The position numbers and the translations under genes are program-made. From an uncultured Bacteroidota bacterium (GTDB lineage: Bacteria > Bacteroidota > Bacteroidia > Flavobacteriales > Flavobacteriaceae): a stretch of DNA of 53,144 nt. This document shows positions 1-53,144 of the stretch, in pieces (the first letter of the stretch is position 1; each line of letters begins with the position of its first letter). Location of the stretch: the NCBI GenBank assembly GCA_902604715.1, contig CACLAD010000007.1, positions 1 through 53,144 on the forward strand. The letters run 5' to 3'. The notes beneath the pieces were generated by a model that was not told the origin of the DNA, did not search any database, and saw only the letters and a list, made by a program, of their open reading frames with translations.

Positions 1-5
1 ATAAT

Positions 6-1601
6 ATGAATTTGATAATAAAATTTTTAATGATTAGCTCACTTTTACTATTTACTAGAAATAGTGGTATTGATTACGCTGAAACCAAAAGTGATAGAAA
101 TAAAAAACCAAATATTATTTTTATTCTTTCTGATGACCACACAACAAACGCAATATCGGCATATGGTAGTATTTATAAGGAAATTGCACCTACCCCAAAT
201 ATTGATAGAATTGCAAAAGAAGGTGCAATATTAAAAAATACATTTGCAACTAATTCAATTTGTGGACCAAGTCGCGCATCGATTCTAACAGGGACTTACA
301 GCCATATTCATGGTTATAATAAAAATTATAAAGGTGGTGTTTTTGATAATAGTCTTTGGACATTTCCAAAAGAACTTCAAAAAAACGGATATAACACAGC
401 ACTAGTTGGGAAATGGCATCTTGCCTCGGAGCCAACTGGTTTTGATTATTATAAATATCATGATAATCTAGGTCAACAAGGATTTTATTGGGATCCCATA
501 TACAATGAAAATGGTAAAAAAGTAAAAGAAAAAGGTTATGCTACAAATTTAACAACAGACTATGCTTTAAATTGGCTTGACTCAAGAAATGAAGAAGAAC
601 CATTTTGCTTATTACTTCAGTTCAAGGCTCCACATAGAGAATGGGCGCCTGATAAAAAATATGAAGACCTTTGGGAAGATGTTGATCTAGCATATCCAGA
701 AACATATAATGACGATTATAGTTCTAGAGAACTAACAGCTGGAAACACTGAAATGACAGTAGATTATTTTTCAAGAAGAGATATGAAATTAGCCCCCCCT
801 GACTCTCTATCTAATAAAGAAAAAAGACAATGGTTATTTTATGGTTTTAAAAGGAACGAAACAGTTTTGTTAGACTCGACCCTCTCTTATGAGAAAAATA
901 GGAATATGAAGTTTCAAAAATATATTAAAGACTATTTGGCCACTGTTAGGTCTGTTGATGATAATATAGGAAGAGTATTAAATTATTTAAAAGAAAATGA
1001 TTTAGAGGAAAACACGATTGTAATATATACTTCTGATCAGGGATTTTTCATTGGTGAGCATGGATGGTTTGATAAGAGATTCATGTATGAAGAATCTAGT
1101 AGAATGCCATTTGTAATCAGATATCCAGGGAAAATTAAACCAAAAACTGTTAACAAAGATATCATTACAAATATTGATTTTGCCCCTACATTACTAGAAA
1201 TGGCAAACATAAAAATCCCCTCTAGTGTTCAAGGAAAAAGTTTTTTAAGGAATTTAACAACAAATAAATCAAAAAAATGGAGGCAATCAATGTATTACCA
1301 TTACTATGAATACCCTTATTATCATCACGTTCAACCTCATTATGGAATAAGAACTGATAAGTATAAATTAATTCATTTTTACTATGATATTGATCAATGG
1401 GAGTTGTATGATTTACACAATGATCCTAATGAGCTTAACAATTTAATTGGTAATGATAAATACGCTGGTATACTTTCTGACTTAAAATCCGACTTGTACA
1501 ATCTCAAGGAGATTTATGGTAATAATTTATCATTGGAGGAATTAAGATTTATCTCCGATAATGATTTTGGTGGATTAGAATCAAACAAGGGCAAAAAATG
1601 A
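6..1601 (+). CDS. Secreted family S1 (formylglycine) sulfatase
   Basis: A 531-residue arylsulfatase-type enzyme that hydrolyses sulfate esters, probably on a polysaccharide. A hydrophobic N-terminus (residues 3-16) looks like a signal peptide, so it should act outside the cytoplasm. The metal-binding start ILSDDH has Asp43 and Asp44. The active-site signature CGPSR has Cys86, which needs conversion to formylglycine by a maturase not seen here. Further core motifs are GKWHL (135-139) and SDQG (343-346) with His352. Length is normal for the family. The stop lies 16 bases before galactokinase, which suggests co-transcription and a sulfated-galactan substrate, but that is inference; the S1 subfamily cannot be fixed by eye. 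Confidence 0.93.
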   Translation: MNLIIKFLMISSLLLFTRNSGIDYAETKSDRNKKPNIIFILSDDHTTNAISAYGSIYKEIAPTPNIDRIAKEGAILKNTFATNSICGPSRASILTGTYSHIHGYNKNYKGGVFDNSLWTFPKELQKNGYNTALVGKWHLASEPTGFDYYKYHDNLGQQGFYWDPIYNENGKKVKEKGYATNLTTDYALNWLDSRNEEEPFCLLLQFKAPHREWAPDKKYEDLWEDVDLAYPETYNDDYSSRELTAGNTEMTVDYFSRRDMKLAPPDSLSNKEKRQWLFYGFKRNETVLLDSTLSYEKNRNMKFQKYIKDYLATVRSVDDNIGRVLNYLKENDLEENTIVIYTSDQGFFIGEHGWFDKRFMYEESSRMPFVIRYPGKIKPKTVNKDIITNIDFAPTLLEMANIKIPSSVQGKSFLRNLTTNKSKKWRQSMYYHYYEYPYYHHVQPHYGIRTDKYKLIHFYYDIDQWELYDLHNDPNELNNLIGNDKYAGILSDLKSDLYNLKEIYGNNLSLEELRFISDNDFGGLESNKGKK

Positions 1602-1617
1602 AAATTTTAGTCATAGT

Positions 1618-2724
1618 TTGAAAATAAAAGTTAAATCACCTGGAAGAGTTAATTTAATTGGTGAACACACCGACTACAATGGAGGATACGTTCTTCCATG
1701 CGCTTTAGACTTAACAATCGATTTTCTTTTTGAAAAAAAATTATCTGTATCATATGTTGAAAGCGATTTAGGATATAGCATGTCTTTTGATGTTAACAGT
1801 GCATTTAAAAAAAGTAATAATCATTGGGAAAATTATGTCCTTGGCAGTGTCAATGAGCTAAAGCAAATTAAAGCTAAATTGAATAATTTTTCGTGTTCGA
1901 TAAAATCAACATTGCCATCGGGAGCTGGAATTAGCTCCTCCTCTGCCCTTGTTTGTGGTTTAATTAAGGGGTTAAGTGAATTAAATGAAATTAAACTAGA
2001 AAATTTAGATATAATAAATCTCAGTAGAAATGTAGAGCACAAATATATTGGGCTATTGGGAGGAATTATGGACCAGTATACAATTTTGAATGCAAAGAAA
2101 AATACAGCAATTTTGCTAAATTGTGAAAAGCTTGATTCAAAATTCATAAAACTAGAATTTAAAGAGTATAAACTACTCTTGCTAAATACAAACGTACAGC
2201 ATAATTTAGCTAACTCAGAGTATAATCAAAGAGTTAGTGAATGTAAGGAATCAATGCAAATAATTAACAGATTGTGTAAAAAGAACTATACTAATTTATC
2301 TCAGGTAAATAGACTTGATTTGAGCTCATCTAAAGAAAAACTTGGTGAAACTCTTTACAAAAGAGTCTCATACGTATTAAATGAAAACCAAAGAGTAATT
2401 AATTCAGTAGAATTTTTAAAAAATAATAAACTTAAAGAATTTGGCCGACTCTTATATGAATCACATTTTGGTCTTAAAAATGATTATGAAGTTAGCTGTA
2501 AAGAATTGGACTTCTTAGTAGAATATTCCATGAATTATAATCAAATATTAGGTTCAAGAATGATGGGGGGTGGTTTTGGAGGTTGTACACTAAGCCTAAT
2601 AAAAGATAGCCTGATTGATAAGTTCATTAAAGAGGTAAAACAAGAATATTTTTCAAAATTTAAGAGGAAATTAAATCCAATTATCGCAAATTTGAACCAT
2701 GGAATAAAAATGAGTTTAATTTAA
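1618..2724 (+). CDS. galK: Galactokinase (GHMP kinase), TTG start
   Basis: Phosphorylates galactose to galactose 1-phosphate, the first step of the Leloir pathway, in the cytoplasm. All three GHMP motifs are visible: GRVNLIGEHTDYNGGY (residues 9-24), the ATP loop LPSGAGISSSSA (99-110) and GGGFGG (317-322). Asp152 in GGIMDQ is the likely catalytic base. At 368 residues it is slightly short because only about eight residues precede the first motif, as in archaeal galactokinases. No ATG fits, so TTG at 1618 is taken as the start. An ATG at 1598 opens a different frame and stops after seven codons. Co-directional with the sulfatase upstream. Confidence 0.93.
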   Translation: MKIKVKSPGRVNLIGEHTDYNGGYVLPCALDLTIDFLFEKKLSVSYVESDLGYSMSFDVNSAFKKSNNHWENYVLGSVNELKQIKAKLNNFSCSIKSTLPSGAGISSSSALVCGLIKGLSELNEIKLENLDIINLSRNVEHKYIGLLGGIMDQYTILNAKKNTAILLNCEKLDSKFIKLEFKEYKLLLLNTNVQHNLANSEYNQRVSECKESMQIINRLCKKNYTNLSQVNRLDLSSSKEKLGETLYKRVSYVLNENQRVINSVEFLKNNKLKEFGRLLYESHFGLKNDYEVSCKELDFLVEYSMNYNQILGSRMMGGGFGGCTLSLIKDSLIDKFIKEVKQEYFSKFKRKLNPIIANLNHGIKMSLI

Positions 2725-2732
2725 ATAAAGTT

Positions 2733-3464
2733 ATGTCAAAAACGGTTAGTGAAGCAATTGAATATAGAAGATCTGTAAGAAAGTATCTTAATGAGGAACT
2801 GGATGAGGAAAAGGTAAAAGACTGTATCAGAAATGCAACATTAGCTCCTAATAGTAGCAATATGCAATTATGGGAGTTTTATCATGTAACTGATAATGAA
2901 ACATTAAAAAAAATATCAAAAGCATGTTTTGATCAAAATGCTGCTAAAACTGCAATTAATATGGTTGTATTTGTTGCAAGAAGAGACAAGTGGAGAGAAA
3001 GAGCAAAATATAATTTGGATTTCTTGGAGAATATGTTTGACAAACAAGAAAAAAAAGGTGTTGATGTTGACAGAAGAAGAAAAGTTTCAAGAAGATACTA
3101 TAAAAAATTAATGCCTACAATTTATACTGACTTTCTAGGAATTGTTGGGTATTATAAGAAATTATTATCATTTTTTATCGGTTTATTTAGACCGATTTAC
3201 AGGGAAGTATTATTTTCAGATGTGAGAATTATCACTCACAAGAGTGTAGCATTAGCTGCTGAAAACTTTATGCTAAGCATGGCAGAAATTGGATATGACA
3301 CATGTCCAATGGAAGGGTCTGACACCTGTAGAGTAAAAAAAATACTTAATTTACCCTCAAAAGCTGAAATTACTATGATAATTGGTTGTGGTATACGGGC
3401 AGAAAATGGTGTTTATACAGAAAGATTTAGGGTGCCATTTGAAAAAGTCTATAAAAAAATTTAA
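2733..3464 (+). CDS. Nitroreductase-family flavoprotein
   Basis: A 243-residue member of the FMN-dependent nitroreductase family. The N-terminus carries the RRSVRKY signature (about residues 12-18) that helps bind the flavin phosphate, followed by LAPNSSNMQLWEF, typical of the dimer and flavin-contact region. The C-terminal part (MAEIGYDTCPMEG and MIIGCG) also fits. A basic, hydrophobic insert around residues 95-155 makes it longer than minimal members. It starts eight bases after galK and is followed closely by the M28 peptidase, so it probably belongs to the same transcript. The electron acceptor cannot be predicted; it need not be related to sugar use. Confidence 0.85.
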   Translation: MSKTVSEAIEYRRSVRKYLNEELDEEKVKDCIRNATLAPNSSNMQLWEFYHVTDNETLKKISKACFDQNAAKTAINMVVFVARRDKWRERAKYNLDFLENMFDKQEKKGVDVDRRRKVSRRYYKKLMPTIYTDFLGIVGYYKKLLSFFIGLFRPIYREVLFSDVRIITHKSVALAAENFMLSMAEIGYDTCPMEGSDTCRVKKILNLPSKAEITMIIGCGIRAENGVYTERFRVPFEKVYKKI

Positions 3465-3474
3465 AACAAGAAAT

Positions 3475-4971
3475 ATGAAATCAAAATTAGTATTTTCAAT
3501 CGCACTTATTACATGTGTAATTTTTTCATATGCTCAGGATAAAGTTTTAATGGATGCCTCAAACTCCATTAGGATTGATGAGTTAAAGGAAAAAATGTAT
3601 ACATATTCTTCTGATGAATTCGAAGGAAAAGATACACCTAGTAGAGGTCAAGAGTTGGCTGTTGCCTATTTAGCTAATCATTATAAAAATTTAAAAATCC
3701 CTTCGGTTAAAAAAAATAGCTATTTTCAACCTGTACCATTGCAATTTGAAAGTAAACCAAAAATAAGTTTAAATATTTCTGATAAGGATTTTAAGTATTA
3801 TGATGATTATATTTCATACAAAAATGGCCCTGATAAAAGCTATAAAGATGAGGATATAATCTATGCTGGATTTGGCATTGAGGACAATAAATACAGTGAT
3901 TACAAAAATTTAGATGTAAATGGTAAGATTGTTATTGTTATTGGTGGCGAGCCAAAAAATAAGAATGACGAGTTTTTTATAAATGGAAAACAAAAATCAA
4001 AATGGTCAAATATTAGACAAGAAATAAATCTTAAGTCAGAAATTGCTAAAAGTAAAGGTGCATTAGCGCTCATAATAGTTGACGAATATCTACACAGAAG
4101 ATATTCTTACCGCTTTAGATATAGTGATAGCGAAAAAGGCCGAAAGAGAATGGAATTAGGTAATGAGGAGTCTAATAATTTTCAAGTTTTACTTTTTTCA
4201 GAAAAACATAAAGAATTTTTATCAAATGAGAATTTAAAGCTAAATATGAACTTCAAGAAAGATGTTCAGACTTTTAGCGCTGATAATGTTGCAGCAATAA
4301 TTAGAGGAATTGAATTTCCTGATGAATATGTAATATTGACGGCACATCTTGACCATGTGGGAATTCAAAATGGGGAAATTTATAATGGTGCTGACGACAA
4401 CGGATCAGGTACTGTTGCATTACTTGAAATTGCTGAAGCTTTTGCTTTAGCTAAAGAACAAGGCTATTCACCTAAAAGGTCAGTTGTTTTCTTACATGTG
4501 ACTGCTGAGGAGAGAGGTTTACTGGGGTCTGAATATTATGCAGATTACGATCCACTTGTACCAATCAATAATACAATTGCCAATTTAAATATGGATATGA
4601 TGGGAAGAGCCGATCCCAATAGAGGAATAAAAAATCTCAATTATGTATATGTTATTGGATCAGATATTCTTTCAGATGATTTGCACAAAATAAATTTAGA
4701 GGCAAACGAAAAATATGCATTTTTAGAACTTGATTTTAGATATAATGATATTAATGACCCAAATCAGTTTTATTACAGGTCAGATCATTATCACTTTGTA
4801 AAAAATAATATTCCTTCAATATTTTACTTCAGTGGAGTTCATGAAGATTATCATAAACCAACTGATACCGCTGAAAAAATCTTATATGAACCATATAAAA
4901 GAAGAGTTAAGTTGATTTTTCATACTGCATGGGGCCTAGCTAATTCAAAGGATAAAATAAAATTAAAATAA
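3475..4971 (+). CDS. Secreted M28-family zinc aminopeptidase with PA-like domain
   Basis: A 498-residue secreted metallopeptidase. I start it at ATG 3475, giving a clean signal peptide (MKSKLVFSIALITCVIFSYA, then Q21); an earlier in-frame start would overlap the nitroreductase by 83 bases and bury the signal peptide. Residues about 125-270 resemble a protease-associated insert. The M28 zinc ligands are visible: HLDH (291-294), Asp307 in GADDNGSG, the Glu345-Glu346 pair, Asp374 in NMDMMGR and His460 in DYHKPTDT. It probably trims amino acids from peptides outside the inner membrane. It ends one base before a strong terminator. Confidence 0.9.
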   Translation: MKSKLVFSIALITCVIFSYAQDKVLMDASNSIRIDELKEKMYTYSSDEFEGKDTPSRGQELAVAYLANHYKNLKIPSVKKNSYFQPVPLQFESKPKISLNISDKDFKYYDDYISYKNGPDKSYKDEDIIYAGFGIEDNKYSDYKNLDVNGKIVIVIGGEPKNKNDEFFINGKQKSKWSNIRQEINLKSEIAKSKGALALIIVDEYLHRRYSYRFRYSDSEKGRKRMELGNEESNNFQVLLFSEKHKEFLSNENLKLNMNFKKDVQTFSADNVAAIIRGIEFPDEYVILTAHLDHVGIQNGEIYNGADDNGSGTVALLEIAEAFALAKEQGYSPKRSVVFLHVTAEERGLLGSEYYADYDPLVPINNTIANLNMDMMGRADPNRGIKNLNYVYVIGSDILSDDLHKINLEANEKYAFLELDFRYNDINDPNQFYYRSDHYHFVKNNIPSIFYFSGVHEDYHKPTDTAEKILYEPYKRRVKLIFHTAWGLANSKDKIKLK

Positions 4972-4999
4972 AAAAAACCCTCATTAATGAGGGTTTTTT
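4972..4999. terminator. Bidirectional intrinsic terminator
   Basis: A perfect inverted repeat, CCCTCA-TTAA-TGAGGG, is flanked by six A on one side and six T on the other. It can therefore end transcription both of the M28 peptidase gene from the left and of the lipoprotein gene on the opposite strand from the right. Confidence 0.92.
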
Positions 5000-5016
5000 G
5001 TTAAATCAAAAAAGTT

Positions 5017-5538
5017 TTATCGTTGATAGGTTCCAAGAATCTGACTAGGAATACTACTGACATCAAACCAATCTGCGAAATTATGAATTTTTCCATCTTC
5101 ATTAAATTGAGCTACACCCATCCACTTGTATGAAACTTCCACGCCTGTTTCAGGATCGTTAAATACCCAATTACCATATATTCTTAAACCATTGGGAGAA
5201 GCTGATACTTCTTCTGATGAATATAAACTACCACCATAATAAACATCCTCAGTAAATTTGATATTATCAAATGAACTTATGTAAAAATTTACGGCTGCGG
5301 TTAAATCTTCTTTTGATTTGTTGACATTCATTAGAGCCTCTGGGTTATTCCATTTTAGCGAATCTGCAAAAATACTCATAACTTTTTCTGGATCCTCAGA
5401 ACTAAAGCCACTTACAACACTTTTCCATGATTCAACATTTTTATTAAAAGTTGCAGTGTCTTCAGCGGAGGGAACGGTATTATTATCACAATTATATATT
5501 AATGATAACATTAAAATTGATAAGAAAATCTTTTTCAT
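5017..5538 (-). CDS. NTF2/SnoaL-like lipoprotein
   Basis: A 173-residue predicted lipoprotein. The signal sequence ends in LIYNC, with Cys17 as the lipidated residue, followed by an acidic, Asn-rich linker. The rest resembles the NTF2/SnoaL fold: a helix at about 33-47 (NKNVESWKSVVSGF), a DPEKVMSIFAD segment, WNNPEAL, and later strands containing GNWVFNDPETGVEVSYKW and NEDGKIHNFADWFD. Such proteins bind small hydrophobic ligands or act as isomerase-like scaffolds; no catalytic role can be assigned. It lies 40 bases downstream of the GH3 gene on the same strand and shares the terminator at 4972-4999. Confidence 0.75.
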   Translation of the reverse strand: MKKIFLSILMLSLIYNCDNNTVPSAEDTATFNKNVESWKSVVSGFSSEDPEKVMSIFADSLKWNNPEALMNVNKSKEDLTAAVNFYISSFDNIKFTEDVYYGGSLYSSEEVSASPNGLRIYGNWVFNDPETGVEVSYKWMGVAQFNEDGKIHNFADWFDVSSIPSQILGTYQR

Positions 5539-5578
5539 AAAATTTAATATTTGTTTTATTAATTAAATAAAGTTAATA

Positions 5579-7906
5579 TTAATCTTTTATATAAAATGTT
5601 TTTTCAACATTAAAGTTTATATTCTTAAGATCTTCATCCCTAGATGAATTACCCACAAGTATATCAAAATCACCCGCCTCAACGATATAATTCATCTCTG
5701 AATCATAGTAAGCAAAATCTGATTTATTTAATTCAAATAGAATTTCTTTTGATTCCCCTGGCTCCAAACTAACCCTCTGGTAGGCTTTTAATTCTTTTAC
5801 GGGTCTGGTTATACTGCTATGTTTATCAGAAATATAAAGCTGAACAACTTCATCACCAGAAATTTCACCAATATTTTTCACATTAACTGAAACACTCAAA
5901 ATATCTTTTTTAAACTTTGGGCTGTTTATTTTTGGCTTACTAATATTAAATTTTGTATAGCTGAGGCCAAATCCAAATGAATAAAGTGGTTTATTAGTTT
6001 GCATAGCATAATCTCTAAAATACATTGAGTGCTTATGATTATAAAACATCTTTAATTGACCAACTGTTCTTGCTACAGTAAGGGGTAACTTTCCACTTGG
6101 GTTTATTTTGCCAAATATAATTTCAGCAACAGCCAAACCACCAAAACTTCCAGGCTCCCAAGCTTCAATTATTGCATTTATATTTTCAGAAATCCATGGC
6201 TCTGAAATTGGTCTTCCATTCACATACACAACAATTACATTCTTTCCAGACTCCTTTAATTCCATTGCCAAATCCAATTGCTTTCCAGCTAAATCAAGTT
6301 CAGCTCTAGCTGTATTTTCTCCAGCTGTTTTTTGATTCCACTTATACCTCATTGAATTATCTCCAACTACAAGTACAACCATATCATATTCATTCGCAAC
6401 TTCAATTGTTTTATTGATATCTTTTTCTGAAATCCGCTTAATATTTTCATTGGAATCGTGGTAATCAACTAAATAACCCATTTCAGTACCAATTTTTTTA
6501 ATTCCCTCAAATACTGTATATACATTTTGATCAGGCTGAGCACTGTGCCAATCACCTAATATTGATTGGTTATTGGCATTAGGTCCAGTTACTAATATTC
6601 TATTTTTTGAATTTTTGGGGCTTCTTAATGGTAATACTTCTTTATTTTTTAACAAGACTATCCCCTGTCTGGCTAGTTTTAAAGCTGTTTCTGTGTGGTA
6701 CTGATTAAATATTTTTTCTGGAATTTCATCTTCATCTACAAATCTATTTTCAAATAGACCCAACTTAAATTTCGCCTCTAATATTTTTGAACATGCATAA
6801 TTAACTCTTTCTTCTGACAATTTACCTTCATTTACTAATTCAACGACTAATTCAGGGAAGTCTGGACCATGCATATGCATATCAATTCCGGCATCAACGG
6901 CAAGATATATCGCTTCTTTGAAATTTCTTGCAACTTTATGTAAAGTTTCTAATCTTTCAATATCTAACCAGTCACTGACATAAAAGCCATCAAATCCCCA
7001 TTCATTTCTAATAATATTAGACATTAATTTTTTGTTTGAATGAGATGGTACACCATTTACCTCATTATGAGCTGCCATAATCGAAAATACACCCGCATCA
7101 ACAGCGCTTTTATAGGGTGGCAGATATATCTCATTTAATGTTCTCTTAGAGATATCCATGGGAGATAAATTTAGGCCATTAATTGGCTCACTTCCAGCAA
7201 TTAGATGTTTTGCACACGCAATAACTTTATTAATTCCTGTATAATCTCCCTGTTGAAGTCCATTTATCATAGCAACACCCATTTGGGTTACCAGAAATGG
7301 ATCTTCACCAAAGGTTTCACCAACCCTACCCCATCTTGCATCTCTCATAACATCAACATTGGGTGTAAATGCCCAATGAGAACCCGTAGATCTCATTTCT
7401 AAAGCTGTCTGGACACCAACATCATGTGAATTATTTTCATCCCAAGTAGAAGCTATTGTTATTGGAGATGGATAAACAGTAGCACCTCTATACAGAGCAT
7501 TTCCATGTATTGCATCTATACCAATAAGTAATGGTATTTTCAACTTAGATTTATTCGCCAACTGTTGTAAATAGTTAGCTTCCTCAGCGGTAATTACATG
7601 TAAAAAAGAACCTATTTGTCCATTAATTATCATTTGCTTAACATCATCAGAAAACACACCTTTATAAAAACCTTGAGCATCACTTTTTTTCATATCCTCA
7701 GGTGATAAATCTTTTTCTGCTTTTTTCATATGCTCAAGTCCAACGAACTGATTCATTTGGCATGCTTTTTCAAAAAGAGTCATCCTACTCATTAAATCAT
7801 CAACTCTCACCTTGAACTCAAGATTAGAATCTAGATATGGGTAATAAGTATTTTGAGAAAAAATGAAAGATGAAGTAAGCAGTATAAGTATATGTATAAT
7901 TTTCAT
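5579..7906 (-). CDS. Secreted GH3 beta-glucosidase (BglX-like)
   Basis: A 775-residue glycoside hydrolase family 3 enzyme that releases terminal beta-linked glucose or a related sugar, probably in the periplasm. The start is set at ATG 7906, which gives a signal peptide ending FIFS-Q18; the upstream in-frame extension only encodes an FYFYFY repeat. Visible motifs are RWGRVGETFGEDP (191-203), KH (233-234) and the nucleophile Asp312 in YVSDW. The Glu in TAGEN of the second domain is a candidate acid/base. The C-terminal roughly 110 residues form the fibronectin III-like domain (SGDEVVQLYISD). A hairpin terminator lies only 23 bases upstream of the ATG. Confidence 0.94.
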   Translation of the reverse strand: MKIIHILILLTSSFIFSQNTYYPYLDSNLEFKVRVDDLMSRMTLFEKACQMNQFVGLEHMKKAEKDLSPEDMKKSDAQGFYKGVFSDDVKQMIINGQIGSFLHVITAEEANYLQQLANKSKLKIPLLIGIDAIHGNALYRGATVYPSPITIASTWDENNSHDVGVQTALEMRSTGSHWAFTPNVDVMRDARWGRVGETFGEDPFLVTQMGVAMINGLQQGDYTGINKVIACAKHLIAGSEPINGLNLSPMDISKRTLNEIYLPPYKSAVDAGVFSIMAAHNEVNGVPSHSNKKLMSNIIRNEWGFDGFYVSDWLDIERLETLHKVARNFKEAIYLAVDAGIDMHMHGPDFPELVVELVNEGKLSEERVNYACSKILEAKFKLGLFENRFVDEDEIPEKIFNQYHTETALKLARQGIVLLKNKEVLPLRSPKNSKNRILVTGPNANNQSILGDWHSAQPDQNVYTVFEGIKKIGTEMGYLVDYHDSNENIKRISEKDINKTIEVANEYDMVVLVVGDNSMRYKWNQKTAGENTARAELDLAGKQLDLAMELKESGKNVIVVYVNGRPISEPWISENINAIIEAWEPGSFGGLAVAEIIFGKINPSGKLPLTVARTVGQLKMFYNHKHSMYFRDYAMQTNKPLYSFGFGLSYTKFNISKPKINSPKFKKDILSVSVNVKNIGEISGDEVVQLYISDKHSSITRPVKELKAYQRVSLEPGESKEILFELNKSDFAYYDSEMNYIVEAGDFDILVGNSSRDEDLKNINFNVEKTFYIKD

Positions 7907-7910
7907 TTTA

Positions 7911-7934
7911 TAAAAATAAAAATAAAAATAAAAA
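7911..7934. repeat. Hexanucleotide tandem repeat, four TAAAAA units
   Basis: Four perfect copies of TAAAAA (TTTTTA on the minus strand) lie between the hairpin at 7930-7957 and the GH3 start codon at 7906. On the minus strand the units overlap to give three TATTTTTA octamers, each one base away from the Bacteroidetes -7 element TAnnTTTG. Confidence 0.85.
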
Positions 7935-7957
7935 ACCCTCAACAAAGAGGGTTTTTT
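7930..7957 (-). terminator. Intrinsic terminator after the Por-secreted protein gene
   Basis: On the minus strand the hairpin CCCTC-TTTGTT-GAGGG is bracketed by A6 and T6, a textbook intrinsic terminator. It lies 29 bases after the stop of the gene at 7987-9645 and only 23 bases before the GH3 start, so it may also act as an attenuator. Confidence 0.88.
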
Positions 7958-7986
7958 AATTACCTGTATTAATTTAGGATTTTAAA

Positions 7987-9645
7987 CTACTTAACTATTA
8001 GTTTGGATTTATGTTGTTGTCCATTTACATTAATTTCAACAATGTAGGTACCTTGATTCAAAGATGAAATATCAATTCTATTATCATCAGTTATTAAATC
8101 ATATACTTTTCTCCCCATTATATCAAAAATCTTAATGGCTTTTGTATAATTATAATCCATTTTAATATTTAAATACTGTTCCATTCTGTCAACAGGATTA
8201 GGGAATAAGCTAATTTCATTAATATTAAATTCATCTGTTGACAACTCATTATTTGAACCAATAACTAAATTCATCAGAGATGTATTATCACCAACATAAT
8301 TATAATAATCACACGTTGAATCAATCCAGGGACCAGTCTGAACAGCAGGATAAGGATAATTAGTAGCATCTTGAGGTAGAACGGTAAAATCAGATAAATT
8401 ACCAGCAATGAATTTTCTAACACCACCTTCAAAACCGGTTGAGGCCTCATCACCAGGACCCATCCAAACCTGAACAATTATATCATCATTGGCAGAAACT
8501 TCGACACCATTTCCATTCAAGTTCCCAAATCCGGGTAAAAACTCCAAAGGAACAGTTATCACAGTTTGATGATCTTCAGGGGTTATCTCAAAATTTAATT
8601 TAAATGCAATCTGCTCCCAGTAAGCTTGATTTTGTCCTACATTACTTGTGCCTACTCCACCATTAGTTTGTCTGTACAAGAAAATATTTTGATATGCTGT
8701 TCCTGTATAATCTGTAACTGGTAAATCAGGGTTATAATTACCCTCAGCATCAGTATACCATATACCCAGTTCAACAGCACCAATAGTAACAGTTCCCTCA
8801 TATCCAAAATCAGCAGGTATATAACTTCTTGTGTAAATTTGCGCTCCCACAGTTGTAACTGCATCGGAATCTGCATTTTGAGAAATGATTGAATAGCCTA
8901 CTTCATAGAACCAAGTGCCTTGATTTACCCATTGAGTTGATATTTCATCTCCAGTATTTGCCTCAAATGTAAATTCCTCTGAATAACCATTAGCCAAACT
9001 AATATCATCGAGCACAACTGAACCATTCACAAGAACATCCAAAACAGTCTCGTTTCCAACTCCACCTCCTACCCAGCCATCGCCGTAAGAATCAGTTATT
9101 GTAATTATATAAGGACCGTCCGTCTGAGCAGTAAAAGTCGTTTCTGGACATGAGAAACCAGGATCAGTATTTACACCTACAAAAATAAAATCATAAGCTG
9201 CCTCTGTTGATTCACATATTTGTGAAGGCTCATGAGTTATTTCCTGTGAAGAATTGTGAGATAAAGTATTTTCAGCTGAAAATTCTCCAGCCTGCATGTC
9301 AGTATACCAAAGGTCTGGCCCATCATTTCCATTATCATTCCAGTCGCTAACAGATCCGTCATTGCAAACCCCTCTATTTGTGAAATAATAAGGTGTTCCT
9401 GGCATTAACCCAGGGATGGTATGCGGAAAACCTGAAAATGTGTACGTCTCTGCTGTACCGTCTCCGGGTGTAAAAGTTTCGTAAGCTTTGTATTCGATTT
9501 CATAATAGTCAATTTGACTATTATTATTCCCATTAATAAATACAAAATCTTCACCAGTCTCAAACCAAAAAATATCAGGATTTGGACATTGAGAATAAAT
9601 ATTTGTAGATAATAAAATAAGCACTAAAAAGTAGAATTGTTTCAT
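7987..9645 (-). CDS. Por (type IX) secretion substrate with Fn3-like N-terminus
   Basis: A 552-residue exported protein of unknown function. It begins with a signal peptide (MKQFYFLVLILLSTNIYS, then Q). Residues about 20-115 look like a fibronectin III module (YYEIEYKAY and GLMPGTPYYF). A middle section holds the DSYGDGWVGGG motif common in Bacteroidetes secreted proteins. The last 80 residues form a type A Por sorting domain: ISLFPNPVD, then IKIFDIMGRKVYD, then GTYIVEIN and the KLIVK end. It should cross the outer membrane by T9SS and be anchored or released there. No catalytic domain is recognised; adhesion or substrate binding is a guess. Confidence 0.85.
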   Translation of the reverse strand: MKQFYFLVLILLSTNIYSQCPNPDIFWFETGEDFVFINGNNNSQIDYYEIEYKAYETFTPGDGTAETYTFSGFPHTIPGLMPGTPYYFTNRGVCNDGSVSDWNDNGNDGPDLWYTDMQAGEFSAENTLSHNSSQEITHEPSQICESTEAAYDFIFVGVNTDPGFSCPETTFTAQTDGPYIITITDSYGDGWVGGGVGNETVLDVLVNGSVVLDDISLANGYSEEFTFEANTGDEISTQWVNQGTWFYEVGYSIISQNADSDAVTTVGAQIYTRSYIPADFGYEGTVTIGAVELGIWYTDAEGNYNPDLPVTDYTGTAYQNIFLYRQTNGGVGTSNVGQNQAYWEQIAFKLNFEITPEDHQTVITVPLEFLPGFGNLNGNGVEVSANDDIIVQVWMGPGDEASTGFEGGVRKFIAGNLSDFTVLPQDATNYPYPAVQTGPWIDSTCDYYNYVGDNTSLMNLVIGSNNELSTDEFNINEISLFPNPVDRMEQYLNIKMDYNYTKAIKIFDIMGRKVYDLITDDNRIDISSLNQGTYIVEINVNGQQHKSKLIVK

Positions 9646-9676
9646 AATTATTTATTTATCATGATAATTTACCTAA

Positions 9677-9778
9677 ATATTATCAATAATTCATAAAAAT
9701 ATTTACAAAATTATAAACATAATAATAGGTGCTATTTTAATATTGTTTGGAGGATTTCTTTTCTATATGTATAGATAA
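9677..9778 (+). other. ORF-like hydrophobic stretch without a usable start codon
   Basis: Reading this frame gives 33 codons before TAA at 9776, ending NIIIGAILILFGGFLFYMYR, a good single membrane helix with a basic end. There is no ATG, GTG or TTG upstream in the frame until TTG at 9743, so it would need an ATT or ATA start. The stop overlaps the tRNA-His terminator on the other strand. It is either a decayed small membrane-protein gene or a chance AT-rich frame. Confidence 0.2.
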
Positions 9779-9801
9779 AAAAACCCCCGATTACTCGAGG
9801 G
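9777..9801 (-). terminator. Terminator of tRNA-His
   Basis: On the minus strand a seven-base-pair stem, CCCTCGA-GTAA-TCGGGGG with one G-T pair, is followed by seven T. It begins about ten bases after the tRNA 3' end. Confidence 0.88.
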
Positions 9802-9810
9802 CATACTTTT

Positions 9811-9886
9811 GGGTGGAAGACCGGATTCGAACCGGCGACCTCCTGAACCACAATCAGGCGTTCTAACCAACTGAACTACAACCACC
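9811..9886 (-). tRNA. tRNA-His (GTG)
   Basis: The minus strand folds into a cloverleaf. The D stem is GTTC/GAAC. The anticodon stem is CCTGA/TCAGG around loop TTGTGGT with anticodon GTG. The T arm has TTCGAAT. The extra 5' G (G-1) opposite C73, diagnostic for histidine, is present. Only a C follows C73, so the full CCA tail is not encoded. In my fold the acceptor stem has two adjacent T-T mismatches (5:68 and 6:67). It has its own promoter and terminator. Confidence 0.95.
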
Positions 9887-9898
9887 ATAATAGGAGTG

Positions 9899-9928
9899 CA
9901 AATGTAATTTTTTTGTATTTCTCTGCAA
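9899..9928 (-). promoter_or_regulatory. Bacteroidetes-type promoter of tRNA-His
   Basis: On the minus strand a -33 TTG (9928-9926) and a -7 TACATTTG (9906-9899) are separated by exactly 19 bases, matching the Bacteroidetes consensus TTG-N19-TAnnTTTG. The tRNA 5' end follows 12 bases after the -7 box. Confidence 0.82.
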
Positions 9929-9943
9929 AACAAGAAATAAAAA

Positions 9944-10660
9944 TTATTTCAAGTCGCTGATATTTTCAATTAGAGGCAAACGAGCTGCAATAAAACCTTC
10001 ACCATAATCAACATTAGTTAATCGACCTAAATCTCTAGCCCTGTATTCAATACTATCAAGAAAGTTTTTAGTAGAAATAGGTGTGCTATGTACGGTTTCA
10101 TTACCATCATAAAATTGAGACTTAAAAGCCTTGACAGCTTTAATTTTTGTTTGAAAGTGATTACTAATATCAACAACAAAATCAGGCTTCAAACTTTTCC
10201 ATTGTATATAATGATAAATATTAATGGGTCTCCAAGGATCCTGAACAACACCATCTTCAATAGTTTCAATCTTTTTGAGCCCACTTAAAAAACAAGAATC
10301 AACAACTAAATTAGCACCCTTTGGATGATCAATATGTCTATCATCAGGAGCATTACACAAAATAAAATCTGGTCTAAATTTTCTGATTGCTTTAATTAGC
10401 TTTAATTGGTGCGCTTCATCATTTTTAAAAAACCCATCTTTGAAATTTAAATTTTCTCTGAATGAAACTCCTAATATATCAGCTGCATTTTTTGCTTCTG
10501 AATCTCTGATTTCAGCGGTACCCCTAGTACCTAGTTCTCCCCTAGTTAAATCAAGAATACCTGCCTTTTTTCCTTTTACAATTTCTTTTGCAATTGTCCC
10601 TGAACAACCCAATTCAACATCATCTGGATGTGATCCAATAGCTAAAATATCAACTTTCAT
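9944..10660 (-). CDS. bshB1: Bacillithiol biosynthesis deacetylase BshB1
   Basis: A 238-residue PIG-L/LmbE-family zinc deacetylase. It removes the acetyl group from GlcNAc-malate to give GlcN-malate, the second step of bacillithiol synthesis. The zinc motif AIGSHPDD has His11, Asp13 and Asp14, and a second motif DDRHIDHPKG (106-115) supplies His112. The start is placed at ATG 10660 because the homologous sequence begins MKVDILAIG; a longer in-frame version would run through the end of the neighbour. It lies seven bases after the cystathionine gamma-synthase-like gene, a sensible pairing because bacillithiol needs cysteine. bshA and bshC are not in the window. Confidence 0.92.
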   Translation of the reverse strand: MKVDILAIGSHPDDVELGCSGTIAKEIVKGKKAGILDLTRGELGTRGTAEIRDSEAKNAADILGVSFRENLNFKDGFFKNDEAHQLKLIKAIRKFRPDFILCNAPDDRHIDHPKGANLVVDSCFLSGLKKIETIEDGVVQDPWRPINIYHYIQWKSLKPDFVVDISNHFQTKIKAVKAFKSQFYDGNETVHSTPISTKNFLDSIEYRARDLGRLTNVDYGEGFIAARLPLIENISDLK

Positions 10661-10667
10661 AACACTT

Positions 10668-11825
10668 TTATTTAAAATTGTTAAATGCTTGCTCAATATC
10701 ATTTTGAATGTCAGACACATCTTCAATACCAACTGAAAATCTAATTAAATTATCAGTAATACCTTGAGCTATTCTATCTTCAGGAGTTAACAAATAATGA
10801 GAAGTTTCTGCTGGAGATAACATAGTACTTTCTACTCCAGCAAAACTCATTGATGGATTAATCATTTTTAATGATTTTAAGAAAGTTTTTGGATCCATTT
10901 TTTTATTCAATTCAAATGAAATTACCGCTCCAAAACCATCCATTTGTTTTTTTGCAATATCATGATTAATATGGTCTTCTAGACCAGGGTAAAAAACCTT
11001 GTCAATATGCTTGCAATCAATCAAATATTTTGAGAGTTCTACTGCATTCTTTTGCTGAGCAAAAAATCTTACAGACAATGTCTTCATACTTCTCTCCAAA
11101 AGCCATGCTGTATAATCACTAAGACTACCGCCAATATTTTTTGAGAGATTCCATATTATTTCCCTGTGCTTACTTGTTGATGCTACTGCGCCTGCACATA
11201 TATCACTGTGACCACCAAAGTATTTAGTTGCACTATGCAATATTATATCGATTCCAAGCTTGTGAGGCTTTTGAATTAAAGGAGTTGCAAAAGTATTGTC
11301 AATAAAAGAAATTAATCCATTACTCTTAGATAGATCAGCAATTTCTTTAATATCAACAAGTTTTAGTAAAGGGTTTGATGGTGTTTCAATATAAATAGCC
11401 TTTGTGTTTGGCTTTATTTCCTTTTCAAAAGATTTTGTTTCTAATCCATCAGTAAAGGAATATTCTATGCCATATCTTTTAAATTGAGCCTCAACAAGAT
11501 TTCTAGTACCTCCATAAATATCATTTTGAATTACAATATGATCTCCTGAACTTAGAAAAGCAAGTAATGAAGTACTAATTGCAGCCATTCCAGAACCCAA
11601 AATAATAGCATCTTCCGTTTCCTCAAGAGCAGCTATTTTTTTAGCCAAAAATTCTTGATTTGGAGTTGAACTATATCTTGGATATCTATCAATTTCTTTA
11701 TCAATGTATTCATATGATGTACCAGGATATATTGGAGAAACCGAACCACCATATTGTTCATCCTTGACTTGACCTACGTGGGTACATATAGTATTTACAC
11801 CCTTAAATATATTTTTATCAGACAT
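10668..11825 (-). CDS. Cystathionine gamma-synthase/lyase family PLP enzyme
   Basis: A 385-residue Cys/Met-metabolism PLP-dependent enzyme. The Schiff-base lysine is Lys201 in HSATKYFGGHSD. Asp176 in FIDNTFATP binds the pyridine nitrogen, Tyr104 in NDIYGG stacks on the ring, and GSGMAAI (78-84) holds the phosphate. The family includes cystathionine gamma-synthase (MetB), gamma-lyase and O-acetylhomoserine sulfhydrylase; sequence by eye does not separate them. The position just upstream of bshB1 fits a role in supplying cysteine by transsulfuration. It starts ten bases after the CcsBA stop, so all three probably share a transcript. Confidence 0.88.
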   Translation of the reverse strand: MSDKNIFKGVNTICTHVGQVKDEQYGGSVSPIYPGTSYEYIDKEIDRYPRYSSTPNQEFLAKKIAALEETEDAIILGSGMAAISTSLLAFLSSGDHIVIQNDIYGGTRNLVEAQFKRYGIEYSFTDGLETKSFEKEIKPNTKAIYIETPSNPLLKLVDIKEIADLSKSNGLISFIDNTFATPLIQKPHKLGIDIILHSATKYFGGHSDICAGAVASTSKHREIIWNLSKNIGGSLSDYTAWLLERSMKTLSVRFFAQQKNAVELSKYLIDCKHIDKVFYPGLEDHINHDIAKKQMDGFGAVISFELNKKMDPKTFLKSLKMINPSMSFAGVESTMLSPAETSHYLLTPEDRIAQGITDNLIRFSVGIEDVSDIQNDIEQAFNNFK

Positions 11826-11835
11826 GGTGTCTAAT

Positions 11836-14800
11836 TTAGCGATTATTTTTTAGATATTTTTTATACTTAGGATATGCTAAAAGAGAAAGAATTAGGATAA
11901 TTAGAAGAGTTATACTAATAAATACTAAACTAATTTCTTGATCATCTTTTGCATAGGAATGTAATCCTGCGAGATAAAAATTAACACCAAAATAAGTCAT
12001 TATGATTGATCCAAAAGACAGTATTGAAGCTACTGTAAAAGCAAAATTACTTTTTAATCCAGGGATAAGTCTCATATGAATCACAAATGCATAGACCATA
12101 ATACTAATCAATGCCCATGTTTCTTTGGGATCCCAGCCCCAATATCTACCCCAGCTTTCATTTGCCCACATTCCTCCTAAAAAATTTCCAATTGTTAGCA
12201 TTACAAGCCCAATTGTCATTGACATTTCATTAATTAAAACCAGCTCTTTAACGTTAATATTAAGTAATTCTCTGTTTTTTTTATTTACTAAAATCATCAA
12301 TATCAAAGAGACCACCCCGAGAATCATACTGATTGTAAATGGACCATAGCTTCCGACTATAACAGCAACATGAATCATTAGCCAATAGCTGTCCAATACA
12401 GGAACTAAATTAGCTATCGCTGGATCCATCCAGCTCCAGTGAGCAATCATTAAAATCATTGATGTAACAAATGTTGTTGACGCCAAGGTTAACTCGCTTT
12501 TTTTACCAAAATAAATCCCAAATAACATTGTAGCCCATGCCACATAAATCATTGATTCATATCCGTCACTCCAGGGGGCATGACCAGAAATATACCATCT
12601 TGAAATTAATCCTAAAGCATGTATTATGAAAAGTGCGTAAACAGCATATTTAGAAATTACAATAATACTGTTAACAAATTTATTTCTGTTAAAAATCTGA
12701 AAGATTAGTGCTATGAACAAAATAGTACTGGCGTACAAATACCAACTAAATAAACTTTTAAAAATATCATATTTGTTATACAAAATTTCAGCATCCACTT
12801 TATTTGCGGTTAACATAACATCTGAACCATATCTCTTCTGTGTATTCGTAATCGCAACCAAAATTTCATCAGCATTGGAGAAGTCACCTGATTTTTTACC
12901 TTCATTCAAGAAATATAAATATGTTTTAAAACCCGTATTAATGAAATTAGAGTACAAGGAATCTGTTAGAATTACGCTGAATCTATTTTCACTTGGTGAT
13001 ATCCATTTATTGTTTTCATCATCTGGAACAGGAAAAATCTTCAAAGTAGTACCCTGAACCGCATTGTATAATAAATTTACGCGCTGATCAGTCTCTCTAA
13101 ATTCTTTTTGAAAAGCATTGGGAACAGCAGCTCGATAAGCCTCTTCAAGAAATGGACCTAACTTATACTCTCCCCTTTCAGTGAAAAAATCTACCAATGA
13201 AGCATGCTTTAAGTCTTTTTCAACACCGATTATACTTCTTATTGAGTCAGCTTTTTTGCTTTTTAGGAATATTAAAGGAACACTGTACCATAACAATGGG
13301 CTTTCCTGCATTGATAAATAAACCTGATTGGAATCAAAATCTTTATAATGATCTTTCTTGCTTAATTTTCTTAATAATTCAGATGAGTATGTATTTATCG
13401 GCATCATTCTACCTCCAACATCCTGCGTTACTAATCTACCGAATTTTCCCGCTTGTTCCTTTGAAGTTATGTTAACATCTAATATGGAATCAATCTTTTC
13501 AATATCAGATGCTGATAAGCTGTGTACTCCAAAACCTTGAGCATTAATTGTTATAGAAATTAAAATTAGCAGTGAGGTTACAAGCTTTGTTTTTTTGTTC
13601 CTAGCTATATCAAGTTGCTTCTTAAGAGAATCAAATCTCGTAAATCTTGCAAAAAGGATAACAATTAAACCAAAGTATAATAAAATATATCCAATGTATG
13701 TGAACAATGTGCCCCAAAAATCATGATTAACAGATAAAATTGTTCCTTGTTCGTCAGGGTCAAATGAAGCCTGAAAAAACCTGTATCCTTCATAATTAAG
13801 AATATTATTCATGTAAATTCGATAATCAAATGTCTCATTATCAACAACTGTAACCTCACTCGCGAAAGAAGAATAGCTGCTGTCTGTACCTGGATATTTT
13901 TCAGCTATAAAATCGTTCAACTTTATACTAAAAGGCAAATCATATACTTTTGATCCATATCTTATTGTAAAGTCTTGATCTCCCACAGAAAAAGTCTTAA
14001 ATGCATTGTTTGTACCTTTACCTCCTATCACTCTAACCATTTTAGATTCTTCAGGGGTGGAAATCAGAAGCTCTAGACCGTCTTGGTCAGACTTTAAAAG
14101 TTCGGATTTTTTAACAATATCGAAAACACCTTTAATGACAGGTTTTGGAAAAACAAGCTGTTGACCATTGATAATGTATCTTGCTCTTAAATTTAATAAT
14201 TCATAAGAGTTTTTAGCAAGAAAACCCTGTGTCATGGATGCCATAACTATATATTCGCCCTCATACGGGGAATTAATGAACAAATCATAATTCTCATCAA
14301 ATGAAATATTGACAGCACCTTCAATGAAATTGTTTAATGTGTAAAGAGTTCCATGAATATTTTCTGTAGATCCGTCTTTTAGGAAATGGTTGTGAGGCAT
14401 ACCACCTGCCGACTCAACAATTTTTAAGTAGTAATCTCCATTTTCGTCAAAAACTATATCTTCCTCTGCACCATTTATAAATTCATTGAGTTGAATCGAA
14501 ATTGGTGTACCACCATACTCAGTTTTGATTGAGAATTTGTTACTCATTCTCGGTGAAAAGTCAACCTCTTCTTCTTCAACTTTTCTCATGAGTTGGCCAT
14601 TAACTTCATAATCACCGTCAACATAGATTGACAAATATGTTTTCTCTGACAAGAATGAGCTTTCAGTAGCTCCTTCGCGGATACTCATAACTCCCTCATG
14701 ACTGATATATCTGGTTACAAAAGCACCAAGTAAAATAAAAATCCAAGATAAATGAAGTAACAAAACCGGCCATTTCCTTGTGCTTAATAAGTTATATTTA

Positions 14801-15006
14801 AATATGTTTCCTATAAAATTTATCACGAAAAGAAGCATAATTGCTTCAAACCACCATGCATTATAAATTAAATTTCTGGTTAGTGGAGTTGGTGATGTTT
14901 CTTGACCAGCGTCCATAAATGTTCCGATTGCCATGGCAACGGCAAATACAACAAATAATACCCCCGTGAGCCTGTTGGAAAATAATATTTTTTTTAGTGT
15001 ATTCAT
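11836..15006 (-). CDS. System II cytochrome c assembly fusion protein (ResB-CcsA)
   Basis: A 1056-residue membrane protein that moves heme across the inner membrane and attaches it to apocytochromes c. The N-terminal part is ResB/CcsB-like, with membrane segments near residues 15-35, 50-70 and 80-100 and a large periplasmic section. A further segment near 435-460 precedes a second periplasmic section. The C-terminal part is CcsA, with about eight membrane segments and the tryptophan-rich heme motif WGRYWGWDPKETW (952-964). The fusion is normal for Bacteroidetes. It leads the transcript that continues into sulfur and bacillithiol genes, all thiol chemistry, although the functional link is inference. 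Confidence 0.92.
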   Translation of the reverse strand: MNTLKKILFSNRLTGVLFVVFAVAMAIGTFMDAGQETSPTPLTRNLIYNAWWFEAIMLLFVINFIGNIFKYNLLSTRKWPVLLLHLSWIFILLGAFVTRYISHEGVMSIREGATESSFLSEKTYLSIYVDGDYEVNGQLMRKVEEEEVDFSPRMSNKFSIKTEYGGTPISIQLNEFINGAEEDIVFDENGDYYLKIVESAGGMPHNHFLKDGSTENIHGTLYTLNNFIEGAVNISFDENYDLFINSPYEGEYIVMASMTQGFLAKNSYELLNLRARYIINGQQLVFPKPVIKGVFDIVKKSELLKSDQDGLELLISTPEESKMVRVIGGKGTNNAFKTFSVGDQDFTIRYGSKVYDLPFSIKLNDFIAEKYPGTDSSYSSFASEVTVVDNETFDYRIYMNNILNYEGYRFFQASFDPDEQGTILSVNHDFWGTLFTYIGYILLYFGLIVILFARFTRFDSLKKQLDIARNKKTKLVTSLLILISITINAQGFGVHSLSASDIEKIDSILDVNITSKEQAGKFGRLVTQDVGGRMMPINTYSSELLRKLSKKDHYKDFDSNQVYLSMQESPLLWYSVPLIFLKSKKADSIRSIIGVEKDLKHASLVDFFTERGEYKLGPFLEEAYRAAVPNAFQKEFRETDQRVNLLYNAVQGTTLKIFPVPDDENNKWISPSENRFSVILTDSLYSNFINTGFKTYLYFLNEGKKSGDFSNADEILVAITNTQKRYGSDVMLTANKVDAEILYNKYDIFKSLFSWYLYASTILFIALIFQIFNRNKFVNSIIVISKYAVYALFIIHALGLISRWYISGHAPWSDGYESMIYVAWATMLFGIYFGKKSELTLASTTFVTSMILMIAHWSWMDPAIANLVPVLDSYWLMIHVAVIVGSYGPFTISMILGVVSLILMILVNKKNRELLNINVKELVLINEMSMTIGLVMLTIGNFLGGMWANESWGRYWGWDPKETWALISIMVYAFVIHMRLIPGLKSNFAFTVASILSFGSIIMTYFGVNFYLAGLHSYAKDDQEISLVFISITLLIILILSLLAYPKYKKYLKNNR

Positions 15007-15102
15007 TCAAATTTTTATGGGCTACAAATTTAATACCATTTTGACTTTTTTTATACCTAATTATATTATTTATTTTGTAAATTTTGACAAATCATTTATT
15101 TC

Positions 15103-15849
15103 ATGATAAAAGTTACAGTATTGGGATCAGGAAATGTTGGATTTCATCTGATTAATTTATTTGACAACTCAAAAAAAATTAGACTGCATGAGTGGTACTC
15201 ACGTTCATTAAAATTTGACTCTAGGGTTAAAGTTGTTAATGAGATTTCAGTGTTAGCTGAATCTGATATTTATATAATTTGTGTTAATGATGATTCTATC
15301 GCTGAAGTAAGCGATAAGATTACAAGTGAGGGAAAATTAGTTGTTCACACGTCTGGAAGCACACCATACAATGTCCTCAATAAAAACAACAGAAGGGGTG
15401 TTTTTTATCCTCTTCAAACCTTTTCTAAATCACAAGAGTTAAATTATTCTGAAATTCCAATATGTATTGAAGCAGAAAATGTAGATGATCTAAACACCTT
15501 GAAAGACATATCAAAAATTTTAGGCTGTAACTATTATGAAATAAACTTTGAAGAAAGAAAAACTTTGCATCTGGCTGCTATTATTTCTAACAACTTCACA
15601 AACTTTTTATTTAGTCTTTCCAAAGAATTGACAGATTCAAAGAATTTAGATTTTAATATTTTAAAACCTTTAATTAATGAAACGGTTAATAAAATTCATA
15701 AATTAGACCCTATCAATGCACAAACAGGTCCAGCAATAAGAAATGATAAAAATATCATGAAAATGCATCTGGAAATGTTAGATGATAAAAATACTATATC
15801 TCTGTACAAAACTATTAGTGATATGATTAAAGACAAATATGGAAATTAA
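15103..15849 (+). CDS. Rossmann-like and DUF2520 domain protein
   Basis: A 248-residue protein with an N-terminal NAD(P)-binding Rossmann fold (VTVLGSGNVGFHL, residues 4-16) and a C-terminal DUF2520 helical domain (from about residue 125, ERKTLHLAAIISNNF). The layout resembles pyrroline-5-carboxylate reductase and hydroxyisobutyrate dehydrogenase, so an oxidoreductase acting on a small acid is likely, but the substrate is unknown. The stop overlaps the KdsC-like start by 11 bases, so the two are translationally coupled. Confidence 0.85.
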   Translation: MIKVTVLGSGNVGFHLINLFDNSKKIRLHEWYSRSLKFDSRVKVVNEISVLAESDIYIICVNDDSIAEVSDKITSEGKLVVHTSGSTPYNVLNKNNRRGVFYPLQTFSKSQELNYSEIPICIEAENVDDLNTLKDISKILGCNYYEINFEERKTLHLAAIISNNFTNFLFSLSKELTDSKNLDFNILKPLINETVNKIHKLDPINAQTGPAIRNDKNIMKMHLEMLDDKNTISLYKTISDMIKDKYGN

Positions 15850-16342
15850 TTACAAAGAAAAATTAGTTGATATAAATGCATTCATTTTTGATGTAGACGG
15901 AGTCCTAACAGACGGAAGTTTAATAATAAGCGAGTCTGGAGAGCTGTTAAGAACAATGAATGTTAAAGACGGATTTGCTATGAAATATGCTGTAGATAAT
16001 GGTTATAAAATTGGAATTATATCTGGTGGAACTAATGAATCTGTTAGAAAAAGACTAAATGGTCTTGGAATTGAAGAAATTCACTTAAAATCGCATGATA
16101 AGGTTGTTCCTTTTAATAATTTTTTAAGTAAATATAAACTGAACAAAGAAAATGTTTTGGTAATGGGTGATGATATTCCTGACATTCCAATTATTAAGTT
16201 GGCAGGAATTGGTTGTTGCCCTCAAGATGCTGTTCCAGAGGTCAAATCTGTTTCTAACTATATTTCTCAAAAAAACGGAGGAAAAGGATGTGTAAGAGAT
16301 GTCATTGAGCAAGTAATGAAGATTCATAATAAATGGATTTAA
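15839..16342 (+). CDS. KdsC-like HAD phosphatase (KDO 8-phosphate phosphatase)
   Basis: A 167-residue HAD-superfamily hydrolase of the compact, capless KdsC type, which assembles as a tetramer. Motifs in order are DVDGVLTDG with nucleophile Asp18 and acid Asp20, SGG (62-64), Lys88 in KSHDKVV and GDD (110-112). The usual reaction is removal of phosphate from 3-deoxy-D-manno-octulosonate 8-phosphate for lipopolysaccharide. Close relatives act on similar sugar phosphates, so the exact substrate is not certain. It overlaps DUF2520 upstream by 11 bases and the small membrane peptide downstream by 10. Confidence 0.88.
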   Translation: MEINYKEKLVDINAFIFDVDGVLTDGSLIISESGELLRTMNVKDGFAMKYAVDNGYKIGIISGGTNESVRKRLNGLGIEEIHLKSHDKVVPFNNFLSKYKLNKENVLVMGDDIPDIPIIKLAGIGCCPQDAVPEVKSVSNYISQKNGGKGCVRDVIEQVMKIHNKWI

Positions 16343-16434
16343 AAAATTTCAAATGGAGTAAAGAATATACAATTCTTCTTTTTGTCAACTTTATCTACTT
16401 TTTAATTTTCCTTTTTATAACCACAAACTATTAG
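16333..16434 (+). CDS. Small single-span membrane peptide (33 residues)
   Basis: An ATG at 16333 overlaps the last codons of the KdsC-like gene and opens 33 codons: MDLKNFKWSKEYTILLFVNF and then a hydrophobic stretch ending LFITTNY. It predicts one membrane helix (about residues 13-30) with a basic cytoplasmic N-terminus. The stop lies two bases before the symporter ATG, so it fills the gap exactly and would be translationally coupled on both sides. That packing, plus the clean charge pattern, is why I call it a gene. Function is unknown; a helper of the symporter is possible. Confidence 0.6.
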   Translation: MDLKNFKWSKEYTILLFVNFIYFLIFLFITTNY

Positions 16435-16436
16435 TC

Positions 16437-18119
16437 ATGCATAATATAGATTGGTTTGTGTTAATTTTTACTTTGCTGGTCATTGTTCTTTACGGAACCA
16501 TAAAAACCAGTGGTGCAAAAACCGCTAAAGATTATATAAAAGCAGGTAGTGGAGCAAGATGGTGGACAATAGGCCTCTCAGTAATGGCTACACAAGCCAG
16601 TGCCATTACTTTTTTATCTACCCCTGGTCAAGCTTTTAATGATGGATTAGGCTTTGTTCAGTTTTATTTTGGTTTGCCAATTGCAGTTATTATAGTTTGT
16701 ACCATATTTATTCCCATTTATCATAAATTAAAGGTGTATACAGCATATGAGTTTTTAGAAAGTCGTTTTGATTTAAAAACAAGATCTCTAACGGCTATTC
16801 TGTTTTTGATTCAAAGAAGTTTATCTGCAAGTATAACCATTTTTGCACCTGCTATAATTCTATCAACAGTACTTGGTTGGAACTTAATAACAACAAATAT
16901 CATTATAGGTTTACTAGTAATAAGTTACACCGTTTCTGGGGGGACAAAAGCTGTTAACTTCACACAAAAATATCAAATGGGTGTAATTTTGATAGGATTA
17001 ATTATAGTGCTTTTTACAATTTTCAGCCTTCTTCCTAGTGAAATTAACTTTGAAAAGGCAATTAAGATAGCCTCAGCGAACTCAAAAATGGATGTTTTAA
17101 ACTTTTCATTTGATCTTGAAAACAGATATACTGTCTGGAGTGGCATTATCGGTGGAACCTTTTTAATGATGTCCTACTTCGGCACTGATCAAAGTCAAGT
17201 TCAAAGATATCTTTCCGGGAAATCTCTCAAAGAGATGCAACTAGGGATGATTTTCAATGGAATATTAAAGATTCCTATGCAATTTTTTATTCTTTTTATC
17301 GGAGTTATGGTTTTTGTTTTTTACCAGTTTAACCCCTCTCCATTAAATTTTAATCCCCAAGGAAAAATTATAATTTCTAATTCTAATTATGAGAGCGAAT
17401 ACAAACAACTCGAGGAAAATCTACAAAAAAACTTTGATGAGAGGACTTACATATTAGATGATATTTTGTCAAAAGATAAGATTGAAGTAAAGGAAAAAAT
17501 TGATAAATTAAACTATGAAGAAAAAATCATAAGGAATCGAGCTAAGACTTTAATCGAAAAAGCTGCCAAAGATAAAAATGAAAAAGTTGAAACAAATGAT
17601 AAAGACTATGTATTTATTAATTTTGTCCTCGAAAATCTTCCAAGAGGGTTAATTGGATTGCTGTTAGCGGTTATAATAAGTGCTGCAATGTCTTCAACCT
17701 CGAGTGAAATAAATGCTCTAGCCACAACAACATCAATTGATATTCTAAAAAGGAATTTTAGCTATGTCAATGATGATAATATTGTTTTTTTTACAAAACT
17801 AATGACACTATTTTGGGGCTTGTGTGCCATAGCAATAGCCTGTGTTGCATTTCTTGCAGACAACCTTATTCAACTTGTAAATATTATTGGCTCAATATTC
17901 TACGGAAATGTATTGGGTATATTTTTAATTGCATTTTTCTTAAAAACATTAAAGTCGAATGCGGTGTTTACTGGAGCCATAATAACTCAGATAATCATAA
18001 TTATCGCTTGGCTCTATGACTGGATGCCGTTCCTTTGGCTTAATGTTTTTGGCTGCGTTATGGTGATATTAATATCTTTTATAATTCATCTAACATTGAA
18101 AGGGATTAAAGCTTCTTAG
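16437..18119 (+). CDS. Sodium:solute symporter (SSS family)
   Basis: A 560-residue multi-span transporter that couples sodium to uptake of an unidentified solute. Early segments contain WWTIGLSVMATQASAITFLS (42-61), and the sodium-site helix reads AAMSSTSSEINALAT (416-430), both typical of the SSS family. Around residues 300-390 there is a long charged, coiled-coil-like insert between two membrane helices. At least twelve hydrophobic segments can be counted. It starts two bases after the small membrane peptide. Its last 14 bases overlap the 3' end of the convergent DUF2911 gene with no terminator. Confidence 0.9.
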   Translation: MHNIDWFVLIFTLLVIVLYGTIKTSGAKTAKDYIKAGSGARWWTIGLSVMATQASAITFLSTPGQAFNDGLGFVQFYFGLPIAVIIVCTIFIPIYHKLKVYTAYEFLESRFDLKTRSLTAILFLIQRSLSASITIFAPAIILSTVLGWNLITTNIIIGLLVISYTVSGGTKAVNFTQKYQMGVILIGLIIVLFTIFSLLPSEINFEKAIKIASANSKMDVLNFSFDLENRYTVWSGIIGGTFLMMSYFGTDQSQVQRYLSGKSLKEMQLGMIFNGILKIPMQFFILFIGVMVFVFYQFNPSPLNFNPQGKIIISNSNYESEYKQLEENLQKNFDERTYILDDILSKDKIEVKEKIDKLNYEEKIIRNRAKTLIEKAAKDKNEKVETNDKDYVFINFVLENLPRGLIGLLLAVIISAAMSSTSSEINALATTTSIDILKRNFSYVNDDNIVFFTKLMTLFWGLCAIAIACVAFLADNLIQLVNIIGSIFYGNVLGIFLIAFFLKTLKSNAVFTGAIITQIIIIIAWLYDWMPFLWLNVFGCVMVILISFIIHLTLKGIKAS

Positions 18120-18951
18120 ACCATTCAGCAATAGACTGTCTATTCATTTTTACATAACCTTGGTTATCAGCCTTAATTGCATCATCTAATGATTTATTTG
18201 CGGCATCAATTGCCTCAGAAAATTTGTTATTGGCCGCCATTAACAAAGATTGTTGTCTGTAATGATAGAATCTTGGATTTTCAAATATTTCTATTGCTTT
18301 ATTCATCCATAATAATGCTTGAGATAAATTCACATTCTCCTGTCTGTAAAAAACGGCTGCAGCGTAATAATCAGAGGCCTTTGGATTATCATTAAGGACA
18401 TTACTAATATCCTTTTCAACCATTGACCTTGTTGGCACATCAATTTTTACATCAACCGATGAGTTTTCCCATGAAAAACTCATATTCACATCATTATTAG
18501 TTAAATCATTAAAAGAAATAGTGAATGTTTCAACAGGATTAACTTTATTTACTTTAAAAGTTGAACTAAATACTATTTTATCATCGGACCAATTCCTAGG
18601 AACTCCCCAAAGCTCAACATCAGAATACAACATTACCATCCATTCATCTTGAGTTGGAATTGAAAAAATTGAATATGTACCTGCATTAATTGTATGCCCA
18701 TCAATTATTACGTCTGTTGTAAAACTAATTTTTGTACTATTATCTGCACCGGTTCTCCAAATTTTGTCATAAGGAACTAAATTGCCAAAAATTTCTCTTC
18801 CTCTCATTGAAGGTCTACTGTATTTAACCTCAATTTCGGTTAAACCTACCATCTGCTTAATTTCGGTGGCTGGGCTAAATCTAGGAGTATTAATTTGTGA
18901 AAAACCTAAACAACTAACAAATAATAATATTGTAAAAATAAATGCTCTCAT
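18106..18951 (-). CDS. Exported DUF2911 protein
   Basis: A 281-residue protein starting with a signal peptide (LLFVSCLGFS, then Q19). Residues about 20-165 match DUF2911: KYSRPSMRGREIFG, DKIWRTGADNSTKI and AGTYSIFSIP are its recognisable blocks. The C-terminal third is helical with two TPR-like pairs (ALLWMNKAIEI and KFSEAIDAANKSLDDA). Its function is not established; it is common in Bacteroidetes. It is convergent with the symporter and divergent from the aquaporin, with 54 bases between start codons. A candidate -7 box CAAATTTA on the plus strand lies at 18987-18994. Confidence 0.85.
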   Translation of the reverse strand: MRAFIFTILLFVSCLGFSQINTPRFSPATEIKQMVGLTEIEVKYSRPSMRGREIFGNLVPYDKIWRTGADNSTKISFTTDVIIDGHTINAGTYSIFSIPTQDEWMVMLYSDVELWGVPRNWSDDKIVFSSTFKVNKVNPVETFTISFNDLTNNDVNMSFSWENSSVDVKIDVPTRSMVEKDISNVLNDNPKASDYYAAAVFYRQENVNLSQALLWMNKAIEIFENPRFYHYRQQSLLMAANNKFSEAIDAANKSLDDAIKADNQGYVKMNRQSIAEWSKKL

Positions 18952-19005
18952 GTTATGTAAATAATTTTTATATTCGACTTATATTTCAAATTTAACGAAT
19001 TAATT

Positions 19006-19629
19006 ATGAATAAGTATATAATTGAATTTTTAGGAACATTTTTTCTTGTATTAATTATAGGCCTTAGCCAAAATCCTGTTGCAATAGGACTAGGATTAGC
19101 TGTTTTAGTTTACATGGGTGCTCATATTTCGGGAGCACATTATAACCCTGTTGTTAGCCTTGCGATGTTAATAAATAACCAAATTGAGTTAAAAGAGTTT
19201 TCATTCTATTTGGCAAGTCAACTTTTGGGATCTGTAGTTGCCACTTATTTCATAATGTTATTAGAAAATGATTTTGAGGTAATTTCTAATACCAATGATA
19301 TTTCTAGTTTCTTCGTAGCTGAAATTTTATTTACTTTTCTTCTTGTTTTTGTAATTCTCAATGTTGCATTAAATAAAAATTTGAAAGGGAACCAGTTTTA
19401 CGGACTTGTAATTGGCTTAACAGTTACTGCTGGTGCTTTTACAGTTGGGAATATTTCAGGTGCAGTATTTAATCCAGCGGTAAGTTTTGGACCCTCATTG
19501 TTTAGTTTTATTGACCCTCAAGTAGTAGGCGCTAATATTTCCTCAAGTGACTTTTTTATCTACTACCTTATCTCAGGGATAATTGGTTCAGTTATTGCAT
19601 CCTACCTTTATAAAAAGGTATTTAGTTAA
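19006..19629 (+). CDS. MIP-family channel (atypical aquaporin)
   Basis: A 207-residue, six-span major intrinsic protein. The first pore motif is Asn47-Pro48-Val49 (AHYNPVVS) and the second is Asn156-Pro157-Ala158 (VFNPAVSFGPS). The selectivity-filter arginine that normally follows the second NPA (NPAR) is Val159 here, so water-only selectivity cannot be assumed; small neutral solutes are possible. The length is typical of compact bacterial members. It appears to be the first gene of the light-stress operon, because its final A is the A of the next gene's ATG. Confidence 0.88.
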   Translation: MNKYIIEFLGTFFLVLIIGLSQNPVAIGLGLAVLVYMGAHISGAHYNPVVSLAMLINNQIELKEFSFYLASQLLGSVVATYFIMLLENDFEVISNTNDISSFFVAEILFTFLLVFVILNVALNKNLKGNQFYGLVIGLTVTAGAFTVGNISGAVFNPAVSFGPSLFSFIDPQVVGANISSSDFFIYYLISGIIGSVIASYLYKKVFS

Positions 19630-20249
19630 TGCATTTCAGCGAGCAGGATATTGAAAATCTTGATAAAGTTTACAGAATTAATTTAATTAATTCTTGCTCT
19701 GGATATAAATCAGCAAACCTAATAGGTTCGGTTTCAGAGGAGAGAATCAATAACTTAGCGATATTTAGTTCAATAACGCACTTAGGGTCAAATCCACCCC
19801 TATTGGGATTCTTTTTAAGACCAACAGAAATTATTCCAAGGCACACCTATCTAAATATTAAAGAAAACTCATATTATACAATAAATTCAGTTCAGTTAGA
19901 ATTCGTTGATAAAGCTCACCATACTTCAGCAAAATATGACAGAAAAATTTCTGAGTTCGATATTACTAAAATTAAATCAGAAATTATAAATAATTTTCCT
20001 GCTCCATATGTAAAATCCTCATCAGTTAAGATTGGAATGAAGTTTGTAGAGGAGATAAAAATTAATTATAATAAGTCAAGATTAATTGTGGGTAAAATAG
20101 TAGAATTAAACGTTGATGATAATCTTATCACTAATGATGGGTTTATTAATTTGAGTGATGCTAAAATTGCAACTATAAGCGGCTGTGATGGCTATTCATT
20201 TCCAAAATCAAATTCAAGAAAAGGATATCAGAAACCTCAAAAGAGTTGA
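19629..20249 (+). CDS. Flavin reductase-like FMN-binding protein
   Basis: A 206-residue protein of the flavin reductase split-barrel family (RutF/DIM6 group). The [20 protein letters not shown] segment and the following [15 protein letters not shown] match the flavin-binding strand and loop, and NSYYTINSV follows as expected. It may reduce or bind flavin. Sitting next to two photolyases, a role in supplying reduced FAD or FMN is attractive but inferred. It overlaps the aquaporin stop by one base. Its stop overlaps the TTG start of the DUF2256 gene. Confidence 0.82.
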
Positions 20250-20395
20250 AAAAAATATTTTTACCTGAAAAAACATGCCCAGTCTGCAAATTCCCCTTCA
20301 AATGGAGAAAAAAGTGGAAGAGAGATTGGGATAATGTGATTTATTGTAGCAAAAAATGCAGTAAAATTGGAAGAGGTAAACTTAATATTTCCTAA
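20246..20395 (+). CDS. DUF2256 four-cysteine mini-protein, TTG start
   Basis: A 49-residue protein with the pattern [20 protein letters not shown] and then [10 protein letters not shown], which is DUF2256. Two CxxC-type pairs (C-x2-C and C-x3-C) suggest a zinc ribbon or other metal site. The only fitting start is TTG at 20246, overlapping the flavin reductase stop. Its end overlaps the photolyase start by 29 bases. DUF2256 genes are, from memory, often beside cryptochrome/photolyase genes. The function is unknown; assistance in cofactor loading or DNA binding is speculation. Confidence 0.85.
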
Positions 20396-21842
20396 TCAAC
20401 TTTTTGAAAAATCCCCGCTTTTCAACAAAAATGTTAAGACATTTTTAATTGAAGAGTATCTTTTCTTTAAGCACTTTAAATTCCATAAAAAAAAGATTTT
20501 TTTTCATAGGATAAGTATGAAAAAGTACTATGATTATTGTTTGGGTTATTTTGATAACCTTGAATATATAGATTCCAGTAGTGAAAATTCTGATATCAGA
20601 ATTCTATTACATAAGCTTTTGAGCAGTAATGTTAAGAAGATTAATTATATAGACCCATGTGATAATTGGTTAAATAAAAGAATAAATGAATCTGGAAAAT
20701 CAATAGATATTAATATTATTGACTCCCCTCAATTTATAAATTCTAATGATGAAAACTTAACTTTTTTCAACCCTGATAAAAAAAAATATTTTCAAACCAG
20801 TTTTTATAAACTACAAAGAAAAAAAATGGACATTCTAATGGTTGATGATAACCCTGAGGGTGGTAAGTGGACCTATGATGACGAAAATAGAAAAAAATAT
20901 CCCAAAAATAAGATACCACCAAAGATCACTTACCCCAAAGAGGAAATCTCATATGTTGAAGATGCATATTTGTATATAAAAAATAATTTTGAAAACAATT
21001 ATGGATCACTCAATCAAAAAATAAAATACCCTACTGATTTTCAAACAGCTAAAAATTGGTTAAATGATTTTTTAAAAAATAGATTTATTGAGTTTGGAGA
21101 TTACGAAGATGCAATCGTTCAAGAGGAATTAATATTAAATCATAGCCTACTCTCTCCTTTGATTAACTCTGGATTATTAACACCATCATATGTGGTAAAT
21201 GAGTTAAACAAATATGCAACTAAAAAAAATATACCCATTAACTCATACGAAGGAATAATTAGACAAATTATTGGCTGGAGAGAATTTATTAGAGGTGTAT
21301 ACATTTCTAAGGGTAGTGTTGAAAGAACTAAAAACTATTGGGGTTTTACAAAAAAAATGCCTGACTCTTTTTACACAGCATCAACAGGAATCAAACCGGT
21401 TGATGATAGCATTAACAAAGTTAATGACAATGCGTACTTGCATCATATTGAAAGACTAATGGTGATTGGGAATTTTATGTTTTTGTGTGAAATAAATCCG
21501 GATGATGTATACAAATGGTTTATGGAATTGTTTATTGACTCATATGATTGGGTAATGGTTCCAAATGTTTACGGAATGAGTCAGTTTGCTGATGGTGGAT
21601 TAATGTCTACAAAACCATATATAAGTAGTAGTAATTACATAATGAAAATGAGTGATTACAAAAAGGGTGAATGGCAAAAAATATGGGATGGCCTTTACTG
21701 GAGATTTATATATAAAAATCAATCCTTTTTTACATCCAACCCTAGATTATCTATGATGGTTAGAACATTAAACAAAATGAGTACTGATAAACTAAATTAT
21801 CATCTTGAAGTCTCTGAAACATTTTTATCGCAACTAAAATGA
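20367..21842 (+). CDS. PhrB/CryB-type photolyase lacking Fe-S cysteines
   Basis: A 491-residue member of the prokaryotic (6-4) photolyase/cryptochrome group (FeS-BCP, COG3046). Recognisable blocks are LIFPNQLF at the N-terminus, [15 protein letters not shown] (165-179), GWREFIRG (303-310), [12 protein letters not shown] (359-370) and [20 protein letters not shown] (391-410), the FAD pocket. Normally four cysteines hold a 4Fe-4S cluster. Here TGIKPV (340-345) and [15 protein letters not shown] (428-442) lack all of them. TTG at 20367 is taken as start because family members begin just before this motif and the next ATG is at residue 51. An in-frame A9 run lies near 20778. It overlaps the next gene by four bases. 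Confidence 0.88.
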
Positions 21843-22255
21843 TTTATAATTCGACTTATAACGATATAGAAAAGGATATAGAAACTGATAACCTGGTTGG
21901 AAAAAAATATAACTTGATAAAATCAATCAGATTGGGTGGTATTGGTTCAAAGAGATTGATTGTTGATGAATTGGGTTTGAATTTTAAAAAGCTTATTCAG
22001 CAAAAAAATGATATTATATACTCAAATATAGAGTTAAGAAAAAAAGGAATTATAGTATATGTAGTTGACAGTCAGAGAAGGTTTACTTGGGTAATTCCAT
22101 TCTATAAATTAGTTGTATATAAAACTCCTTCATTTTCTATACATTCTGATGGAAATTTTATCAGATACAGTAATAAATTGAATCATAAACAAAATTTAGT
22201 TTTTTTTAAAAAGGTACTAGATCATAAATTTAACTTTAACAAACATAATAATTAG
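21839..22255 (+). CDS. Unknown 138-residue protein in photolyase operon
   Basis: I do not recognise this protein. It starts at the ATG of an ATGA overlap with the photolyase stop. There is no signal peptide or membrane helix. Residues 50-95 alternate hydrophobic and polar residues (NIELRKKGIIVYVVDSQRRF, then WVIPFYKLVVYK), which suggests a beta-rich, PH-like or split-barrel fold. The charged helical N-terminus is rich in Asp and Lys. Tight coupling between two light-stress genes implies a role there, but nothing in the sequence shows an activity. Confidence 0.75.
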   Translation: MIYNSTYNDIEKDIETDNLVGKKYNLIKSIRLGGIGSKRLIVDELGLNFKKLIQQKNDIIYSNIELRKKGIIVYVVDSQRRFTWVIPFYKLVVYKTPSFSIHSDGNFIRYSNKLNHKQNLVFFKKVLDHKFNFNKHNN

Positions 22256-22262
22256 ATATAAT

Positions 22263-22565
22263 TTGGAAAATTTAAATGGCACAGATATTGATAGAATCAT
22301 TGAAATGGCATGGGAGGACAGAACAACTTTTGATGCTATTTCGGAGACGTTTGGCTTAAATGAGTCTGAAGTTATTTCTCTCATGCGAAGCAACCTCAAG
22401 CCTTCCAGTTTTAGGCTTTGGAGAAAAAGAGTAAGTGGAAGGAAAACAAAACATCAGGCCAAAAGAAATTTTGAGCTTGGAAGATTTAAGTGTGCAAGAC
22501 AAAGAAACATAAATCAGAATAAAATAAGTAAAAGAAATGGAAGTAAAAGATACCGAAATAATTGA
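22263..22565 (+). CDS. TIGR03643/DUF2805 family protein, TTG start
   Basis: A 100-residue protein matching TIGR03643: DRIIEMAWEDRTTFDAIS, then FGLNESEVISLMR, then KPSSFRLWRKRVSGRKTKH. The middle resembles a helix-turn-helix and the C-terminal 40 residues are strongly basic, so nucleic-acid binding is plausible. The family's function is not established, and it is often found beside cryptochrome/photolyase genes. TTG at 22263 is the first start before the conserved region. Its 3' end overlaps the next gene by 29 bases. Confidence 0.85.
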   Translation: MENLNGTDIDRIIEMAWEDRTTFDAISETFGLNESEVISLMRSNLKPSSFRLWRKRVSGRKTKHQAKRNFELGRFKCARQRNINQNKISKRNGSKRYRNN

Positions 22566-22770
22566 TAAAGCAACAGAGTTTGAAAACAGAAAACATGTAT
22601 ACAAAAGTACAAACGAAAAGATAGTTGCATCAAGAGAAGTCAAAAGTCTGATTCTTGAATTGAATGAGATTTACAAGGAAAATAAAGATTCTCACATAAT
22701 GGATATGATGAAAAGACTTACTATTATCAAAAGAAAGGTAGAAAAGAGGTTAAAAGGAAGGCCTAACTAA
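22537..22770 (+). CDS. Unknown 77-residue helical protein
   Basis: A small, charged protein with no cysteine, signal peptide or membrane helix. Almost all of it should be alpha-helical (SREVKSLILELNEIYKENKD and then MDMMKRLTIIKRKVEKRL), with a possible short coiled coil. I do not recognise a family. It starts inside the TIGR03643 gene, overlapping by 29 bases, and its stop lies two bases before the SDR start, so it is part of the operon and likely translationally coupled. A protein- or nucleic-acid-binding helper would fit its basic end (EKRLKGRPN), but this is inference. Confidence 0.72.
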   Translation: MEVKDTEIIDKATEFENRKHVYKSTNEKIVASREVKSLILELNEIYKENKDSHIMDMMKRLTIIKRKVEKRLKGRPN

Positions 22771-22772
22771 TA

Positions 22773-23456
22773 ATGAAAAATATTTTAATCATAGGTGGAA
22801 CCAAAGGAATTGGTAAATCAATTGTAGACAATCTTGTCGATTACAACAACATTACCTGTCTCAGTAGGAATAAGTCAGACTTTCAACATCAAAATTTTGT
22901 TCATAAGGAATTTGATGCCCTTTCCGATGAATATCCAGAAATAGATAACCTTGATTGTCTAATATACTGCCCTGGCAGTATCAATCTTAAACCCATTTCA
23001 ACTTTGACCTTAGAAGACTTTAGAAATGATTTTGAAATAAATGTTATTGGCGCAGTAAAAGCAATCAAAAAATACTTACCATTACTAAAAAAATCACTCT
23101 CCGCATCAATATTGTTGTTTAGTACAGTTGCAACTAAACTAGGTATGCCCTACCACGCATCCGTTTCGGTAGCCAAGTCAGGTGTTGATGGTCTTGTTAA
23201 AACTTTGGGTTCTGAATTAGCCCCCAAAGTAAGGATTAATGCAATAGCCCCTACAATTACAAATACTGACTTAGCTTCTAAAATTCTAAGAAACGAAAAG
23301 GTAATTGAAAATATGATTGAAAGACATCCACTTAAAAGAATCCTTTCTCCCAGTGAAGTAGCTAAAATGGCATCTTTCCTTATTTCTGAAGACGCATCCT
23401 CAATTTCTGGACAAATTTTTAATATGGATGCAGGAATCGTAACATTTAAAAGCTAA
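22773..23456 (+). CDS. Short-chain dehydrogenase/reductase, catalytic Tyr absent
   Basis: A 227-residue SDR-fold protein. The cofactor motif is clear (IIGGTKGIGKS, residues 6-16), and a CPGS segment stands where NNAG is usual. In the active-site region, PYHASVSVAKSGVDGL, the lysine aligns with the normal YxxxK lysine, but the residue four positions before it is Val instead of Tyr. IRNA-like sequence (KVRINAIAPTITNTDLA) and the C-terminal GQIFNMDAG complete the fold. Related operon-linked SDRs seem, from memory, to share this altered site, so it may be a binding protein or use another base. Two bases separate it from the preceding gene. Confidence 0.85.
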   Translation: MKNILIIGGTKGIGKSIVDNLVDYNNITCLSRNKSDFQHQNFVHKEFDALSDEYPEIDNLDCLIYCPGSINLKPISTLTLEDFRNDFEINVIGAVKAIKKYLPLLKKSLSASILLFSTVATKLGMPYHASVSVAKSGVDGLVKTLGSELAPKVRINAIAPTITNTDLASKILRNEKVIENMIERHPLKRILSPSEVAKMASFLISEDASSISGQIFNMDAGIVTFKS

Positions 23457-23460
23457 TATT

Positions 23461-24018
23461 ATGATTAAGACAATTAAAATATTACTAGTCCTCATGTTTT
23501 CATTTTTTAGTAGTGACTTTAACAAAAAAAAATCAAAAACAGCCTCTATGTCAATTTATGATATCTCAATTAAAAATATTCAAGGAAGTGAAATATCACT
23601 AAGTGATTATAAAGGTAAATATATATTATTCGTAAACGTTGCTTCAAATTGCGGTTTTACTAGACAGTATAAAGATCTTCAACAATTATTTGATCAAAAC
23701 TCTGATAGATTAGTTGTGATAGGCGTCCCGTGTAACCAGTTTGGTTCTCAGGAGCCGGGAAATGAGGACCAAATTTCAATATTTTGTTCTGAAAAATATA
23801 ATGTTACCTTTCCATTGACTGAAAAAACTTTTGTAAGAGGCTCAAATCAACACCCATTATACAAATGGCTTACATCTAAGGAGCTGAATGGGAGGAAAAA
23901 TTCAAGTGTAAAGTGGAATTTTCAAAAATACTTAGTTGATAAGGATGGAAATCTAATTGATTATTGGTACTCTTTAACCAGCCCTATGAGTTCCAAAATT
24001 ACGAACTATATTAAATGA
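23461..24018 (+). CDS. Glutathione peroxidase family thiol peroxidase
   Basis: A 185-residue GPx-family enzyme using cysteine. The catalytic residues are Cys64 in NVASNCGFT, Gln98 in FGSQEPG, Trp152 and Asn153 in KWNFQK. Cys109 in FCSEKYNVTFP is a likely resolving cysteine, which would make it thioredoxin-type rather than glutathione-dependent. A hydrophobic N-terminus (residues 6-18) may be a signal peptide, placing it in the periplasm. The organism makes bacillithiol (bshB1 in this window), another reason to doubt glutathione as donor. Its ATGA overlap with the next gene shows operon membership. Confidence 0.9.
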   Translation: MIKTIKILLVLMFSFFSSDFNKKKSKTASMSIYDISIKNIQGSEISLSDYKGKYILFVNVASNCGFTRQYKDLQQLFDQNSDRLVVIGVPCNQFGSQEPGNEDQISIFCSEKYNVTFPLTEKTFVRGSNQHPLYKWLTSKELNGRKNSSVKWNFQKYLVDKDGNLIDYWYSLTSPMSSKITNYIK

Positions 24019-24476
24019 AATTTTTTAGATTAGAAAAGTCTATAAAATTACCGGTTACCATTGAAGAGTGCTGGGAATTCTTTTCAACTCCCAAAAATCT
24101 CAAGATAATTACCCCTGACTACATGGGGTTTTGCATCATTGATGAAGAAAAAACGAAAATGTATTCTGGTCAGATTATAAAGTATAATGTGACTCCGATT
24201 TTTGGAATAAATATGAAATGGGTAACAGAAATTTCACATGTAAAAGAATTTAAATTTTTTGTTGATGAACAAAGATTTGGTCCTTATAAATTTTGGCATC
24301 ATAAGCATATTTTTGAAGTAATAGACGGTGGAGTAAAAGTAATTGATATTTTAGATTATGCACTGCCTTTTGGATTTTTAGGATCATTTTTTCATCCTAT
24401 CACTATCAAACCAAAGTTGAATGAAATTTTTAATTACAGAGAAAAAAAGTTAATTGAAATTTTCGGAAAATTATGA
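24015..24476 (+). CDS. SRPBCC (START/Bet v1-like) ligand-binding protein
   Basis: A 153-residue protein with the SRPBCC pattern. It starts LEKSIKLPVTIEECWEFFST, followed by PKNLKIITPDYMGF and a C-terminal helix LNEIFNYREKKLIEIFG. The middle section (MKWVTEISHVKEFKFFVDEQ and KFWHHKHIFEV) matches the group often called cell-division-inhibitor-like, found beside photolyases. It should have a deep hydrophobic pocket for a lipid or pigment. No ligand can be named. It overlaps GPx by four bases and the CPD photolyase by four bases. Confidence 0.82.
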   Translation: MKFFRLEKSIKLPVTIEECWEFFSTPKNLKIITPDYMGFCIIDEEKTKMYSGQIIKYNVTPIFGINMKWVTEISHVKEFKFFVDEQRFGPYKFWHHKHIFEVIDGGVKVIDILDYALPFGFLGSFFHPITIKPKLNEIFNYREKKLIEIFGKL

Positions 24477-25771
24477 TGGAAGAGGTTAATGTTTTTTGGT
24501 TTAGAAGAGATTTGAGATTGTACGATAATTCAGGATTATCTGCAGCTACAAATTCCAAAATTAAAGTTATACCCATATTTATTTTTGACACTTCAATAAC
24601 TGATAAACTCCCGAATAATGATAGAAGAATAAACTTTATATTCGACAACCTAGTCAAGATTGATTTAGAATTAAAAAATAAATTTAATTCGTCAATTAAT
24701 GTGTTCAGAGGCAACCCCAAAGAAATTTTCAAGGAATTAATCAGGGATTACAAAATAAATTCTGTTTTTACAAATAATGATTACGAGCCATATGCTAATT
24801 CAAGAGATAAATCAATTAAAAGTTTATTAGAAAAAAATCAAATTAAGTTTAAATCCTTCAAGGATCAGGTAGTATTCGAAAAAAATGAAGTTGTAAAAGA
24901 CGATGGTAGCCCATATGTTGTTTTTACTCCATATATGAGAAAATGGAAAGCTAGCTTGAATGAAGACCTATCTGAACTTAATGAAAAAGAGGTTGTTAAT
25001 AATTTTTACAACTCTCCTGTTTCTGCTCTAAAGAAATTAAATGAATATGGTTTTATCGAAAATGATAAAAAAATTGAAGCTTTCAAATTAAATAAGGATA
25101 TAGTTACAAAATATGCGGATACAAGAAACTTTCCTTCAATTAATTCTACATCAAAGATTGGCCCTTATCTAAGGTTTGGAACTGTCAGTGTAAGAAAAAT
25201 TGTTTCAGGATTATTAAAATTTAAAGACCAAACATTTTTAAATGAACTGATTTGGAGAGAGTTTTTTATGCAAATATTGTTTCATTTTCCTCATACTGCA
25301 GAAAATAGTTTTAAATCAAAATATGATAAGATTATATGGCTAAATGATCATAAATCGTTTGAAGCATGGAAAAACGGAGAAACTGGTTTCCCTTTAGTTG
25401 ATGCAGGCATGAAAGAACTTAATAACACAGGTTTTATGCACAACAGAGTTAGAATGATAACTGCAAGCTTTTTATGCAAACATCTATTAGTTGATTGGAG
25501 ATTAGGAGAAAAATATTTTGCCCTCAAACTTAATGACTATGAAATGGCTAGTAACGTTGGTAATTGGCAGTGGGCAAGTGGATCAGGGGTTGACGCTGCA
25601 CCTTACTTCAGAATCTTCAATCCTCATACTCAAATTATAAAATTTGATAAGAGTAGGGAATACATTAATAAGTGGGTAAATACTGAATCCGAATCTTACC
25701 CGGATGAGATTGTTGACCACAAAGTTGCCAGACAAAGGTGCTTAGATACTTACAAAATGTATTTAGACTAA
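24473..25771 (+). CDS. phr: Class I CPD photolyase
   Basis: A 432-residue deoxyribodipyrimidine photolyase that repairs cyclobutane pyrimidine dimers with light through FADH-. It begins VNVFWFRRDLRLYDNSGL, the canonical antenna-domain start. The FAD domain has IGPYLRFGTVS, LIWREFFMQ, GFPLVDAGMKELNNTG and the signature NWQWASGSGVDAAPYFRIFN. Length is a little short of the E. coli enzyme but complete. The start is an ATGATG doublet overlapping the SRPBCC stop, so either codon may be used. It is the last clear member of the light-stress operon; the following M20 gene is 30 bases on. Confidence 0.93.
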   Translation: MMEEVNVFWFRRDLRLYDNSGLSAATNSKIKVIPIFIFDTSITDKLPNNDRRINFIFDNLVKIDLELKNKFNSSINVFRGNPKEIFKELIRDYKINSVFTNNDYEPYANSRDKSIKSLLEKNQIKFKSFKDQVVFEKNEVVKDDGSPYVVFTPYMRKWKASLNEDLSELNEKEVVNNFYNSPVSALKKLNEYGFIENDKKIEAFKLNKDIVTKYADTRNFPSINSTSKIGPYLRFGTVSVRKIVSGLLKFKDQTFLNELIWREFFMQILFHFPHTAENSFKSKYDKIIWLNDHKSFEAWKNGETGFPLVDAGMKELNNTGFMHNRVRMITASFLCKHLLVDWRLGEKYFALKLNDYEMASNVGNWQWASGSGVDAAPYFRIFNPHTQIIKFDKSREYINKWVNTESESYPDEIVDHKVARQRCLDTYKMYLD

Positions 25772-25801
25772 AATCATTATATTTATTAAAATACATATAC
25801 C

Positions 25802-27232
25802 ATGATAAAGTATCGATTATTCTTTGGTTTACTATTTTTTGTAAGCCCTCATGTTTTTTCTCAAAATTTAGACGAGACAAAAAAAAATATTGTTAAGTCC
25901 ATTGAAAATCACGAAGAAGAAATAATAAAAATCAGTGATAAAATATGGGAATTAGCAGAAACAGCTTTTAACGAATATGAATCATCTAAACTTCTTTCTG
26001 ATTATGCTGAGGCAAATGGTTTTAGTCTTGAAAGAGGTGTAGCTGGAATGCCTACAGCATTCGTTGCAACATACGGGCAGGGTAAACCTGTTATAAGTGT
26101 TTTAGGCGAGTTTGATGCTCTTCCTGGCCTATCTCAAGATACAACTCCAACTAAAAAACCCCTAACAGACGGAGGAAATGGCCACGGTTGTGGGCATAAC
26201 TTATTTGGGGCTGCAAGTCTTGCTTCTGCAATTGCTATAAAAGAACAGATTGAAAATGGAGATTTAAAAGGGACTGTTAAATTCTTTGGAACACCTTCAG
26301 AAGAAAAGTTTTTTGGAAAAATATGGATGGTTGATGCAGGTTTATGGGATGATGTAGATGTAAATATAAGCTGGCACCCCGGATACTATACTGAGTCTGA
26401 TGTTCAGTCAACATTATCTTTAATTGATTTTCAAGTTGAATTTTTTGGTCAGGCAGCTCACGCATCAATGGATCCATGGAACGGAAGAAGTGCTTCTGAT
26501 GCCTTGGAATTATATACCTCTGCAATAAATTATTATCGTGAACATGTTCAACCAACTGTTAGAATGCATTATCACATTCAAGATGGTGGAAAGGTTGTGA
26601 ATGTGGTTCCTGATTACTCTAAATTATGGGTTCGTGTGAGAGACTCGGACAGAGCTGGAATGACCCCAGTATATGAAAGGGTAATGGAAATGGCAGAAGG
26701 TGCTGCAATTCTTGCAAATGTTGACTATAAGGTGACATTAATTTCTGGAATATATGAGGTCTTAGTCAATAGAAGTGGCGGTAAAATTATGCAAAAAAAC
26801 TTAGAGCTATTAGGTCCAATAGAATACAATAGTGATGAAATAAATTTTGCCAAAGAATTACAACTTACTCTAGACAAGCCACAAGTGGGCTTAAATGGAA
26901 TGATATACCCCCTTAGAGAAACTATAATTGACGGTGGCGGTGGATCTACTGATGTCGGAGATGTTAGCTGGAACGTTCCAAATATTAGTTTATCTGTAAC
27001 AACAGCACCATACGAAACACCATGGCACTCTTGGGCTGTAGTAGCTTGCGGTGGAATGAGTATTGGACACAAAGGTGCAATCTATGCATCAAAGGCAATG
27101 GCTTTTACAATGTCAGACTTATTTAAGAGTGATAAACTTGTGAAAGAAATAAGGGATGAATTTTTATTGAGAAAGGGTGATCATGTATATGAACCAATGA
27201 TTGATGGTCCACCTCCTATTAATCAAAATTAA
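25802..27232 (+). CDS. Exported M20 amidohydrolase (AbgB-like)
   Basis: A 476-residue zinc amidohydrolase of the M20D group, similar to the p-aminobenzoyl-glutamate hydrolase subunit AbgB. A signal peptide (LFFGLLFFVSPHVFS, then Q21) is unusual for AbgB and suggests export. The metal site includes NGHGCGHNLFGAA, the EEK after TPSE, and a central dimerisation domain (GQAAHASMDPWNGRSASDAL). The true substrate is open: an aminoacylated amide outside the cytoplasm is likely. An A9 run near 25879 stays in frame. Its stop overlaps the convergent murA stop by four bases. Confidence 0.87.
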   Translation: MIKYRLFFGLLFFVSPHVFSQNLDETKKNIVKSIENHEEEIIKISDKIWELAETAFNEYESSKLLSDYAEANGFSLERGVAGMPTAFVATYGQGKPVISVLGEFDALPGLSQDTTPTKKPLTDGGNGHGCGHNLFGAASLASAIAIKEQIENGDLKGTVKFFGTPSEEKFFGKIWMVDAGLWDDVDVNISWHPGYYTESDVQSTLSLIDFQVEFFGQAAHASMDPWNGRSASDALELYTSAINYYREHVQPTVRMHYHIQDGGKVVNVVPDYSKLWVRVRDSDRAGMTPVYERVMEMAEGAAILANVDYKVTLISGIYEVLVNRSGGKIMQKNLELLGPIEYNSDEINFAKELQLTLDKPQVGLNGMIYPLRETIIDGGGGSTDVGDVSWNVPNISLSVTTAPYETPWHSWAVVACGGMSIGHKGAIYASKAMAFTMSDLFKSDKLVKEIRDEFLLRKGDHVYEPMIDGPPPINQN

Positions 27233-28536
27233 ATCCTCTCAATTGAGGCTCCCAGCAACCTTAGTCGCTCATCAATATTTTCATAGCCCCTGTCAATCTG
27301 TTCGATATTTTGAATAACAGACTCACCTTTAGCAGATAAGGCTGCAATTAGTAGTGAAATTCCTGCTCTAATATCAGGTGAGGTCATGGTAGTAGCTTTT
27401 AAAGAAGATTTAAAATCATATCCTATGACTGTTGCGCGATGTGGATCGCATAAAATTATCTTTGCACCCATATCAATCAATTTATCAACAAAGAATAATC
27501 TACTTTCAAACATTTTTTGATGAATTAAAACACTACCTCTCGCTTGAGTGGCAATAACCAAAATAATACTGAGTAAATCAGGACTGAAACCTGGCCATGG
27601 AGCATCAGAAATTGATAAAATAGAGCCGTCAATATAATTGCTTATTTCGTATCCATTTTTGTGCTCTGGGATAACTATATCATCGCCCTCTTTTATCAAA
27701 GTAATTCCAAGAGATCTAAAAACATTTGGAATAACACCAAGATTATCCCAACTGACATCTTTTATTCTGATATTACTCTTTGTCATAGCTGCCAATCCAA
27801 TCCAACTTCCTATTTCAATCATATCAGGTAATACAGAGTGTTCAGCACCAGCTAAAGAATCTACTCCTTCAATCATTAATAAATTTGAACCAATTCCTTT
27901 AATTTTTGCTCCCATCTTACATAAAAGCTTACATAATTGCTGTATATATGGTTCACAAGCAGCATTATATATAATAGTTTTTCCCTCTGCCAGAACAGAG
28001 GCCATTAATATATTGGCAGTACCTGTAACAGAAGCTTCATCCATTAAAATGTAGGCACCTTTTAATCCTTTTGATTCCACCCCATAAAAGTAATTCTCTT
28101 TGTTGTAGGAAAATTTTGCACCAAGTTTAATTAAACCTTCAAAGTGTGTATCTAATCTCCTTCTACCAATTTTATCACCTCCGGGTCTAGGAATGAATGC
28201 TTTACCAAATCTAGCCAAAAGAGGTCCTACAATCATAATTGAGCCTCTTAGACTTTTACCATCAGTCTTAAATTGATCAGAACTCAAATAATCTAAATCG
28301 ATATTATCTGCTTTGAATGAATACTTGTTTGAGCTTAGCTTATTAACTTTTACACCCAAAGATTTTAAAAGAGAAATAAGTTTGTTTATATCTATAATAT
28401 CAGGGATATTATTTATTACAACCTCCTCAGAAGTTAATAGAGTTGCACATATAATTTGAAGTGCCTCATTTTTAGCTCCCTGAGGTTTTACTTCACCTTT
28501 GAGTTTTCTTCCTCCTAATATTTTAAAAGCTTGCAT
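27229..28536 (-). CDS. murA: UDP-GlcNAc enolpyruvyl transferase MurA (Asp active site)
   Basis: Catalyses the first committed step of peptidoglycan synthesis, moving enolpyruvate from PEP to UDP-N-acetylglucosamine. The 435 residues contain QGAKNEAL (Lys22 and Asn23) and the loop RPGGDKIGRRRLDTH. In E. coli this loop holds Cys115, the residue alkylated by fosfomycin; here it is Asp121, a replacement known from fosfomycin-resistant MurA enzymes. The length is somewhat above E. coli (419). It follows DUF4290 by ten bases on the same strand, an arrangement I recall from other Flavobacteriia. Confidence 0.94.
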   Translation of the reverse strand: MQAFKILGGRKLKGEVKPQGAKNEALQIICATLLTSEEVVINNIPDIIDINKLISLLKSLGVKVNKLSSNKYSFKADNIDLDYLSSDQFKTDGKSLRGSIMIVGPLLARFGKAFIPRPGGDKIGRRRLDTHFEGLIKLGAKFSYNKENYFYGVESKGLKGAYILMDEASVTGTANILMASVLAEGKTIIYNAACEPYIQQLCKLLCKMGAKIKGIGSNLLMIEGVDSLAGAEHSVLPDMIEIGSWIGLAAMTKSNIRIKDVSWDNLGVIPNVFRSLGITLIKEGDDIVIPEHKNGYEISNYIDGSILSISDAPWPGFSPDLLSIILVIATQARGSVLIHQKMFESRLFFVDKLIDMGAKIILCDPHRATVIGYDFKSSLKATTMTSPDIRAGISLLIAALSAKGESVIQNIEQIDRGYENIDERLRLLGASIERI

Positions 28537-28546
28537 TCTTTGAAGG

Positions 28547-29179
28547 CTAATATCTTTTTCTGTTTTTATTATTTTTCTTGGTGAATTTCTTATTTGAAAA
28601 CCTTTTCTTAGACCTAAGCAAAAGGGCTGAATCCAATAACTCCTCTTTTGAATCTCTGATATCTATCTTAGAACCTGACAGCTCATAAAGATGATCAAAT
28701 ATAACTTGATCCTTTACACTATCCTTATTCCAATTTAAGAAGCACTTTTTCATGTGATTAGCAATTGTTAAAACTAATGCTTCTTTCATTTCACCAGCAT
28801 CCCATTTTACAGCTTCATCAATCATGATTTTAATATTATTTCCGTAAAATCTATATTTTGGGAAATTCTGGGGATAACTTAGTGGATCTGGTTTAGCATT
28901 TAATACTTCTTTGGATGGCTTTTCAAATGGCGAATCAGCATCTAGTTTAAAATCTGACATGATGAATAGCTGATCCCATAATTTATGCTGAAAGTCAGGT
29001 ACATCCCTCAAATGTGGTTGCAAATTACCCATAACCGAAATAATTGAATTAGCCAATTTATTTCTCTCTTCTTTACTTTCTCTCGAGGATGCATAATTTA
29101 TCATTTTTTGAATATGTCTTCCATATTCAGGGATAATTAACTCTTCCCTTATTGTATTATATTCTAAATTTTCAATCAA
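28547..29179 (-). CDS. DUF4290 protein
   Basis: A 210-residue cytoplasmic protein with the DUF4290 pattern: LEYNTIREELIIPEYGRHIQ at the start, then SVMGNLQPHLRDVPDFQHKLWDQ (in part) and KYRFYGNNIKIMIDEA. The C-terminal 25 residues are strongly basic (Lys, Asn and Arg). The domain is restricted to Bacteroidetes and has no established function. It sits between DUF493 and murA on one strand, which hints at a cell-envelope or housekeeping role by association only. Confidence 0.88.
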   Translation of the reverse strand: MIENLEYNTIREELIIPEYGRHIQKMINYASSRESKEERNKLANSIISVMGNLQPHLRDVPDFQHKLWDQLFIMSDFKLDADSPFEKPSKEVLNAKPDPLSYPQNFPKYRFYGNNIKIMIDEAVKWDAGEMKEALVLTIANHMKKCFLNWNKDSVKDQVIFDHLYELSGSKIDIRDSKEELLDSALLLRSKKRFSNKKFTKKNNKNRKRY

Positions 29180-29234
29180 TTTTATAGATTTAACAGGTTA
29201 ATATGAGGCAAAATACGAAAAATATGTGCAGAAA

Positions 29235-29522
29235 TTATAATAAAATTACATTTTCAATCCTATCAGCAACCTTCTTATAGTTTTCGATTATTAAATCTGG
29301 GTTTTTCGCAATAATTTTTACCGAAACCGATGTGTACTTGCTGTTTTTAGAGGTTCTAATTTTAAAGTCTGCATTTGAAGCTTTAAAAATATCTCTTAAT
29401 ATTTCAATATTCTCAGGTTTTGAACTATATATAAATTTATAAATGTACTCTGAAGGCCAACTACTTGTGTCATTAAGAAGTTGCTTTAAGTTTTTATAAA
29501 AATTTTTATTCTCCTCACTCAT
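29235..29522 (-). CDS. DUF493 (YbeD-like) protein
   Basis: A 95-residue protein of the DUF493/YbeD family with an ACT-like alpha/beta fold. Signature parts are WPSEYIYKFIYSS near residues 18-30 and SKNSKYTSVSVKI near 58-70. YbeD-like proteins are thought to be small regulatory domains; no partner is known here. It is divergent from the ATPase gene at 29598. A perfect -7-like CAAATATA lies at 29533-29540 but is too close to the ATG (11 bases) to be convincing as its promoter. Confidence 0.82.
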   Translation of the reverse strand: MSEENKNFYKNLKQLLNDTSSWPSEYIYKFIYSSKPENIEILRDIFKASNADFKIRTSKNSKYTSVSVKIIAKNPDLIIENYKKVADRIENVILL

Positions 29523-29597
29523 TTCTTGAGAACAAATATATTGTTAATTATTTTTTCAGTTTAAACATTATTGTCGAATTTTATAAAAAATATTGTC

Positions 29598-30125
29598 ATG
29601 AAGATTGTAATTACTGGTGGTCCTGGAACCGGAAAAACTTCGATAATTAACAAATTAGAGAGTATCGGACACCATGTGTTTCATGAAAGTTCAAGAGAAA
29701 TAATCAGAAAATATAAAAAATTAGGTCATGATCAATTCTTTTTATCGGATCCTATTAAATTTTCAGAAATCCTTTTAAAAAATAGAATTGCACAGTTTGA
29801 AGAGTCAAATAAATCTGACCATGATATTAAATTTTTTGATAGAGGTATTCCAGATATTATAGCTTATTTGAATTATAAGAAAATTTCATTTGGGAAAGAA
29901 TTGGAATTAACATCAAAAAAGTATAGGTACGATTTTATTTTTTTAGCTGAGCCATGGGAAGATATATACAAGAAAGACAATGAAAGATATGAATCTTTTG
30001 AGGACTTAAAGGATATTAATAAATACATAAAAAAAATATACTCAAATTATGCTCAAAAGTTTATTACACTTCCAAAAAGTTCGGTTCAAGAAAGAACAAA
30101 TTTTATAATTGAATCAATTAAATGA
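29598..30125 (+). CDS. NadR/Ttd14-like AAA ATPase
   Basis: A 175-residue P-loop protein. Walker A is TGGPGTGKTSI (residues 6-16), and FFDRGIPDIIAY carries the DRG motif of the NadR/Ttd14 kinase-like group. The end KYRYDFIFLAEPWEDIYKKD is also typical. ATG 29598 is chosen because the P-loop strand begins immediately (MKIVITGGPG); a TTG nine codons upstream is possible but adds nothing conserved. The biochemical role is unproven; a small-molecule kinase is likely. Its stop overlaps the fmt start (ATGA). Confidence 0.85.
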   Translation: MKIVITGGPGTGKTSIINKLESIGHHVFHESSREIIRKYKKLGHDQFFLSDPIKFSEILLKNRIAQFEESNKSDHDIKFFDRGIPDIIAYLNYKKISFGKELELTSKKYRYDFIFLAEPWEDIYKKDNERYESFEDLKDINKYIKKIYSNYAQKFITLPKSSVQERTNFIIESIK

Positions 30126-31075
30126 ATAATAAAGAGGTAAAGATATTATTTATGGGTACTGCCGAATTTGGAATACCCACCCTTGAAGTTTTGAAAAATA
30201 ATTTTAATCTCGATGCAATTATTACAAATTACGATAAGCCGTCTGGCAGAGGATTAAAAATTGAATTCTCTCCGGTTAAAAAGTTTGCAATAAGTAATAA
30301 TATAAAATATTTACAGCCAAAAAATTTAAAAGAACAAAGTCTTATAAAAAAAATAACATCGATAAATCCGGACATTATTGTTGTAGTCGCATTTAGAATG
30401 ATACCAAAAAGTATTTGGCAAATTCCAAAATATGGAACAATTAACCTTCATGCCTCTTTACTGCCAAACTATCGAGGTTCTGCGCCAATAAATTGGGCAA
30501 TTATTAATAATGAAAATTTTACGGGTGTAACAACATTTTTTATTGATGATAAAATTGATACTGGTGATATATTGTTACAGGAAAAAATAAAAGTTGATAA
30601 GAAAATTAATGCTGGAGAGTTACATGACAAATTAAAAGTAATTGGTGCTAGCACCGTTAAAAAAACTATTCAAGAAATTTTGAAAAATAGCTTGACAGAA
30701 AAGAAACAAGAGCATGAAGGAAATTATAAAACAGCATATAAACTGAATAAAGAAAATATTAAAATCGACTGGAATCAAAATTGCCTTGAAATCTATAATA
30801 AAATCAGGGGATTATCTCCGTTTCCTGGTGCAAGAGCATCTCTGATTAATGAAAACGGAGATGTTAAAAGGGTCGTATTCTACGAATCTGAATATGTTAT
30901 GGAAGAACATAATTTTGAAAACGGAGAAATAACTAAAGAAAAAGATTTTATAAATATCACATGTAATGATGGATTTATCAAAATTAAAAATTTAAAAATG
31001 GAAGGAAAAAAAAGAATGAATACATCTTCATTTCTTAACGGATTTGATATTGAAAATTATAGAATGTTTATATGA
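30122..31075 (+). CDS. fmt: Methionyl-tRNA formyltransferase
   Basis: Transfers a formyl group from 10-formyltetrahydrofolate to initiator Met-tRNA. The 317 residues start with the Rossmann-like MGTAEFGIPTLEVL. The catalytic loop TINLHASLLPNYRGSAPINW includes the SLLPxxRGxAP signature with the nearby FIDDKIDTGDIL. The C-terminal OB-like domain is present, so the length is normal. It is coupled by four-base overlaps to the ATPase upstream and YqgE downstream. Confidence 0.95.
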   Translation: MNNKEVKILFMGTAEFGIPTLEVLKNNFNLDAIITNYDKPSGRGLKIEFSPVKKFAISNNIKYLQPKNLKEQSLIKKITSINPDIIVVVAFRMIPKSIWQIPKYGTINLHASLLPNYRGSAPINWAIINNENFTGVTTFFIDDKIDTGDILLQEKIKVDKKINAGELHDKLKVIGASTVKKTIQEILKNSLTEKKQEHEGNYKTAYKLNKENIKIDWNQNCLEIYNKIRGLSPFPGARASLINENGDVKRVVFYESEYVMEEHNFENGEITKEKDFINITCNDGFIKIKNLKMEGKKRMNTSSFLNGFDIENYRMFI

Positions 31076-31620
31076 TTGATAAAGGAGATTTACTTATTTC
31101 TACGCCTGAAAGTTTGGGTGATTACTATTTTAATAGATCAATAATTATCCTTACTGAAGTGAGTGATGAGGAAGTTGTTGGATTTATCATTAATAAGGAA
31201 CTCAATTATACCCTCAGTGATTTAGATAATAAAGTTCTTGAAAAAAAAATAAAAATTTTTAGTGGAGGTCCCGTAAATCAAGATAATCTTTATTTTATTC
31301 ATAAGTACCCACATTTAATCGATAATAGTATAAATTTTTTTAATGATCTGCACTGGGGAGGTGATTTTAAAAAAATTATAGAAATAATAAATAAAATGAA
31401 AATTGACAATTCATCGATAAAATTCTTTTCTGGTTATTCTGGTTGGACTTACAATCAGCTGATAGGTGAAATAAACAATGGTTCATGGGTGGTGGTAAAA
31501 AATAAAGCCAATTACTTATTTAAAAAGGATATTAAAAAAATGTGGGGGGAAAAAATGAAAAAGATGGATGAAAAATTTAAAATCTGGTCAAATGCGCCAG
31601 AAAATCCACAAGATAATTAG
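31072..31620 (+). CDS. YqgE/AlgH family protein
   Basis: A 182-residue protein of the DUF179/AlgH family. It starts KGDLLISTPES and has the conserved FNRSIIILTE, GFIINKEL and FFSGYSGWTYNQL, then the tail FKIWSNAPENPQDN. The role of this family is not settled; links to alginate regulation in Pseudomonas are not expected here. It overlaps fmt by four bases. Its stop shares a TTAG overlap with the convergent START-like gene. Confidence 0.88.
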   Translation: MIDKGDLLISTPESLGDYYFNRSIIILTEVSDEEVVGFIINKELNYTLSDLDNKVLEKKIKIFSGGPVNQDNLYFIHKYPHLIDNSINFFNDLHWGGDFKKIIEIINKMKIDNSSIKFFSGYSGWTYNQLIGEINNGSWVVVKNKANYLFKKDIKKMWGEKMKKMDEKFKIWSNAPENPQDN

Positions 31621-32006
31621 GTTGATCCCAAAACTTTCTTTAAATCAGAGATTTGATTAGTCCACAATAATTTTGACTCTTCAACTTCTTCTTGATCTTC
31701 AGCATAATCAGTAACAATTAAAGAGACATCTTTGGTTATTTCATCAAACTGTATTCTTAAATCAAAATAGTAGTCTGTTTCCTCATCATCAAGCCATTGA
31801 AATTGAATTTTTTCATTATTTATCTTTTTGATTAATTTTGCACTTTCTTCAGAATCATCCCAAATAAAAATAAAAATTTCACCTCTTGAATTTACATTGT
31901 CGGCAAACCACTCAGACAAACCTGAGGGTGTAGAAATATATTGAAAAAGAAGTTTTTGAGAGACCTTAATTGGAAACTCCATTTCGAATTTAATTCTGTC
32001 ACTCAT
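31617..32006 (-). CDS. START-like domain protein
   Basis: A 129-residue protein of the Bacteroidetes START-like family (SRPBCC/AHSA1 fold). The opening KFEMEFPIKVSQKLLFQYIS, followed by GLSEWFADNVN, is characteristic. The rest is strongly acidic, with a C-terminal helix (KLLWTNQISDLKKVL). It probably binds a hydrophobic ligand; none is known. In other Flavobacteriia a homologue lies near yqgE, as here. It has four bases of overlap with yqgE and is divergent from tRNA-Met. Confidence 0.83.
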   Translation of the reverse strand: MSDRIKFEMEFPIKVSQKLLFQYISTPSGLSEWFADNVNSRGEIFIFIWDDSEESAKLIKKINNEKIQFQWLDDEETDYYFDLRIQFDEITKDVSLIVTDYAEDQEEVEESKLLWTNQISDLKKVLGST

Positions 32007-32085
32007 ATTGAATAATTAGAATTGTAATATATACATTTATTCTTTTTTATAGCAAGATTTATATAAATAATTTCTTAGCCAGATG

Positions 32086-32116
32086 TTGAATCTAAAAAAT
32101 TTAAATTTTATATTTG
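32086..32116 (+). promoter_or_regulatory. Bacteroidetes-type promoter of tRNA-Met
   Basis: A -33 TTG (32086-32088) and a -7 TATATTTG (32109-32116), 20 bases apart, fit the Bacteroidetes consensus. The tRNA 5' end lies 15 bases downstream. Confidence 0.75.
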
Positions 32117-32130
32117 CTGCCTTTATAAAT

Positions 32131-32204
32131 GGCGAGATAGCTCAGTTGGTCAGAGCGTCGGATTCATAACCCGGAGGTCCCGAGTTCAAATCTCGGTCTC
32201 GCTA
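32131..32204 (+). tRNA. tRNA-Met (CAT), elongator-type
   Basis: Cloverleaf with acceptor GGCGAGA/TCTCGCT, D stem GCTC/GAGC, loop TTCATAA with anticodon CAT and T arm CCGAG-TTCAAAT-CTCGG. The anticodon stem TCGGA/CCCGG has an A-C mismatch next to the loop. The D loop and pairing at position 1 do not look like initiator tRNA. The isoleucine tRNA with modified CAT anticodon is a less likely alternative. CCA is not encoded; the next base is already the hisS stop codon of the other strand. Confidence 0.9.
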
Positions 32205-33569
32205 CTAATTTCCCCTTAAATTTTTTACTAGCTCCTCCCTGCTAAGTGTTTGTTGATAACCAGTTTTCATATCTTTTAATTTATAACAGTTCTTTTCTTT
32301 TTCTTCATCTCCGTAAAATAAAACATATGGAATACTATTTTTATTAGCATAATTTAACTGCTTTTTCAAAGAAATGGAATCAGGGTAAAATTCTGCATTA
32401 ACCTTATTGAATCTTAAAAAATTTGTTATCTCAATCAAATCATAAGAAAAGCTTGCACCAAAGTTTAATATCAAAACCTTTACTGAATTATAAGAAATTG
32501 CAGGAAATAGCTTCAGTTCATCAATCACTAAAAATAATCTGTCTAATCCAAAGCTAATTCCAATACCACTCATATTTTTTAGACCAAAAATTTCAGTCAA
32601 GTTATCATAACGCCCTCCACCTGCAATTGACCCAAGATTTATTTTCTTTGGAGCAATAACTTCAAAAATTACTCCAGTATAATAATCAATTCCCCTTGCG
32701 AGGCTAATATCGAAAACCAGATTAGATTTTATTAATTTATTTTTGGAAAAATAGTTGAAGATATACTCAATATCAGAAATTGCTTCTAATCCAATATTTG
32801 AAGATTTAAAATATAATTTGATTTCTTTCAAGTTATCATAGAAGTTTTTTGATAGATTGATAGCTGCAAATAAAGAATCTATTATTTTTTTATCAAATCC
32901 GTTTTCTGTTAAGTTATTCTTTACAACATTTACTTCAGTTTTATCTAATTTGTCTAACTGATTAGTTATTATACCAAATTTATCGAGACAATCATTTATT
33001 TCACAAATTGCATATAATAACTTCCTGCTATTAATTTTGATGAGACATCCTTCTAAATTTAAATCATTAAAAACCGAATCAAATAAAGAAATAAAATCTA
33101 TTTCTTGCATCATTGATTTAGAGCCTATCACATCTGCATCACATTGAAGAAATTCTCTGTACCTACCCTTTTGAGGTCGATCTGCTCTCCAAACATTTTG
33201 AATTTGATATCTTTTAAACGGGATGTTAATATTATTTTGATTCTGAACCACATATCGTGCAAATGGTACAGTTAAATCGTAACGTAGAGCTTTATCAACA
33301 ATTTTTGGAGCTAGATTTGAAAACTCGAAATCTTTACCATCAATATTCCTGAGAAAGTTCCCTGATTTAAGGATTTTGAAAATAAGTCTCTCTCCCTCTT
33401 GCCCATATTTATCCAATAGGGTCTCTGATCTTTCAAAACTTGGAGTCTCAATTGGATTAAATCCAAATTTTGAAAAATTATCTCTAATTATGTTAATTAT
33501 ATAATTTCTTTTATATAAATCTTCAGAATTAAAATCTCTAGTACCTTTGGGTAAAATTGGCTTTTGCAT
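32205..33569 (-). CDS. hisS: Histidyl-tRNA synthetase
   Basis: Charges tRNA-His with histidine. The 454-residue class II synthetase shows LPKGTRDF at the start, motif 2 in the region YQIQNVWRADRPQKGRYREF, the histidine motif ARGIDYYTGVIFE and motif 3 around GIGISFGLDRL. The C-terminal anticodon domain is present (VLILNFGASFSYDL). Its stop codon abuts the last base of tRNA-Met. On its own strand a strong terminator lies just 25 bases before the ATG, so hisS needs read-through or a promoter overlapping that terminator. Confidence 0.96.
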   Translation of the reverse strand: MQKPILPKGTRDFNSEDLYKRNYIINIIRDNFSKFGFNPIETPSFERSETLLDKYGQEGERLIFKILKSGNFLRNIDGKDFEFSNLAPKIVDKALRYDLTVPFARYVVQNQNNINIPFKRYQIQNVWRADRPQKGRYREFLQCDADVIGSKSMMQEIDFISLFDSVFNDLNLEGCLIKINSRKLLYAICEINDCLDKFGIITNQLDKLDKTEVNVVKNNLTENGFDKKIIDSLFAAINLSKNFYDNLKEIKLYFKSSNIGLEAISDIEYIFNYFSKNKLIKSNLVFDISLARGIDYYTGVIFEVIAPKKINLGSIAGGGRYDNLTEIFGLKNMSGIGISFGLDRLFLVIDELKLFPAISYNSVKVLILNFGASFSYDLIEITNFLRFNKVNAEFYPDSISLKKQLNYANKNSIPYVLFYGDEEKEKNCYKLKDMKTGYQQTLSREELVKNLRGN

Positions 33570-33594
33570 TTCTTATTTAAATTTAAGTTAAATT

Positions 33595-33627
33595 AAAAAA
33601 AAAACACCTACGTAAGCAGGTGTTTTT
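33595..33627 (-). terminator. Terminator after rpsF-rpsR-rplI
   Basis: On the minus strand AACACCT-loop-AGGTGTT (extendable by A-T pairs to about ten base pairs) is followed by ten T. It is 22 bases beyond the rplI stop and 25 bases before the hisS start. Confidence 0.9.
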
Positions 33628-33648
33628 AAACTAGAAAGTTATTATTAT

Positions 33649-34101
33649 CTATTTTTTTTCTGGAACTACTTCGAAAGGTAAATCAAATATAACCTCACGA
33701 TGTAATCTAATTTTAGCAGTATACTTACCTACTTGCTTAATGTTATTTCCAGATATCATAATAGCTTTTTTGTCTATTTCAACTCCGCTATCCGCAAGTT
33801 CTTTTTGAATATTAATATTATTAACAGAACCAAACAATTTTACTCCCTCGCCTACTTTTGCCTTTACTTTTATTTCTAGACCGTTTATTTTTTTGGCCAG
33901 CTTGTTAGCGTCATCAATTATTTTTTTGTCTTTAACAACTTGTTGTTTGATATTTTCTGCTAATACTTTTTTTGCAGATGGTGTAGCAAGGATTGCAGAT
34001 CCATTAGGAATTAAAAAATTTCTGCCAAAACCATTTTTAACAGAAACAATATCATCCTTGTACCCTACACCTTCAACATCTTTTTTTAATATAATTTCCA
34101 T
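33649..34101 (-). CDS. rplI: 50S ribosomal protein L9
   Basis: A 150-residue L9. The N-terminal RNA-binding domain reads MEIILKKDVEGVGYKDDIVS and NGFGRNFLIPNGSA, the long connecting helix follows (KKVLAENIKQQVVKDKKI), and the C-terminal domain ends FDLPFEVVPEKK. Length and layout are standard. It is the last gene of the conserved rpsF-rpsR-rplI operon and is followed by a terminator. Confidence 0.96.
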   Translation of the reverse strand: MEIILKKDVEGVGYKDDIVSVKNGFGRNFLIPNGSAILATPSAKKVLAENIKQQVVKDKKIIDDANKLAKKINGLEIKVKAKVGEGVKLFGSVNNINIQKELADSGVEIDKKAIMISGNNIKQVGKYTAKIRLHREVIFDLPFEVVPEKK

Positions 34102-34112
34102 ATCGTAAATTT

Positions 34113-34409
34113 TTATTTAAGTAAATCCGCAACATATGGCAATAATGCTAGATGCCTAGCTCTTTTTACCGCAACAGAAACTTTTCTTTGATATTTTAAT
34201 GAAGTACCTGTTATTCTTCTTGGCAATAATTTACCTTGTTCATTAATGAATTTCAACAAAAAATCTGAATCTTTATAATCCACATATTTTATTCCATATT
34301 TTTTAAATCTACAATACTTTTTTGTTGTACTGTGTTCAATATTAAGGGGTGTTAGATATCTAATTTCACCACCTTTTTTTCCTGATGCTTCTTCTTGAAT
34401 ACTTGCCAT
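34113..34409 (-). CDS. rpsR: 30S ribosomal protein S18
   Basis: A 98-residue S18 with the conserved [38 protein letters not shown] (preceded by KLLP) and [11 protein letters not shown]18 binds S6 on the 30S platform, and the two genes are adjacent as usual. An N-terminal extension of about 25 residues ([20 protein letters not shown]) is typical of Flavobacteriia. Three bases separate it from rpsF. Confidence 0.96.
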
Positions 34410-34411
34410 AA

Positions 34412-34753
34412 TTATGATTCTTTATTATTAATCTTAGTTCTTCTTTTCTCAGCCCATTCAACAGCGTACTTATCAAGTTTTACCGTAAGGTATCTCATAA
34501 ATCTTTCATCTCTTCTAAATTCAAGTTCTAAATCAGAGATGACAGTAGGATCAACAGTATACTCAAAAAGATGATAAAAACCACTTTTTTTGTTTTGAAT
34601 TGGGTAAGCTAACTTCTTTAATCCCCAATCCTCTTTAGATACCATTTTTGCACCTTTCGATGTTAAAAATTTCTCATATTTAAGGACTGTTTCCTTTGTC
34701 TGCTCATCAGACAAAACGGGATTTAGAATGAAAACAGTTTCGTAATGATTCAT
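34412..34753 (-). CDS. rpsF: 30S ribosomal protein S6
   Basis: A 113-residue S6. It starts [18 protein letters not shown] and has [20 protein letters not shown] and the strand-helix [20 protein letters not shown]. It leads the rpsF-rpsR-rplI operon. Upstream, a -7-like CAAAAATA lies at 34780-34787 on the plus strand, but no -33 TTG is at the right distance. The 140 bases upstream to priA hold no other feature I can see. Confidence 0.96.
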
Positions 34754-34893
34754 TTTGTTATTTTTAAATTTAATGCGTGCAAAAATAGATAATTTTATAA
34801 TGTTATGATAATTTTTGTTATCAAATATTTTTTATTTTAAGAATTTAAGATTATTTACCTTATTAAATTTGATAATTTATTTTTTTAGAACTT

Positions 34894-37335
34894 CTAATAA
34901 GGATCAACATCAACAATGATCTGAACAGATCTAAACTCTGCAACTGACTGGAAAGATAAAATAGATTTTTTTAATATGTTTTTTACAGCGGATAATGATT
35001 GGCTACTGGTGATTTTTATAAGTATATTTTTCTGGTATTTGTTTCTTATTCTTGAAATATATGGAAACTCTGGACCTAATAGATTTTCTTTGAAATAAGG
35101 ATATATCTTCTTGTAAAACCAATTTGAGGAATTGTTAACTTTATTTAATTCTTTATGCTTTACAGTTATTTTTATGAGTTTGACAAACGGAGGATAATTA
35201 AATTTTTTTCTGTCTTGAACTTGTTCGTTATAAAACATTTCATAATCACCTTTAATGATTTGATTTACGGCAATGCTTTTTGAATTGTACGTTTGAATTA
35301 ACACCTCACCCTGGTCCTTTGATCTACCAGCTCTTCCAGAAACCTGCTGAATTAATTGAAAACTTCTCTCATAAGATCTAAAATCCGGAAAATTCATAGA
35401 GCTATCTAAATTTAATACACCGACTAATTGTACATTCTTAAAATCTAAACCTTTGGTTATCATTTGCGTTCCTACAAGAACATCGTATTCGTGATTATCA
35501 AATGAATTAATTATATTTTTGAATTTATTTTTAGCTCTAGTAGTATCATAATCTAATCTTGCAACCCGCATTTTTGGGAAAAATTCTTTTAGCTCTAACT
35601 CAACCTGCTCAGTTCCAAATCCCTTGGACAATAAATCATTACTATTACACTTAAAACAATTACTATTTAATTTCTCATTATAGCCACAATAGTGACATTT
35701 TAATAATTTTTTAGTGTAGTGATATGTTAGTGTAACATCACAATTTATACACTTGGGGGAATGACCACATGAATTGCACTCTAAAACTGGAGAATAACCT
35801 CTCCTGTTTTGAAAAAGGATAACTTGTTTCTTATTGTCAACAATATATTTAATTCTTTTTAGTAGGCTATCTGAAAAAAGACCATACATTTTTCCATTTT
35901 TAACTTTATCAGACAAGTTGATTAATTCAATCTTTGGAAGAGGAATATTTCCAAATCTACTGTTCAACTCAACCAATGATAATTTTTTAGATATTTTGGA
36001 GTTGTAAAAGCTTTCAAATGAGGGTGTAGCTGAACCTAATATTACATTTGAATTATGAAGATTCCCTAACATCAATGCAGTATCTCTAGCATGGTATCTT
36101 GGGGATGGTTCGTATTGTTTGTATGATTGCTCGTGCTCCTCATCAACAATTATTAACTTGAGTTTATTATATGGAAGTAGCACAGCTGACCTTGCACCAA
36201 TGATTACCTGAGGTTTCTCATTTTTAATTATTTCATTCCAAAGCTCAGCTCTTTGATTTATGCTTAGCCCTGAGTGATAAACCACCAAATTTTTAGCAAA
36301 ATAAATCTTCAATCTCTCAACAAGTTGTGTGGTTAAAGCAATTTCTGGTACAAGAAGTAAAATCTGGTTTTTTGAATTAAGCAGTTCATTAATTAAACTT
36401 ATATAAATTTCTGTTTTTCCAGATGATGTAATCCCCTTGAAAAGGACATTCTTATTTTGGCTAAACCTGATTTTAATTTCTTCAAAAGCTGTTTTTTGAA
36501 CATCAGTAAGTTTAAATTCTTTAAAATTAAAAATTTGATCAATTATATTTCTTTTAACCTCAATGTCATAATATTCAAATATTTCCTTTTCAACCATCCT
36601 TTTAATTATTGCAGAGTAACCGGGGTTTAATTTTTTAAACTCTGAAACCCTAACATTTTCAACCAATTGTTTTTTTAATCTACTATAATATTCAAAAAAC
36701 TGAATTTGTCTTTTTGATTTTTTTATTATTGACATCACAGAATTAGAGTCAAAGTCTTTAATTAAACGAATACATTTTATGAATTTTGGTTGATATTTCG
36801 AATATATTTTTTCGTCAACCACTATTAAATCCTTTTCGTTCATTTTATTTATAACAGAAAAAATATTTTTTCTGTTTAAAATTTCGGACACGTTTTTTAT
36901 TGATAATTGTTTATTAATATTTAATGCCTCAAGAATCAGATACTCAGTATCATCTAACTTGTTATTGTTAACCTCATTTTGATTGTTAATAGTAATTATT
37001 GTTTCACTCTGCAGAATTAAATTACTAGGAATAGATGCTCTCATTACTTCACCAAGAGATGTAAAGTAATACCTCGATACCCAGTCCCAAAACTTTAATT
37101 GATGAGTATTTACAGAGGGAGAGGCATCAATAATTTGAATTATTGATTTCAACTCATAATCACTTTCAAAAAAATTATGAATTTTTACAGAAATTGAAGT
37201 GTATAGTTTTGACCTTCCAAATGGAACTATAATTCTCATTCCAGGTTTTAAAAACTCATACTCATCTTTACTTATCAAGTAGGTGAATTTTTGATTAACT
37301 GGAATCGGTAATATTACATCAACATAATAGGCCAT
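34894..37335 (-). CDS. priA: Primosomal helicase PriA
   Basis: An 813-residue replication-restart helicase. The N-terminal DNA-binding domain begins VDVILPIPVNQKFTYLI. Walker A is GITSSGKT (301-308) and the DEEH box is at 398-401, followed by YKQYEPSPRYHARDTA. The paired zinc-binding cysteines are visible in CNSCGHSPKCINC and CHYCGYN, with a last pair CFKC. Helicase motif VI reads QLIQQVSGRAGRS. Full length. It stands alone, divergent from rlmH. Confidence 0.96.
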   Translation of the reverse strand: MAYYVDVILPIPVNQKFTYLISKDEYEFLKPGMRIIVPFGRSKLYTSISVKIHNFFESDYELKSIIQIIDASPSVNTHQLKFWDWVSRYYFTSLGEVMRASIPSNLILQSETIITINNQNEVNNNKLDDTEYLILEALNINKQLSIKNVSEILNRKNIFSVINKMNEKDLIVVDEKIYSKYQPKFIKCIRLIKDFDSNSVMSIIKKSKRQIQFFEYYSRLKKQLVENVRVSEFKKLNPGYSAIIKRMVEKEIFEYYDIEVKRNIIDQIFNFKEFKLTDVQKTAFEEIKIRFSQNKNVLFKGITSSGKTEIYISLINELLNSKNQILLLVPEIALTTQLVERLKIYFAKNLVVYHSGLSINQRAELWNEIIKNEKPQVIIGARSAVLLPYNKLKLIIVDEEHEQSYKQYEPSPRYHARDTALMLGNLHNSNVILGSATPSFESFYNSKISKKLSLVELNSRFGNIPLPKIELINLSDKVKNGKMYGLFSDSLLKRIKYIVDNKKQVILFQNRRGYSPVLECNSCGHSPKCINCDVTLTYHYTKKLLKCHYCGYNEKLNSNCFKCNSNDLLSKGFGTEQVELELKEFFPKMRVARLDYDTTRAKNKFKNIINSFDNHEYDVLVGTQMITKGLDFKNVQLVGVLNLDSSMNFPDFRSYERSFQLIQQVSGRAGRSKDQGEVLIQTYNSKSIAVNQIIKGDYEMFYNEQVQDRKKFNYPPFVKLIKITVKHKELNKVNNSSNWFYKKIYPYFKENLLGPEFPYISRIRNKYQKNILIKITSSQSLSAVKNILKKSILSFQSVAEFRSVQIIVDVDPY

Positions 37336-37359
37336 TAGAAAAATTTAATTATAATATAA

Positions 37360-37367
37360 TATTTTTG
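37360..37367 (+). promoter_or_regulatory. Candidate -7 element for rlmH-rdgB
   Basis: TATTTTTG matches TAnnTTTG 38 bases upstream of the rlmH ATG, but no TTG is found near the expected -33 position, so this is only a candidate. Confidence 0.4.
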
Positions 37368-37405
37368 AAAGGAGTTAAGTGATAAATTTACTCATAAAAT
37401 GGATT

Positions 37406-37873
37406 ATGAATATTAAACTTATTTACATAAGTAAGAATAAAAGTAATAATATTGAATTATTAGTTGAAGATTATGAGAAAAAAATAAATCATTTCATAAG
37501 TTATAGTTCAATTGGATTAAAAAATAAAAATCAAAAAACTGAGAAAAAATTAATTCAAAAATCTGAATCAGATCTTATTTTAAAAAATATTAAAAGCAAT
37601 GATTTAGTAATTTTACTGGACGAAAAAGGAAAAGAATTTTCGACTATGGATTTTTCTAAATTTATTTCCAATAAAATGATGAACAGAACTAAAAATATAG
37701 TTTTTTTAATTGGTGGTGCATATGGTTTTTCAACCGAATTTAAAGATAAGTTTAAATTAAAGATAGCATTATCAAAATTCACATTTTCTCATGATTTAGC
37801 AAGATTATTTTTCAGTGAGCAACTTTATAGATCTTTAACTATTATTAACAATATTCCATATCATAACCAATGA
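37406..37873 (+). CDS. rlmH: 23S rRNA pseudouridine-1915 N3-methyltransferase RlmH
   Basis: A 155-residue SPOUT methyltransferase that modifies position 1915 of 23S rRNA. The knot region shows VFLIGGAYGFS and the C-terminal LSKFTFSHDLARLFFSEQLY, ending IPYHNQ, the standard RlmH signature apart from the last residue. ATG 37406 is chosen because the family begins MNIKLIYIS and this gives the usual length; an upstream in-frame GTG at 37379 would add nine residues. Its stop overlaps the rdgB start by four bases. Confidence 0.92.
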   Translation: MNIKLIYISKNKSNNIELLVEDYEKKINHFISYSSIGLKNKNQKTEKKLIQKSESDLILKNIKSNDLVILLDEKGKEFSTMDFSKFISNKMMNRTKNIVFLIGGAYGFSTEFKDKFKLKIALSKFTFSHDLARLFFSEQLYRSLTIINNIPYHNQ

Positions 37874-38451
37874 ATAGATTAGTTTTTGCGACTCACAATT
37901 CAAATAAAGTAAAAGAAGTTAGAGAATTGCTATCAAGTTCATTTGAAATATTGAGTCTTGATGATATTGGATTTAACGATGATATCATTGAGGATAAACC
38001 TACAATAATTGAAAATTCAATAAAAAAAGCTGAATTGATTAAAATCAAAACTGGATATGATTGTTTTGCTGATGATACTGGGCTTGAAGTTGATGCATTA
38101 AATGGCCAACCTGGGGTATTTTCTAAAAGATTTGCAGGACTAAATGCAAGTTCTGATGAAAACATCGATAAATTGTTAGAAATGCTAGAAAATAATACAA
38201 ATAGAGTCGCTCGCTTTAAAACCGTCATATCATTGTCAAAAAACAGTGAAATCATAACGTTTGAGGGTGTTTGTGAAGGAAATATAGGATATGAAAGAAT
38301 GGGTGACTTAGGGTTTGGATATGATCCAGTATTTATCCCAAAAAACCGAAATATATCGTTTGGGCAAATGAGCCTGAGTGAAAAAAATTTAATAGCTCAT
38401 CGGGCAAAGGCAATAAATAAACTTGTTGATTATTTAACAAATCTTTATTAA
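37870..38451 (+). CDS. rdgB: Non-canonical purine NTP pyrophosphatase
   Basis: A 193-residue Ham1/RdgB enzyme that hydrolyses dITP, XTP and related nucleotides to monophosphates. Motifs: FATHNSNKVKEV at the start, FADDTGLEVDALNGQPGVFS with the metal-binding acidic residues, and LGFGYDPVFIP with the later SHRA-like AHRAKA. Length is standard. It is translationally coupled to rlmH through an ATGA overlap. Confidence 0.94.
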   Translation: MNRLVFATHNSNKVKEVRELLSSSFEILSLDDIGFNDDIIEDKPTIIENSIKKAELIKIKTGYDCFADDTGLEVDALNGQPGVFSKRFAGLNASSDENIDKLLEMLENNTNRVARFKTVISLSKNSEIITFEGVCEGNIGYERMGDLGFGYDPVFIPKNRNISFGQMSLSEKNLIAHRAKAINKLVDYLTNLY

Positions 38452-38493
38452 TATTAAATGAAAATTGGCCTAATTAGTGCATAAATTTAATAA

Positions 38494-39270
38494 ATGAATA
38501 AGTTAATTGCATTTGTTTTCTTTTTTTTTATTTCAACTTCATTTTTTGCTCAGGAGGTTACTGATGTCAGCGGAACAATTTTAAATTCTAAGACAAATCT
38601 TCCATTAGAAAATGTAAATATTGTCAACCTTAATAAAGTTATCGGTACTGCAACCAGTAAGGAAGGGAAATTTGAAATTAATGCCCAAGTTAATGATACG
38701 TTACATTTTTCATATTTAGGGTATAAATCCATTAAGGTAAGGGTCACGAATGACTGGATCAAGTTTGGAACTAACACTACAATCGAATTAACTGAGCTTG
38801 CATTAGCTCTTGAAGAAGTAGTTGTTTACGAGATGAAACTGACAGGTTATTTAGAATTAGACATTAAGCAAGTTCCGATAAATAATAATTTTAGATATAG
38901 TATTTCTGGTCTTTCTAATGTTGGCTATGAATCAAGTGTTAGACCCACAAAAGCTGTGACAAAAGCGCTAAATGCAATTTTTAACCCAGTTGATTTTCTT
39001 TATCAAATTTTTGGCAGAGAACCCAATCAATTAAGAAAACTAAAAAAAATGAAAAGCGATGATCAAATCAGAAATGCCCTATCAAACAGATTTGACAGAG
39101 AGATGCTAATTGAATTATTAGATATTGACAAGATTGATCTTGACTTTTTAATCACTCAGTGCAATTATTCTGATGAGTTTATCTCAAAAGCTAATGATTT
39201 ACAGGTTCTTGACGCCATTAGTGAATGTTATGAAGAATACAAAGTTCTAAATAAAACCATCAAAAACTAA
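38494..39270 (+). CDS. Exported CarboxypepD_reg-like domain protein
   Basis: A 258-residue exported protein. After a signal peptide (FFFFISTSFFA, then Q20) comes a carboxypeptidase regulatory-like beta domain (VSGTILNSKTNLPLENVNIV, then GTATSKEGKFEI and LHFSYLGYKSI). This is the same module that precedes TonB-dependent receptor plugs, but here no receptor follows. The C-terminal 150 residues are mostly helical and charged, with no recognised domain. Function is unknown; a surface or periplasmic structural role is possible. It is convergent with the DUF975-like gene. Confidence 0.82.
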   Translation: MNKLIAFVFFFFISTSFFAQEVTDVSGTILNSKTNLPLENVNIVNLNKVIGTATSKEGKFEINAQVNDTLHFSYLGYKSIKVRVTNDWIKFGTNTTIELTELALALEEVVVYEMKLTGYLELDIKQVPINNNFRYSISGLSNVGYESSVRPTKAVTKALNAIFNPVDFLYQIFGREPNQLRKLKKMKSDDQIRNALSNRFDREMLIELLDIDKIDLDFLITQCNYSDEFISKANDLQVLDAISECYEEYKVLNKTIKN

Positions 39271-39297
39271 ATAAATATTTTCTGAAAAATTTATTTA
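39268..39297. terminator. Weak AT-only hairpin between convergent genes
   Basis: TAAATAAAT and ATTTATTTA form a nine-base-pair A/T stem with a 12-base loop. It spans the two stop regions. With no G-C pair it would be unstable, so a terminator role is uncertain. Confidence 0.3.
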
Positions 39298-40061
39298 ATC
39301 TTTTCATAGTAATTAGCCGTTACAACATAAGAAAAAGGGATATACCATAACAGACCGATGAATAAAGTAAAAGGGGTTAAAGCTAGCAACAGCAATAAAA
39401 TTAGATTAAGAACAAAAAAGTTAAACTTATAACCCTTCATCATTTTCCAACTTTTTTGTACAGCATCCCAAGCATCAATTGAAGTGTCTTCTGCCATTAT
39501 AAAAAAGGTCATAGCAAAAGGAATGTAAGCAATTATCCAGGGTAGAATAAACGAAAAGCAAAAACTCAAAATACAAAACATCATCAACATTATTGACTCG
39601 GCAGTTAGGCCAATAGAAAGCGACCTGAAGGGTGTCAATAGGGCTTCCCATTCCATAGTACTAACAAACGCCTCATATGATTGGGTATAAACAATAGATA
39701 TGATCAGTAAAAATATGGCAAAGTTTATTAATAAAAACAAAATCATTAAAATTATACCAACTACGGCTACAATTGGGATAATTATAAAGTAAGCTAACAT
39801 ATTATTACCTAGATTGTATTGAAATCCAAATAGTAAATCTTCAAATTTCGGAAAATTTTCATTGATAATTTTAACACAATATAAACTTACACCTACCGAA
39901 AATGGTCCGGTAATAAGCAAACTTAAAAACCCCCCTATTCCAGGAATAGCTTGCACTAATGCTATAATCAAATTAAATACAAAAAAAACGGCAATGGATT
40001 GCAGCCAATGTCCTTTTATTAATACTAAAGACTCAGAAAGAAGGTCTCTTAATTTAATCAT
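39291..40061 (-). CDS. DUF975-like integral membrane protein
   Basis: A 256-residue protein with about six hydrophobic segments, beginning MIKLRDLLSESLVLIKGHW. The loops contain TGPFSVGVSLYCVKI and WDAVQKSWKMMKGYKFNFF, the latter resembling the conserved stretch before the last helices of DUF975 proteins. No catalytic residues are apparent. The function of this family is not known. It stands alone on the minus strand between two plus-strand genes. Confidence 0.7.
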   Translation of the reverse strand: MIKLRDLLSESLVLIKGHWLQSIAVFFVFNLIIALVQAIPGIGGFLSLLITGPFSVGVSLYCVKIINENFPKFEDLLFGFQYNLGNNMLAYFIIIPIVAVVGIILMILFLLINFAIFLLIISIVYTQSYEAFVSTMEWEALLTPFRSLSIGLTAESIMLMMFCILSFCFSFILPWIIAYIPFAMTFFIMAEDTSIDAWDAVQKSWKMMKGYKFNFFVLNLILLLLLALTPFTLFIGLLWYIPFSYVVTANYYEKIK

Positions 40062-40120
40062 TTCCTAATGTATATATCAGTAAAGGAAGCAAAATTAACC
40101 ATAAAATGTAATTATTTGAT

Positions 40121-40128
40121 TAACTTTG
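40121..40128 (+). promoter_or_regulatory. Candidate -7 element for purB
   Basis: TAACTTTG fits TAnnTTTG and lies 21 bases before the purB ATG. No clear TTG is present 19-21 bases upstream, so confidence is moderate. Confidence 0.5.
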
Positions 40129-40149
40129 CAAATCTTTAACATTTGATTG

Positions 40150-41496
40150 ATGAACAACAGTGGTTTAAATGCAATTTCTCCAATTGACGGGAGATACTCT
40201 TCAAAAACATCAGAGCTAAATAAATTTTTCTCTGAGAAAGCTTTGATGAAATATAGACTAGTAGTTGAAATTGAATATTTTATCGGTTTATGTGAATTTG
40301 ATATTCCCGAACTAAAAAACTTTGACCAGTCAAAATTTGAATTATTAAGAAAAATATACCTTGATTTTTCAAACGATGATGCATCAATCATTAAAAAAAT
40401 TGAAAATACAACAAATCATGATGTAAAGGCAATTGAATATTTCCTTAAAGATAAATTTGAAGAGTTAAATCTGTCAAAATTTGTTGAATTTATCCATTTC
40501 GGGCTAACATCACAAGACATTAATAATACTGCCATCCCTCTGAGTTTAAAAGAAATGTTTGATCAGGTATATTATAATTCAATTGAATTAATTTTATCAT
40601 CGTTAGAACAGATTTCAAACAAATGGAAAGATATTCCTATGATTGCAAGAACTCATGGACAGCCCGCATCTCCAACCAAACTCGGAAAAGAAATAAAAGT
40701 TTTTATAATCCGAATTAATGAGCAATTAAAACTTTTAAAAGACATTCCAATTGCAGCTAAATTTGGTGGTGCTTCAGGAAATTTTAACGCCCATCATGTT
40801 GCGTACAAAAATCATAATTGGCTTCAATTTTCAAAGAATTTGATTGAAAATAAACTTGGATTGAAACATTCATATCCAACAACACAAATTGAGCACTACG
40901 ACCATTTGGCTGCAATATTTGATAATTTAAAAAGGATTAACACAATATTAATTGACTTTAACAGGGATATGTGGTTCTACATTTCTATGGATTACTTTAA
41001 GCAAAAAATTAAAAAAGGTGAAATTGGTAGTTCAGCAATGCCTCATAAAGTAAATCCTATTGATTTTGAAAATAGCGAAGGTAATTTGGGATATGCCAAC
41101 AGCATTTTTCAACATCTTTCTGAAAAACTACCTATTTCAAGACTTCAGAGAGATTTAACTGACAGTACTGTTTTAAGAAATATAGGTGTTCCAATCTCAC
41201 ATACCCTGATTGCATTTAAATCAACAATTAAGGGAATTAGTAAACTAATTGTCAATGAATCGAAGATCAAAGAAGACCTTAATAATAACTGGGCAGTTGT
41301 AGCTGAAGCAATTCAGACAATTCTTAGAAGGATTAATTACCCAAAGCCATACGAGGCATTAAAAGAATTAACCCGAACAAACACAAAAATTGATAAAAAC
41401 AGTATCAAAAAATTCATTGATTCTCTAGATATTTCAGAAGAGACAAAATCAGAATTAAAAAATATAACACCAGAAAATTTTACAGGAATTCACTAA
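40150..41496 (+). CDS. purB: Adenylosuccinate lyase
   Basis: Cleaves SAICAR and adenylosuccinate in purine synthesis. The 448 residues begin with the PurB pattern LNAISPIDGRYSSK and contain HFGLTSQDINNTA, ARTHGQPASPTKLG and the family signature SSAMPHKVNPIDFENSEGN. ATG 40150 is preferred; a TTG directly before it (40147) is in the same frame. Length agrees with the short bacterial type. Followed after nine bases by the S41 peptidase. Confidence 0.95.
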   Translation: MNNSGLNAISPIDGRYSSKTSELNKFFSEKALMKYRLVVEIEYFIGLCEFDIPELKNFDQSKFELLRKIYLDFSNDDASIIKKIENTTNHDVKAIEYFLKDKFEELNLSKFVEFIHFGLTSQDINNTAIPLSLKEMFDQVYYNSIELILSSLEQISNKWKDIPMIARTHGQPASPTKLGKEIKVFIIRINEQLKLLKDIPIAAKFGGASGNFNAHHVAYKNHNWLQFSKNLIENKLGLKHSYPTTQIEHYDHLAAIFDNLKRINTILIDFNRDMWFYISMDYFKQKIKKGEIGSSAMPHKVNPIDFENSEGNLGYANSIFQHLSEKLPISRLQRDLTDSTVLRNIGVPISHTLIAFKSTIKGISKLIVNESKIKEDLNNNWAVVAEAIQTILRRINYPKPYEALKELTRTNTKIDKNSIKKFIDSLDISEETKSELKNITPENFTGIH

Positions 41497-41505
41497 ATTT
41501 AATGA

Positions 41506-42951
41506 ATGAATTCTAGATGCTTTTTTTTATATCTATTTCTTTTTTCATTGTTTTTTACTAGTTGCTTTGAAGATAATGATGACAATGGTGCATCAGCAAG
41601 TGAAATAAATGATTTTGTATGGAAGGGTATGAATGCTGCATATTTGTACAAACAGGAAATTTCTGATTTAGATAATGACAGGTTTAATGATTCTGATGAA
41701 TACGCCAGCTATTTAAATAATTATAATTCCCCTGAAGACTTATTTGAATCTCTTATTCATGAAAGAGATAATATTGATAAATTCAGTTTAATTATAGATA
41801 ATTATATTGAATTAGAGCAATATTTAAGTGGTGTAAGTTTGTCTAATGGTCTTAATTATGGACTTGTTTATTTACCAAATTCAAATAATGAAATTTTTGG
41901 TTATGTTAGATATGTAAACAATGGATCAGCAGCAGATTTAGCCAATATAAATAGAGGTGATATCTTTCGAAGTATTGATGGTGTACTTCTGTCAGTTGAT
42001 AATTATAGTGACTTATTATCACAAGAAATATATACAGTTAATTTTGCCAATTATTTTAATAATGACACGGAGGATATTAATGATGATACAATAGAGTTGA
42101 ACGGTATTAATATTGAATTACAAAAAGTTCCCTTAGTTAAAAACCCTGTACATCATTATTCTACTCTGGATTATTCTAGTGGAAAAATTGGTTACTTGAT
42201 GTATAATCAATTTATTTCAAATTATGATGATTATTTAAAGACAATTTTTTCTGAATTTAAATCGAACTCTATAGATGAATTAATATTAGATCTTAGATAT
42301 AATCCAGGTGGTAGTATAAATTCCGCAATAGTATTAGCTAGTCTTATTACTGGACAATTTGAAAATGAAGTTTTTAATACTGAACAATGGAATAATGATA
42401 TTCAAAATTATTGGATTAATAACAATCCTGAGTATCTTATAAACAGATTTACAACTTTTCAAAGTAGCTTGAACTTAGGTAGAGTTTTTATTCTTACAAC
42501 AAGATCTTCCGCATCGGCTAGTGAATTAATTATTAATTGTCTTAAGCCTTACATAAATGTTGTACAAATAGGAACTACAACATATGGTAAATATCAAGCT
42601 TCTGTTACTTTGTATGATTCAGAAAATTTTTCAAATCAAAATGTAAATCGTACTCACAGTTATGCTCTACAACCACTTGTTTTAAAAACTTTAAATGTAA
42701 ATGGTGTAACTGATTATTATAATGGAATTAACCCAGATTATGAATATGAAGAAAGGGCTTTTGATATGGGGCAAGTTGGAGATTTAAATGAACCTATGCT
42801 TAATTTCACATTAGACATAATAGACTCTAGAATTTCTTTGGATTTAAAAACAGAATTGTTTGAATACATTGATGATAATCTTAAATTTGATTTTTTGGAA
42901 CGAGAAATGTACATTGATAGTAAAGAGATAGTAAAATTTTATGAAAAATAA
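41506..42951 (+). CDS. S41-family C-terminal processing peptidase, lipoprotein
   Basis: A 481-residue serine peptidase. The signal peptide ends in a lipobox (LFFTSC, Cys20). A PDZ-like region follows at about 110-175 (FGYVRYVNNGSAADL and RGDIFRSIDG). The catalytic part has LILDLRYNPGGS (259-270) and the site TRSSASASELI, with Ser337 and Lys362 the likely dyad (25 residues apart, as in Prc). It probably trims or degrades proteins at the outer or inner membrane surface. Its end overlaps the DUF6580 start by 11 bases. Confidence 0.88.
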   Translation: MNSRCFFLYLFLFSLFFTSCFEDNDDNGASASEINDFVWKGMNAAYLYKQEISDLDNDRFNDSDEYASYLNNYNSPEDLFESLIHERDNIDKFSLIIDNYIELEQYLSGVSLSNGLNYGLVYLPNSNNEIFGYVRYVNNGSAADLANINRGDIFRSIDGVLLSVDNYSDLLSQEIYTVNFANYFNNDTEDINDDTIELNGINIELQKVPLVKNPVHHYSTLDYSSGKIGYLMYNQFISNYDDYLKTIFSEFKSNSIDELILDLRYNPGGSINSAIVLASLITGQFENEVFNTEQWNNDIQNYWINNNPEYLINRFTTFQSSLNLGRVFILTTRSSASASELIINCLKPYINVVQIGTTTYGKYQASVTLYDSENFSNQNVNRTHSYALQPLVLKTLNVNGVTDYYNGINPDYEYEERAFDMGQVGDLNEPMLNFTLDIIDSRISLDLKTELFEYIDDNLKFDFLEREMYIDSKEIVKFYEK

Positions 42952-43438
42952 ATTTGATAGAATTCAAAAAATTGTCCTCTTAATCACAATTTTTGGGGTT
43001 ATTTGTCGGCTGATACCTCATCCGCCAAATTTTTCACCAGTCACTGCAATTGCGTTATTTGGTGGGCTTAATTTTTCAGATAAAAGAATTGCTTTTTCAA
43101 TCCCTCTAATTATTTTATTTCTATCTGACTTAATACTTGGTATTTCTATTATAAATTTATTTGTTTACACTGGTTTTTCAATAATAGTTTTTTTAGGCAC
43201 AAAGATTAAATCAATCAAATTTGAAAATATAATTTTAAGTAGTTTTATTTTCTTTTTAATATCAAATTTTGGTGTATGGATAATTGGTTATCCAAAAAAC
43301 ATAGAAGGGTTAATTCTGTGTTATACTATGGCGATACCATTTTTTGGCTATTCAATTGCAGGAGATTTGTTCTTTGGGTATTTATTTAAATTCTCATTTA
43401 GTAAAATTAGTTCAATTTTACCAAGTAGAATAAACTAA
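42941..43438 (+). CDS. DUF6580 integral membrane protein
   Basis: A 165-residue protein with four to five membrane helices. The opening CRLIPHPPNFSPVTAIALFG is the recognisable DUF6580 motif, a group described as putative transport proteins. No substrate can be assigned from sequence. It overlaps the S41 peptidase gene by 11 bases, so the two are coupled. Its TAA shares a CTAA overlap with the convergent rmuC stop. Confidence 0.82.
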   Translation: MKNKFDRIQKIVLLITIFGVICRLIPHPPNFSPVTAIALFGGLNFSDKRIAFSIPLIILFLSDLILGISIINLFVYTGFSIIVFLGTKIKSIKFENIILSSFIFFLISNFGVWIIGYPKNIEGLILCYTMAIPFFGYSIAGDLFFGYLFKFSFSKISSILPSRIN

Positions 43439-44547
43439 TCATCTGATTGTGGTTTTTCAATTAGTTCTGAATTAATATCTAACTTAGAAGTTCCTGAAAT
43501 CCTTATAATATCTTTATCAATTTTTTTAAATTCTTTAGTACTATCGTTAAAATGATTTACAGCAGTTCCTAAGGTATTTCCTAACTTATCGTGATATGTT
43601 TTATAAGCATTTAGGTGATTAGACAACTTTTCAACATTTTTTATTATATCGTTAATAGAATCCTCCACTTTCATATTGTGCAGTGCTTTTACCGTTATTT
43701 GTAGCATTGGAAAAAGGCTCATTGGTGAAACAATCATTACTTTTTTTTCGTAAGCATAATTGACCAAATCTCTCTGATTAATTTTCAAGGAACCCACCCT
43801 ACTATTTAGTAAATCTTGGTATAATCCATCAGCAGGGATAAACATATAAGCATAATCTGTTGTTCTTTCGTTAGGTCTGATATATTTTGCTGTTTCATCA
43901 ATTCTATTCTTAATATCTGATTTGAATTTTTTTTCTAAATCGAGTAATTCTTCTTTGTTTTCTGACTCAATCATTTTATTATAATTGTCTAAAGAGAATT
44001 TTGCGTCAATAGGAATAATATATTCACCAACCCTAACAATTGCGTCAACTGTTTCTTTATTTGAAAATGTATGCTGCATTTTAAAAAGTTCTGGTGGTAA
44101 TACATTTGCAAGAAGATTCTCCAATTGAATTTCACCTAAAACACCCCTTTGCTTCTGATTACCAAGAATTTTTTCCAGGGTTTTCATTTGGTTTGCAAAA
44201 CTTAGAACTTGTTCGTTAGTACCCTTAATTTTTTCCAACTCAGTAGTAACATCTTTTATTACTTTATTAGACTCTTTAAACTGCTGAGTAATCGAATCAG
44301 TGGATGATTTCTGAAAATCATTAATTTGTTTATTGATAATATTCAATTTTGCTTCTATCTCACTTCTACTCTCCTTTGAATTACTACTAATTTCTTTTCT
44401 TATATCTTGAATTTGAGAATTTAGAGTATTGGAAAAATTCATTAAATCAGTGGATTCAATTGAACCAGTTGAAGAACTTGATTTGTAAATCAAATAAACA
44501 AGAACTATTGAAACAAAAACCAATAATATTAATATGATTAGATCCAT
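43435..44547 (-). CDS. rmuC: DNA recombination protein RmuC homologue
   Basis: A 370-residue protein with one N-terminal membrane helix (LIILILLVFVSIVLVYLIY), a long coiled coil at about residues 35-130 and the RmuC nuclease-like domain. The latter is marked by RGVLGEIQLENLLANVLPP, DAIVRVGEYIIPIDAKFSLD and the later YAYMFIPADGLYQDL and MIVSPMSLF. E. coli RmuC limits recombination at inverted repeats; the nuclease activity is presumed. Fifty bases separate it from carB upstream. Confidence 0.92.
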   Translation of the reverse strand: MDLIILILLVFVSIVLVYLIYKSSSSTGSIESTDLMNFSNTLNSQIQDIRKEISSNSKESRSEIEAKLNIINKQINDFQKSSTDSITQQFKESNKVIKDVTTELEKIKGTNEQVLSFANQMKTLEKILGNQKQRGVLGEIQLENLLANVLPPELFKMQHTFSNKETVDAIVRVGEYIIPIDAKFSLDNYNKMIESENKEELLDLEKKFKSDIKNRIDETAKYIRPNERTTDYAYMFIPADGLYQDLLNSRVGSLKINQRDLVNYAYEKKVMIVSPMSLFPMLQITVKALHNMKVEDSINDIIKNVEKLSNHLNAYKTYHDKLGNTLGTAVNHFNDSTKEFKKIDKDIIRISGTSKLDINSELIEKPQSDD

Positions 44548-44596
44548 CTAAAACAATTTACAATTAATTTACAGAATAATAAAAAAGAAGATTATT

Positions 44597-47449
44597 CTAT
44601 TTACTTAAATACATTTTACGTCTAGAGTATAGCTCATAGAACTTATCATCCTGAAGATTGTCAATAAATAAAATGCTTTCACCAGTACTTTTCATTTCTG
44701 GCCCTAGTTTTTTATTTACATTTGGGAATTTGCTAAAGGAGAATACCGGCTCTTTAATTGCATAACCTTTATAAGTTGGTTTAAAATCAAAATCCTTTAC
44801 TTTATTTTCACCTAGCATTACTTTAGTGGCATAATTCACATAAGGCTCTTTGTAAGCTTTTGAGATAAACGGAACCGTTCTTGAGGCACGTGGATTGGCT
44901 TCAATTATATAAACCTTATCATTTACAATTGCAAACTGTACATTTATCAATCCTACCGTATTTAAGGACTTAGCTATTTTTTTAGTATGATCTTCAATCT
45001 GTTGAATAACTAAATCTCCTAAATTAAAAGGAGGTAAACAAGCATTGCTATCACCAGAGTGAATACCACAAGGTTCAATATGCTCCATTATTCCGATTAT
45101 GTATACATCTTGACCGTCACAAATTGCATCGGCTTCGGCTTCGATTGCACCATCTAAATAATGATCTAATAGAAGTTTATTATCAGGAATTCTTCTTAAT
45201 AGATTAACTACATGCTCTTCTAATTCTTCTTTGTTAATCACGATTTTCATTCCTTGGCCACCAAGAACATACGATGGCCTGACCAAAATAGGAAAATCTA
45301 ATTTTTCGGCAACTGCAAGAGCTTCATCGGCGGTCGAAGCAGTATCAAACATTGGGTAAGGAATATCATTTTCCTTTAATAAAGTTGAGAATGAACCTCT
45401 GTCTTCAGCTAAATTTAAAGATTTGAAATTAGTACCAATTATTTTAACTCCGTATCTTTCAAGCTTTTCAGCTAATTTTAATGCGGTTTGCCCACCTAAT
45501 TGCACAATCACACCCTCTGGTTTTTCATGTCTAATTATGTCATAAATATGCTCCCAAAAAACCGGTTCAAAATATAACTTATCGGCTATATCAAAATCGG
45601 TAGACACTGTTTCTGGGTTACAATTAATCATAATTGTTTCATAACCACACTCGGAACTTGCCAAAATTCCATGTACACAGCAGTAATCAAACTCAATCCC
45701 TTGACCAATTCTGTTGGGGCCAGATCCAAGAACTATAATTTTCTTTTTATCAGTAACTAGACTTTCATTTTCTGAGTATTTTACCCCATCTTTTGTTTCG
45801 ATTTCATTTTCAAAAGTTGAATAGTAGTAAGGAGTAAAGGCTTTGAATTCAGCAGCACAAGTATCAACCAACTTGTAAACTCTTTTGATACTCATTTCAT
45901 CTCTTTTTGAATATACTTGACTTTCCAAACATTTAAGTATGTGAGCAATTTGTCTATCACCATAACCTTTTTGTTTTGCCTCTAATAGTAAATCTCTTGG
46001 GATTGAATCGATCTTATAATTCGATATTTCATTTCTAAGAATATGTAGTTCCTCATATTGTTTTAGGAACCACATATCAATTTTAGTAAGTTCATATATT
46101 CTGCTTAATGGAATACCCATTTGAATTGCATCATAAATAACAAATACTCTGTCCCATGAGGCAATAGATAATTTAGAAATAATAGTCTCATAATCGGTTA
46201 TACCTTTACCATCAGCACCTAATCCATTTCTTTTGATTTCAAGTGATTGAGTTGCTTTATGAAGGGCTTCCTGAAAAGATCTACCAATCCCCATAACTTC
46301 ACCAACTGCTTTCATCTGTAGCCCTAATCTTCTATCACTTCCCTCAAACTTATCAAAATTCCATCTTGGAATTTTTACAATAACATAATCTAGTGTAGGC
46401 TCAAACAAAGCAGATGTAGATTTTGTAATTTGATTCTGTAATTCATCTAAATTATAACCAATTGCTAATTTTGCAGCAATTTTAGCTATTGGGTAGCCAG
46501 TGGCCTTACTAGCCAAAGCTGAGGACCTAGAAACCCTGGGATTAATCTCAATTGCAATAATATCTTCCTTGTCATCGGGACTTACCGCAAACTGTACATT
46601 ACATCCGCCTGCAAAATCTCCAATACTTCTCATCATTTTGATCGCCATATCCCTCATTTTTTGATAAGTTGTGTCGCTCAGAGTCATGGCAGGTGCGACC
46701 GTTATGGAATCACCAGTGTGTATTCCCATTGGGTCCATATTTTCAATTGAGCAGATGATTACCACATTATCATTGGCATCTCTGAGTAATTCAAGCTCAA
46801 ACTCTTTCCACCCGATTAGAGCTTTATCAATCATAACCTCATGTATGGGTGAAGTTTCTAATCCTCTTGTCAACAATTCATCAAAATCTTTTTCTTCATA
46901 AACAAATGAAGCACCAGTTCCACCTAATGTAAAGGAGGCTCTAATAACAAGTGGAAATCCAAACTTTTGAGCAATTTCTTTACCTTTTAGGTATGATGTA
47001 GCTGTAGCTTGTGGTGCCATGGGTATACCGATATCTAACATTAGATTTCTAAACTGCTCTCTATCCTCAGTAATATTAATAGCATTTATATCGACTCCAA
47101 TTATTTTTACATTAAAATCATCCCATATTCCTTTGTCATCAGCCTCAATACATAGATTTAATGCTGTTTGACCACCCATTGTTGGTAATACTGCATCAAT
47201 TTGAGGATGATCCTTCAAAATTTTGACTATCGAGGAAGTATTTAAGGGAAGCAAATATATATGATCAGCCATAACAGGATCTGTCATAATTGTTGCTGGG
47301 TTTGAGTTAATTAATATGGTCTCTATTCCATCTTCCTTTAACGATCTAAGAGCTTGTGATCCTGAGTAATCAAACTCACATGCTTGACCGATAACAATTG
47401 GGCCAGAGCCTATTATAAGTAGAGACTTCAGGTTAGTATCTTTCGGCAT
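44597..47449 (-). CDS. carB: Carbamoyl-phosphate synthase large chain, no allosteric domain
   Basis: Makes carbamoyl phosphate for pyrimidines and arginine from bicarbonate, ATP and ammonia from CarA. Two ATP-grasp halves are visible. The first starts IGSGPIVIGQACEFDYSG and includes GGTGASFVYE; the second starts LGSGPNRIGQGIEFDYCC and includes GGQGMKIVINKEEL. At 950 residues it stops soon after LGPEMKSTGE, which in E. coli CarB (1073 residues) is followed by the MGS-like domain that binds UMP and ornithine. That domain is absent, as I recall for other Flavobacteriia. carA is not in the window. A terminator lies 37 bases upstream of the ATG. Confidence 0.95.
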   Translation of the reverse strand: MPKDTNLKSLLIIGSGPIVIGQACEFDYSGSQALRSLKEDGIETILINSNPATIMTDPVMADHIYLLPLNTSSIVKILKDHPQIDAVLPTMGGQTALNLCIEADDKGIWDDFNVKIIGVDINAINITEDREQFRNLMLDIGIPMAPQATATSYLKGKEIAQKFGFPLVIRASFTLGGTGASFVYEEKDFDELLTRGLETSPIHEVMIDKALIGWKEFELELLRDANDNVVIICSIENMDPMGIHTGDSITVAPAMTLSDTTYQKMRDMAIKMMRSIGDFAGGCNVQFAVSPDDKEDIIAIEINPRVSRSSALASKATGYPIAKIAAKLAIGYNLDELQNQITKSTSALFEPTLDYVIVKIPRWNFDKFEGSDRRLGLQMKAVGEVMGIGRSFQEALHKATQSLEIKRNGLGADGKGITDYETIISKLSIASWDRVFVIYDAIQMGIPLSRIYELTKIDMWFLKQYEELHILRNEISNYKIDSIPRDLLLEAKQKGYGDRQIAHILKCLESQVYSKRDEMSIKRVYKLVDTCAAEFKAFTPYYYSTFENEIETKDGVKYSENESLVTDKKKIIVLGSGPNRIGQGIEFDYCCVHGILASSECGYETIMINCNPETVSTDFDIADKLYFEPVFWEHIYDIIRHEKPEGVIVQLGGQTALKLAEKLERYGVKIIGTNFKSLNLAEDRGSFSTLLKENDIPYPMFDTASTADEALAVAEKLDFPILVRPSYVLGGQGMKIVINKEELEEHVVNLLRRIPDNKLLLDHYLDGAIEAEADAICDGQDVYIIGIMEHIEPCGIHSGDSNACLPPFNLGDLVIQQIEDHTKKIAKSLNTVGLINVQFAIVNDKVYIIEANPRASRTVPFISKAYKEPYVNYATKVMLGENKVKDFDFKPTYKGYAIKEPVFSFSKFPNVNKKLGPEMKSTGESILFIDNLQDDKFYELYSRRKMYLSK

Positions 47450-47486
47450 TGAATTAAAGTTTTTTAAATGTACTAATCAAAAAAAT

Positions 47487-47516
47487 AAAAAAAAAGGTGT
47501 TACTGTTAGTAACACC
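47487..47516 (-). terminator. Terminator of rpmH
   Basis: On the minus strand the stem GGTGTTAC/GTAACACC with a five-base loop is followed by nine T. It sits between rpmH and carB. Confidence 0.9.
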
Positions 47517-47545
47517 GTATAATATATTAACAATTGTTAATCATT

Positions 47546-47704
47546 TTATTTTGGGCTATTTTCTGATGAAACTGAAAGCTTCTTTCTGCCCTTTGCTCTC
47601 CTTCTTGATAGTACCTTTCTTCCGGCAGCAGTTGACATTCTTTCTCTGAAACCGTGCTTATTTTTTCTTTTGCGTTTTGAAGGCTGAAAAGTTCTTTTGC
47701 TCAT
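47546..47704 (-). CDS. rpmH: 50S ribosomal protein L34
   Basis: A 52-residue L34: [20 protein letters not shown], then [20 protein letters not shown], and the Bacteroidetes-type tail [12 protein letters not shown]. All the basic residues of the family are in place. It has its own well-formed promoter (47741-47770) and terminator (47487-47516), so it is a single-gene transcript. Confidence 0.97.
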
Positions 47705-47740
47705 TTTTAATTATAATTGTTTTAAAACTAAAACTGCGGG

Positions 47741-47770
47741 CAAATATACAAAGAGTTTTTAGTTAAACAA
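47741..47770 (-). promoter_or_regulatory. Bacteroidetes-type promoter of rpmH
   Basis: On the minus strand a -33 TTG (47770-47768) and a -7 TATATTTG (47748-47741) are 19 bases apart, an exact consensus match, 36 bases upstream of the rpmH ATG. Confidence 0.85.
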
Positions 47771-47836
47771 ATCAATTTATTTAATAATTATCAATTTGTT
47801 TTTTATTAATTTTATCCGACCTAAATTGTAAAAAAT

Positions 47837-48406
47837 ATGTTCAACAAGTATATCAAAATAGTATTATCAATATTAGTTTTTGCTCTATCAATTCAGCAAT
47901 TTATTAATGGCGCAGTAGGATCTATTGGAAATGGAATTATGTTGATTTTATTGTCATTGGTTTTTGTTTTCTTATTTTTTAAAAATGAATTTTTAATATT
48001 GGCATTTTTTCAATTAAGAAAGCAAAATCTAGATGGTGCTAATAGATGGTTGAACAGAATTAAAAATCCAAAATCAGCACTTACGACAAAACAGCAGGGT
48101 TATTACAATTACCTAAAAGGGCTAATAATATCTCAAGAAAATATGAATCAAGCTGAAAAATATTTTCGTACGGCAATATCATTGGGGTTGAATATGGATC
48201 ATGATTTAGCAATGGCTAAATTAAATTTAGCCGGAATACTTTTTACTAAAAGAAGAAAAATTGAAGCTCAAAAACTGCTAAAAGAAGCTCAAGATCTGGA
48301 TAAAAATGGAATGTTCAATGATCAAATCAAAATGATGAAAAATCAAATGAAAAAAACAAACATTCCTAATCAACATTTTGGAAGAAATAATATGAGAAGA
48401 AGGTAA
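47837..48406 (+). CDS. Membrane-anchored TPR protein
   Basis: A 189-residue protein with two N-terminal membrane helices (about residues 7-25 and 30-58) and then TPR-like helical pairs: FQLRKQNLDGANRWLNRIK, QGYYNYLKGLIISQENMNQA and DLAMAKLNLAGILFTKRRKI. The last 25 residues are basic and Asn-rich. It probably holds protein partners at the inner membrane. No specific function is recognised. It is convergent with the alpha/beta hydrolase, three bases away. Confidence 0.78.
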   Translation: MFNKYIKIVLSILVFALSIQQFINGAVGSIGNGIMLILLSLVFVFLFFKNEFLILAFFQLRKQNLDGANRWLNRIKNPKSALTTKQQGYYNYLKGLIISQENMNQAEKYFRTAISLGLNMDHDLAMAKLNLAGILFTKRRKIEAQKLLKEAQDLDKNGMFNDQIKMMKNQMKKTNIPNQHFGRNNMRRR

Positions 48407-48409
48407 ATT

Positions 48410-49075
48410 TTAACTTTCGATTAATGAGGGTAAATTTTCATTAAACCACTTTGCTTTTAGTATTATCATTTCATGTTTACCTCCGTTAATTTTAATACAA
48501 TTTGAAATGTTTTCAATTGGAAAAACATTGTCTTTATCACCATGAATATGTATCAAATCAGGTCTACATTCTTCTTGTTTCCAGTTTAACAAACTTGAAA
48601 CAGCCCATTCAAGGTAAATTTCATCTCTTTCCGTTAAATATCTTTCGGCAAGGTCAATTCTCTTGTACAATTTATTTATGTTAAGTTTAAGTGAAAACTT
48701 GATGAAATTATCAAACATTCCAAATGGCAGAGCATTGTTAAGCTGATAATCTCTTGCAATTTTGTAAAGAATAGGAAATTCTTTGTGACTTTTTACACTT
48801 GAAACAATAATCAACTTTTTAACATTTATAATTTTATCAAGCTCCTGAACTATAATTCCGCCAAATGAAACCCCTAATAAAATCGGGTTATCGTGTTTAA
48901 TTTTTTTAGACAATCTGAAACAATAAGCATTCAAACTTTCACTTTTTTTTGGCTGAATCCAATCAATTCTGTGTAATGAATATTTTTTACTGTCTAGTTT
49001 TATATTTTCAAAAACCATGGGGCTAGCTGCTAAGCCCGGCATCAAGTAAATATGTGTTTTTAATTGTGTAATCAA
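48410..49075 (-). CDS. Alpha/beta hydrolase
   Basis: A 221-residue alpha/beta-hydrolase fold protein. The nucleophile elbow is GVSFGG, the acid lies in HIHGDKDNVFP and the histidine in GGKHEMI, which completes a triad. An N-terminal HIYLMPGLAASPMVF carries the oxyanion-hole region. There is no signal peptide. The substrate is unknown; small esters or lactones are typical. It is divergent from the small GNAT gene. Confidence 0.85.
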   Translation of the reverse strand: MITQLKTHIYLMPGLAASPMVFENIKLDSKKYSLHRIDWIQPKKSESLNAYCFRLSKKIKHDNPILLGVSFGGIIVQELDKIINVKKLIIVSSVKSHKEFPILYKIARDYQLNNALPFGMFDNFIKFSLKLNINKLYKRIDLAERYLTERDEIYLEWAVSSLLNWKQEECRPDLIHIHGDKDNVFPIENISNCIKINGGKHEMIILKAKWFNENLPSLIES

Positions 49076-49106
49076 TTTGATAATTAATGGTTTAGTATAA
49101 ATTTAT

Positions 49107-49114
49107 TATTTTTG
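49107..49114 (+). promoter_or_regulatory. Candidate -7 element for the small GNAT gene
   Basis: TATTTTTG matches TAnnTTTG 28 bases before the ATG at 49143; no TTG at the expected -33 spacing was found. Confidence 0.4.
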
Positions 49115-49142
49115 CACTTAACTTTTTGATAAAATTTTGTTA

Positions 49143-49427
49143 ATGGAAATAGTGGACAACAATTTTTTAAGACAATTTGAAACCAAAGTTGGTGGTGGAT
49201 TAGCCATTATCGAGTATTCTGTGCAGGAAAGAAAGATTTTTTTAACCAAAATTTTTGTGCCTGAAATTAAATCTAAAGATGAGTTTTCAGAAAAGTTCAT
49301 TTCTGAAGTTTTAGAAATTATTAGAGATAGGAATATAAGTGTTGTTCCAACAGCTGCAATTATTACAAAGTTTATCAGAAAAAACAGAAAGTACAAATCT
49401 CTTCTACCAGTTGGAATTAGAATATAA
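49143..49427 (+). CDS. Small GNAT-like acetyltransferase (COG2388 type)
   Basis: A 94-residue mini-GNAT domain. The pattern GGGLAIIEYSVQERKIFLTK, then FVPEI, then EKFISEVLEIIRDRNISVVP and FIRKNRKYKSLL matches the COG2388 family, which keeps the acetyl-CoA core but lacks the full substrate half. ATG 49143 is chosen over TTG 49137 because it is the first strong start. Targets are unknown. Its last 24 bases overlap the 3' end of mtaB on the other strand. Confidence 0.78.
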   Translation: MEIVDNNFLRQFETKVGGGLAIIEYSVQERKIFLTKIFVPEIKSKDEFSEKFISEVLEIIRDRNISVVPTAAIITKFIRKNRKYKSLLPVGIRI

Positions 49428-50768
49428 ATATTTCTTTTCCATCCTCTGTTTTTTTTCACTCAATTTAATTCTTACAAAGCCATCATTATCAATATCTGTC
49501 AGCATAGCTAGAACGATCTTGTTTGATAGTTTCGGACTCCATGGATGTCTAACCTTTACATAATTGTCCGTGTACCCATAAATATATCCAAGTTTATTCT
49601 CTGACTCAAATAAAACAGGTTTCAATCTATTAATTTGAGAATTATAAAATATTCTACGCTTTTTTTCAGAAAGAGATCTTAACATTTTACTTCTTTCATA
49701 TCTGATATTTTTGGGCACAGGATTTAGCATGTTTGATGCTTCGGTATTATCTCTTTCTGAATATGAAAAAACATGTAAATATGAAATATCTAGATTTAAT
49801 AAAAAATTGTATGTTTCATGAAAGTCTGAATCTGTTTCACCGGGAAAGCCAACAATCACATCTACTCCAATGCATACATCACGAATCTTTGAGTGAATAT
49901 ATCTGATCCGATCTTCATAAAGCTCTTTTCTATATCGCCTCTTCATTAATCCTAATATCTTATTTGAACCGCTTTGCAATGGAATATGGAAATGAGGAAC
50001 AAACAGGTTACTACTTGCTACAAAATCAATTATATCGTTTTTTAATAAATTAGGCTCAATTGATGAAATTCTAAACCTGTTAATATTTTTTGTTAAATCT
50101 AATTCTTTTATTAATTCAAGAAAGGTTGTTTCATGCCTCTTATTACCAAATTCTCCTTTCCCATAATCTCCAATATTTACTCCGGTTAAAATAATTTCTT
50201 TTATATCTTTTGAGGCGATTTCTGAAACATTTATTTTGATATTTTCAAGGCTATCACTTCTCGAAATACCTCTAGCATTTGGAATTGTACAATATGTACA
50301 TTTATAATCACAACCATCCTGAACTTTTAAAAATGACCTTGTTCTGTCATCGACAGAGTAACTACTTTCATATTTTTTAACATCATTAATGTCACAGGCG
50401 TAAACAAAGGTATTTGCTTTATCAAGTTGACTAATGTAATCTATTACATTAAATTTTTCATTTGCCCCTAATACCAAATCAATTCCAGGTATCTTAGATA
50501 TTGATTTAGGCTTTAGTTGCGCGTAACATCCAACAACAATATTAAACGCATTAGGGTTACTTTTTTTTGCTCTATTTAAAACGTTTTTAAACTTTTTGTC
50601 AGCATTGTCCGTAACGGAGCATGTATTAATCACATAAAAATCTGCTTTTTTCGAAAAATCCGTTAATTCATAACCATTTTCTAGAAATGATCTCGCAATG
50701 GTTGAAGTTTCTGTGAAATTTAACTTACAACCAAGGGTGTGAAAAGCGACTTTTTTCTTTGTTGACAT
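49404..50768 (-). CDS. mtaB: tRNA t6A methylthiotransferase MtaB
   Basis: A 454-residue radical-SAM enzyme that adds a methylthio group to N6-threonylcarbamoyladenosine-37 in tRNA. The N-terminal domain has FHTLGCKLNFTET, INTCSV and VVGCYAQ, which provide the auxiliary cluster cysteines. The radical-SAM motif is GCDYKCTYCTIP (CxxxCxxC), with the following NARGISRS. VDVIVGFPGETDSDF and the C-terminal TRAM-like region are present. TLGCKLN distinguishes MtaB from MiaB. Full length. It converges with the small GNAT gene. Confidence 0.93.
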   Translation of the reverse strand: MSTKKKVAFHTLGCKLNFTETSTIARSFLENGYELTDFSKKADFYVINTCSVTDNADKKFKNVLNRAKKSNPNAFNIVVGCYAQLKPKSISKIPGIDLVLGANEKFNVIDYISQLDKANTFVYACDINDVKKYESSYSVDDRTRSFLKVQDGCDYKCTYCTIPNARGISRSDSLENIKINVSEIASKDIKEIILTGVNIGDYGKGEFGNKRHETTFLELIKELDLTKNINRFRISSIEPNLLKNDIIDFVASSNLFVPHFHIPLQSGSNKILGLMKRRYRKELYEDRIRYIHSKIRDVCIGVDVIVGFPGETDSDFHETYNFLLNLDISYLHVFSYSERDNTEASNMLNPVPKNIRYERSKMLRSLSEKKRRIFYNSQINRLKPVLFESENKLGYIYGYTDNYVKVRHPWSPKLSNKIVLAMLTDIDNDGFVRIKLSEKKQRMEKKYLYSNSNW

Positions 50769-50828
50769 ATAAATCTTATAAAAGGATTGTAAATTTACGA
50801 CTAATTATGTTTCACAAAAAAATAAAGC

Positions 50829-52425
50829 TTGATATTTAAACAAAACATATTCGCAATAATATTAACAATACTTTTCTGCGTTTGCTCTTGTGAAGAGAGA
50901 AGTTTAATTAATGAAAGCACTGTGTTTAGATATAATGAGCATAAAAATATTAATTCATTAGATCCAATTTTTGCCAAAGATATTGCAAATATTCAAGCGG
51001 TAAACCAACTATTTAATGGGCTAGTAGAAATGGATAATCAATTAAATGTTGTTCCATCCATAGCAAAAAGTTGGGAGGTTTCAGAAAATGGTAAAATTTA
51101 CTCATTTAAAATTGATACTACAGTAAAGTTTCACCCTCACCCAAAACTTAAGAAAAGAAATGTTACTGCATATGATTTTGAATATAGTTTTAACAGATTA
51201 TTAGATCCTAAAAACGCATCTCCAGGCAAGTGGGTCTTGGATAAAGTAAATACTTTCAAAGCAAAAAATGATTCGATATTTGAAATGGAGCTCAAATTTC
51301 CATTTAATGCTTTTTTAGGCATATTAACCATGAAATACTGCTCTGTTGTACCCAAAGATATTGTGGAGTATTACAAAGAAGACTTTAGATCAAATCCAAT
51401 CGGCACAGGACCTTTTAAATTTAAAAGATGGGAAGAAAACATCAAGCTAGTTTTGAGAAAAAATAATGATTATTTTCAGAAGGATGTTTATGGATCACAA
51501 TTACCATACCTAGAAGCTGTTTCGGTTACCTTTCTTTCAGAAAAACAAAGTGAATTTTTACAGTTGGTAAAAGGTAAAGTTGATTTTATTTCTGGACTTG
51601 ACAACTCATATAAAGACGAAATAATAAACAGTTATGGCGAGTTAAATGATGATTATAAAAATAAAATCAACATGTTGCGTGGTCCATACCTAAATACAGA
51701 ATATTTAGCATTTTTCATGGAATCTGAAAAAAAATGAAATTAAATCTGATTTGATAAGAAAAGCTATAAATATTGGATTTGACAAAGGAAAGATGATAAA
51801 ATTTTTAAGAAATGGTGTAGGTATTCCAGCAAATGCTGGATTTATTCCAGTTGGATTACCTGGTTATAAAAAAAATAATATCAATAAATATAACCCAGAG
51901 CTTGCAAAAAATTATGTTGAAAGATTCAAGGAAAAATTCAACATGTCCCCGTCTCTTAAGCTTACGACATCCAGTAATTATCTAGACTTTTGTGAATTTA
52001 TTCAAAAAGAACTTGAAAAGCTGGGTATTGAGATTATTATAGATGTAATTCCAGGATCTGCATTAAAACAAGCCAAAGCCAACGGAAAATTGGATTTCTT
52101 TAGAGCCAGTTGGATTGCTGATTACCCTGATGCAGAAAACTACCTATCTCTTTTCTACAGCAAAAATTTTGCTCCAAATGGACCAAACTATACTCATTTC
52201 AGCAATCATAAATATGATAAGATTTATGAAAATTCGTTAAGAGAAACTAACCCAGAAAAATCTAAATTGATTTATTCAAGACTTGATTCAATAATTTCAT
52301 CTGAATCTATTATAGTTCCATTATTTTATGATGAGGTGATAAGGTTTGTTTCCAAAAATGTAGTTGGAATGGAAATAAATGCAACAAATTTACTGGATTT
52401 AAGAAGGGTGAAAAAAAATAATTAG
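50829..52425 (+). pseudogene. Peptide-binding ABC lipoprotein (SBP family 5), frameshifted
   Basis: A solute-binding protein for oligopeptide-type ABC uptake, split by a one-base shift. Frame one runs from TTG 50829 to TGA 51735: lipobox LFCVCSC, then YNEHKNINSLDPIFAKDIAN, NQLFNGLVE and NPIGTGPFKFKRW. Frame two resumes at about 51738 (IKSDLIRKAINIGFDKGKMI) and continues through SWIADYPDAENYLSLFYS to 52425. The break lies in an A8 run at 51727-51734; with seven A it would be a normal 531-residue protein. A real mutation, a read error or transcriptional slippage on the A-run are all possible. No permease gene is next to it. Confidence 0.82.
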
Positions 52426-52844
52426 AGATATTTTTTCATTACAACGTTATTTACCTCAAAACCATTCCTACCGTAGAAATTAACCAAAGTTTCTTTGCAA
52501 AAAAGTGTGATTCTATAACATCCTTTATTTTTAGCAACTTTAATTAACTCTTTAATCAAAGAATCACCTATCATCTTTCCTCTAACTTTTGAGTCAACAA
52601 CAATATCCTCAATATGACCAGCTACCTCTCCCCTTATCTTATTTTCAACAACAATACTTCCATATGCAACGATTTTATCATTATATAAGCCAACAACAGA
52701 ATTTGAACTCGTATTGTTTATAAAATCACTCCAAGCTTTATCTTTATCTATTGTATAAATATCAATTTGTTTCAACTGATTCAGTAGAACAAAAACCTGA
52801 TTTAAATCCTTTTTTTCAATATTTCTAAATATAACTTTTGACAT
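52422..52844 (-). CDS. GNA1-like GNAT acetyltransferase
   Basis: A 140-residue GNAT. The block GHIEDIVVDSKVRGKMIGDS followed by LIKELIKVAKNKGCYRITLF and NFYGRNGFEV is close to eukaryotic glucosamine 6-phosphate N-acetyltransferase (GNA1), including the RGKxIG acetyl-CoA loop. In bacteria UDP-GlcNAc normally uses GlmU for acetylation, so this may be an alternative or a paralogue with another amine substrate. It lies downstream of the L31 terminator (30 bases) and shares a four-base stop overlap with the binding-protein gene. Confidence 0.8.
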   Translation of the reverse strand: MSKVIFRNIEKKDLNQVFVLLNQLKQIDIYTIDKDKAWSDFINNTSSNSVVGLYNDKIVAYGSIVVENKIRGEVAGHIEDIVVDSKVRGKMIGDSLIKELIKVAKNKGCYRITLFCKETLVNFYGRNGFEVNNVVMKKYL

Positions 52845-52874
52845 TTAAAAAATTTGTGATATTTGGATAAATGT

Positions 52875-52909
52875 AAAAAAAAAGCCTCTCGAATTTATTT
52901 AAGAGGCTT
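52875..52909 (-). terminator. Terminator of the L31 gene
   Basis: On the minus strand AAGCCTCT/AGAGGCTT forms an eight-base-pair stem with a 12-base loop, followed by nine T. It is about 20 bases past the L31 stop. Confidence 0.88.
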
Positions 52910-52929
52910 AATAATTTCTTTAAATAATG

Positions 52930-53144
52930 TTATTTTTTGTTGAATTTGGCATACTTAGTTTTGAACTTATCAATTCTACCTGCAGTGTCCACTAACTTAG
53001 ATTTTCCTGTATAATAAGGGTGAGAAGTTCTCGATATTTCTAACTTTACTAGTGGATACTCTACACCATCAACAGACACAGTTTCACTTGTTTGTGCAGT
53101 CGATTTAGCTAAAAAAATATCATTGTTAGACATGTCTTTAAATG
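52930..53144 (-). CDS. rpmE2: 50S ribosomal protein L31 type B, 5' end outside window
   Basis: The visible part (at least 70 residues) reads [19 protein letters not shown], then [19 protein letters not shown] and [15 protein letters not shown], a type B L31 that lacks the zinc cysteines. The in-frame codons before the apparent ATG (Phe-Lys-Asp) match the usual VFKDMS of full-length proteins. The real start is therefore beyond the right edge and the gene is truncated by the window, not by mutation. Single-gene transcript with its own terminator. Confidence 0.93.

Follow-up and report, generated by a model that had tools for sequence, protein, structure and literature searches.

We found that the window, the whole stretch of 53,144 nucleotides analysed here, carries eleven co-directional genes that we read with good confidence as a compact photorepair and photo-oxidative-stress module, predicted to form one transcript, in a rhodopsin-bearing and probably marine member of the Flavobacteriaceae. 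A photoprotection or repair module had been proposed in the initial annotation, and this is the best reading, given a conserved gene set whose recognisable members serve photorepair and redox functions. A broader reading, advanced tentatively as it falls just short of probable, is that of a modular Bacteroidota photorepair island in which Fe-S and Fe-free (6-4) photolyases are interchangeable in function in one slot. In this island two unnamed proteins, U138 (138 residues) and U77 (77 residues), would found new accessory families of light systems, with U138 as a PH-type protein serving photolyases or cryptochromes and carotenoid systems.

The genes were all found on the + strand at positions 19006-25771, in the single-strand run that the initial annotation had described. 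The ten junctions span -29 to +7 bases (-1, -4, -29, -4, +7, -29, +2, +4, -4 and -4, in order from the aquaporin to the CPD photolyase). Two of the overlaps reach 29 bases, which exceeds what the earlier wording "mostly overlapping or 2-8-base" conveyed. The one-base junction noted at the head was reproduced: the final A of the aquaporin stop codon TAA (19627-19629) is the first base of the flavin reductase ATG, base 19629 being common to both. The aquaporin (MIP family; 19006..19629; PF00230, E = 2.9e-32, 112.7 bits against a cut-off of 25) is followed by a flavin reductase domain protein (19629..20249; PF01613, 5e-15, 56.4 against 27), a 49-aa DUF2256 protein with a CxxC...CxxxC pattern (20246..20395; PF10013, 1.9e-17, 63.5 against 25), an Fe-S-free, DPRP/PhrB-like homologue of prokaryotic (6-4) photolyases (20367..21842; PF04244, 5.6e-43, 147.8 against 22.1), U138 (21839..22255), a TIGR03643/DUF2805 family protein (22263..22565; DUF2805, 126.4 against 22.5; TIGR03643 in NCBIfam, 128.8 against 66.55) and U77 (22537..22770). 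The run is completed by a short-chain dehydrogenase/reductase (SDR; 22773..23456; PF13561, 1.2e-37, adh_short_C2, 130.2 against 27), a glutathione-peroxidase family protein of cysteine type (23461..24018; PF00255, 1.3e-37, GSHPx, 128.1 against 27), an SRPBCC-like protein (24015..24476) and a class I-type CPD photolyase (24473..25771; PF00875 and PF03441). TTG is the listed start of the DUF2256, PhrB-type and TIGR03643 genes. The family labels given earlier held for the other named families but more weakly for SRPBCC: the window protein itself matched no Pfam family, and 10 of 13 aligned members of its family match Polyketide_cyc (PF03364) at E<=1 (best 9.7e-5). In the peroxidase, the cysteine was read from the sequence within ASNCGFT, which we take to be the peroxidase cysteine motif. 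The last gene encodes DNA_photolyase and FAD_binding_7 domains; its nearest solved relatives are CPD photolyases, presumably of class I type, and its scores lie under the curated NCBIfam photolyase cut-offs (321 against 884.6 and 310.5 against 506).

Conservation was assessed at 80 named loci, the best 80 of at least 576, picked by similarity to Fe-free DPRP proteins. The gene set is kept in relatives, a point on which the initial annotation had staked its reading: ten genes occur in identical order at 12 of these 80 loci, a count of loci rather than of independent events since related genomes were each counted singly. Three of the 12 are compact with the aquaporin at the head, and nine are extended (Winogradskyella, Polaribacter and others). 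The ten-gene order also occurs at two of 36 order-level loci (L032 and L035), and the set, with more partners, is present in larger genomes (G138 and G163, 3.5 and 4.5 Mb). At three loci, L084, L085 and L086, the operon order is that of the window, with amino acid identities of 54-95% and the aquaporin heading all three. Relative to L084, dN/dS is 0.037 for U138, 0.078 for TIGR03643 and 0.092 for U77, and the remaining eight genes of the operon lie at 0.044-0.097. These values point to purifying selection on all eleven, and together with the shared order they set the arrangement apart from chance. Neighbours were labelled by tblastn best matches (E<=1e-3), with profiles for U138, U77 and TIGR03643 in the 7-kb counts. 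On the same strand and within 7 kb of the DPRP gene, DUF2256 was found at 46, TIGR03643 at 33 and flavin reductase at 26 of the 56 well-flanked loci among the best 80 of at least 576. Over all 80, many of them truncated, the counts are 27 for U138, 18 for SRPBCC, 13 for U77, 12 for the peroxidase, nine for the CPD photolyase and four for the aquaporin, and a counted SDR or peroxidase may be a paralogue since labels are best matches. These low partner counts make the full gene set one arrangement among several. By these comparisons, the window carries a compacted version of a larger cluster that is itself conserved.

The DPRP protein of the window has none of the four [4Fe-4S] ligand cysteines, and its cluster loop is short by ten alignment columns. 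All four cysteines are missing in 95 proteins (one of them, at L189, from a fragmented gene in which a single site was judged) and all four are present in 19, with no intermediates. The same loop columns are missing in 88 of 90 aligned DPRP proteins; the Fe-free share among the 80 loci carries no meaning as a frequency, the loci having been chosen by similarity to Fe-free DPRP. The equivalents of H366, L370, W390, M410, Y424 and Y430 (AfPhrB numbers, which we transferred manually using the alignment) are retained in all 90 aligned proteins, that of the window included, and passages of PMC4619345 describe several of these repair-linked residues as required in AfPhrB. The photoreduction chain is changed in the Fe-free enzyme (W342 to Y336, Y391 to F385), M397, the Met near FAD N5, is invariant in seven of seven proteins, and the FAD-binding domain scores 22.9, below the Pfam cut-off of 27. 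We infer that the window enzyme belongs to the prokaryotic (6-4) photolyases as an Fe-S-free member with a candidate repair function. It shares the DPRP domain and repair residues with the Fe-S-type enzymes AfPhrB, RsCryB and SePhrB, but the four cysteines that are a feature of the FeS-BCP subtype are absent. Likened by residue features, it resembles the Fe-S-free "subgroup M" with PromaPL, which in the accessible text of PMC9178010 likewise has neither the four cysteines nor an intact electron chain; the same text reports a Met close to FAD N5 in 37 of 50 proteins when subgroups Chl, HC, Ac and M are pooled. Fe-S loss as a novelty was dropped, subgroup M being already in print there. What sets the present case apart from that text is a conserved operon slot in which either the Fe-free form, as here, or the Fe-S form is found.

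Trees of DPRP and of the neighbouring DASH gene were compared at the 26 loci, of 28 listed, that had both genes. In the DPRP tree the Fe and no-Fe forms separate with one change (support 100/100), whereas on the DASH tree, in which the rows of L216 and L210 are long and those of L216 and L135 of odd composition, the Fe label needs four changes, at least three of them forced by well-supported branches. This discordance suggests that the (6-4) photolyase slot of the operon changed occupant several times, receiving an Fe-S or an Fe-free enzyme. L035 and L032 are 53-84% identical over the other operon genes and 33% identical in the DPRP slot. The cluster would thus be an island with exchangeable parts. 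What the [4Fe-4S] cluster does for (6-4) photolyases is described as not known in a passage of PMC12082625; a slot filled by either form offers matched natural pairs for asking about its role, and these also bear on whether surface-seawater iron shortage favours its absence.

U138 had no match in Pfam, NCBIfam or PHROG, and its profile found nothing below E 0.09 among sequences of solved structures. Its confidently predicted model (pLDDT 92.3) is rich in strands, with a long C-terminal helix that closes the fold. The leading Foldseek matches, among the 50 of 673 listed, were entries with PH, FERM or PTB domains, the domain content of some entries being our assumption; the best of those listed had an E of 0.012, a probability of 0.97 and a TM of 0.38, and query TM-scores over the 50 were 0.27-0.55, with chains of 1foe at 0.52-0.55. 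The predicted fold recalls that of PH-like domain proteins but differs by extra N-terminal helices and low structural scores; on this model, U138 may be a PH-type domain. A photolyase or cryptochrome gene lies within 5 kb of U138 at 20 of 41 loci and another light-cluster gene is near it at 11 more (31/41, raw counts). None of the searched light-cluster genes lies within 5 kb at the other 10, which were kept in the counts; among these, L041 and L043 are at most 214 bases and L181 at most 2.2 kb from a contig end. A CarH-like gene (B12-dependent MerR regulator) occurs within 5 kb at nine of the 41. In L052 and L055, U138 is ~105 bases from an amino-oxidase/CrtI-like gene; in L052, where this gene was scanned, a carotenoid biosynthesis gene comes next, and both gene clusters recur in L055. 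The carotenoid pair is the sole light-cluster neighbour at two of the 41 loci. U138 overlaps an ABC1 kinase gene in L038 and L039, and it is also found beside a DUF2867 gene, away from photolyases. Because it occurs beside the carotenoid pair or the DUF2867 gene, U138 is not tied to photolyase alone, and a role as strict photolyase partner was dropped. The earlier claim that the unnamed proteins are working parts of the module stands in that they are conserved members of the set, but not for U138 as an exclusive part. We propose that U138, with its putative PH-like domain, most likely acts as an accessory protein, either an adaptor or a ligand binder, for light-exposed systems generally, serving photolyases and carotenoid genes rather than loading the cofactor of one photolyase. 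The roles suggested for the unnamed proteins in the initial annotation, namely flavin supply, photolyase cofactor loading or handling of a secondary UV product, are conjectural.

Alignments, linkage and dN/dS define U77 as a conserved small family that travels with the same light-cluster genes; one copy (G030), kept in the counts, has no recognised light neighbour. It had no Pfam or NCBIfam match, and its PHROG matches were of unknown function only, at E 0.049 or worse. The protein is probably helical, judging by its sequence, and may be a small accessory protein of the photorepair module. Against sequences of solved structures, neither the U77 nor the TIGR03643 profile reached an E below 0.09, and DUF2256 had no solved relative below E 0.27. 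The TIGR03643 model (pLDDT 73.9) has helices at 6-18, 23-30, 34-44 and 47-57; this weak model gave fold matches at E >= 1.3, and the helix-turn-helix (HTH) matches HTH_19 (E 0.01) and Sigma70_r4 (E 0.16) were both below cut-off. With its possible helix-turn-helix and basic tail, it is probably a small DNA-binding protein. Our literature search found no function for DUF2256 or TIGR03643/DUF2805, the papers naming them had no photolyase in the title, and none was found joining two of TIGR03643, DUF2256 and photolyase; DUF2805 correlates with translation genes in metagenomes in the accessible text of PMC3597751. U138, U77, TIGR03643 and DUF2256 are conserved and have no assigned function so far; their neighbours predict a light-stress role that is testable in cultured relatives, for example Winogradskyella.

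We propose that one transcript probably encodes all eleven genes. Blue or near-UV light would drive two FAD photolyases, the class I-type CPD enzyme and the Fe-S-free prokaryotic (6-4) enzyme, which between them would cover both principal UV lesions. Reduced flavin probably comes from the flavin reductase, an asset given the altered photoreduction chain of the Fe-free enzyme. Peroxides, carbonyls or lipid products made by the same light are probably removed by the peroxidase, the SDR and the SRPBCC protein.

Lipids or peptides are common ligands of PH-like folds. U138 could accordingly be a pigment or membrane-lipid binder for carotenoid or rhodopsin systems, present here only via shared light regulation, and the CrtI-like neighbour and the overlapped ABC1 kinase gene fit this; with photolyases or cryptochromes nearby at 20 loci against two for the carotenoid pair alone, we regard it as possible but doubtful. 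Genome streamlining might also have packed the genes together with no working link between the unnamed proteins and photorepair. The assembly is 1.39 Mb, the aquaporin is close by at only four of the best 80 loci of at least 576, and the M20-type gene downstream was found at just one (L084) of the three aquaporin-headed loci; the same order recurs in the named Winogradskyella and Polaribacter loci and, with more partners, in the 3.5 and 4.5 Mb genomes, making this quite improbable.

For the DPRP protein, a main role as a blue-light receptor like Rhodobacter CryB, with the operon as regulatory output and TIGR03643 as DNA-binding partner, draws on the effect of CryB, of the same family, on gene expression reported in part of PMC9178010 and on the weakly HTH-like TIGR03643 with its linkage at 33 of 56 loci. 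We consider it unlikely, as the HTH matches are weak and six of six checked repair-linked residues are kept in all 90 proteins; repair and receptor roles are in any case compatible. That the protein is a decayed, inactive photolyase is suggested by the altered electron chain and by the missing ligands, which PhrB needs, its cysteine mutants being insoluble or not expressed in the accessible text of PMC4619345. A dN/dS of 0.097 against L084, the intact repair residues and the identical missing loop columns in 88 of 90 make decay highly improbable.

This kind of cluster is already known. A photolyase gene-proximity cluster enriched in proteorhodopsin-bearing marine Flavobacteriia is described in PMC5932025, where photolyase and photolyase-related genes lie no more than 20 kb apart in 10 or more genomes; the genome of the window likewise encodes a rhodopsin. 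The accessible text of that paper gives no gene order, member list or account of the unnamed proteins, nor the compact eleven-gene form with its Fe-free slot. What is new is the Fe-free/Fe-S slot detail, the fold and contexts of U138, and the U77 family. The light-inducible set of Pseudomonas PplR/PmlR (class II LitR), as given in parts of PMC9758184, comprises PhrB, CryB, FolE and an SDR along with genes that have no assigned function; its members are clustered or light-induced, and in gene content it is similar to the window cluster. It is LitR-controlled, whereas the CarH-like protein of L036 had no match in the window's own genome (80% complete; search run without a positive control). Light induction is predicted for the operon, but both kinds of candidate signal were at chance level: promoter-like sites numbered 40 against 40.0 expected from shuffles, and terminator-like sites three against 2.5. 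TTTG/TAnnTTTG is the flavobacterial promoter pattern; it occurred 22 times against 21.3 expected, with none just upstream of 19006. The stretch upstream of the aquaporin is alignable among four relatives and yielded no defensible motif. Beginning 30 bases downstream of the operon on the + strand is a gene (25802..27232) for what we take to be an M20-type peptidase homologue, possibly co-transcribed with the operon. It was not found at L085 or L086, and it also follows the photolyase in L084 and L037.

Eleven open reading frames were read on the + strand at 19006-25771, as the initial annotation had proposed, running from aquaporin to CPD photolyase with ten junctions of, 5' to 3', -1, -4, -29, -4, +7, -29, +2, +4, -4 and -4 bases. 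The upstream neighbour, a DUF2911 gene 54 bases off, points away from the operon. Family scans named aquaporin, flavin reductase, DUF2256, the PhrB-type photolyase (DPRP), TIGR03643/DUF2805, SDR, glutathione peroxidase (GPx) and CPD photolyase, and the scan of the 138- and 77-residue proteins (U138 and U77) gave no Pfam or NCBIfam family match. The SRPBCC label is carried by relatives: 10 of 13 family members match PF03364 at E<=1. Across all eleven genes the window shares 86-95% amino acid identity with a single-cell genome locus, L084, and dN/dS marks them as real genes: 0.037 in U138, 0.092 in U77, 0.078 in TIGR03643 and 0.044-0.097 in the remaining eight. An M20-like peptidase ORF (25802-27232) follows CPD photolyase 30 bases after the operon end; this gene also follows it in L084 and, at 70% identity, in L037, a more distant locus, and was not found in the L085 or L086 loci. 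The closest named relatives among the matches listed (L084, L085, L086) come from single-cell and metagenome assemblies that carry the label Bacteroidetes, and we infer a marine, flavobacterial origin. The source assembly (1.39 Mb, 80% complete), of which the window is contig C7, contains a rhodopsin gene (G000:C9:37952-38620), so the organism is probably photoheterotrophic.

Gene order in relatives had been set beforehand as the test of the proposed operon, and the gene set proved to be conserved. A named-genome search was performed with a DPRP profile, and the ten-gene order of flavin reductase, DUF2256, DPRP, U138, TIGR03643, U77, SDR, GPx, SRPBCC and CPD photolyase was kept in 12 of the best 80 loci among the matches listed. 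Three of these have the compact form with aquaporin first (L084, L085, L086) and nine an extended form (L094, L101, L108, L113, L116, L121, L123, L127, L137). Across the order, 37 of 196 genomes had a U138 match, a count that includes the window's genome, and a profile search of the phylum found it in 17 of 395, 16 of them from the window's family. Neighbourhoods were examined for the 36 order-level matches outside the window, two of which (L032 and L035) lie in extended operons ordered ABC1 kinase, flavin reductase, DUF2867, DUF2256, DASH cryptochrome, DPRP, second cryptochrome/photolyase, U138, TIGR03643, FolE (L032 only), U77 (two copies in L035), SDR, GPx, DUF6435 (scoring just below the family cut-off), TspO, SRPBCC and CPD photolyase. 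Other arrangements are common among DPRP loci. Where both flanks extend for at least 4 kb (56 loci), same-strand neighbours within 7 kb of DPRP were DUF2256 (46), TIGR03643 (33), flavin reductase (26), U138 (21), SDR (20), SRPBCC (16), U77 (12), GPx (11) and CPD photolyase (7, an undercount, as this gene lies ~7 kb away in extended operons). The window cluster is thus one condensed version within a broader group of photorepair clusters that varies in make-up.

The best solved relatives of the DPRP protein are prokaryotic (6-4) photolyases. Equivalents of H366, L370, W390, M410, Y424 and Y430 of AfPhrB, an Fe-S-type enzyme, were kept in 90/90 aligned proteins; PMC4619345 reports that AfPhrB repair requires H366 and Y424 and that electrons pass through W342 and W390 during photoreduction. 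Y391 is replaced by F in 88 of the 90 and W342 by Y in 76, and the four cluster cysteines are missing in 88. With 24 loci added, picked to bring in more distant members, 95 proteins had none of the four cysteines, 19 had all four and none was intermediate; for L189, counted among the 95, the call comes from a single site, as the longer piece of its gene stops before the loop. DPRP is in two pieces at G070:C1:254455-255941 (L189) and in G075:C103, possibly through frameshift or sequencing error. An Fe-S-free subgroup M of these photolyases is already in print (PMC9178010), and the same paper describes a broken electron chain, and frequent methionine near N5, for subgroups Chl, HC, Ac and M. The window protein has these marks, including Met at M397, so its enzyme type is already known.

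Operons of the same order carry either the Fe-S or the Fe-free DPRP form at this one place. L187 has an Fe-S form, and L186 and L218 have Fe-free forms, flanked by a DASH-type gene on one side and TIGR03643 on the other. L035 and L032 share 53-84% identity in operon genes outside the DPRP slot (59-84% without TspO, at 53%) and 33% within it, and the L035 DPRP matches the Fe-S form of L037 at 66% identity. Paired trees were built for the 26 loci with both DPRP and DASH genes. A single branch parts Fe-S from Fe-free in the DPRP tree (support 100/100). In the DASH tree, which has long branches (L216, L210) and odd composition (L216, L135), the same label needs four changes, at least three of them forced by well-supported branches, and L035 falls within an otherwise Fe-free group (97/95). 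The DASH gene itself, rather than DPRP, could have moved; the L035-L032 identities outside the slot argue against this, for L035 only. Our reading is that a single operon gene, the one in the DPRP slot, was replaced repeatedly.

G21, G36, S37, G70 and the start are common to all 33 aligned U138 sequences, and E65, R67 and F122 are kept in at least 90%. The structure, predicted with confidence (pLDDT 92.3, pTM 0.87), has six strands past residue 59 and then a long final helix. Its leading Foldseek matches were entries with PH, FERM or PTB domains (best E 0.012, probabilities up to 1.00, query TM-scores <=0.55). At 20 of 41 U138 loci (36 order-level, five added by the phylum search) a photolyase/cryptochrome gene lies within 5 kb. 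At 11 the neighbour is a different light-cluster gene (DUF2867, ABC1, TIGR03643, CarH-like regulator, flavin reductase or CrtI-like), and 10 have none of the searched light-cluster genes within 5 kb. At L052:1070-3700 and in L055, U138 lies ~105 bases from an amino-oxidase/CrtI-like gene, followed in L052 by a carotenoid biosynthesis gene. In L058 and L063-L067 it is convergent with a B12-binding MerR (CarH-like) gene, with a 3' overlap of 8-11 bases in 6/6. U138, a flavin reductase of a second type (158-160 aa) and a short photolyase-like protein are encoded as a tight three-gene unit with overlapping ends in L036, L042, L044, L047, L056 and L057.

U77 has 12 copies across 8/196 genomes, six of them within operons of the window's genome (G000), G079, G138 and G163. 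One copy each in G167 and G102 lies 48 and 40 bases from TIGR03643; G072 has one before SRPBCC and CPD photolyase and one that is transcribed away from a DUF6435-like gene. In G138 the third copy is 1 base from DUF2237 (L177:5670-6264), a family of unknown function tied to phototrophy in PMC5932025, and the G030 copy had no recognised light neighbour at its locus. TIGR03643 was found in 85/196 genomes, some of them weak matches that belong to a distant second group. The TIGR03643 model, of middling quality, contains a possible helix-turn-helix.

Beyond the observed gene content, order, conservation, missing ligands and tree conflict, all functions given here are inferred from protein families. 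On that basis the two photolyases would repair both main UV lesions using light, the flavin reductase would hold flavin reduced, and the peroxidase, SDR and SRPBCC proteins would handle the peroxides and lipid products that light generates; U138, U77, TIGR03643 and DUF2256 would be accessory proteins. PMC5932025 already describes a photolyase cluster that is enriched among Flavobacteriia with rhodopsin, and PMC9758184 describes light-induced Pseudomonas sets with PhrB, CryB, FolE and SDR. Among the titles and abstract openings of the matches listed, which cover few subscription journals, we found no account of the operon order, the U138/U77 families or the Fe-S/Fe-free exchange. Relatives such as L032 have CryB-like and FolE genes inside their extended operons. 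In the window's genome, a CryB-like protein (G000:C17, L197:6443-7903; 45%), FolE (G000:C21, L198:3255-3947; 62%) and a short photolyase-like protein (G000:C27, L196:2358-3461; 52% to that of L036) are encoded outside the operon.
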